Notes under the pieces: generated by a model
What the model was told of the DNA's origin: nothing
Databases searched by the model: none
The model's input: the letters and a program-made list of their open reading frames with translations, nothing else
Shown here: piece by piece, positions 1 to 32,362 of the stretch
Layout: each line of letters opens with the position of its first letter
How positions within the stretch are numbered: position 1 is the stretch's first letter
Source: Bacteroidia bacterium
GTDB taxonomy: Bacteria > Bacteroidota > Bacteroidia > Bacteroidales > VadinHA17
DNA: 32,362 nucleotides
Assembly (NCBI GenBank): GCA_026391555.1
Contig: JAPLEB010000107.1
Coordinates: 1 to 32,362, forward strand
Direction: 5' to 3'
Translations under genes and position numbers: made by a program

Positions 1-1
1 T

Positions 2-184
2 GTAAATATTCCGGTTATTGCATCCGGTGGTGCTGGTTCAATGGAACACTTCAAGGAGGTCTTTTTTAATACCGGTTGCAGTGCAGCACTTGCTGCCAGT
101 ATCTTTCACTTCGGAGATATCACAATTCCAGATCTTAAAAATTACTTAATGAATGAAAAAATAAATGTAAGATGTTTAATATGA
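2..184 (+). CDS. hisF: HisF, imidazole glycerol phosphate synthase cyclase subunit (C-terminal end)
   Basis: Only the last 60 codons are in the window; the 5' part lies upstream. HisF is the cyclase half of imidazole glycerol phosphate synthase and, with HisH, forms IGP and AICAR in cytosolic histidine synthesis. The frame contains [13 protein letters not shown], which matches the conserved V-I-A-S-G-G-A/G-G phosphate-binding strand near the end of the HisF barrel, followed by [13 protein letters not shown], the usual last strand and helix with the A-S-I-F-H motif. The stop TGA at 182-184 overlaps the likely start ATG of hisIE in an ATGA junction. The hisF-hisIE order is standard for histidine operons in this phylum. 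Confidence 0.93.
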
Positions 185-777
185 ATATTGACTTTAGCAA
201 AGGAAACGGCCTGGTACCCGTTGTTATTCAGGATAATAATACCCTCCAGGTTTTGATGGTAGGGTACATGAATGAAGAAGCATATAGTAAAACCAGGGAT
301 GAAGGTAAAGTCACATTTTTCAGCAGGAGCAAAAACCGTCTCTGGACCAAAGGTGAGACCTCAGGAAATTATTTGTACGTAGAAGAAATATTATCCGATT
401 GCGATAATGATTCAATTCTTATCAAAGCAAAACCGGCCGGACCTGTTTGCCATACCGGGAGTACCGCATGTTTCGGAGAAGAGACTGCAAAAGGATTTAT
501 TTACCAGCTGGAACAAGTAATAAACCAGCGCATTGAAAATGATATTAATGACTCTTATACCAATAAGCTTTTTAAGAAAGGCATAAATAAAGTGGCTCAG
601 AAAGTTGGTGAGGAAGCTGTTGAATTAATAATTGAAGCTAAGGATGATAACATTGAGCTGTTTAAAAATGAAGCCGCTGATCTGCTGTACCATTTGCTGA
701 TATTATTAAAGGCTAAAGGAATCAATTTGCAGAGCATTGAAGAGTTGCTGCAAAAACGGCACATTCAAATCCATTAA
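181..777 (+). CDS. hisIE: Bifunctional phosphoribosyl-AMP cyclohydrolase / phosphoribosyl-ATP pyrophosphatase
   Basis: This fused enzyme carries out steps 2 and 3 of histidine synthesis in the cytosol. Residues 1 to about 100 are the HisI cyclohydrolase: [10 protein letters not shown], the [10 protein letters not shown] motif, the metal-binding DCDND, and Cys residues in [12 protein letters not shown]. Residues about 106-198 are the HisE pyrophosphohydrolase, an all-alpha domain with [14 protein letters not shown] and [11 protein letters not shown]. At 198 residues it has normal length for the fusion. I chose the ATG at 181 because it forms an ATGA overlap with the hisF stop; an in-frame ATG at 172 would add three residues (M-F-N). 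It is the last gene of the histidine group; a fresh promoter follows about 55 bases downstream. Confidence 0.95.
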
Positions 778-831
778 AATGAAATGATAATATAAAAAAT
801 AAACAGGATTAAGAGAATTTATTGTAAATAA

Positions 832-862
832 TTTGGCATTTTTAATTAATGCATTACTTTTG
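832..862 (+). promoter_or_regulatory. Bacteroidota-type promoter ahead of the Phe/Tyr leader
   Basis: TTTG at 832-835 and TACTTTTG at 855-862 fit the published Bacteroides consensus TTTG / TAnnTTTG exactly, with a 19-base spacer. Transcription would start around 868-870, about 14 bases before the leader-peptide ATG at 883. Assignment is by motif and position only. Confidence 0.72.
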
Positions 863-882
863 TAAGTCAATAACGCAACCAA

Positions 883-945
883 ATGAATATTGTGTACAAA
901 TATTTTATCTCCTTTTACTACTTCTATTTTTATTTTAAAAACTGA
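883..945 (+). CDS. Phe/Tyr-rich leader peptide of the aromatic operon
   Basis: This 20-codon ORF encodes MNIVYKYFISFYYFYFYFKN: six Tyr and five Phe, with residues 11-18 an unbroken aromatic run. It begins about 14 bases after the predicted transcription start. It ends 45 bases before an intrinsic terminator that itself precedes prephenate dehydratase. This is the architecture of an amino-acid attenuator leader (as in the pheA and trp leaders of enterobacteria): scarcity of charged tRNA-Phe or tRNA-Tyr would stall the ribosome in the run and favour read-through. It is too short for ordinary gene callers. The mixed Phe and Tyr content fits an operon that feeds both branches. Function is inferred from composition and position. 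Confidence 0.85.
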   Translation: MNIVYKYFISFYYFYFYFKN

Positions 946-989
946 TTAGGGGATTTTTGTATACAGATAAATTTAATTTATATGAAAGC

Positions 990-1015
990 AAGGTCCCTCA
1001 AAGGGGCCTTTTTTT
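990..1015 (+). terminator. Attenuator terminator of the aromatic operon
   Basis: AAGGTCCC (990-997) pairs with GGGGCCTT (1003-1010), an 8-bp stem with one G-T pair and a 5-base loop. A run of T ends at 1015, 17 bases before the pheA start. A competing antiterminator is possible: AGGGGATTT (948-956), immediately after the leader stop, can pair with 990-998 in eight of nine positions, counting two G-U pairs. A ribosome finishing the leader would cover 948-956 and let the terminator form; one stalled in the aromatic codons would leave it free. The hairpin is seen; the switching is inferred. Confidence 0.82.
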
Positions 1016-1032
1016 ATAATAACATATTGATA

Positions 1033-1863
1033 ATGAAAATAACAATACAGGGAGAGAAAGGAAGCTTTCATGAAGTAGCTGCACGACAGTACTTTAATTA
1101 TGATACAATTGATATAGTGCCTTGTTCCACTTTTGACCTGACTATTAACACGCTGCTTGAAGGAAATGCAGATTTTGCTGTAATGGCAATTGAAAATGCC
1201 AGGTCGGGCAGCATTCTTTATAACTATACTCTGATAAGGGAATCAGGCATGAAAATCCTTGGTGAACACAATCTCCGGATTATTCAGAACCTTATGGCTC
1301 TTCCGGGACAGACAATCTACGACATCAAAGAAATCAGAACACACCCCATCGCGATTGCCCAATGTATGACCTTCCTGAATCAGCATCCTGGAATAACCCT
1401 CATCGAGAGCGATGATACTGCCGGAAGTGCAAGATTCATTAGCGAAAACAAGCTTAAAGGTGTTGCAGCTATTGCACCCGCTCATGCGGCAGAAATATAT
1501 GGCCTCGACATACTTGCCTCAGGAATAGAGACTTATAAGCAAAACTACACAAGGTTTCTTGTTGTAGGCAATGAAAATAAAGGGAACAAGAAAGGGAACA
1601 AGGTTTCAATCTGCTTTTCAACAGGTCATAAACCAGGGTCGCTGGCAGCTGTGCTGGTTAAGCTTGCCGAATTGCAAATAAACCTGTCAAAGATTCAGTC
1701 AGTTCCAAGGTTGAATGGCGAGTGGGAATATATGTTTTATCTTGACCTGGAATTGAATAAAAATACCAACTCTGATGTGATCAGAAGAGTACTTGAAAAT
1801 AAGACAAGCAACCTGGAGATACTCGGAGTATATTTTAAAGGAGACATGTTTTATGAAAGTTAA
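1033..1863 (+). CDS. pheA: Prephenate dehydratase
   Basis: Converts prephenate to phenylpyruvate, the committed step to phenylalanine, in the cytosol. At 276 residues it is a monofunctional enzyme: two PDT lobes (about 1-180) with the catalytic TRF at 173-175, then an ACT domain (about 190-276) with GSLAAVL at 202-208. The usual allosteric ESRP motif of the ACT domain reads QSVP here (222-225), so feedback by phenylalanine may be altered; that is inference. The start is ATG 1033, which gives the family N-terminus MKITIQGEKGSF. An in-frame ATG at 982 would place codons inside the terminator and adds unrelated residues. First gene of the five-gene aromatic operon; its 3' end overlaps the aminotransferase by 11 bases. 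Confidence 0.93.
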   Translation: MKITIQGEKGSFHEVAARQYFNYDTIDIVPCSTFDLTINTLLEGNADFAVMAIENARSGSILYNYTLIRESGMKILGEHNLRIIQNLMALPGQTIYDIKEIRTHPIAIAQCMTFLNQHPGITLIESDDTAGSARFISENKLKGVAAIAPAHAAEIYGLDILASGIETYKQNYTRFLVVGNENKGNKKGNKVSICFSTGHKPGSLAAVLVKLAELQINLSKIQSVPRLNGEWEYMFYLDLELNKNTNSDVIRRVLENKTSNLEILGVYFKGDMFYES

Positions 1864-3016
1864 ACCGGCTGATCGTACAAATAACGTACAGGAATACTAC
1901 TTCTCCCAAAAGCTTACTCAGATTGATATGATGCGAAGAGAAGGCGCTGATATCATTAACCTTGGTATTGGCAGCCCCGATCAGCCACCATCGGAAAATA
2001 CTATTAAAAGTCTGATCAAAGAAGCAAAAAAACCAACGTCACATGGCTACCAGAGTTATACAGGAATTCCTGCACTAAGAAAGGCGTTTGCAGAGTGGTA
2101 CAAAAAATATTTTCATGTTGAGTTGAATCCCGACAACGAGATTCTGCCCTTAATGGGAAGTAAGGAAGGTATAATGCATATTAGCATGGCTTTTGTCAAT
2201 TCTGGAGATGAAGTGCTTGTACCCGATCCGGGATATCCTACATATTCATCTGTAACAAACCTTGTTGGCGGTATAGTCAGAAAATATGATCTCAATGAAA
2301 AAAGGGGTTGGCTTCCCGAACTGGAAGCCCTTGAACAGAGTGATCTGAGCAGGGTAAAACTGATGTGGGTTAACTACCCTCATATGCCAACCGGAACAAA
2401 AGGATCGATGGTACTATTTGAAAAACTGGTTGCATTTTCACAGAAACACGTGATACTCCTTTGCAACGACAATCCATACAGCTTCATCTTAAATAAAGAA
2501 TATCACAGTCTCTTAGCTGTTGATGGCGCTAAAGAAACAGCGCTGGAGCTAAACTCATTAAGTAAGTCGCAGAATATGGCAGGATGGCGTATTGGAATGG
2601 TTGCGGGGCATAGCGGGTATATTAAGGAAATTCTCAAGGTTAAAAGTAATATGGACTCAGGAATGTTTTTGCCAATGCAGATGGCTGCAATTGAAGCACT
2701 TAACAATCATGAATCGTGGTATGATACAGTCAATGCTGTTTATTCAAAAAGACGGAAGATAGTTGAAGAGATTATGGTTCTGCTCGGTTGCAACTACGAT
2801 AAATCCCAGGTTGGGCTCTTCTTATGGGGACGAATTCCTGAAGAGGTACCCAATTGTGAAATATATATTGAAGAGATTTTAAATAAATCGCATGTTTTCA
2901 TTACACCGGGTTTTATTTTTGGGAAGAACGGAGAAAGGTATTTAAGAATATCACTATGTGCCAATGAAAAAAGGCTGACAGAAGCTAAAGAGAGATTAAC
3001 TTTTAATTCATATTGA
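1853..3016 (+). CDS. PLP-dependent aminotransferase, class I/II (probable aromatic or aspartate type)
   Basis: A 387-residue fold-type I aminotransferase. The Schiff-base lysine is K238 in SLSKSQNMAGWRIG. Other landmarks are NLGIGSPDQPPS near the N-terminus, PGYPTYSS, and WVNYPHMPTG, the cofactor-contacting N-Y-P-H-x-P-T-G segment. Placed between pheA and tyrA, it most likely transaminates phenylpyruvate and 4-hydroxyphenylpyruvate to Phe and Tyr. By sequence alone it could also be an aspartate or LL-diaminopimelate-type enzyme, because these subfamilies are close. The start ATG 1853 overlaps the pheA stop, and GGAG lies 12 bases upstream. A longer frame from 1793 runs inside pheA and was rejected. 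Translational coupling with pheA is likely. Confidence 0.88.
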   Translation: MKVKPADRTNNVQEYYFSQKLTQIDMMRREGADIINLGIGSPDQPPSENTIKSLIKEAKKPTSHGYQSYTGIPALRKAFAEWYKKYFHVELNPDNEILPLMGSKEGIMHISMAFVNSGDEVLVPDPGYPTYSSVTNLVGGIVRKYDLNEKRGWLPELEALEQSDLSRVKLMWVNYPHMPTGTKGSMVLFEKLVAFSQKHVILLCNDNPYSFILNKEYHSLLAVDGAKETALELNSLSKSQNMAGWRIGMVAGHSGYIKEILKVKSNMDSGMFLPMQMAAIEALNNHESWYDTVNAVYSKRRKIVEEIMVLLGCNYDKSQVGLFLWGRIPEEVPNCEIYIEEILNKSHVFITPGFIFGKNGERYLRISLCANEKRLTEAKERLTFNSY

Positions 3017-3030
3017 AAATAAAGTTTAAT

Positions 3031-3876
3031 ATGACAATTGCAGTAGTAGGAATAGGTTTGATAGGAGGATCACTTATGGTTGATCTTCGCAAACGAGGTT
3101 TTGCCGACAGAATAATCGGAGTTGACACCAATATCCATCATCAGAATATTGCACTGCTTTGCGGATTGGTTGATGAAAATGATACTCTGGAAAATGCCAT
3201 TGAAAAAAGTGATTTGATAATTCTTGCCACACCCGTTAATACAAATTGCATTATGCTACCCGGGATACTCGACAGGATAGCCGGCACTTCAAAAGTTGTA
3301 ACTGATATGGGTTCAACAAAAGCCAGTATCGCGGAAGCATCAAAAAATCATCCGTACAGGGGTCGCTATGTAGCAGTTCATCCAATGGCAGGCACCGAAT
3401 ATTCGGGTCCGCTTGCTGCTATCGGAAAATTGTTCGACTATAAAAATGCTATTATCTGCGACAAAGAACTCAGCGATCGTGATGCTCTTGAAACAGTTGA
3501 AAGAATGCTCGATATTCTGAATATGCATAAAGTGTATATGAACTCGAATGACCACGATGTGCATGTTGCCTATATATCTCATATTTCGCATATTACATCT
3601 TTCTCATTAGCGTTATGCGTGCTTGAAAAGGAACAGGAAGAACAAAACATTCTTACATTAGCCGGTGGTGGTTTTGAAAGTACCGTCCGTCTGTCTAAAA
3701 GTAACGGGGAAACATGGGCTCCGATTTTTCTTGAAAATGCTGAATTTATCCTTGAAGTAATGGACACGTATATTGATAAAATGAATTTGTTCAGAAAACT
3801 GATCTCTGACAAAGATATTAACGGTTTGAAAGCCCTGATGGAAGAGGCTAACAAGATTAGAAAAATATTGAATTAA
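3031..3876 (+). CDS. tyrA: Prephenate dehydrogenase
   Basis: Oxidatively decarboxylates prephenate to 4-hydroxyphenylpyruvate with NAD, the committed step to tyrosine. The N-terminal Rossmann fold shows AVVGIGLIGGS (glycines 7, 9 and 12) followed by an acidic residue (VDTN) at the end of strand 2, as expected for NAD preference. HPMAGTE, with H117, is the conserved substrate-site motif. The C-terminal half is the helical dimerization domain with SHISHITSFSLAL. At 281 residues it has no fused chorismate mutase or ACT domain. The start is ATG 3031, 14 bases after the aminotransferase stop; an upstream TTG at 3013 would add six residues and is less likely. The 15-base gap to the next gene supports one transcript. 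Confidence 0.92.
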   Translation: MTIAVVGIGLIGGSLMVDLRKRGFADRIIGVDTNIHHQNIALLCGLVDENDTLENAIEKSDLIILATPVNTNCIMLPGILDRIAGTSKVVTDMGSTKASIAEASKNHPYRGRYVAVHPMAGTEYSGPLAAIGKLFDYKNAIICDKELSDRDALETVERMLDILNMHKVYMNSNDHDVHVAYISHISHITSFSLALCVLEKEQEEQNILTLAGGGFESTVRLSKSNGETWAPIFLENAEFILEVMDTYIDKMNLFRKLISDKDINGLKALMEEANKIRKILN

Positions 3877-3891
3877 ATTATCTATTGAATA

Positions 3892-5007
3892 ATGGAATTA
3901 AAACTTGAGAATTCCCTGATTAAAGACTGGAGAGGTTATAAAGGAAGGCCTTTCCTTATCTCCGGCCCGTGCAGTGCCGAAACAGAAGAACAGGTGATGG
4001 AAACTGCTACACAATTAGCCAAAATAAAAGAGGTTAGTGTATTTCGCGCCGGTATCTGGAAACCAAGGACACGTCCGAATTCTTTTGAGGGAGTGGGTAT
4101 CGAAGGATTGAAATGGCTCAGGAGGGTCAAGCAGGAAACAGGTCTGCTCGTTGGTACTGAAGTGGCTAATGAAAAGCATGTTTACGAGGCTCTGAAATAT
4201 GGTATTGACATGTTATGGATCGGTGCCCGGACATCTGTTAATCCATTCACAGTTCAGGAGATATCTGATGCCCTTAACGGGGTGGATGTGATGGTGCTTG
4301 TGAAAAACCCTATTAATCCCGACATTGAGTTATGGATGGGCGCCATTGAACGTATTGCCAGAGCAGGAATTACCAGGATAGGAGCAATACATCGTGGCTT
4401 TTCCTCATATGAAAAGACATTGTACCGGAATCAGCCCAACTGGCAATTGCCTATTGAATTGCGCAGACGTATCCCCGACTTACCTATTTTGTGTGACCCA
4501 AGTCACATTGCCGGCTCAAGACAATACCTTCATGAGATTTCCCAAAAAGCAATGGATCTTAACTTTGACGGACTAATGATCGAATCACATATAGAACCTG
4601 CCAAAGCCTTAAGCGATTCCGCTCAGCAACTTACCCCAAATGATCTGAAAGAACTCTTAAGCAGGCTAATCCTGCGTAATCCAAGTACTTCTGATCCTAA
4701 GTTACTTGATGTGCTCGGTGAACTAAGGCAACAAATCGATGTGTACGATGAGCATCTTCTCGATCTTATGGAGCAACGAATGAAAGTGGCAGAAACAATC
4801 GGTCGTTATAAAAAAGAAAATAATATCACTATCTTGCAGAGCACCCGATGGGATGAAATTATAAAAAGAGTAATAACCAAAGGCCAGGCTAAAGGACTTT
4901 CATCTGAACTGATTGATACAATTTTCAAGGCAATTCACCAGGAGTCTATTAACCATCAGATGAAGGTTATGAATAACGGAGTGAAAAATCACTCCAATGA
5001 AAAATAA
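3892..5007 (+). CDS. Bifunctional DAHP synthase / chorismate mutase
   Basis: Residues 1 to about 255 are a type I-beta DAHP synthase, condensing PEP and erythrose 4-phosphate at the head of the shikimate pathway. Motifs include GPCSAE, RAGIWKPRTRPNSFEG, IGARTSVNPF, LVKNPINPD and LCDPSHIAG, the metal- and phosphate-binding elements. Residues about 270-365 are an AroQ-type chorismate mutase helix bundle with LRQQIDVYDEHLLDLMEQRM and AETIGRYKKENN. In related fusions the mutase domain also acts as the allosteric sensor for prephenate or chorismate; that is family knowledge, not seen here. The 371-residue length is normal for the fusion. This gene supplies the chorismate mutase that pheA and tyrA lack, so the operon is self-sufficient from DAHP entry to both aromatic branches except for steps encoded elsewhere. 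Confidence 0.94.
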   Translation: MELKLENSLIKDWRGYKGRPFLISGPCSAETEEQVMETATQLAKIKEVSVFRAGIWKPRTRPNSFEGVGIEGLKWLRRVKQETGLLVGTEVANEKHVYEALKYGIDMLWIGARTSVNPFTVQEISDALNGVDVMVLVKNPINPDIELWMGAIERIARAGITRIGAIHRGFSSYEKTLYRNQPNWQLPIELRRRIPDLPILCDPSHIAGSRQYLHEISQKAMDLNFDGLMIESHIEPAKALSDSAQQLTPNDLKELLSRLILRNPSTSDPKLLDVLGELRQQIDVYDEHLLDLMEQRMKVAETIGRYKKENNITILQSTRWDEIIKRVITKGQAKGLSSELIDTIFKAIHQESINHQMKVMNNGVKNHSNEK

Positions 5008-5021
5008 ATTGTAAGGAACCA

Positions 5022-6272
5022 ATGGAAAGATATGTAGAACCGTCAAAAATTAAAGGTCAACTCAAAACTCCCTCATCAAAGAGCATGACACAACGGGCTA
5101 TTGCTGCTGCTTTATTAGCCGATGGGCAAAGCATAATCCATAATCCCTCCTATTGCGACGATTCATTAGCTGCAATGAGTATAGCATGTGGCTTGGGCGC
5201 CAGGGTTGAACCACAGGCTAATGAATTGAAAATTATTGGCTCCGTTGTTTTGAAAGAGCCAAAACTGAACTGTGGCGAATCGGGTCTGGCAATCCGGATG
5301 TTCTCTCCTATTGCTGCATTGTACCCGGCAGAAATTACCATGGTTGGTGCAAATTCTCTTAAAAAGAGGCCTATGTTCATGATTGAAGAGGCTTTAAATC
5401 AGTTGGGCGTGAAGTGCACCAGTTCAGGTGGATTTCTTCCTCTTATTATTCAGGGACCAATTCTGGGAGGACATTGCGAAATTGATGGGTCAATGAGCAG
5501 TCAGTTATTAACCGGCCTGCTTATGGCATTGCCTCTTGCATCTAAAGACTCCGAAATAAAAGTCAATAACCTGAAGAGCAAACCGTACATTGACATGACT
5601 ATCCAGATACTCAAGTCATTTGGTATAACAATTCAGAATAAGGGTTATAACCTGTTTCATATTCAGGGGAATCAAAAGTACATACCTCATAACTACACAG
5701 TTGAAGGTGACTGGAGTAGCGGAGCATTCCTGCTCGTCGCGGGTGCTGTTAATGGTCATTTAAATATTCATGGCCTTCGCACAGATAGCATGCAAAGCGA
5801 TATGGCAATAATTCAAGCCTTGGAGCAAGCAGGTGCACAAATGAAAATTAGTGAAAATCAGATTGAGATTTCCAAATCAAAATTAAAAGCGTTTGAGTTT
5901 GATGCCACCGAATCGCCTGACCTCTTCCCTCCGCTTGTTGCACTGGCATCTTATTGTGATGGTGTTTCAAATATCAAAGGTGTATCAAGGCTAATATACA
6001 AAGAGAGTGACAGGGCTGCAACTCTTAAGGAAGAGTTCGGAAAGATGAACATTAAGATAGAAATAAAAGATGATCTGATGTCTGTTACCGGAGGCCGGCC
6101 ACAGGGTGCACGCGTTGAATCGCATAATGACCATCGTATTGCTATGGCAGTTACAGTTGCTGCCCTGGGAGCGACAGGCAGAGTTTATATCAGGGACTCT
6201 CAGTGTGTTGCAAAATCGTATCCCGGATTTTATAATGATCTCAGAAATCTTGGAGTAGTGGTTCATGAATGA
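5022..6272 (+). CDS. aroA: 3-phosphoshikimate 1-carboxyvinyltransferase (EPSP synthase)
   Basis: Transfers enolpyruvyl from PEP to shikimate 3-phosphate. It is a 416-residue two-domain enzyme. The S3P-binding lysine motif reads PSSKSMTQRA (K20, R25). EGDWSSGAFLLVAGA and YKESDRAATLKEE carry the mid-chain conserved acids. NDHRIAMA (369-376) is the C-terminal arginine motif, and CVAKSYPGFYNDL is the terminal motif. The PEP-loop usually written G-N-A-G-T-A-M-R is replaced by CGESGLAIR (84-92), so this is a diverged subclass. The fold signatures around it are intact, so I keep the call. Last gene of the operon, 14 bases after the DAHP synthase. A new promoter lies about 80 bases downstream. Confidence 0.9.
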   Translation: MERYVEPSKIKGQLKTPSSKSMTQRAIAAALLADGQSIIHNPSYCDDSLAAMSIACGLGARVEPQANELKIIGSVVLKEPKLNCGESGLAIRMFSPIAALYPAEITMVGANSLKKRPMFMIEEALNQLGVKCTSSGGFLPLIIQGPILGGHCEIDGSMSSQLLTGLLMALPLASKDSEIKVNNLKSKPYIDMTIQILKSFGITIQNKGYNLFHIQGNQKYIPHNYTVEGDWSSGAFLLVAGAVNGHLNIHGLRTDSMQSDMAIIQALEQAGAQMKISENQIEISKSKLKAFEFDATESPDLFPPLVALASYCDGVSNIKGVSRLIYKESDRAATLKEEFGKMNIKIEIKDDLMSVTGGRPQGARVESHNDHRIAMAVTVAALGATGRVYIRDSQCVAKSYPGFYNDLRNLGVVVHE

Positions 6273-6350
6273 TACCCAAAAAGCCTTATTCGTTACTATT
6301 CTGATTATAAAAATGGAAAACTCATGAATAAATTAAAAAAAATATGTTTT

Positions 6351-6383
6351 CTTGTTGATATTTTAAATTTATAATTATATTTG
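6351..6383 (+). promoter_or_regulatory. Bacteroidota-type promoter ahead of the Trp leader
   Basis: TATATTTG at 6376-6383 matches TAnnTTTG exactly. Upstream, TTG at 6352-6354 or GTTG at 6354-6357 gives a spacer of 21 or 18 bases; the -33 box is weaker than in the aromatic promoter. Transcription would start near 6390. The rest of the 333-base gap between aroA and trpB is accounted for by the hairpin, leader peptide and terminator listed below. Confidence 0.6.
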
Positions 6384-6398
6384 TCGTCATGAACCGAG

Positions 6399-6414
6399 TC
6401 CCGACTCGTCGGGA
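6399..6414. repeat. Short palindromic hairpin in the 5' leader
   Basis: TCCCGA (6399-6404) and TCGGGA (6409-6414) form a 6-bp stem with loop CTCG. The element is GC-rich in AT-rich surroundings. It would sit at the very 5' end of the trp leader RNA, just after the predicted start site. It could be an intergenic palindrome of the kind scattered in these genomes, an RNA-stabilizing hairpin, or a weak terminator after aroA. No T-run follows. Confidence 0.45.
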
Positions 6415-6447
6415 TGAGTTCCATTATACTATTAAAATCAATTATTA

Positions 6448-6525
6448 ATGATGAAAACAAAAGTGTTTTATATGTGGTCTTGGTGCAGCTTAAAAAATTA
6501 TGCTGTGAAACAAGTCGCTATATAA
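6448..6525 (+). CDS. Trp-containing leader peptide ahead of trpB
   Basis: A 25-codon ORF (24 if ATG 6451 is used) with the core MWSWC at residues 9-13, so two of the rarest codon, TGG, sit almost side by side. It is followed 26 bases later by a strong intrinsic terminator and then by a tryptophan synthase beta gene. That order, with Trp codons early in a short ORF, is the classic trp attenuator plan. One leader hairpin can form between 6484-6489 (TGCAGC) and 6502-6507 (GCTGTG), right after the Trp codons. A stalled ribosome would mask its first arm. Function is inferred. Confidence 0.82.
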   Translation: MMKTKVFYMWSWCSLKNYAVKQVAI

Positions 6526-6550
6526 CATTTATAAGATATTTATTTATATA

Positions 6551-6578
6551 GGCACGCTGTTCGCAGCGTGCCTTTTTT
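6551..6578 (+). terminator. Attenuator terminator ahead of trpB
   Basis: GGCACGCTG (6551-6559) and CAGCGTGCC (6564-6572) form a perfect 9-bp GC-rich stem closed by the stable loop TTCG and followed by six T (6573-6578). It stands 27 bases before the trpB start, so constitutive termination here would silence trpB. A weak alternative pairing exists between 6485-6489 (GCAGC) and 6556-6560 (GCTGT). I did not find a long antiterminator. Confidence 0.88.
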
Positions 6579-6605
6579 ATTTATTAACTTTTAAACTTAA
6601 ATACA

Positions 6606-7967
6606 ATGGAAAAGATCTTCAAAATTTTATTAAGCGAAAATGAAATGCCGAGGCAATGGTATAATATCGTGGCTGATATGCCTAACAAACCAATGCCACC
6701 ACTGGATCCTGTTACAAAGAAACCGATAGGACCCGATAGCCTGTCAGCAATCTTCCCAATGGAGTTGATTAAACAGGAGGTATCGCAGGAACGATACATT
6801 GATATCCCTGAAGAGGTGCTTGATCTCTACAAGACCTATCGCCCATCTCCTATACACAGGGCATATAAACTCGAGAAAACTCTTGGTACAAAATGCAAAA
6901 TATATTATAAGTATGAAGGAGGTAACTACTCCGGGTCACATAAAGCGAATACCGCTATTCCCCAGGCATATTATAATAAGATGGAAGGTGTGAAAAGAAT
7001 TACAACAGAGACCGGGGCAGGGCAATGGGGAAGTGCGATGAGTTTTGCCTGTAACTATTTCGGTCTCGAGCTACAGGTATTTATGGTAAAAGTCAGCTAC
7101 GATCAGAAACCAGGCAGAAAACTGATGATGAACACATATAACGCAACCGTTATACCGTCTCCAAGTAACCTTACTCAAGCCGGTCGTGCCATACTAAAAG
7201 ACAATCCTGATTCCCCGGGAAGTCTTGGAATTGCCATTTCTGAGGCAATAGAGATGGCTGTCAAAGATCCATATACGAAATACTCACTTGGCAGTGTCCT
7301 TAACCATGTTCTTCTTCATCAGACAATTATCGGACAGGAGGCATTGCTCCAAATGGCAAAAACAGATGATTATCCCGATATTGTGATCGGTTGCTTCGGA
7401 GGAGGATCTAACTTTTCAGGAATTGCTTTTCCTTTTCTGCGCGAGAACCTGGTAAACGGCAAAAAGACAAGGCTCCTCACTATTGAGCCATCATCTTGCC
7501 CTAAACTGTCAAGAGGAAAATTTATGTACGACTTCGGAGATAGTGCAGGAATGACTCCTCTTCTCCCAATGTATACTCTTGGGCATAATTTTATTCCTGA
7601 GAAAATTCATGCAGGAGGTTTGAGATATCATGGGGCCGGAGTTCTGCCAAGTCAGCTTCTTAAAGATGGCCTTATTGAGGTTAAAGCAAAAATGCAGAAG
7701 GAATGTTTTGAGGCGGGAGTAATATTTGCCCGCTCAGAGGGAATTATTCCTGCTCCTGAATCGACCTACGCTATTGCCGGTGCATTTGAGGAGGCCAGGA
7801 TTGCCGACAAGGAGGGTATCGCGAAGACAATTCTGTTTAACCTGAGCGGTCATGGCCATTTAGACCTTACCGCGTATGAAAAGTATTTTGAGAATAACCT
7901 GCCCGATCATGAACTGACCTGTGCAGAGATCGAAGATGCAATTTCGAAAATCAAGATCCCTGCCTGA
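6606..7967 (+). CDS. trpB: TrpB2-type tryptophan synthase beta chain
   Basis: PLP enzyme joining indole and serine to give tryptophan. At 453 residues, with the N-terminal extension RQWYNIVADMPNKPMPPLDP, it belongs to the TrpB2 (TrpB-like) subfamily rather than the shorter TrpB1 that pairs tightly with TrpA. PLP lysine K113 lies in GNYSGSHKANTA. TETGAGQWGSA is the substrate-loop motif, GCFGGGSNFSG the phosphate-binding glycine loop, and EGIIPAPESTYA and NLSGHGHLD complete the set. No trpA or other trp gene is adjacent. TrpB2 proteins are suspected of indole salvage or of serving in Trp synthesis with an atypical partner. The Trp leader and terminator just upstream argue that here it responds to tryptophan supply. 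Confidence 0.92.
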   Translation: MEKIFKILLSENEMPRQWYNIVADMPNKPMPPLDPVTKKPIGPDSLSAIFPMELIKQEVSQERYIDIPEEVLDLYKTYRPSPIHRAYKLEKTLGTKCKIYYKYEGGNYSGSHKANTAIPQAYYNKMEGVKRITTETGAGQWGSAMSFACNYFGLELQVFMVKVSYDQKPGRKLMMNTYNATVIPSPSNLTQAGRAILKDNPDSPGSLGIAISEAIEMAVKDPYTKYSLGSVLNHVLLHQTIIGQEALLQMAKTDDYPDIVIGCFGGGSNFSGIAFPFLRENLVNGKKTRLLTIEPSSCPKLSRGKFMYDFGDSAGMTPLLPMYTLGHNFIPEKIHAGGLRYHGAGVLPSQLLKDGLIEVKAKMQKECFEAGVIFARSEGIIPAPESTYAIAGAFEEARIADKEGIAKTILFNLSGHGHLDLTAYEKYFENNLPDHELTCAEIEDAISKIKIPA

Positions 7968-7974
7968 AGAGCAT

Positions 7975-8017
7975 GAACTCACCTCCCTCCCGATAGCTAT
8001 CTGGAGGGGGTGAGTTC
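7975..8017. terminator. Long hairpin between convergent genes
   Basis: GAACTCACC (7975-7983) pairs with GGTGAGTTC (8009-8017). Inside it, CCCTCC (7985-7990) pairs with GGAGGG (8003-8008), with T7984 bulged and a 12-base loop. The stem is about 15 bp and lies 7 bases after the trpB stop and 7 bases before the stop of the convergent gene. There is no clear T-run on either strand, so it is probably a bidirectional terminator or transcript-end stabilizer. Confidence 0.7.
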
Positions 8018-8024
8018 TGTATCA

Positions 8025-8819
8025 TTAAAAATCTGAATAATCTGTGGGATGGAGGAGAAACGGTTTTGTCTTTGAAGTTGAATTCTTATATTCTTCCTTT
8101 GCAGAGAGAGTCTTCCACTCGGGGGAATTCCTGAATGCCGCCCAACGATCGTCGTGCGATTTCATATCAGCATAAGTGGTCATATACATAAGTCGTGGTT
8201 TCTGGCTTCCCACTAATACCTGAGCGTAAAAAACAGCATTGGCGCCAATTTTTTCAAAAATAGCAATCTCGCCACCCTCGTTGAACATCTGAATTTTCTT
8301 CGCAGCTTTTGCCTCTGTGGCACTTTCATAGCTTCGAAGTTCATAAATTCTTTCAGCAGCCGGAGTGGTGTATGTCGGAACTCTGAACTGAGGCATGTGA
8401 GTGAAAGCCTTAAGAAGAATACTCTCGTACCTTACAAATGGAGGATCTTTATATGGTGCATCAAGGAAATCCTTTCCAGCCTGCTGGTAAGCCTGGTCAC
8501 TGTTCAGTTTTGCCTCAAGGCCAAGATATTGATCTACTGTTTTCAAAGGGATGAAAACATAGACTAATTTACCATAAGCAGTATCCTTTTCAATAGGTTT
8601 AAAAACGCCGATCGTACTGATCCCCGCACGATGCATAGCCGGGATAAACGCATCCTTAAGATATGCATCCATCATGGCTTCCTGTGCAGTACCCGAAATC
8701 CTGAAGATTTTTACCTCATAGTACATCTGCTTTGGTGCAGCAGTTAAACTACTGAATGGAACAAGAACAAATAACAGTAAGGTGGTAAGTGTCCGCAAAA
8801 TGTTTTTTGAATTTTTCAT
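8025..8819 (-). CDS. Exported NIPSNAP-domain protein
   Basis: A 264-residue protein with a signal peptide (charged MKNSKN start, hydrophobic run, cleavage near SLTAAP). The C-terminal half (about 158-255) has the NIPSNAP pattern YELRSYE, then FNEGGEIAIFEKIGANAVFYAQVLVG and YMTTYADMKSHDDRWAAF. The N-terminal half (YYEVKIFRIS to about residue 140) looks like a second, diverged copy of the same alpha+beta dimeric-barrel fold. The NIPSNAP family has no settled enzymatic role; bacterial exported members often sit in carbohydrate clusters. The start is ATG on the - strand at 8819; a longer frame to 8843 adds MLIINNLT before the signal peptide and is unlikely. Third gene of the minus-strand set, after a 152-base gap. 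Confidence 0.8.
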   Translation of the reverse strand: MKNSKNILRTLTTLLLFVLVPFSSLTAAPKQMYYEVKIFRISGTAQEAMMDAYLKDAFIPAMHRAGISTIGVFKPIEKDTAYGKLVYVFIPLKTVDQYLGLEAKLNSDQAYQQAGKDFLDAPYKDPPFVRYESILLKAFTHMPQFRVPTYTTPAAERIYELRSYESATEAKAAKKIQMFNEGGEIAIFEKIGANAVFYAQVLVGSQKPRLMYMTTYADMKSHDDRWAAFRNSPEWKTLSAKEEYKNSTSKTKPFLLHPTDYSDF

Positions 8820-8900
8820 AGTTAAGTTATTTATTATTAACACATTAGAATATTGATTAATAAGTTTAGCCCATGCTCATAATCACCCTATTCCTTTTTA

Positions 8901-8951
8901 CCTCACCCTAAATCCCTCTCCCAGGGGAGAAGGGGGACCAGTGGGATGAGG
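8901..8951. repeat. Intergenic inverted repeat
   Basis: CCTCACCC (8901-8908) and GGGATGAGG (8943-8951) are outer arms with one bulge. CCCTCTCCC and GGGGAGAAGGG form an inner hairpin between them. The sequence resembles a widespread intergenic repeat of environmental bacteria. It separates the DUF6807 and NIPSNAP genes and may attenuate or process the transcript between them. Confidence 0.5.
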
Positions 8952-8971
8952 CAAAACAAACGGGTTAGAAA

Positions 8972-10057
8972 TTAGTATTCTTTCGAAAATTCCTGAAAAA
9001 TTTTATTTGCCTGTTCAGGTGTCAGTTCGGAACCCGACTGAACATAGAATCGGTGAAATAATGTTATCGATTCCCCTTTTTCGAGTTTGAAACTCTTTTT
9101 CTCCTGTTTGGGATCGTATACATTCTGGCCAAAATTATTTACAGAGAACAGTCCATATCCGCGGGCATGGGCATAAGCCGGGTAACCCGGATTTTTCGGA
9201 TGGTCAAAAATGCCAAAGGTAATCAGCACATTGTCCTTTACTCCTGACAGAATAACCCAGTCATTTCTTGTTCCCCATACTTCATCGCCTTTAATACCTT
9301 TGCTCGAAGTGTACATGCCTGTCACTCCTGTGTTATCAGTTGCCTTGACAGTTGTTGGATTGCCCTTATCATCGGTAAAAATCAATGATTCATTTGAAGG
9401 CATTTCAAATGCTCTGTCAACCCTGATAGCAAAAAGTCCTTCTTTGCTTTCACCAATAGAAACCGGACCATTAACTGCCGTAAGCGTTGCGATGTGATCA
9501 ATTGTACGGGAATTCCTGTCACCCGAAAAGATATATTTTGTGTTCTCCCTCAACAGTGTGTTTCCCTTGTCATCATCCCAGTTCATAACTACCTCAAGTA
9601 CACCTTTTTTACCGCTTTCCGCTTTAACAATTTTCTGATGAACGATATGACCGTAAGACTTTTTTTTGTCAGCCGGTATTGCCGAAGAGTTATTCCAGAA
9701 ATCGAGACCATTTACATTTCCATGGTTGAACCAAATGCCTATATGGTGAGGGTGATCAATACGCTCACCTTTTCTCGGTTCTATCGGAAATCCCCTGGTT
9801 ATAACTGAGCCGTTTGGAGCAATAACCGGTAATAAAAACGGTTTTTCAATTTTTTCAGGGTATTGGTACGATGTAAAAAGGTTGCCGTTTATGAAAACAT
9901 CAACCTTCTGTTTATCATCAACCCTGACCAGTTTTACACCTTTGTCTTTAACTGATTGAGTGTTTAAATTCATTCCTGAAGCTAAAAAAAAAGCAGGTAA
10001 AAGGAATATCGTTGATATCCACCTCCAGCATGTAAAAAAGCATTTAGCAGTTCTCAT
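8972..10057 (-). CDS. DUF6807 (PmoA-like) exported protein
   Basis: A 361-residue protein with an N-terminal signal segment (WISTIFLLPAFFLASG). The body matches the DUF6807 family, often mislabelled methane oxygenase PmoA: HPHHIGIWFNHGNVNGLDFW about a third of the way in, then VWGTRNDWVILSG, and HARGYGLFSVNNFG toward the end. The fold is a large beta-sandwich of galactose-mutarotase type in family knowledge. The substrate is unknown. The His-His pair in PHHIG is a candidate functional site, by inference. It is transcribed with the Gfo/Idh/MocA gene, from which it is separated by 14 bases; this pairing is common in Bacteroidota and Planctomycetes carbohydrate loci. Confidence 0.8.
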   Translation of the reverse strand: MRTAKCFFTCWRWISTIFLLPAFFLASGMNLNTQSVKDKGVKLVRVDDKQKVDVFINGNLFTSYQYPEKIEKPFLLPVIAPNGSVITRGFPIEPRKGERIDHPHHIGIWFNHGNVNGLDFWNNSSAIPADKKKSYGHIVHQKIVKAESGKKGVLEVVMNWDDDKGNTLLRENTKYIFSGDRNSRTIDHIATLTAVNGPVSIGESKEGLFAIRVDRAFEMPSNESLIFTDDKGNPTTVKATDNTGVTGMYTSSKGIKGDEVWGTRNDWVILSGVKDNVLITFGIFDHPKNPGYPAYAHARGYGLFSVNNFGQNVYDPKQEKKSFKLEKGESITLFHRFYVQSGSELTPEQANKIFQEFSKEY

Positions 10058-10071
10058 GATCTATATACTTG

Positions 10072-11394
10072 TTAATATTGGAATACTTTCCCGCCTGCAA
10101 GAACTTCTTGTTTTGCTTCATCAAATGATGCTTTTTCTCCGGTTCTTAAGGCTGCTGTACACATTATGGTAGCAATTGAATGGTTATACCCTGCCATAAT
10201 ATCTGCATTAGGTTTCTTACGGTCGCGGATACATTCCATCCAGTTTCTCATGTGAGCATTGGTCATAGGATCTGAACCTGTATTGGCCGATGTTTCCACT
10301 TTTAAACCCGGTAAGTCCATTGATTCCAGTAAATTAGCAGGCAGGTTCATAGCTTTTGCCTCATTGGCACGCAGACCTCCTTCAGAAGTGATTTTATTTG
10401 TATCAAGATTCAGTGTTCCTCCGTTGGAGAAATAAATCTCTTTTGTTCCACCTGCCGAATTGGTGAAACGTGAAGTATAAACAACCTGAAAAGCTGAATT
10501 GGCATCACCATAATCCATTACAGCTGTCATGGTATCGAAATTGGTACGACCGTCTTTCCATTGATAAATTCCACCATTTGCAGCTACGCTTCTCGGATGA
10601 CTCAGCCCTGTAAACCAATGAACAGTATCAATCTGGTGAGCCATCCACTGGCCGGGTATCCCGGATGAGTATGGCCAGAATAGTCTGAATTCAAGATATT
10701 TCCTGGGATCCCAGTCTACAGGTGCGCGATTCAACTGGAAACGTTTCCAGTCGGTATCTGCCTCTTTAATGACACCTGTCAGTTCAGGTCTTCTCCACCT
10801 GCCAGGCTGGTTAACGTTCCACGACATTTCCACCATTACTATCTTCCCAAACTTACCCGATCTGATATACTCGTTAGCGGCAATATAATTCGGAGTGCTT
10901 CTGCGTTGTGACCCAATCTGAACAATCTTTTTTGTTTCCTGAACAGCTTTTAATGCTTCACGAGCGTCGGACATTGTTTCAGCAAAAGGTTTTTCGCAAT
11001 AAGCATCCTGCCCTGCCCTTACAGCCTCTGCCAACACTAATGCATGCTGAAAATCTGCTGTACTGATAATAACAGCATCAGTATCTTTTCCGCTGTACAA
11101 TTCATCGTTGTTGCGTGCTTTTCTTATTGTTACCCCTTTCCCTTTTAAAAATGTTTCTGCCTCATCACGACGCCTGTTCCATAAGTCAGAAACGGCTACA
11201 ATTTCAAAATTTAATTCTTTTGCCTGACTCAGAAATGCAGGTGCCAGTGATGACCTGAACCGATCAGAAAAACCAACGATTCCTACCCTGACTCTGTCGT
11301 TTGCACCAAGGATACGTGAATAACTCTTTGCACCAAGGGCCAGGCCTGCTGCGCCGAGTGCCGATTTTTGAATGAAATCTCTGCGGGTTGCCAT
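10072..11394 (-). CDS. Gfo/Idh/MocA-family oxidoreductase with Tat signal
   Basis: A 440-residue protein. The first 30 residues are a twin-arginine signal (TRRDFIQKSALGAAGLALGA), so it is exported folded, probably with cofactor. The NAD(P)-binding start is VRVGIVGFSDR, where the usual GxGxxG is degenerate. The family's EKP motif is present as CEKPFAE, and the C-terminal domain has YSSGIPGQWMAHQIDTVHWF with the His and Asp commonly used in catalysis. Exported Gfo/Idh/MocA proteins act on sugars or sugar amides, some through a redox-cycling tightly bound NAD. The exact reaction is not readable here. First gene of the minus-strand group; its promoter should lie in 11395-11560, but I saw no consensus match there. 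Confidence 0.85.
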   Translation of the reverse strand: MATRRDFIQKSALGAAGLALGAKSYSRILGANDRVRVGIVGFSDRFRSSLAPAFLSQAKELNFEIVAVSDLWNRRRDEAETFLKGKGVTIRKARNNDELYSGKDTDAVIISTADFQHALVLAEAVRAGQDAYCEKPFAETMSDAREALKAVQETKKIVQIGSQRRSTPNYIAANEYIRSGKFGKIVMVEMSWNVNQPGRWRRPELTGVIKEADTDWKRFQLNRAPVDWDPRKYLEFRLFWPYSSGIPGQWMAHQIDTVHWFTGLSHPRSVAANGGIYQWKDGRTNFDTMTAVMDYGDANSAFQVVYTSRFTNSAGGTKEIYFSNGGTLNLDTNKITSEGGLRANEAKAMNLPANLLESMDLPGLKVETSANTGSDPMTNAHMRNWMECIRDRKKPNADIMAGYNHSIATIMCTAALRTGEKASFDEAKQEVLAGGKVFQY

Positions 11395-11659
11395 AATTAA
11401 ATAAATTAATTTGTTTTTATTATTATTGTATGTTACTTATATTCAATCTATTAACCTCATTATTCTATTTTTTTTCACTCCCTACCCCATAAAGGAGGAT
11501 TTGAAATCCCATCTTCTATATTAACCCCCCTCTTAGTATAAAAGCCGGACAATCTGACCCCATTTGGCCGGACTTAATCAGCCACATCGAAATTGCTGAT
11601 TTGTTAAAGAGTTTTTTCATTGTAAAAAGTGGTTACGCAAATATATTCATTTTAATTTA

Positions 11660-11773
11660 AAGTTTGAATTTGATATTTTGAAAACTATTGCCGAAGAAGT
11701 TGGCCTCTCGCCGCGAACCGTTAACAATTATTTTTGCCGCTGTACTCAGTTAAAAATAGTGGTTGCCCTGTAG
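11660..11773 (+). pseudogene. Helix-turn-helix regulator remnant
   Basis: An open stretch of 37 codons ending in TAG contains LKTIAEEVGLSPRTVNNYF, a textbook HTH of LacI or similar type, followed by unrelated residues and a stop. There is no ATG and no downstream domain, so it is a relic. The rest of the 565-base gap (11395-11959) holds only the palindrome and promoter-like element listed next and the upstream region of the minus-strand genes; I see nothing else in it. Confidence 0.5.
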
Positions 11774-11789
11774 TGAGCAAAGTCAAACT

Positions 11790-11811
11790 AATTGGACAGG
11801 TATGACCAATT
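11790..11811. promoter_or_regulatory. Candidate operator palindrome
   Basis: A 22-base inverted repeat: AATTGGaCA (11790-11798) and TGaCCAATT (11803-11811), eight of nine positions complementary, with a 4-base centre. It lies 17 bases after the HTH remnant and about 85 bases upstream of a promoter-like element. Size and symmetry fit a dimeric regulator site; the AATTGG/CCAATT arms recall GntR-type operators, but that is a loose resemblance. Confidence 0.4.
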
Positions 11812-11875
11812 GTAATAATCACCACGTTTTAATGTATTGATTATTAGGCATAAAAAAATCAAGGGGAGGATAAAA

Positions 11876-11907
11876 TTAGGTTTATAGAAAACCAAACAAT
11901 ATATTTG
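11876..11907 (+). promoter_or_regulatory. Promoter-like element ahead of the composite ORF
   Basis: TATATTTG at 11900-11907 matches the Bacteroidota -7 box exactly, and TTAG at 11876-11879 is a weak -33 box 20 bases upstream. Transcription would begin near 11914, about 45 bases before the ORF at 11960, so the damaged gene may still be expressed. Confidence 0.45.
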
Positions 11908-11959
11908 TTTCTAACATCGGCACCAAAAAAAGTAGTATTTAGAGGCGCCCTTTAATAAG

Positions 11960-13432
11960 ATGGAGACACAAAAATACATACTGGCATTAGCAATGATTAT
12001 GGGTTTTGGCAACATTGGAAAAGTGTATGTGGCTGATGAAGGACCAAATTTTATTTTTTACCTTTCAGATGATCAGGTTAAGGAGGATACAACACTTTTT
12101 CTTACCGGACCGGATACTCAAACAAGCTATACATTTACAGTTAAAGCAATAAATGAAATTGGAAATGTATCACCAGCAAGTAATCCGGTATTTTTGAATA
12201 TCGAGTCTGGAAATAATCCCGATGAATTGATCGATAATGGTGATTTTGAACTTGGTTATAATAAAATTTGGACTCATAAAGTCATTGATGTTACACATAT
12301 TTCGCCTACCAATGAGCCTGATTATGAAGTTAGCTATGAATCAATGAATACCACTCCTGAGGAGTTGACCTCCATCTTAAAAAATCTGAAACAACGCTTA
12401 AAATCTGAATCTCTTGACGATATTAAAATTATCTCGCCGGAGTGTTTCAGGGTAGCGCCGTCTTCATTAACCAGTACTAAATCAACAACATATTATATTA
12501 ATTCGATTTTTATAGATCCATTAGCTAAAGAGGCAGTGGATGTGGTAGGGACTCATACTTATGCCGATAAGGATAACACTGCCAATTGGGGCGGATTAAG
12601 GGATGCCGGTAGTGGCAAACCAGTTTGGGTTACAGAATCTTCAACATTAGATGATCCCGATAAAACCATGACAAATGCAAAGATACTTATCAAATGGATT
12701 ATTAATGGATTTAACGAAGGAGGCTTAACTGCTTATTTATATCACCTTTTCTATAGCACTGGCGATGCCGGATTAATAACATATTCAGATAATGATGGTG
12801 TTATCATGTCAAAACGTTATTACGCGTTTAAGCAATTCGTTAATTTTGTAAGGCCGGGCTTTAAGCGTTTAGATGCAGATATTTCAGCAGGCAGAACCAA
12901 TATTAAAGGAAGCGCCTTTTTATCTCCTGATGGCCAAAAAATTGTACTTGAAATTTTAAATGAAGGCCCCGGATGTACTTTACCCATTAACCTACCAGAA
13001 AACGTAACCTCAGTACAACATCTAATTACTTCGGATGCAATTACTGATAATTGCACGTTAATTGATGATGTTGGTTTCAAACCAGGCGATATTTCGATTA
13101 ACCCTACATTGCCAGCTCTTTCTTTTCATACTATTGTGTTGAATATCAAAGGTAATACTTCCTCGCCTGAATATCATGAAGCTGTTTCAAGGGATAAATC
13201 TTTTATTGTTTATCCAAATCCTTCCGCTGATATAATAACGGTGCGTTTTTCAGGATTAAGGACAGAAAGTATCTTAAGTATCCAGAATCTCAATGGTGTA
13301 AAAGTGAGAGAATTTAATTTATTGAAGGGTACAGAAAATGTTAATCTTAATATCTCTGGTTTAGCAAAAGGTATTTATATTCTCTCTTTAAGTTCAGATA
13401 AAAAAAGCAATTATAAAATAATAAAACAGTAA
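11960..13432 (+). CDS. Composite ORF: sulfatase N-terminus, partial FnIII and CBM, truncated GH30, T9SS tail
   Basis: A single 490-codon frame made of pieces that do not form complete domains. Residues 1-39 are a signal peptide plus PNFIFYLSDDQ, the first strand and metal-site aspartates of a sulfatase. Residues about 40-82 are the end of a fibronectin III domain (SYTFTVKAINEIGNVSPAS). Residues 89-100 (ELIDNGDFELGY) look like the first residues of a carbohydrate-binding module. From about 105 to 400 it matches the C-terminal part of a GH30 glycosidase: acid/base E119 in PTNEP, nucleophile E226 in WVTESS, then the side beta-domain. Residues 414-490 (FIVYPNPSADIITVRF) are a type IX secretion sorting domain. 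The first barrel strands of GH30 are missing, so activity is doubtful. Successive in-frame deletions, a recombination product or an assembly error could explain it. Confidence 0.65.
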   Translation: METQKYILALAMIMGFGNIGKVYVADEGPNFIFYLSDDQVKEDTTLFLTGPDTQTSYTFTVKAINEIGNVSPASNPVFLNIESGNNPDELIDNGDFELGYNKIWTHKVIDVTHISPTNEPDYEVSYESMNTTPEELTSILKNLKQRLKSESLDDIKIISPECFRVAPSSLTSTKSTTYYINSIFIDPLAKEAVDVVGTHTYADKDNTANWGGLRDAGSGKPVWVTESSTLDDPDKTMTNAKILIKWIINGFNEGGLTAYLYHLFYSTGDAGLITYSDNDGVIMSKRYYAFKQFVNFVRPGFKRLDADISAGRTNIKGSAFLSPDGQKIVLEILNEGPGCTLPINLPENVTSVQHLITSDAITDNCTLIDDVGFKPGDISINPTLPALSFHTIVLNIKGNTSSPEYHEAVSRDKSFIVYPNPSADIITVRFSGLRTESILSIQNLNGVKVREFNLLKGTENVNLNISGLAKGIYILSLSSDKKSNYKIIKQ

Positions 13433-13500
13433 TTTATGTAAAAGATAACCTGGACGGGGTGAATGGGTGCAACAACATGAATTAATCCCGATAATAAATA

Positions 13501-13585
13501 GTGTCATATCAAGATAATAAAAAAAGGAGAATCGGTTCAGGCTGAAGTCACGATCCGCAACGATGGAAAGACGGAAAACGATGAG
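13501..13585 (+). pseudogene. Relic of a beta-sandwich (possibly GH2-type) protein
   Basis: In the frame that runs into the sigma-factor region, codons from 13501 read SYQDNKKGESVQAEVTIRND followed by GKTENDE, which has the look of an immunoglobulin-like beta-sandwich strand pair from a glycosidase such as GH2. It is preceded in frame by a stop at 13495-13497 and has no start of its own. It is best read as debris fused by chance ahead of the sigma gene. Family assignment is tentative. Confidence 0.3.
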
Positions 13586-13630
13586 ATGGTATGTGATTTT
13601 TTAATACATTTACGATATCAGCAAAAAAAC

Positions 13631-14179
13631 ATGTCTCTTTTGGATGAAAAATCACTGATATTGGGTTTACAGAAGGGGAGTATTCAAGCCTTCGAGAAAA
13701 TCTTTTCACTATACCATAAGCGTATATACAACTTCTGTCTTCGTCTTTATCAATCTTCAGATGATGCCCAGGAAACTGTGCAAAGGGTTTTTGTAGCACT
13801 CTGGGAACAGCGCGTACAGGTGGATGAAAATAAATCCCTTACTTCCTACCTGTATACCATCGCCAGGTACATGGTATATCAGGAGCTCAGGCAGCAGGTT
13901 TACAAAAAGGCAGCTTTTGACCATTTCATCCTTAATTCAATTGATTTGAATGAGTCAACAAAGGATGAGGTGTTATATAATGAGTTGCTTTCTTTTTTGG
14001 AATCTTTAATAGAGAGACTTCCTGAACGACAGCGGGAAATATTTAAACTAAGCCGCTTTTCAGGCTTTACCTACCGGCAGATTGCAGATCAATTGAATAT
14101 TACAGAGAATACAGTTGACACGCAAATCAGGAGAGCCCTGAAATTTGTACGGGACAAATATAAAACTCATTATAATTGA
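13631..14179 (+). CDS. ECF-type RNA polymerase sigma factor
   Basis: A 182-residue sigma-70 family factor with only regions 2 and 4. Sigma-2 spans about 21-88 (FEKIFSLYHKRIYNFCLRL, then DDAQETVQRVFVALWE, and TSYLYTIARYMVYQELR). Sigma-4 spans about 117-176, with LPERQREIFKLSR and the HTH TYRQIADQLNITENTVDTQI. It would direct RNA polymerase to the susC promoter when released by the FecR protein encoded next. I take ATG 13631 as start because it gives the family N-terminus MSLLDEKSLILGLQ. A frame opening at 13586 would add 15 residues continuous with upstream debris. Sigma, FecR and an STN-bearing SusC in this order form the standard trans-envelope regulatory unit of glycan loci. Confidence 0.92.
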   Translation: MSLLDEKSLILGLQKGSIQAFEKIFSLYHKRIYNFCLRLYQSSDDAQETVQRVFVALWEQRVQVDENKSLTSYLYTIARYMVYQELRQQVYKKAAFDHFILNSIDLNESTKDEVLYNELLSFLESLIERLPERQREIFKLSRFSGFTYRQIADQLNITENTVDTQIRRALKFVRDKYKTHYN

Positions 14180-14203
14180 TCAAGGCTCATTTGATAATCT
14201 TCT

Positions 14204-14234
14204 GTCTTCCGGCTTCCGACTTCGGACTTCCGAC
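14204..14234. repeat. Short tandem CTTCCG-type repeats
   Basis: Four imperfect copies of an 8-base unit built on CTTCCGAC/TTCGGACT lie between the sigma and anti-sigma genes. Variants TTCCG and TTCGG can pair locally. Such runs recur between genes in Bacteroidota; the role is unknown. Confidence 0.45.
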
Positions 14235-14305
14235 TAATTTTCTCTGATTATTTTTTCATTTTTTGTCACGGAAAATTTGACCCCAATACAATACTAAATA
14301 TAAAT

Positions 14306-15406
14306 ATGGACAATAAGATGCAAATTGAAAAGCTTACTGAGAAATTCTATCTCGGAACTGTTACAAACGAAGAGTTGACGTTTTTATTGAGTTATTTGAA
14401 AGAGAAAGAACCACAGCACGAAATTTTGGAATATTATCAAAATCTGTGGGATGAGTCATCAGAGATTAATAATGACATCGATTCTGAAAGAATTTATAAT
14501 GAGGTTTTTAGGAAGGTTAGTATTAGGTTGATGACAGTAACAGGAAGCACGAAGAAGGTAGAATTCAGAGGTTATTTCAGGTTAGTAATGAGGTATGCCG
14601 CTGTTTTTATTCTTGCATTCGGGCTTTCCTGGCTGGTTCATTCGTATTTCTTGAATAGATCAACAATTCCAATCATTGCTGATCAGATTCAGAAGGTGGA
14701 AGTCCCCTATGGATCAAAATCCCGGATTGTACTTCCGGACGGATCGGTTGTTACCCTTAATTCCGGGTCAATCTTAAAATACTCAAGTTCTGAATTTAAT
14801 TCAAATAGTCGTTCTGTTTCCATGACAGGTGAAGGATTCTTTAGTGTTACCAAAGATTCTACAAAACCATTTTATGTGACAACCCCTGGAATAAAAATAA
14901 AGGTTTTGGGTACAACCTTTAATGTAAAGGCATATCCGGATGAAGATATTGAAGAAGCAACCCTTGTCTCAGGAGCTGTCGAAATCTATGCCAGTTCTGA
15001 CAAGAGTGAAAATGGGAAACCTATTATACTAAAGCCGAATCAGAGTGCGGTATTTGTAAAATCTGAAAAAAAATTTCATACAATAGATACAGCTGACAAG
15101 TTCAGTCCTGAACCTACTCCTGTTAAGCTTAGAACAGTAAGCCTTCAACCTTCTTCAAAGACCGAACAAACCATTTCCTGGAAAGAAAACAGACTAGTCT
15201 TTGATAATGAACCCTTTAGTAGTCTGGTTGTAAAAATTGAACGTTGGTACGATGTGAAGATCATAGTTAACTATCCGGAATTGAATTCAGCCAGGTTTAC
15301 GGGAAAGTTTGACAAGGAAACACTCGAGCAGGTTCTTAATGCCCTTATAGCCGTTACACCATTTAATTACAATATTAAACAAAACCTTATTACCATATCA
15401 AAATAA
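14306..15406 (+). CDS. FecR-family anti-sigma factor
   Basis: A 366-residue inner-membrane regulator. The cytoplasmic N-terminus (1-95) would hold the sigma factor. One transmembrane helix lies at about 97-115 (YAAVFILAFGLSWLVHSYF). The periplasmic FecR domain follows at about 131-230 (VPYGSKSRIVLPDGSVVTLN, GEGFFSVTKD, KIKVLGTTFNVKAY, LVSGAVEIY). The last 70 residues form the DUF4974 domain (FDNEPFSSLVVKIERWYDVK), which resembles an STN fold and contacts the SusC N-terminus. Binding of glycan to SusC-SusD is expected to pass through this protein and free the sigma factor. It sits 126 bases after the sigma gene and 143 bases before susC. Confidence 0.92.
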   Translation: MDNKMQIEKLTEKFYLGTVTNEELTFLLSYLKEKEPQHEILEYYQNLWDESSEINNDIDSERIYNEVFRKVSIRLMTVTGSTKKVEFRGYFRLVMRYAAVFILAFGLSWLVHSYFLNRSTIPIIADQIQKVEVPYGSKSRIVLPDGSVVTLNSGSILKYSSSEFNSNSRSVSMTGEGFFSVTKDSTKPFYVTTPGIKIKVLGTTFNVKAYPDEDIEEATLVSGAVEIYASSDKSENGKPIILKPNQSAVFVKSEKKFHTIDTADKFSPEPTPVKLRTVSLQPSSKTEQTISWKENRLVFDNEPFSSLVVKIERWYDVKIIVNYPELNSARFTGKFDKETLEQVLNALIAVTPFNYNIKQNLITISK

Positions 15407-15465
15407 TAAACGATTGAACCACTTTTAAAATAATTGCCTATGGTATAAAAAAAGAAAAATAAAAA

Positions 15466-15492
15466 GCGAAAGATGTTTGCCGCATCCTTCGC
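15466..15492. other. Hairpin upstream of susC
   Basis: GCGAAAGATG (15466-15475) and CATCCTTCGC (15483-15492) pair in nine of ten positions around a 7-base loop. It lies about 57 bases upstream of the susC start, in the 143-base gap after fecR. No T-run follows, so it is more likely a 5' leader structure or RNA end than a strong terminator. I see no consensus housekeeping promoter in this gap, which fits control by the ECF sigma factor. Confidence 0.45.
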
Positions 15493-15549
15493 CACGATAA
15501 ATGATCTGTGTTACTGAATTTAAAATTAACCATTTAACAGAACAAAGTT

Positions 15550-18500
15550 ATGAAAAAAATCCGAATCTTATTACCTGGGAGTAAATGTTTTTACCAGACT
15601 AAACTACTAATCTTCATGAAACTAACAACTTGCTTTTTACTCATCAGTTTTGCAGGCTTTGCAGCTACCGGGTATTCGCAACCTGAAAAGGTTACGATCC
15701 AATTGAAAGATGCAAGCATGAAAGACTTGTTTAACAATATTGAGCATCAGACCTCTTACAAGTTTCTATACCGTGATGATGCTGTCGAAAATATCCGGAT
15801 AAACCTGGATGAAGCAAATATACCTCTTGACCAAATCCTTAACCAGGCCTTGGAGGGTTCTAAATTTGGCTATAAAATATTAGCCAATAATCTTATCGTA
15901 ATAGCTCCCACAGAACTGTTACAGCAACAAAAAATATCCGGAACTGTTACCGATGAAAAAGGAAATCCGTTACCAGGGGTTACCATAGTTGTTAAAGGAA
16001 CCACGCTCGGTTCTCTTACCGATGCATCAGGTAAATACTCTATAAACAATGCTCCTCAGGATGCCACACTGATCTTTTCTTTTGTCGGCATGACAACACA
16101 GGAAATTACATCAGATGGTCGAATGCTGATTGATGCTGTGTTGAAAGAGGAGGCGGTTGGATTGAATGAGGTTATTGTGATTGGTTATGGGACTGTTAAG
16201 AAAAGCGACCTGACCGGATCTGTAATGCGTGTTGAGACCCAGTCTCTTAAATCACAATCTAATACCCAATTAACCGATATGATCTCAGGTAGTGTGTCAG
16301 GGTTATATATTAAGCAGGGCACATCAGCTTCAGGTGGAGCAAGTACTATGGAAATAAGGGGTCAAACTTCATTGCTTGCTAACACTGACCCATTAATAGT
16401 ACTCGATGGTGCAATTTATAATGGTAATATAATGGACATTAATCCTAGTGACATTGCTACTATAGATATCTTAAAAGATGCAAGTGCATCTGCTGTTTTT
16501 GGTGCTAAAGCCGCTTCTGGAGTTGTAATTATTACAACTACCAAGGGAGCAACTGGTAAACCTAAAATAAGTTTTAGTACTACCTTAGGTATAACTGAAT
16601 CAGCCCGAAAAATGAAGCCATTTGATGCTCAGGGATTTCTTGATTTCAGAAGAGATCTTCTGGAATCGAATAAACCAGAGTCTCCGTTTTTTTATTATAA
16701 TCCAACTGAACTTCCAGATACTATATCCATCGATAAATGGCGTAATTATAGTGCTAATCCAAATGCAGACAACACTTTGGAATGGTTAGGTCGTCTTCTT
16801 TTTTCATCTACTGAAACACAAAATTATCTTGAAGGGAAAACCACAGATTGGTATGACAACATTATGCAAAAGGGTAATAGGCAGAATTATGATTTCAATA
16901 TAAGAGGAGGAACAAAAGATGTATCGTATTATTGGTCCTTAGGAAGTACAAGCAATGAAGGAATTATTGTCGGGGATAAGTTTTCTACAATACGCTCAAG
17001 ATTGAATGTTGATATGAAAGTTGCTGATTATATAAATATTGGGGTAAACACACAGTTTTCCAACAGGGATCAGAGTGCGGTTAAAGCCAATTTAAACCAA
17101 ATGTTTCGTTGTAGTCCATACGGCAGCTATGGCAAATATAAGGAAGATGGTTCATTAAACTTTTACCCGCAGGAAAATAATCAGGCATCTAATCCTCTTA
17201 CGGATTATTATTATAATGATTTATTAGATAAGACAATTTCGCTATTCTCCTCTTTGTATGTTCAACTAAAACTTCCATTTGGGCTTAGCTACAGACTTTC
17301 ATATCAGCCCAGATTCGTATTTAATAATAACTATAATTTTAAACCCACTACAACATCTTCGGCAACTGGTTCACGATCCGATTCCCAAACATATGAATGG
17401 ATCATTGATAACTTGATAAGTTGGAAGAAAAAAATAGGGGTACATGATTTCGATTTAACGCTGCTATATAGTTCTGAGAAGAATCAATACTGGAGCTCCT
17501 ATTCATCAAATGCGAATTTCACACCGAATGAAAATCTTTCGTACCACGGCATTGAATATGGGATTTATCCATTTGTAAGTTCCAATGATACTTACTCAAC
17601 AGGTGATGCAGCAATGGCAAGATTAAATTATACTTTGTCAGAAAAATATCTGCTGACCACATCCATAAGAAGGGATGGTTACTCTGCCTTTGGTCAAAAA
17701 AACCCCAGAGCCTTTTTCCCTGCTGTTGCATTTGCTTGGAAAATTTCTGAAGAAGATTTTTTCAAAATTGACTTTATTAATCAAATGAAATTAAGGTTAT
17801 CATGGGGAATTAATGGCAATAGGGATATAGGAATATATTCTGCACTTTCAACACTGTCGTCAAATAATTATTACGATGGATCTTCTGCTGTGGTTGGAGT
17901 AACTTCTACAAGATTAGCAAATCCTAATCTTGTTTGGGAAAAAACACAGGCAACTAATTTTGGTCTGGACTTCGGCCTATTCAAGGATCGTATTAATATC
18001 AGCGCCGATTATTATATTTCAACTACTAATGACCTTTTGATGAGCCGGAGACTTCCTGTGATTACCGGACTTACCAATATGACAGTAAATCTTGGAGAGC
18101 TAGCTAACAGTGGATTTGAAATGACCCTGAATACTGCAAATATAAGCACACCAAATTTCAACTGGAAGACAAACCTGGTTTTCTCATTAAATAGAAATAA
18201 GATCAATAATCTATATGGTGACTATGGACCCTATGTGTTAAAAGGAGATACCATCATAGGTGAGCAGCCGGATTACATAAACAATTGGTTTCCCGGTCAT
18301 TCTATAGATGCAGTATGGAATTATAAAGTAATAGGTGTATGGCAATTAGAAGAAGCGGCTGAGGCTGCAAAGGTTGGCTTAAAACCTGGTGATTATAAAA
18401 CTGTTGATGTAAACGGTGACGGGTTGTACACTGAATTTTATGATAAACAATTTTTAGGCTATACAATTCCACGATATAATATCGGACTAAGAAATGATTT

Positions 18501-18921
18501 TACCTTTTTTAAAAACTTCACTGCTTCAGTTTTTATTCGTGCTGACCTTGGCCATATTAGTGCAATGGATCTTGCAAAACATACGTTAAGCAATGTTTAT
18601 GACAGAATAAACAGTGAAGCAGTCCCTTATTGGACACAGTATAACGCGGAACCTGTTTGGGGCCGTCTGAATAATTATGGAGGCGTATATGCCGGTGGTT
18701 ATAATGTCTATTTTTCTCGCTCATTTTTGAGAATTCAGGATTTAAGTTTATCTTATTCCTTCCCTCAAAAATATATTCAGCGGATGAAACTAAGTAACCT
18801 GAGAGTCTTTGGTTCTGTAAGGAATCTTTACAGTTTTGATAAATGGCCTGATTTTGACCCTGAATCGGGGAGTACTCCGATGCCCAGAACTTATACTTTT
18901 GGGCTCAGTTTTGAATTATAG
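15550..18921 (+). CDS. susC: SusC-like TonB-dependent outer-membrane transporter with STN domain
   Basis: An 1123-residue outer-membrane glycan importer. After the long SusC-type signal peptide (ending near GYSQ, residue 44) there is an STN signalling domain (about 47-120: VTIQLKDASMKDLFNNIE), a carboxypeptidase-regulatory-like domain (about 129-203: ISGTVTDEKGNPLPGVTIVV), a plug with the SusC-type EVIVIGYGTVKKSDLTGSV, then a 22-strand barrel ending in the aromatic YTFGLSFEL. The STN domain is what couples transport to the FecR/sigma pair, so this is a regulated transducer and not only a porter. The ATG at 15616 (MKLTTCFLL) is an alternative start, but the longer N-terminus is typical for this family. 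Pairs with the SusD gene 31 bases downstream. Substrate specificity cannot be read from it. Confidence 0.95.
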   Translation: MKKIRILLPGSKCFYQTKLLIFMKLTTCFLLISFAGFAATGYSQPEKVTIQLKDASMKDLFNNIEHQTSYKFLYRDDAVENIRINLDEANIPLDQILNQALEGSKFGYKILANNLIVIAPTELLQQQKISGTVTDEKGNPLPGVTIVVKGTTLGSLTDASGKYSINNAPQDATLIFSFVGMTTQEITSDGRMLIDAVLKEEAVGLNEVIVIGYGTVKKSDLTGSVMRVETQSLKSQSNTQLTDMISGSVSGLYIKQGTSASGGASTMEIRGQTSLLANTDPLIVLDGAIYNGNIMDINPSDIATIDILKDASASAVFGAKAASGVVIITTTKGATGKPKISFSTTLGITESARKMKPFDAQGFLDFRRDLLESNKPESPFFYYNPTELPDTISIDKWRNYSANPNADNTLEWLGRLLFSSTETQNYLEGKTTDWYDNIMQKGNRQNYDFNIRGGTKDVSYYWSLGSTSNEGIIVGDKFSTIRSRLNVDMKVADYINIGVNTQFSNRDQSAVKANLNQMFRCSPYGSYGKYKEDGSLNFYPQENNQASNPLTDYYYNDLLDKTISLFSSLYVQLKLPFGLSYRLSYQPRFVFNNNYNFKPTTTSSATGSRSDSQTYEWIIDNLISWKKKIGVHDFDLTLLYSSEKNQYWSSYSSNANFTPNENLSYHGIEYGIYPFVSSNDTYSTGDAAMARLNYTLSEKYLLTTSIRRDGYSAFGQKNPRAFFPAVAFAWKISEEDFFKIDFINQMKLRLSWGINGNRDIGIYSALSTLSSNNYYDGSSAVVGVTSTRLANPNLVWEKTQATNFGLDFGLFKDRINISADYYISTTNDLLMSRRLPVITGLTNMTVNLGELANSGFEMTLNTANISTPNFNWKTNLVFSLNRNKINNLYGDYGPYVLKGDTIIGEQPDYINNWFPGHSIDAVWNYKVIGVWQLEEAAEAAKVGLKPGDYKTVDVNGDGLYTEFYDKQFLGYTIPRYNIGLRNDFTFFKNFTASVFIRADLGHISAMDLAKHTLSNVYDRINSEAVPYWTQYNAEPVWGRLNNYGGVYAGGYNVYFSRSFLRIQDLSLSYSFPQKYIQRMKLSNLRVFGSVRNLYSFDKWPDFDPESGSTPMPRTYTFGLSFEL

Positions 18922-18952
18922 TTTGAAGTTAAATAGATAAAATTTAAAAATC

Positions 18953-20743
18953 ATGAAACCAATAATTAATAAAACTCCATGGATTTTAGCAGCCATAATT
19001 TTGCTTCAGATTTCCTGTTCAGAAGACTGGTTAAAACCAGAGCCTCTTTCTTTTTATGCTCCCGAAAATGTTTTTGTAAACGAAGAGGGCTTTCAATCAC
19101 TACTGGTTACGATGAGATTAGATATCAGGACTGATGGCTTTTATACTCCCTTTAGCACCTTCGAGAATCAATATTGTTTATCTGATTTAGGTGTCCCAGG
19201 GCCCATAAACAAGGCCGTCATAAAAAATTTTATTACTCAATTAACCCCAGCCGGAGACGGTGGTAAGGAAAATTTTTATCAATTGTTCGATTTAGCCTAT
19301 ACAGCAATCAAAACCCCCAATCTCCTAATTTCGAGGATTGATGACATTGCATTTAAAGATGAAACTAAAAAAAATGAATTGTTGTCTGAGGCATATTTCT
19401 TCAGATCATATTGGTACTATCGATTGATACATTCATTTGGTGATGTGCCATTTACAGGGGCTGAAATTTTAAGTGCAAAACTTGATTTTAATACTCATTC
19501 CAGATGGGCCATCCTTAAAAAGGTTATTGCTGATATGGAATTTGCTGTACAATGGCTTCCGGTTAGCGCAGTTCCAGGGGCTGCTACAAAAGGTGCCGGG
19601 GACCATCTTCTAACAAAACTTTATCTCGCTAACTCTGATTTTGATAAAGCAATAGAATCTTCTACCAGGGTTATTAAAGGGCCATATACATTAATGAAGA
19701 ATAGATTTGGTAGCTCGGCTAATGATCCAATACGTAATGTTATATGGGATCTCTTTCGTCCGGAAAACATATCTATTCCTCAAAATTCAGAGACCCTGTT
19801 TGCTGTAATTGACCGCTATGAAGCCCCGGAAGCGGCAAAAACCATTGGATGTATAAAAGCACGTGCATTTAATCCTGCATGGTGGCATGTTTCTGTTAAA
19901 GATAGTAAGGGCAAAAACGGAACTATACTTGCAGGTCCAATGTATGATACATTATTAAATAGCAATGGGCAGTCCCGTCCAACTCCTTTTTATATCTATG
20001 AAATCTGGGCTGATGGAACATATAACTGGAGGAATACCCCTGATTTAAGAAGAAGTAATATTTGCTGGGTGGATAAAGAAGAATTGCGATATAACAGGAC
20101 TACTTCTGTGGATTATGGAAAGCCCATCAATCCAAAATATTTTACATCACTAAATGATACTTTTCAATATTATTTTTCTTTCCCTCAGTATAAGACTTAT
20201 TATCCGGTACAAGATCCTGCTAATTTAAGTTCTCAGGGTGGAAACGGCGATAGCTACATCTTCCGTTTGGCTGAAACATATCTTTTAAGAGCTGAAGCAT
20301 ATTTTTGGAAGGGTGATCTTATCAATGCAGCAAAAGATATAAATGAAGTCAGGGGACGAGCAAATGCATTACTCGTCTTACCCGCTGAAGTTACTATTGA
20401 TTATATTATGGATGAACGAGCCCGGGAATTATTTTCCGAAGAACCCAGGCACGATGAGCTTACCAGGGTCTCCTACATAATGGCGAAAAACAACATCGGT
20501 GGTTATAGCCTGGAAAATTTCAGCGAACATAATTATTTTTATGACCGGGTGATAAGGGCGAATGTATTCTTTAGAACTAATTTTGTTTGGGGAGGTGATC
20601 CTTATAGAATAGCTCCATGGAATGTCCTTTTGCCAATACCCGTTACTGTTATCACAGCAAATACAAAGGGGGTAATTAATCAAAATCAAGGTTATTACGG
20701 TACTGAAAATAATTTACCTCCCCTTGAAACTATCGAAGAATAA
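18953..20743 (+). CDS. susD: SusD-like glycan-binding surface lipoprotein
   Basis: A 596-residue lipoprotein forming the lid of the SusC transporter. Signal peptide II ends at C22 (LQISC), and the following S-E-D matches the Bacteroidota surface-export signal of Ser/Lys plus acids, so it should face outward. Helical TPR-like repeats include KNELLSEAYFFRSYWYYRLI (with the typical R-x-x-Y-Y-L/R pattern) and LAETYLLRAEAYFWKGDLINAA near the C-terminus, followed by NEVRGRANA and MDERARELFSEEPR, hallmarks of SusD. It ends just before a strong hairpin terminator. The glycan ligand is unknown; the downstream sulfatases suggest a sulfated one. Confidence 0.95.
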   Translation: MKPIINKTPWILAAIILLQISCSEDWLKPEPLSFYAPENVFVNEEGFQSLLVTMRLDIRTDGFYTPFSTFENQYCLSDLGVPGPINKAVIKNFITQLTPAGDGGKENFYQLFDLAYTAIKTPNLLISRIDDIAFKDETKKNELLSEAYFFRSYWYYRLIHSFGDVPFTGAEILSAKLDFNTHSRWAILKKVIADMEFAVQWLPVSAVPGAATKGAGDHLLTKLYLANSDFDKAIESSTRVIKGPYTLMKNRFGSSANDPIRNVIWDLFRPENISIPQNSETLFAVIDRYEAPEAAKTIGCIKARAFNPAWWHVSVKDSKGKNGTILAGPMYDTLLNSNGQSRPTPFYIYEIWADGTYNWRNTPDLRRSNICWVDKEELRYNRTTSVDYGKPINPKYFTSLNDTFQYYFSFPQYKTYYPVQDPANLSSQGGNGDSYIFRLAETYLLRAEAYFWKGDLINAAKDINEVRGRANALLVLPAEVTIDYIMDERARELFSEEPRHDELTRVSYIMAKNNIGGYSLENFSEHNYFYDRVIRANVFFRTNFVWGGDPYRIAPWNVLLPIPVTVITANTKGVINQNQGYYGTENNLPPLETIEE

Positions 20744-20754
20744 ATGGAACTGAT

Positions 20755-20791
20755 AAATTGTGAAGTCTGATTAATTCAGACTTCACAATTT
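20755..20791 (+). terminator. Perfect 16-bp hairpin after susD
   Basis: AAATTGTGAAGTCTGA (20755-20770) and its exact complement (20776-20791) enclose the loop TTAAT; the downstream arm ends in ATTT and is followed by an AT-rich stretch. It starts 12 bases after the susD stop, and only 30 bases remain before the first sulfatase. It is probably a partial terminator that sets a lower level for the sulfatase genes than for susCD. Confidence 0.8.
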
Positions 20792-20821
20792 ATTATTAAT
20801 TAATGATTTACATAACAAGAA

Positions 20822-22291
20822 ATGAATTTGCAAAAATTATCAACAATTAAGAGTCGTAATATTCTAAGTCTTTTAGCTTTAAGTTGTCTGGGGGCATCAG
20901 GCATAAGTGCACAAGAGAAATCGCCAAATGTGGTCCTTATCTTAATGGATGATATGGGTTACGGTGATTTAAGTTGCTTCGGGGCCTTACAATACAAAAC
21001 GCCAAATCTGGACGAAATGGCAAAAGAAGGTATGCGTTTCACCAATTATTTAGCTCCACAGGCTGTTAGCAGTGCTTCACGTGCCGGCATACTGACGGGT
21101 TGTTATCCTAACCGGATTGGTATATCTGGCGCTCTGTTCCCCGACAGTCAAAAGGGTCTCAATCCTGATGAAAATACGCTTGCTGAATTATTCAAACAAA
21201 AAGGCTATTCGACAGCTATTTTCGGGAAATGGCATCTGGGACATCTGAAAGAATTTTTACCGCTTCAGCAAGGTTTTGATGAATATTTCGGTTTGCCCTA
21301 CTCGAACGACATGTGGCCCTTTGATTATAAAGGCAACCCGGCACAGCCCAATACGTTCCAGTACAGTTGTGGGCCTCTGCCACTAATCAGCGGCAATGAC
21401 AAAGTTGGCGAAATCAGTACAATGGAGGATCAGTCGCAGTTAACACGCTTATATACTGAACATGCCATTCAGTTTATTAAAAAGAACAAGAATAAACCCT
21501 TCTTTCTTTATCTCCCACATTCGATGCCACATGTGCCGATTGCAGCTTCTGAAAAGTTCAGGAGAAAAAGCAGTGCCGGTGTTTATGGCGATGTGATGAT
21601 GGAAATGGATTGGTCGGTAGGAGAAATTCTTAAAACATTGAAAGATGAGGGAATGGATTCCAATACCCTGATCATCTTTACCAGCGATAACGGCCCCTGG
21701 CGCAACTTTGGCAATCATGCAGGTTCTTCGGGGGGATTGAGAGAAGCCAAACAAACAGTATTTGAAGGAGGCCAGCGTGTTCCTTGCCTGATGAGGTGGA
21801 AGGGACAGATTCCTGAAGGGGTTGTATGCAACAAACTTTCTTCTTCTATTGATATTCTCCCGACTCTTGCTGCAATATGTGATCTGAACTTACCTGTGAA
21901 TAAGATTGACGGTGTGAATATTACTGATTTATTAAAAGACAAGACCGGAGTAAGTCCCCGTCGTTATTTTTATTATTACTACGATGAAAATTCGCTGAAG
22001 GCAGTAAGGCGCGATGACTGGAAGCTCGTTCTTCCGCACCCGTCAAAAACATATGAAAAAGATATTCCGGGCAAGGATGGGAATCCAGGCAAGGTATCCC
22101 AAGTCTCATTTCCCCTGGCGCTTTACGACTTGCGTCAGGATCCTTCAGAACGTTACGATGTCAGGGAACTTTATCCTGAAATAATGGAAGAACTTCAAAA
22201 AGTTGCTGAATGGGCCAGAGAAGATTTAGGAGATGATTTGACCGGGATAAAGGGAAAAAACCGAAGGCCGGCCGGATTGATTAAGAATTGA
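20822..22291 (+). CDS. Exported sulfatase 1 (Ser-type, arylsulfatase A-like)
   Basis: A 489-residue sulfatase with signal peptide (cleavage near GISAQ). The active-site motif is S83-S-A-S-R87 followed by AGILTG; Ser83 would be turned into formylglycine by an anaerobic (anSME) maturase. Calcium-site elements are LMDDMGYGD (36-48 region) and SDNGPW. GKWHLGH supplies the conserved Lys and His. The C-terminal part has LRQDPSERYDVRELYPEI, normal for the arylsulfatase A-like group, which acts mostly on exo- or endo-sulfate esters of galactose, N-acetylhexosamine or fucose; the exact target is not readable. It follows the susCD hairpin and leads a run with the beta-helix gene and a second sulfatase. 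Confidence 0.93.
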   Translation: MNLQKLSTIKSRNILSLLALSCLGASGISAQEKSPNVVLILMDDMGYGDLSCFGALQYKTPNLDEMAKEGMRFTNYLAPQAVSSASRAGILTGCYPNRIGISGALFPDSQKGLNPDENTLAELFKQKGYSTAIFGKWHLGHLKEFLPLQQGFDEYFGLPYSNDMWPFDYKGNPAQPNTFQYSCGPLPLISGNDKVGEISTMEDQSQLTRLYTEHAIQFIKKNKNKPFFLYLPHSMPHVPIAASEKFRRKSSAGVYGDVMMEMDWSVGEILKTLKDEGMDSNTLIIFTSDNGPWRNFGNHAGSSGGLREAKQTVFEGGQRVPCLMRWKGQIPEGVVCNKLSSSIDILPTLAAICDLNLPVNKIDGVNITDLLKDKTGVSPRRYFYYYYDENSLKAVRRDDWKLVLPHPSKTYEKDIPGKDGNPGKVSQVSFPLALYDLRQDPSERYDVRELYPEIMEELQKVAEWAREDLGDDLTGIKGKNRRPAGLIKN

Positions 22292-22308
22292 TATATCACA
22301 TTTTGCAT

Positions 22309-22342
22309 CACAACCAATGGCTATTTCTGCTAATTGGCTGTG
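22309..22342. other. Intergenic hairpin between sulfatase 1 and the beta-helix gene
   Basis: CACAACCAAT (22309-22318) pairs with ATTGGCTGTG (22333-22342) in nine of ten positions (one A-C mismatch) with a 14-base loop. It lies in the 73-base gap after sulfatase 1. No T-run follows; it may stabilize or process the transcript. Confidence 0.4.
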
Positions 22343-22364
22343 TTGTAAATTATAAATTGAAAAA

Positions 22365-24341
22365 ATGAAAAGAAGAATAACTTATTTAGCAGTAATTGTA
22401 TTTCTGATAAGCTTTGAAGCTTATGCAAAAGAATACCATGTTTCTGTAAATGGAAATGACAATAACTCCGGTTCATTATCACAGCCATTTAGTACCATAT
22501 CAGCTGCGGCCAAAATTGCCCTGCCGGGCGATGTAATTACCGTGCACGAAGGAACCTATCGGGAATGGGTTAATCCTGCATATAGTGGAACCAATGACTT
22601 AAAAAGGATTGTTTATCAGGCTGCTCCGGGAGAGAAGGTAATAATCAAAGGATCTGAAGTAATAAAAAACTGGGAAAAGACAGGCAATGGAGTATGGAAA
22701 ACTATTATCAAAAATTCATTTTTTGGAGAATATAATCCCTACCGGGAAATTATTAAAGGTGACTGGTTTAGCGACAAAGGCAGGATTCATCATACTGGTG
22801 AGGTTTACCTGAACGGAAAATCACTCTATGAAATTGATTCACTTGAAAGAGTAAAGTATCCCAAAATCTTGAAAGATGCATTGGATGAAAAAGGCTCTGC
22901 CTACCAATGGTATTGCGAAAGCAACTTTGAAACGACTACTATTTGGGCAAATTTTCACGATTATAATCCAAATAAAGAATTGGTTGAAATCAATGTAAGG
23001 CAGGCCTGTTTTTTTCCTAAAAAAACAGGAATTAATTACATAACCGTGAAAGGATTTACAATGAGCCAGGCGGCTACTCAATGGGCGCCTCCTACTGCAG
23101 AACAGATTGGCCTCATAGGCCCCAACTGGAGCAAAGGCTGGATTATTGAAGATAATGTTATCAGCGACTCGAAATGCTCGGGTATTAGCCTGGGAAAAGA
23201 ACGTAGTACAGGTCAAAATCAATGGACTGAACTAAAAATTAAACACGGTACCCAACGTGAACGTGAAGTTATTTTTAATGCTTTAGCAATAGGGTGGTCT
23301 AAAGAAAACATTGGCTCACATATTGTTCGTAACAATATCATTTTCAACTGCGAACAAACAGGAATTTGCGGGCACCTGGGAGCAATATTCAGCTCAATTT
23401 ACAATAACCACATTTACAATATCAATGTAAAAAGACAATTCTCAGGCGCCGAAATAGCTGGGATTAAGTTACATGCAGCCATCGATGTGCTGATTAAAAA
23501 CAATCGTATTCACGACACCTTTCGGGGGCTTTGGTTAGACTGGCAGGCACAGGGCGCAAGAGTCACAGGCAATTTACTTTACAATAATAAAAGTGAGGAT
23601 ATATTTATTGAAGTGTGCCATGGACCATATATTGTTGACAATAATATCCTGCTTTCAGAAAACAGCATTAGAAATTTTTCGCAGGGGGGGGCATTTGTCC
23701 ATAATCTTATCGCGGGAAAAATGGTGCATGCCACTGTTTTAAACCGGTTTACTCCCTATCACTTCCAACATTCAACCGGTGTTGCCGGCTTAATGACAAT
23801 TATTGGAGGGGATGACAGATATTTCAATAATATTTTCATTGGCAATGAAACTTCAGAATCATCACAAAAAAAACCTGACACAGCTGATAAATATGGTCTG
23901 GAAGCTTATGATGATTACCCTATCGAATCAGACATTTGGCTCACCGGACGTTCCGTAGATGATTATGCAAAAATTAAGATGCCGGTGTTTATAGGCTCAA
24001 ATCTTTACCTGAACGATGCAAAACCCTATAAAAAAGAGACGAATATAAAAGTGAATGCAATTTTGAAACCTGAATTAAGTTTAGAAGAAAAGGGTAATGA
24101 AGTATTTTTGCATATTAATACTGACGAGTCTTTTAGCGAAGTTAACTGCAAAATGATCACGACCAAACTCTTAGGCTATGCCATTCAATCTGAAGCCCCA
24201 TTTGAAAACACTGACGGAACAACCATTGAATTTGCTACCGACTATTTTGGAATAAAAAGAAATGAAACGAATCCCGGTGTTGGTCCATTCGAAACTCTTA
24301 GTAAAGGCAGAAATATTATAAAGGTGTGGTATCAAAAATAA
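22365..24341 (+). CDS. Exported right-handed beta-helix protein (possible GH141-like glycosidase)
   Basis: A 658-residue protein with a signal peptide (cleavage near EAYAK). The N-terminal SVNGNDNNSGSLSQPFSTIS and LPGDVITVHEGTYREWVNP are typical of large secreted parallel beta-helix enzymes. The middle (about 235-460) has repeated helix rungs such as GWIIEDNVISDSKCSGISLG, HIVRNNIIFNCEQTGICG, VLIKNNRIHD and YIVDNNILLSEN, with Asn ladders. The C-terminus is a small beta domain. The N-terminal pattern recalls GH141-type proteins (fucosidase or xylanase activities reported), but I cannot prove that; a lyase or unclassified family is possible. It lies 10 bases before sulfatase 2, so both are probably on one transcript and act on the same sulfated glycan. 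Confidence 0.75.
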   Translation: MKRRITYLAVIVFLISFEAYAKEYHVSVNGNDNNSGSLSQPFSTISAAAKIALPGDVITVHEGTYREWVNPAYSGTNDLKRIVYQAAPGEKVIIKGSEVIKNWEKTGNGVWKTIIKNSFFGEYNPYREIIKGDWFSDKGRIHHTGEVYLNGKSLYEIDSLERVKYPKILKDALDEKGSAYQWYCESNFETTTIWANFHDYNPNKELVEINVRQACFFPKKTGINYITVKGFTMSQAATQWAPPTAEQIGLIGPNWSKGWIIEDNVISDSKCSGISLGKERSTGQNQWTELKIKHGTQREREVIFNALAIGWSKENIGSHIVRNNIIFNCEQTGICGHLGAIFSSIYNNHIYNINVKRQFSGAEIAGIKLHAAIDVLIKNNRIHDTFRGLWLDWQAQGARVTGNLLYNNKSEDIFIEVCHGPYIVDNNILLSENSIRNFSQGGAFVHNLIAGKMVHATVLNRFTPYHFQHSTGVAGLMTIIGGDDRYFNNIFIGNETSESSQKKPDTADKYGLEAYDDYPIESDIWLTGRSVDDYAKIKMPVFIGSNLYLNDAKPYKKETNIKVNAILKPELSLEEKGNEVFLHINTDESFSEVNCKMITTKLLGYAIQSEAPFENTDGTTIEFATDYFGIKRNETNPGVGPFETLSKGRNIIKVWYQK

Positions 24342-24351
24342 CTATAAATAA

Positions 24352-25743
24352 ATGAAAAATCAACTTACCATCGGAGTTGGAACTATGATGCTCTGTTTAG
24401 GTGCCTGTGCTCAAAAAAATGCTCAGCTACCGCAACCAAACATTTTGCTATTTATCGCTGATGATTGCACATTCCGCGATCTGGGATGCTATGGAGGTGT
24501 TAATGTCGAAACACCTAATATCGACAGGTTTGCACAAGAAGGAATGCAGTTCACCCGTTGTTTTCAGGCAGCTCCAATGTCTTCGCCTACACGAAGCTGT
24601 TTATATACCGGAATTTACCCGGTGAAGAGTGGTGCCTATCCCAATCATACATTTGTGAAACCAGGAACGAAAAGTATCGTGCAACATCTGTCTCCTGCCG
24701 GGTATTTGACGGCACTTTTAGGCAAAACCCACATCAGCCCGAAAGAAGCATTCCCTTTTAATTATCTCGGAGATACTGGTGATGAACTTGATTTTGATAA
24801 AATGGATCAATTCCTCGCGGAAACCATTCAAAAAAAACAACCTTTTTGTCTGTATGTTTGTTCGCATCAGCCTCATGCACCATTTACCCAAGGCGACCCT
24901 TCTAAATTTAATCCTGAAAAGATCCAGTTGCCTCCTTATTTTGTAGATACCAGGGAGACCAGAAATGAGTTTGTGAAATACCTGGCCGAAATAAATTACA
25001 TGGATGCTGAATTTGGAAAATCGCTTGATCTGTTGAAAAAATATGGCCTATCCGAAAATACAATTGTAGTTTTCACCAGCGAACAGGGCAACCAGTTCCC
25101 TTTTGCTAAATGGACCTGTTACGCTAACGGGTTACAGACAGGCTTTCTAGTCAGGTGGCCCGGAAAAATCAAGGCAGGGTCAAAGAGCGATGCTATGATT
25201 GAATATGTTGATGTCGCACCGACATTTATCGAAATTGCCGGGTTGAAAGTGCCTGAAACAATTGAAGGCAAAAGTTTTTTACAAGTTTTGGCCGGAAAGG
25301 AAAACACGCATAAAAAGTATGTGTACGGCTTACAAACTACGCGTGGAATTATTCAAGGATCTGATCATTACGGAATTAGAACCATACGTTCTGAAAAGTT
25401 CAGATACATTCTGAACCTCACCCCCGAAGCAACGTTTCAAAACATTGTAACCAGCGGTACGGGGACCGGGGGCCAGTTTTACAAATCATGGATAACAAAA
25501 GCTGCTACCGATTCTTTGGCAAGTCACCTGGTTTATAAATTTCAGCATCGTCCGGCTGAGGAGCTTTACGATGTTGTGAATGACCCACTGGAGATGAACA
25601 ACATTGCAGATGATACCCAATATGCGAATATCAAGAAAGAATTAAAGGAAAAACTTTTAAAATGGATGGAACAACAGGGAGATAAGGGTCAGCAAACAGA
25701 GATGGAGGCCCTGGAGCATACTGTAAAAGGTGCGAAAGAATAA
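24352..25743 (+). CDS. Sulfatase 2, lipoprotein (Ser-type)
   Basis: A 463-residue sulfatase with a lipobox LGAC at C19, so it is membrane anchored. The formylglycine motif is S77-S-P-T-R81 followed by SCLYTG. The first metal site is FIADDCTFRD. The second, normally Asp-Asn/His-Gly, reads SEQGNQFPF, a conservative Glu-Gln replacement seen in one sulfatase branch. GKTHISP replaces the usual GKWHLG. SHQPHAPF carries the substrate-side His. The C-terminal EELYDVVNDPLEMNNIADD is normal. It follows the beta-helix gene by 10 bases. Activity is likely but the altered second metal motif deserves attention. After it the locus is interrupted by the exonuclease insert. Confidence 0.92.
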   Translation: MKNQLTIGVGTMMLCLGACAQKNAQLPQPNILLFIADDCTFRDLGCYGGVNVETPNIDRFAQEGMQFTRCFQAAPMSSPTRSCLYTGIYPVKSGAYPNHTFVKPGTKSIVQHLSPAGYLTALLGKTHISPKEAFPFNYLGDTGDELDFDKMDQFLAETIQKKQPFCLYVCSHQPHAPFTQGDPSKFNPEKIQLPPYFVDTRETRNEFVKYLAEINYMDAEFGKSLDLLKKYGLSENTIVVFTSEQGNQFPFAKWTCYANGLQTGFLVRWPGKIKAGSKSDAMIEYVDVAPTFIEIAGLKVPETIEGKSFLQVLAGKENTHKKYVYGLQTTRGIIQGSDHYGIRTIRSEKFRYILNLTPEATFQNIVTSGTGTGGQFYKSWITKAATDSLASHLVYKFQHRPAEELYDVVNDPLEMNNIADDTQYANIKKELKEKLLKWMEQQGDKGQQTEMEALEHTVKGAKE

Positions 25744-25938
25744 TCAGAAATTTATTCCTTTTATTAGGAAGGCAGCTGTAAGGCAAATGGCGAGCAAGTC
25801 CTCATTGTACCGGAATGCTTTTTTTCCTACCCGGACTACAATGTGGCAACGATTTTGTAACTTTAAGATTTTAACCAGGAAAAATGTCGCCTGCTTATCA
25901 ATATGTTTGCACCTTGACCCAGTTTCGCCTTAGGCGCA

Positions 25939-25964
25939 AATAAACGCAACTAATTGCGTTTATT
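25939..25964. repeat. Perfect 11-bp inverted repeat upstream of the exonuclease
   Basis: AATAAACGCAA (25939-25949) and TTGCGTTTATT (25954-25964) enclose CTAA. No T-run follows. It lies in the 275-base gap between sulfatase 2 and the exonuclease. A lone TATGTTTG (25902-25909) nearby resembles a -7 box, but without a convincing -33 partner. The remainder of the gap shows nothing recognizable. Confidence 0.5.
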
Positions 25965-26018
25965 GAGTTGATAGCTGCAAACGAAATCATACATTGAAAC
26001 TAAACAAAACCGAACAAT

Positions 26019-26588
26019 ATGTATCTATTCTTTGACACCGAAACAACCGGACTACCAAAAAAATGGAAAGCTCCTGTGACAGACCTAAACAATTGGCCAC
26101 GAATGGTTCAATTAGCTTATTTATTTTTTGACACCAACGGAAATAAAATTTCTGGCGGTGACTATATTATTAAACCAGTCGGTTTTACAATTCCGGCTGA
26201 CGCATCAAGAATTCATGGTATTTCTACAGAAAGAGCTAACCAGGAAGGTCAGGCACTTCTGGCAGTTTTGCAAGCCTTTCAATCTCTGATTAATCAAGCT
26301 GAATATCTCGTTGCACATAATATGAGTTTTGATGAGAAAATTATCGGAGCAGAATTTCTAAGAAATAATATGAAAGACAGCATAGCAACAAAAAGGAAAA
26401 TTTGCACAATGCAAAGCACTACAAATTTTTGTGCGATTGACGGACCTTATGGCTACAAGTGGCCAAAACTCTCTGAACTACATTACAAGCTTTTTAAAAC
26501 TGGTTTTGAGGAATCACATAATGCCGCTGTTGACATTAACGCAACTGCAAAATGTTTTTGGGAACTAAAAAAGCTTGGTAAAATATGA
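26019..26588 (+). CDS. DnaQ-like DEDDh 3'-5' exonuclease
   Basis: A 189-residue cytosolic protein with the three exonuclease motifs: FFDTETTG (residues 4-11), VAHNMSFDEKII (about 99-110) and HNAAVDINATA (about 171-181), i.e. Asp-Glu, Asp and His/Asp of the DEDDh class. It is a stand-alone domain, so it may be a proofreading-like or RNA/DNA trimming nuclease rather than part of a polymerase. It has no link to glycan use and interrupts the sulfatase run, with an inverted repeat upstream and a likely insertion-sequence end downstream. It was therefore probably acquired or moved here. No signal peptide is seen. Confidence 0.88.
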   Translation: MYLFFDTETTGLPKKWKAPVTDLNNWPRMVQLAYLFFDTNGNKISGGDYIIKPVGFTIPADASRIHGISTERANQEGQALLAVLQAFQSLINQAEYLVAHNMSFDEKIIGAEFLRNNMKDSIATKRKICTMQSTTNFCAIDGPYGYKWPKLSELHYKLFKTGFEESHNAAVDINATAKCFWELKKLGKI

Positions 26589-26680
26589 TTGCCATGTTAA
26601 TTGCAAAAACCGGAAACTCTTACCACATTTGGCCGATAATATCACAATTAACATGCGTAACTAAAAAACAAGCACTAATT

Positions 26681-26758
26681 CCGGTCAATGGTGGTCAATT
26701 TACTCCGGCCAAAGGAGGTCATTTTGACCATTTTTTCCACGCTCAGGGTGGACCTTTT
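26681..26758. mobile_element. Possible IS21-type end remnant
   Basis: Near-copies GGTGGTCAATTT (26690-26701), GGAGGTCATTTT (26714-26725) and GGTGGACCTTTT (26747-26758), spaced 24 and 33 bases apart and preceded by CCGGTCAATG, look like the multiple internal repeats at the ends of IS21-family elements in Bacteroidota. They account for the odd translation VNGGQFTPAKGGHFDHFF in a 96-codon frame at 26585-26875, which I do not regard as a gene. No transposase is present. Family recognition is from memory. Confidence 0.4.
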
Positions 26759-27021
26759 ATTTTTATACCAATGCATGATCGAAGCTTCTTCTCGCAAAGC
26801 GATTCGATGAATGAAATTACTTCGGCCCTGAAAATTAAGGAAGGTAGTCAGGAATATAAAGAATTAGTGATGTAGAATAGAAGTTTTTTAAATGGATATT
26901 GATTGCTTATCTTTAAATATTTAAAAGAATGTAACGCACACCAAAGAAATATTCCAAAATATAATATTTATTGAATTAATACAATGCATTTTATGAGAGT
27001 TTCTATTTATTTCTTTTTACT

Positions 27022-28647
27022 ATGAAAACAACTGCCACATTTTGGGCGATACCGCTTGCCGGGGGTCTGCTGTTCTCTAATTGCCACTCCGAAGCGAAAA
27101 AAAAAGCCCCAAGGCCCAACATCCTTATTGCTATCAGTGATGACCAATCTTTTGCCCATACAAGTTTTGCCGGGTGTAAATTCGTGAACACGCCTGCATT
27201 CGACAGAGTGGCAAAAAACGGAGTATATTTCACTTCTTGCTATGCAGGTTCTCCCGGATCGGCCCCATCGCGAGGGTCACTGGTTACCGGTCGTTATCAC
27301 TGGCAAAATGAGCAGAGCGGACAACATGCCTCCAGCTGGATGAAAAAATATGTCCCTTTTGTTGACTTACTTAGAGCCAATGGGTATCTGACAGGGTTTA
27401 CCGGAAAAGGAGCAGATCCGTTCCAGTATGCACGTAACGAATCAGATTCATTGTGGAGAGTAGAAAATGCAGCCGGGGAAACTTACAATAGTGTTACATA
27501 TAAAAAAGGTGACCCATCAGACGAGCGAACCGCAAGCGGTATTAGCCCTATTAACTATTTTGCCAATTTTCGAAGTTACATGAAAAACCGAAAACCAGGT
27601 CAACCATTCTATTTCTGGTATGGCGGGCATGAACCCCACAGGGGTTATGAGAAAGACTCATGGGTTCGTAATGGGAAAAAGCTTGAAGATGTAGTTGTTC
27701 CTCCCTTTCTTCCGGATAATGACTTGATTCGGGGTGATGTTCTTGATTATGCAGTCGAAATTGAATGGTTTAATCTGCATCTCACAAGAATTTTAAATTA
27801 TCTTGATTCAATCGGCGAACTGGACAATACAATTGTGATAGTAACCGGCGATAATGGTATGTCATTTCCAAGTTCCAAAGCTAATTGTTTTGAGTATGGG
27901 GCACACGTGCCTCTTGCCATAAGTTACCCGAAAGGATTTCCTGCAGGACGTAGTGTTGATGATCCTGTAAGTTTTGTGGATTTTGCTCCAACCATTCTGG
28001 AAATGACTGGAACAAGTCCGGAAGGAATGTTGCCTATCTTCGGAAAAAGCATTACCAATATTCTCAAATCCGGTAAATCCGGAATTGTTGATGAAACAAA
28101 GAAATACGTTTTTGCAGGAAGAGAACGACACTCCTCATCCCGATGGAACAATTTAGGTTACCCACAGCGTGCTATCCGCAGCCAGGAATATCTTTTTATC
28201 TGGAATGCCAAACCAGAACGATGGCCTGCAGGAGCTCCTCAAAGTATAAAAAACGGAACTACAAATGAGCTGAATCCAATGTATGGAATTGATAAAAATG
28301 GTGTATTTCATTCCGATTGGGCCTATACAGATATTGATGGCTCTCCTTCCAAATCTTTTATTGTTGAAAATCACGATAATGAAAAAATTAAACCCTTCTT
28401 TGACCTCGCAACTGCTAAAAGACCGGAATTTGAGCTTTATAAGGTGACTGATGATCCTGGTTGCTGGCACAATCTTTCAGGATTGCCAGCCTATAGCGAT
28501 ATTGAAAAAGAAATGAAAACTGCTTTATTCGAGGAGCTTAAATTATCCGGTGATCCCCGCGTTGTTGGTCCGGATAAAGATATTTTTGAGACATATATTC
28601 GTTACAGCCCTATCAGGGAATTCCCTAAACCCGATTGGGCAAAGTAA
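27022..28647 (+). CDS. Sulfatase 3 (Ser-type, heparan N-sulfatase-like)
   Basis: A 541-residue exported sulfatase. A hydrophobic start ends at LLFSNC, so C21 may be a lipid anchor, although N at -1 is unusual. The formylglycine motif is S80-A-P-S-R84 followed by GSLVTGRYHWQ. The metal motif ISDDQSFAHTS and the second site TGDNGMSFPSSKANCFEYG are intact. GGHEPHRGYE carries the conserved His. The overall pattern follows the N-sulfoglucosamine sulfohydrolase-like branch of sulfatases, whose members remove N- or O-sulfate from hexosamines or other sugars, so the target is uncertain. It starts the second block of sulfatases after the insert. The 146-base upstream gap is AT-rich and shows no clear promoter. 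It closely resembles sulfatase 5. Confidence 0.92.
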   Translation: MKTTATFWAIPLAGGLLFSNCHSEAKKKAPRPNILIAISDDQSFAHTSFAGCKFVNTPAFDRVAKNGVYFTSCYAGSPGSAPSRGSLVTGRYHWQNEQSGQHASSWMKKYVPFVDLLRANGYLTGFTGKGADPFQYARNESDSLWRVENAAGETYNSVTYKKGDPSDERTASGISPINYFANFRSYMKNRKPGQPFYFWYGGHEPHRGYEKDSWVRNGKKLEDVVVPPFLPDNDLIRGDVLDYAVEIEWFNLHLTRILNYLDSIGELDNTIVIVTGDNGMSFPSSKANCFEYGAHVPLAISYPKGFPAGRSVDDPVSFVDFAPTILEMTGTSPEGMLPIFGKSITNILKSGKSGIVDETKKYVFAGRERHSSSRWNNLGYPQRAIRSQEYLFIWNAKPERWPAGAPQSIKNGTTNELNPMYGIDKNGVFHSDWAYTDIDGSPSKSFIVENHDNEKIKPFFDLATAKRPEFELYKVTDDPGCWHNLSGLPAYSDIEKEMKTALFEELKLSGDPRVVGPDKDIFETYIRYSPIREFPKPDWAK

Positions 28648-28699
28648 TGCTTTATCAATTTCTATTTATGGTTTTGTAATTTTCTGTAATAATAATAAA

Positions 28700-30592
28700 A
28701 TGATAATGAAATTTAAATCTTTTGAACAATGCGCTGCAATGGGATTGGCTATGGTCTCAGGTTTTGCAGCTCCGGCCTGCAAGGCACAAATTCCGGATAA
28801 ATTGCCTAATATTCTCTGGATAGTCAGCGAGGATAACAGTGCATATTTTACCGGCTGTTACGGTAACTCATTTGCCACTACCCCGAATATTAACAAGTTA
28901 GCCGGTGAAGGCTTTCTATACACCCATGCTTATTGTACCAACGCGGTTTCTGCTCCATCAAGAAATACAATCATTACAGGAGTTTATTCCTCCTCTAATG
29001 GCAATGAAAATATGAGAAGTAAGTATGCGAAATCAGCGGATGTGAATACCTATCCCGAGTACTTACGTCAGGCTGGCTATTATTGTACCAACAATGCCAA
29101 AACCGATTATAATACATCGAGCATAATTCCTGCAAAAATATGGGATGAAAGCAGCAATAAGGCACATTACAGGAACAGACCTGAAGGGAAACCATTTTTT
29201 GCCGTATTCAACCTGGGGACAAGTCATGAGAGCAACATTCACAAGCAAACACCAACAAAGAATTTGCGACACGATCCTGCCAAGGTAATTTTACCGCCAT
29301 ATCATCCCGATACACCTGAAATGCGACACGATTGGGCGCAATACTATGACAAAATTGAAGACATGGATGCAGAGGCAGGAGCGTTACTTAAAGAACTTGA
29401 AGAAAGCGGTGTGGCTGAAAACACTATTGTCATGTATTATGGGGACAATGGCGGTGTATTAGCCCGCAGCAAGCGATTCGTGTATGAAACAGGAACTCAG
29501 ATTCCCTTTATTATCCGGATCCCTGAGAAATATAAATACCTGTACCCGGCTACTAATCCGGGACAAAAAGTGGACCGGTTGATCAATTTTGTTGATCTTG
29601 CCCCTACTCTATTGAGCATTGCTGGTATTTCCATCCCGGATTATATGCAGGGAAATGCGTTTTTGGGTAAGCAAAAAACAAAAGACCCCGAATATTCTTT
29701 TATGTCACGTCAACGTATGGATGAACACTATGATCTTGTACGGGCCGTGAGGGATAAAGAGTACCGTTATATCAGGAACTATATGCCATTTCGTATTACA
29801 ATGCAGCATGTTGAATATCTGTTTAGGGCCCCCTCCGCGCAATCATGGGAGAATGCTTATAAAGAAGGGAAGACTAATGCAGTGCAAAGCAAATTCTTTC
29901 AGACAAAACCAGTGGAAGAACTCTACAATACAGAAAAGGATACCTGGGAAGTCAACAACCTGGCCGGTGACCCGGCTTATGCAGCCGTATTGGAAAGAAT
30001 GCGTAAAGCTGAAACGGACTGGATGAGAAAAATAAGGGATGTTGGCCTGATTCCGGAAACAGAATACAGCACTTTTTCCGGTGATAAATCCATGTATGAT
30101 TATATGCATTCCCCGGAATGCCCGTTTGACGAACTGATGAAAGCAGCAGATCTGGCAACATTGGGCGGGAAAAGTAACTTGATTACTTTTATTCAATATT
30201 TGAAAAGTAATAATGGCGCCATTCGCTATTGGGGCGTAACAGGATTACTAATCCTTAAAGATGATGCCAGACCAGCCATTCCTTATCTTAAAGAGGTATC
30301 AGCAGATAAGTCGGGGGCCGTAGCAACTCTGGCAGCTGAAGCGCTCTATGGCCTTGGAGAAAAAGAACTGACAAGGGAAATATATATCCGTATTTTACAC
30401 GACACAGTAACCTATGATATTAATGACCAGAACTTTGCATTGAACAGCATTGATGCAGTGAATGATAATAGTCCGGAATTAATTTCAGCTGTTCAACAAT
30501 TATTTAAAGAACTGAGTTCTTCTCCTGAGGGACTTGCAAGTTACACCTATCGTACTGCAGAATGGTTATTAAAAAAATGGGGAATAGAGTGA
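28700..30592 (+). CDS. Sulfatase 4 with C-terminal HEAT-like repeats (Ser-type)
   Basis: A 630-residue exported sulfatase. The signal peptide ends near PACKAQ. The formylglycine motif is S84-A-P-S-R88, then NTIITG. The first metal site reads IVSEDNSAYF, with Glu-Asp in place of Asp-Asp as in the heparan N-sulfatase-like group, and the second is YYGDNGGVLARSKR. After the sulfatase domain, about residues 500-625 form alpha-helical HEAT-like repeats (LITFIQYLKSNNGAIRYWGV, KSGAVATLAAEALYGLGEKE), likely a protein- or glycan-contact module. The start ATG 28700 (or 28706) follows sulfatase 3 by 52 bases; the frame also opens at 28550 but that overlaps sulfatase 3 and lacks a signal peptide at its start. 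Confidence 0.92.
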   Translation: MIMKFKSFEQCAAMGLAMVSGFAAPACKAQIPDKLPNILWIVSEDNSAYFTGCYGNSFATTPNINKLAGEGFLYTHAYCTNAVSAPSRNTIITGVYSSSNGNENMRSKYAKSADVNTYPEYLRQAGYYCTNNAKTDYNTSSIIPAKIWDESSNKAHYRNRPEGKPFFAVFNLGTSHESNIHKQTPTKNLRHDPAKVILPPYHPDTPEMRHDWAQYYDKIEDMDAEAGALLKELEESGVAENTIVMYYGDNGGVLARSKRFVYETGTQIPFIIRIPEKYKYLYPATNPGQKVDRLINFVDLAPTLLSIAGISIPDYMQGNAFLGKQKTKDPEYSFMSRQRMDEHYDLVRAVRDKEYRYIRNYMPFRITMQHVEYLFRAPSAQSWENAYKEGKTNAVQSKFFQTKPVEELYNTEKDTWEVNNLAGDPAYAAVLERMRKAETDWMRKIRDVGLIPETEYSTFSGDKSMYDYMHSPECPFDELMKAADLATLGGKSNLITFIQYLKSNNGAIRYWGVTGLLILKDDARPAIPYLKEVSADKSGAVATLAAEALYGLGEKELTREIYIRILHDTVTYDINDQNFALNSIDAVNDNSPELISAVQQLFKELSSSPEGLASYTYRTAEWLLKKWGIE

Positions 30593-30643
30593 AAGGAAGG
30601 AGATAGTAAAAAAATAAGCTGACATGGTTCAACCGGAATAATT

Positions 30644-30676
30644 GAAGCTCTTCGCAGCAAGCTACGAAGAATCTTC
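30644..30676. repeat. Hairpin repeat, copy 1
   Basis: CTTCG (30650-30654) and CGAAG (30665-30669) flank CAGCAAGCTA. Outer arms GAAG and CTTC extend the stem past a small internal loop. The second copy lies 60 bases downstream. It sits in the 184-base gap between sulfatases 4 and 5. Confidence 0.6.
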
Positions 30677-30700
30677 GATCCCCTAAGGTAATTTCTTAAT

Positions 30701-30736
30701 GCTCGCTGACTCCGCAGCAAGCAACGGAGAATGAGC
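30701..30736. repeat. Hairpin repeat, copy 2
   Basis: CTCCG (30710-30714) and CGGAG (30725-30729) flank CAGCAAGCAA. Outer arms GCTC (30701-30704) and GAGC (30733-30736) pair past small unpaired segments. Compared with copy 1 the stem changes T-A to C-G with pairing kept, while the loop is nearly constant. No T-run follows. Confidence 0.6.
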
Positions 30737-30776
30737 TCGCGGGGATTCAATTTTATGACTTAAAGATTGAAAATCA

Positions 30777-32362
30777 ATGAGAGTACAGAAAATTACCTTA
30801 ATAGGAACAGGATTAATTCCCCTTTGTGGATGTATGCAGAATAGCAGGTCAGGGCAGGATCAAAACAATTCTGAAAGACCAAATATTATTTTTTGTATTG
30901 CTGATGATGCCTCTTATCCTCATTTCAGTGCGTATGGTTGCAAGTGGATTTCAACCCCGGGGTTTGACCGGGTGGCGAAGAATGGTATTCTTTTTACCAA
31001 TGCATACACTCCGAATGCCAAAAGCGCTCCATCGAGGGCATGCATCCTTACCGGTCGGAATTCCTGGCAATTGGAGGAAGCCGGGAATCATATTTCGAAT
31101 TTTCCGGCAAAGTTTAAGACTTTCATGGAAACTCTACGGGATAATGGCTACTTTGTCGGATATACAGCTAAAGGATGGGCTCCCGGTAATCCCGGCGTAA
31201 TTAATGGCAAGGTTCGTGAATTAACAGGGTTAGCCTTCGATAAGAAAAAAACAATTCCACCCGCAACAGGCATTAACAACAATGATTATTCTGCCAATTT
31301 TATCGATTTTCTTGATCAGAAACCAATAAATACTCCATGGTGCTTCTGGTATGGGGGGAGGGAACCACATCGTTCATATCAGTATGGCTCCGGGGTAAGT
31401 TTAGGAGGGAAAAACACAGATCAAATTGAAAAAGTACCTGGTTTCTGGCCCGATAATGACACTGTACGGAATGATATGCTCGACTATGCCTTTGAGATAG
31501 AATATTTTGATAAGCATCTTGAAGGAATGCTCCATGAACTTCAAAAACGTGATGAGTTGGATAATACCATTGTAGTTGTTACAGCTGATAATGGGATGCC
31601 GTTTCCAAGGTGTAAAGGTCTCGAATATGAATATTCCAATCACATGCCCCTTGCTATCATGTGGCCCTCGGGGATCAAACAACCCGGGAGGATTGTTAAA
31701 GATTATGTGAGTTTTATCGATTTTGCACCAACATTCCTTGAACTTGCCGGAATTGATTGGAAAAAGTCAGGAATGGCTTCATCGCCCGGCAAAAGCCTAA
31801 TAAACATATTTGAGGACAAAAAACAATCTACAGATCGTAGTTATATTTTGCTGGGACAGGAAAGACATGATTATGGCCGGCCAATGAATCAGGGATATCC
31901 GATCCGTACAATAATAAAAGACGGATATCTTTTTCAAATTAATTTTAAAGCCGACCGTTGGCCTGCCGGTAATCCGGAAACCGGATACCTGAATACGGAT
32001 GGCTCTCCAACGAAAACATTTATTTTGAATCTTAGGCGTAATGGCTCTGATTTGTCTTTCTGGGAAAAATGTTTTGGAAAGCATCCTGAGGAAGAATTAT
32101 ATAATATTAGTGTTGATCCGGAATGTTTATTAAATCTGGCTGGTGCCTCCGCTTACCAGGAACTGAAAGAGAAATTAAAAAAGATATTAGTCAGTGACCT
32201 CAATCAACAGGATGACCCTCGCATTAAAGGCAATGGTGACGTTTTTGACAATTACCCGTTCGATAATCCCATAGACTGGAATTATTACGAAAGATATATG
32301 AAGGGAGAAATTAAAAAGTTCCAGACCGGCTGGGTAAACCCTGATGATTATGAAACCAAAAT
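30777..32362 (+). CDS. Sulfatase 5 (Ser-type, heparan N-sulfatase-like), 3' end outside the window
   Basis: An open frame of 528 codons plus two bases with no stop before the window edge. Translation starts [19 protein letters not shown], a lipoprotein signal with lipidation at C19. The formylglycine motif is S83-A-P-S-R87 followed by [11 protein letters not shown]. The first metal site is [12 protein letters not shown], the second [29 protein letters not shown] corresponds to GGHEPHRGYE of sulfatase 3, and the tail [19 protein letters not shown] is the usual C-terminal domain, so nearly the full protein is visible. It is the closest relative of sulfatase 3 in the window. It is easily missed because it has no stop here; overlapping small frames such as 30826-31200 are shadows. 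Confidence 0.93.

Follow-up and report, generated by a model that had tools for sequence, protein, structure and literature searches.

The operon pheA-aminotransferase-tyrA-aroF-aroA near the left end of the window (the whole stretch of DNA analyzed, 32362 bases on contig 106 of a genome of 3.5 Mb in 164 contigs) appears to be controlled by a classical ribosome-mediated attenuator that reads charged tRNA-Phe and tRNA-Tyr together, a reading to which a probability of about 0.93 is given. A short leader RNA very probably switches the genes off by its folding when phenylalanine and tyrosine are plentiful. Comparison and computation reveal the leader, the promoter box, three mutually exclusive helices, covariation, and conservation of the aromatic codons. 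The points of interest are the breadth of the system, the mixed reading of Phe and Tyr, the serial copies in relatives, and the coupling of transcription and translation that it implies. The region contains the following parts.

172-777, hisIE, at the left end of the window and directly 5' of the leader region (profile search).
832..862, forward strand, Bacteroidota-type promoter recognized in the sequence, with TTTG at 832-835, 19 nt, and TAnnTTTG (TACTTTTG) at 855-862.
883..945, forward strand, leader peptide ORF MNIVYKYFISFYYFYFYFKN, with 6 Tyr and 5 Phe among 20 residues, from ATG 883 to the stop codon TGA 943-945.
892..900, forward strand, segment 1 (GUGUACAAA, codons 4-6), the protector arm pairing with 956-964 (covariation and minimum-free-energy fold).
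949..960, forward strand, segment 2 (GGGGAUUUUUGU), the antiterminator arm, 3 nt past the stop codon (alignment, pairing tests, and folding).
988..998, forward strand, segment 3 (GCAAGGUCCCU), the partner of either segment 2 (antiterminator) or segment 4 at 1002-1010 (terminator) (alignment, pairing tests, and folding).
990..1015, forward strand, intrinsic terminator, a 9-bp stem 990-998/1002-1010 with a 3-nt loop and 7 T (1009-1015).
1033..1863, forward strand, pheA, prephenate dehydratase (NF008865, 206 bits, below the cut-off of 219).
1853..3016, forward strand, aminotransferase of the LL-DAP/aspartate aminotransferase superfamily (best models under their cut-off).
3013..3876, forward strand, tyrA, prephenate dehydrogenase (NF006307, 316 bits, above the cut-off of 295).
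3892..5007, forward strand, aroF-CM, DAHP synthase with a chorismate mutase domain (best models under their cut-off).
5022..6272, forward strand, aroA, EPSP synthase, the last gene of the close-packed cluster (TIGR01356, above its cut-off).

The promoter that the sequence-only reading had placed before the leader is borne out as one of the Bacteroidota type. Its two elements match the promoter consensus of this phylum, a -33-type TTTG and a -7 box TAnnTTTG, a form that was assessed by eye and by pattern. The -7 box is almost invariant in an alignment of 50 loci from close relatives, and of 146 single-unit loci, 102 have a TAnnTTTG box no more than 70 nt before the leader ORF, compared to 155 of 3660 shuffled windows. 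A scan for promoters of the E. coli type finds two sites, where shuffles average 3.9, and neither of them is the leader promoter. Transcription of the leader RNA is expected to start near 868-870. The 20-codon leader with six Tyr and five Phe is likewise present as claimed and, as is typical for ribosome-mediated attenuators, is a short ORF rich in codons for the amino acids that the pathway produces. The densest 12-residue Phe/Tyr stretch of the window reaches 10 of 12, a density that none of 5000 dinucleotide shuffles of the 300-nt upstream region attains; the raw aromatic count of the leader is matched in 14 of 5000.

For the close relatives, a 49-row version of the alignment served for the leader codons and a set of 48 loci for covariation and folding. 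L053, in which the exact anchor is absent, is excluded from the covariation and fold sets, and L096, a near copy of L003, is left out of the covariation, codon, and fold counts. The promoter box, the post-stop element, and both arms of the terminator are conserved in the 50 aligned loci. A lack of aromatic codon conservation in close relatives had been named as a refutation of the attenuator, and this test is passed strongly: of the 382 filled cells for the eight core codons in the 49 aligned leaders, 376 specify Phe or Tyr. Across the loci, both residues occur at every one of the eight positions, with variation between TTT and TTC and between TAT and TAC. This is the pattern to be expected if a ribosome must read Phe or Tyr codons there while the exact peptide is unimportant, and conservation at the codon level suggests that the ORF is translated. 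The ORF could instead encode a functional small hydrophobic peptide, given that it is aromatic-rich and widely conserved, but this is most improbable: residue order and length differ between lineages, and it is the Phe/Tyr content and the RNA pairing that are kept.

Past the stop codon, the RNA contains, in this order, GGGGAUUUUUGUAUAC (949-964), an AU-rich hairpin, GCAAGGUCCCU (988-998), and AGGGGCCUU followed by the T run (1002-1015). The intrinsic terminator claimed before pheA is confirmed by its sequence, which places it between the leader and the first structural gene, and by a terminator scan of 600-1300, in which this hairpin alone is found, compared to a shuffle mean of 0.4. In the antiterminator, GGGGAUUUUUGU pairs with GCAAGG(G)UCCC (949-960 with 988-997), and this helix and the terminator are mutually exclusive. 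Because the helix of segments 2 and 3 uses G-U pairs, segment 3 is able to complement the terminator arm as well. The end of segment 2 overlaps the protector arm at 956-964 (UUUGUAUAC). The earlier suggestion of a possible antiterminator directly after the stop codon thus holds for the antiterminator arm and is corrected in that the element doubles as a protector arm.

The RNA of 868-1040 (173 nt) shows a folding z of -3.0, and the isolated helices of the window have energies of -12.0 kcal/mol for the antiterminator and -13.2 kcal/mol for the terminator. With the full-length RNA of the window at equilibrium, the terminator forms in every masked state tried. Since the completed terminator hairpin wins in each of these states, induction would require the antiterminator to form first, during transcription, and this need is the main weakness of the purely computed argument.

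From this anatomy we infer that the leader is translated, that ribosomes stall on it, exactly where their footprint lies, that transcription terminates, and how the system responds to each amino acid. With ample Phe and Tyr, the ribosome would reach the stop codon and cover ~949-957; with this stretch covered, 990-998 would pair with 1002-1010, and transcription would end near 1015. A shortage of either one would stall the ribosome in the first half of the aromatic run, where it would mask segment 1, leaving 949-960 free for 988-997, so that no terminator would form and the operon would be transcribed. In an untranslated leader, segment 1 would pair with 956-964, the antiterminator would be blocked, and transcription would end. 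A ribosome stalled at codons 15-18, late in the run, would not mask segment 1, which would count against the attenuator model. Folding of the 48 loci gives the antiterminator (at least 7 pairs) in all 48 when the early leader is masked and the RNA runs to the end of segment 3, and the terminator in all 48 when a ribosome occupies the stop codon; in ribosome-free RNA, the counts are 46 of 48 for the protector and 47 of 48 for the terminator.

Covariation of the protector helix, with pairs counted directly, supports the attenuator structure. The partner site UUUGUAUAC differs from the consensus in 18 of 48 loci; set against their own leader segment, 15 of these variants pair better than the consensus would, 3 pair equally well, and 0 pair worse. 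Protector arms form a mean of 8.4 of 9 pairs with their own partner, compared to 7.6 with a differing partner from other loci, and the observed pairing sum is reached in 0 of 2000 permutations, with the limits that shared ancestry stays in the permutations and shuffles and that some loci are near copies. Covarying pairs include GUGUGCAAA/UUUGUACAC (L054), GUACACAAC/UUUGUGUAC (L002), and AUAUACAAC/GUUGUAUAU (L091). Some of these substitutions also change the leader peptide (Val-Tyr becoming Val-His, Ile-His, or Leu-His) in step with the post-stop sequence ~60 nt away.

In a pairing test that took only close units with a detected terminator, the antiterminator is significant against shuffled versions of segment 2 in 44 of 44 units at p ≤ 0.05 and in 42 at p ≤ 0.01. 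The protector helix, which is exclusive with the antiterminator in the close relatives, reaches p ≤ 0.05 in a single-locus duplex test in 37 of 44 close units and goes undetected in most distant ones, 13 of 65 being significant; for this reason, the protector may be a feature of the genus. A pattern of the post-stop element and terminator arm gives 37 matches in 36 of the 117 family genomes, all from the window's genus (1 of 15 genera) and all directly before pheA by comparison of coordinates with the PheA matches; a reversed control pattern has no match anywhere in the 117 genomes. Among these family genomes, the exact post-stop element is confined to the window's genus; leader plus terminator is class-wide in reach.

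The claim that the leader precedes pheA and four further aromatic genes is upheld by the profile search, which assigns the aminotransferase, tyrA, aroF-CM, and aroA. From pheA to aroA, the genes overlap or lie at most 15 nt apart, and the gene of a TrpB-like enzyme is next, 333 nt further with its start at 6606. The aminotransferase start at ATG 1853 was taken from the sequence; the profile search used 1793-3013. The gene order pheA-aminotransferase-tyrA-aroF is found in 41 of 44 long loci (named genome records), with aroA next in 30 of these. An in-frame AUG at 982, within the leader region, at which the mechanical ORF starts, was rejected as the start of pheA: its frame is open and in frame in 10 of the 30 aligned loci with an AUG there, the window included. 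With no conservation of that frame, the most likely start of pheA is 1033. The same genome bin contains a second pheA on contig 143 (L031), cut by the contig end and showing 87% identity over 140 residues; its leader is nearly identical and one residue longer, and hisG lies ~7 kb upstream. This copy perhaps comes from a related strain that was binned together.

The position of hisIE directly upstream in the window, in an AT-rich region, offers another explanation, in which the terminator merely marks the end of the preceding his operon and the aromatic ORF arose by chance in a T-rich spacer; a hisIE match within ~5 kb of pheA, on either side, in 32 of the 44 long loci fits the same picture. 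This is nevertheless very unlikely, since the density of the aromatic ORF is far over that of shuffles, its conservation is at the amino acid level with synonymous change, the promoter box sits between the his genes and the leader, the units are retained in distant relatives, and a conserved antiterminator would be needless for a plain terminator.

Alternative helices are also used by T-boxes, riboswitches, and RNA-binding proteins, any of which could drive a switch between terminator and antiterminator in place of the ribosome. Such systems would not conserve an aromatic ORF, and a search of the whole window gives no Rfam family at its gathering score, neither a T-box leader nor an amino-acid riboswitch; a sensor of another kind is scarcely credible here, and the ribosome remains the preferred one. 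In a permissive Rfam scan, the sole cis-regulatory leader is Phe_leader (RF01859), which at 19.5 bits and an E-value of 0.54 is far under its cut-off of 55, and the window is thus not assigned to this family; two sRNA families have better E-values and are also under cut-off.

The enterobacterial pheA leader consists of a Phe-rich leader before pheA, alternative helices, and a terminator. The window resembles it in that the Rfam model can be aligned over its full length to 895-1017. In contrast to the enterobacterial system, the window leader mixes Tyr with Phe, the operon adds tyrA, aroF, and aroA, and the promoter is of the Bacteroidota type with no evident Shine-Dalgarno sequence. The enterobacterial thr and ilvGMEDA leaders (thrL and ilvL) read more than one amino acid that their operon makes. 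They are similar to the window in joining several amino acids in one leader and differ from it in the amino acids and the phylum. The contrast drawn earlier with single-amino-acid enterobacterial leaders accordingly keeps its force for the mixed Phe/Tyr reading and loses it for novelty in kind.

Relatives of PheA are present in 179 of 393 sampled genomes of the order, 94 of 117 genomes of the family, and 337 of 392 sampled genomes of the phylum. The loci examined are part of these, better PheA matches first, and comprise 119 loci at the order and family levels, of which the 116 with at least 300 nt upstream entered the upstream ORF test and 3 shorter ones were dropped. A Phe/Tyr-rich ORF lies upstream of pheA in 101 of the 116 at p ≤ 0.01 and in 106 at p ≤ 0.05. 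The 10 remaining upstream regions are without a significant aromatic ORF; by eye, L015, L103, and L105 keep a weaker or GTG-started leader, and L103, with a shorter leader (MNAVYNISFFFYLKNI) and a similar post-stop element, only falls below the density threshold. Five genomes of one related genus (L098-L102), whose PheA is 65 to 66% identical to that of the window, lack leader and terminator upstream of pheA, which there closely follows another gene, in L099 identified as LeuB (TIGR00169, 148 bits over 120 residues of the fragment).

The search of relatives for a Tyr/Phe-rich ORF plus hairpin before pheA, proposed in the sequence-only reading, succeeds: under one rule, aromatic leader-plus-terminator units are found in 158 of 183 loci, mostly of Bacteroidia, compared to a mean of 0.1 of 183 after dinucleotide shuffling. 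L188-L232 stand outside the phylum-level table; 34 of 44 of these loci follow the same rule, and the set overlaps with the genus counted above. L184, L185, L219, and L257 have no usable match in the phylum-level table. In the phylum sample L120-L167, made up of the better PheA matches with near copies included and with leaders judged from the table, 44 of 46 loci of the same class or closer have an aromatic leader, the exceptions being L165 and L167. Other classes of the phylum show one in 6 of 20 scored loci (L132, L152, L168, L169, L171, and L172), and 8 of 11 loci from named Bacteroidota whose PheA is less than 51% identical (L233-L241, L243, and L265) have leader plus terminator by the rule. 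Outside the Bacteroidota, an aromatic ORF is found in 0 of 22 loci (L242, L244-L256, L258-L264, and L266), where a mean G+C of 0.58, compared to 0.34 inside the phylum, alone disfavours Phe and Tyr codons; for L255, counted among the 22, the phylum is not stated.

The antiterminator extends to the class level, with 102 of 116 units at p ≤ 0.05 and a mean of -16.1 kcal/mol, compared to -11.0 kcal/mol with swapped partners; 14 of the 116 are without a significant antiterminator. A first, narrower test had given 33 of 65 distant units at p ≤ 0.05. That test was limited to sequence beginning 12 nt before the stop codon ends, and after its result the region was widened to begin after the last aromatic codons, because the GGG arm sits in the last leader codons in many relatives. 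The two sets also differ in composition: class-level loci are included only in the second, where some overlapping ORFs have a terminator in common.

Codon content alone cannot tell which tRNA limits, and TTT and TAT codons readily intermingle where the sequence is AT-rich; Phe codons alone would look like the enterobacterial pheA leader. A leader that senses a general slow-down of translation or a single amino acid, rather than Phe and Tyr jointly, is for all that unlikely. Among 126 distinct ORFs from outside the genus that pass the density rule (terminator not required), 124 contain both Phe and Tyr and 121 at least two of each, the two residues exchange at conserved positions, and the operon makes both amino acids. 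These data argue for the joint reading of Phe and Tyr. One Trp occurs in 44 of the 126 ORFs, which only hints that Trp could be sensed as well.

Two aromatic leader-plus-terminator units in series precede pheA in L011, L014, L018, L042, L028, L050, L104, L108, L111, L134, and L235. The tandem rule selects 12 loci, of which 11 are counted, L120 being dropped for a first ORF that is not credible; one genus accounts for four of the 11 and another for two, so that ~seven lineages are represented. The tandem arrangement is not found in the window itself. A TAnnTTTG box is present at the first leader in 5 of the 11 loci (L104, L108, L111, L134, and L235) and at neither leader in 6, and the second leader has a box of its own in 0 of 11. 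The tandem loci are read as two successive attenuators for one set of amino acids behind a single putative promoter, with direct support in five. Tandem attenuators are described for Salmonella mgtCBR, which, as far as the available part of the source goes, resembles the tandem units in having two short ORFs and attenuation in one leader (PMC3641672). The relatives differ from mgtCBR in that both leaders are aromatic and of one kind and the operon is biosynthetic.

A literature search gives no description of a Phe/Tyr leader in Bacteroidota within the accessible portions of the sources, and earlier cases may be contained in supplements. A survey of attenuation across bacteria by Lopatovskaya et al. 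in 2010 may already list cases from Bacteroidetes. For Flavobacterium psychrophilum, the accessible text of one study gives strong clues for leader-peptide attenuation before amino-acid operons and describes 5' elements before pheA and hisG that are common to this species and other Flavobacteriaceae (PMC9723704). The pheA element of the Flavobacteriaceae shares phylum and gene with the one analyzed here; that text, in its accessible part, contains neither leader sequence nor codon content, whereas here the element is resolved into parts and traced across the class. The view that such control is poorly described in this phylum therefore stands for the Phe/Tyr leader and gives way, in light of the F. 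psychrophilum clues, where it would mean wholly undescribed. In Bacteroides thetaiotaomicron, short ORFs reminiscent of leader peptides are mentioned in the part of the source at hand (PMC7366714), and short leader genes have been counted in many phyla, including Bacteroidetes, for another purpose, according to the available part of another (PMC4833913). As stated in the accessible part of a 2010 paper, leader-peptide systems had to its authors' knowledge been shown only in Proteobacteria and Actinobacteria, to which Firmicutes were added (PMC2965389).

For the class Bacteroidia as a whole, one ancestral attenuator for the chorismate branch, reading Phe and Tyr (often with one Trp codon) and doubled in series behind one promoter in several lineages, is a tentative proposal with slightly less than an even chance. 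If true, serial doubling would sharpen the response multiplicatively, and a class-wide attenuator would imply tight coupling of transcription and translation in Bacteroidota. Because classical attenuation needs a ribosome close behind RNA polymerase, its wide conservation leads one to expect that transcription and translation are coupled, in a phylum whose promoters and translation initiation differ from those of E. coli. Bacteroidota mostly initiate translation without Shine-Dalgarno pairing. Aromatic leaders with terminators recur across Bacteroidia. The window provides a testable anatomy for the pheA 5' element, apparently in print only as a structured element in Flavobacteriaceae, and would supply a native aromatic-amino-acid sensor for these bacteria.

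Leaders for other amino acids lie nearby and in relatives, and the His and Trp leaders suggest that attenuation is common for amino-acid control in these bacteria. In the window, one such unit follows the aromatic operon.

6376-6578, second attenuator-like unit, before the TrpB-like gene, with the leader MMKTKVFYMWSWCSLKNYAVKQVAI at 6448-6525 and a strong terminator at 6551-6578.

The leader MMKTKVFYMWSWCSLKNYAVKQVAI has a Trp-Ser-Trp motif, and 27 of 30 relatives have a Trp-pair leader in the corresponding position (raw count). Upstream of hisG of the same genome bin (contig 143, L275) lie MNYKISHHHSHTCSQARR and a terminator. By rule and as a raw count, leaders with a run of His precede hisG in 6 of 17 loci (L275, L269, L270, L272, L274, and L279); a terminator is detected at 5 of these 6. 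Leaders with a Trp pair or run precede trpE in 3 of 10 loci, namely, TNWCWQ in L284, IWWWQ in L288, and TNWCWW in L291, 2 of the 3 with a detected terminator (raw count).
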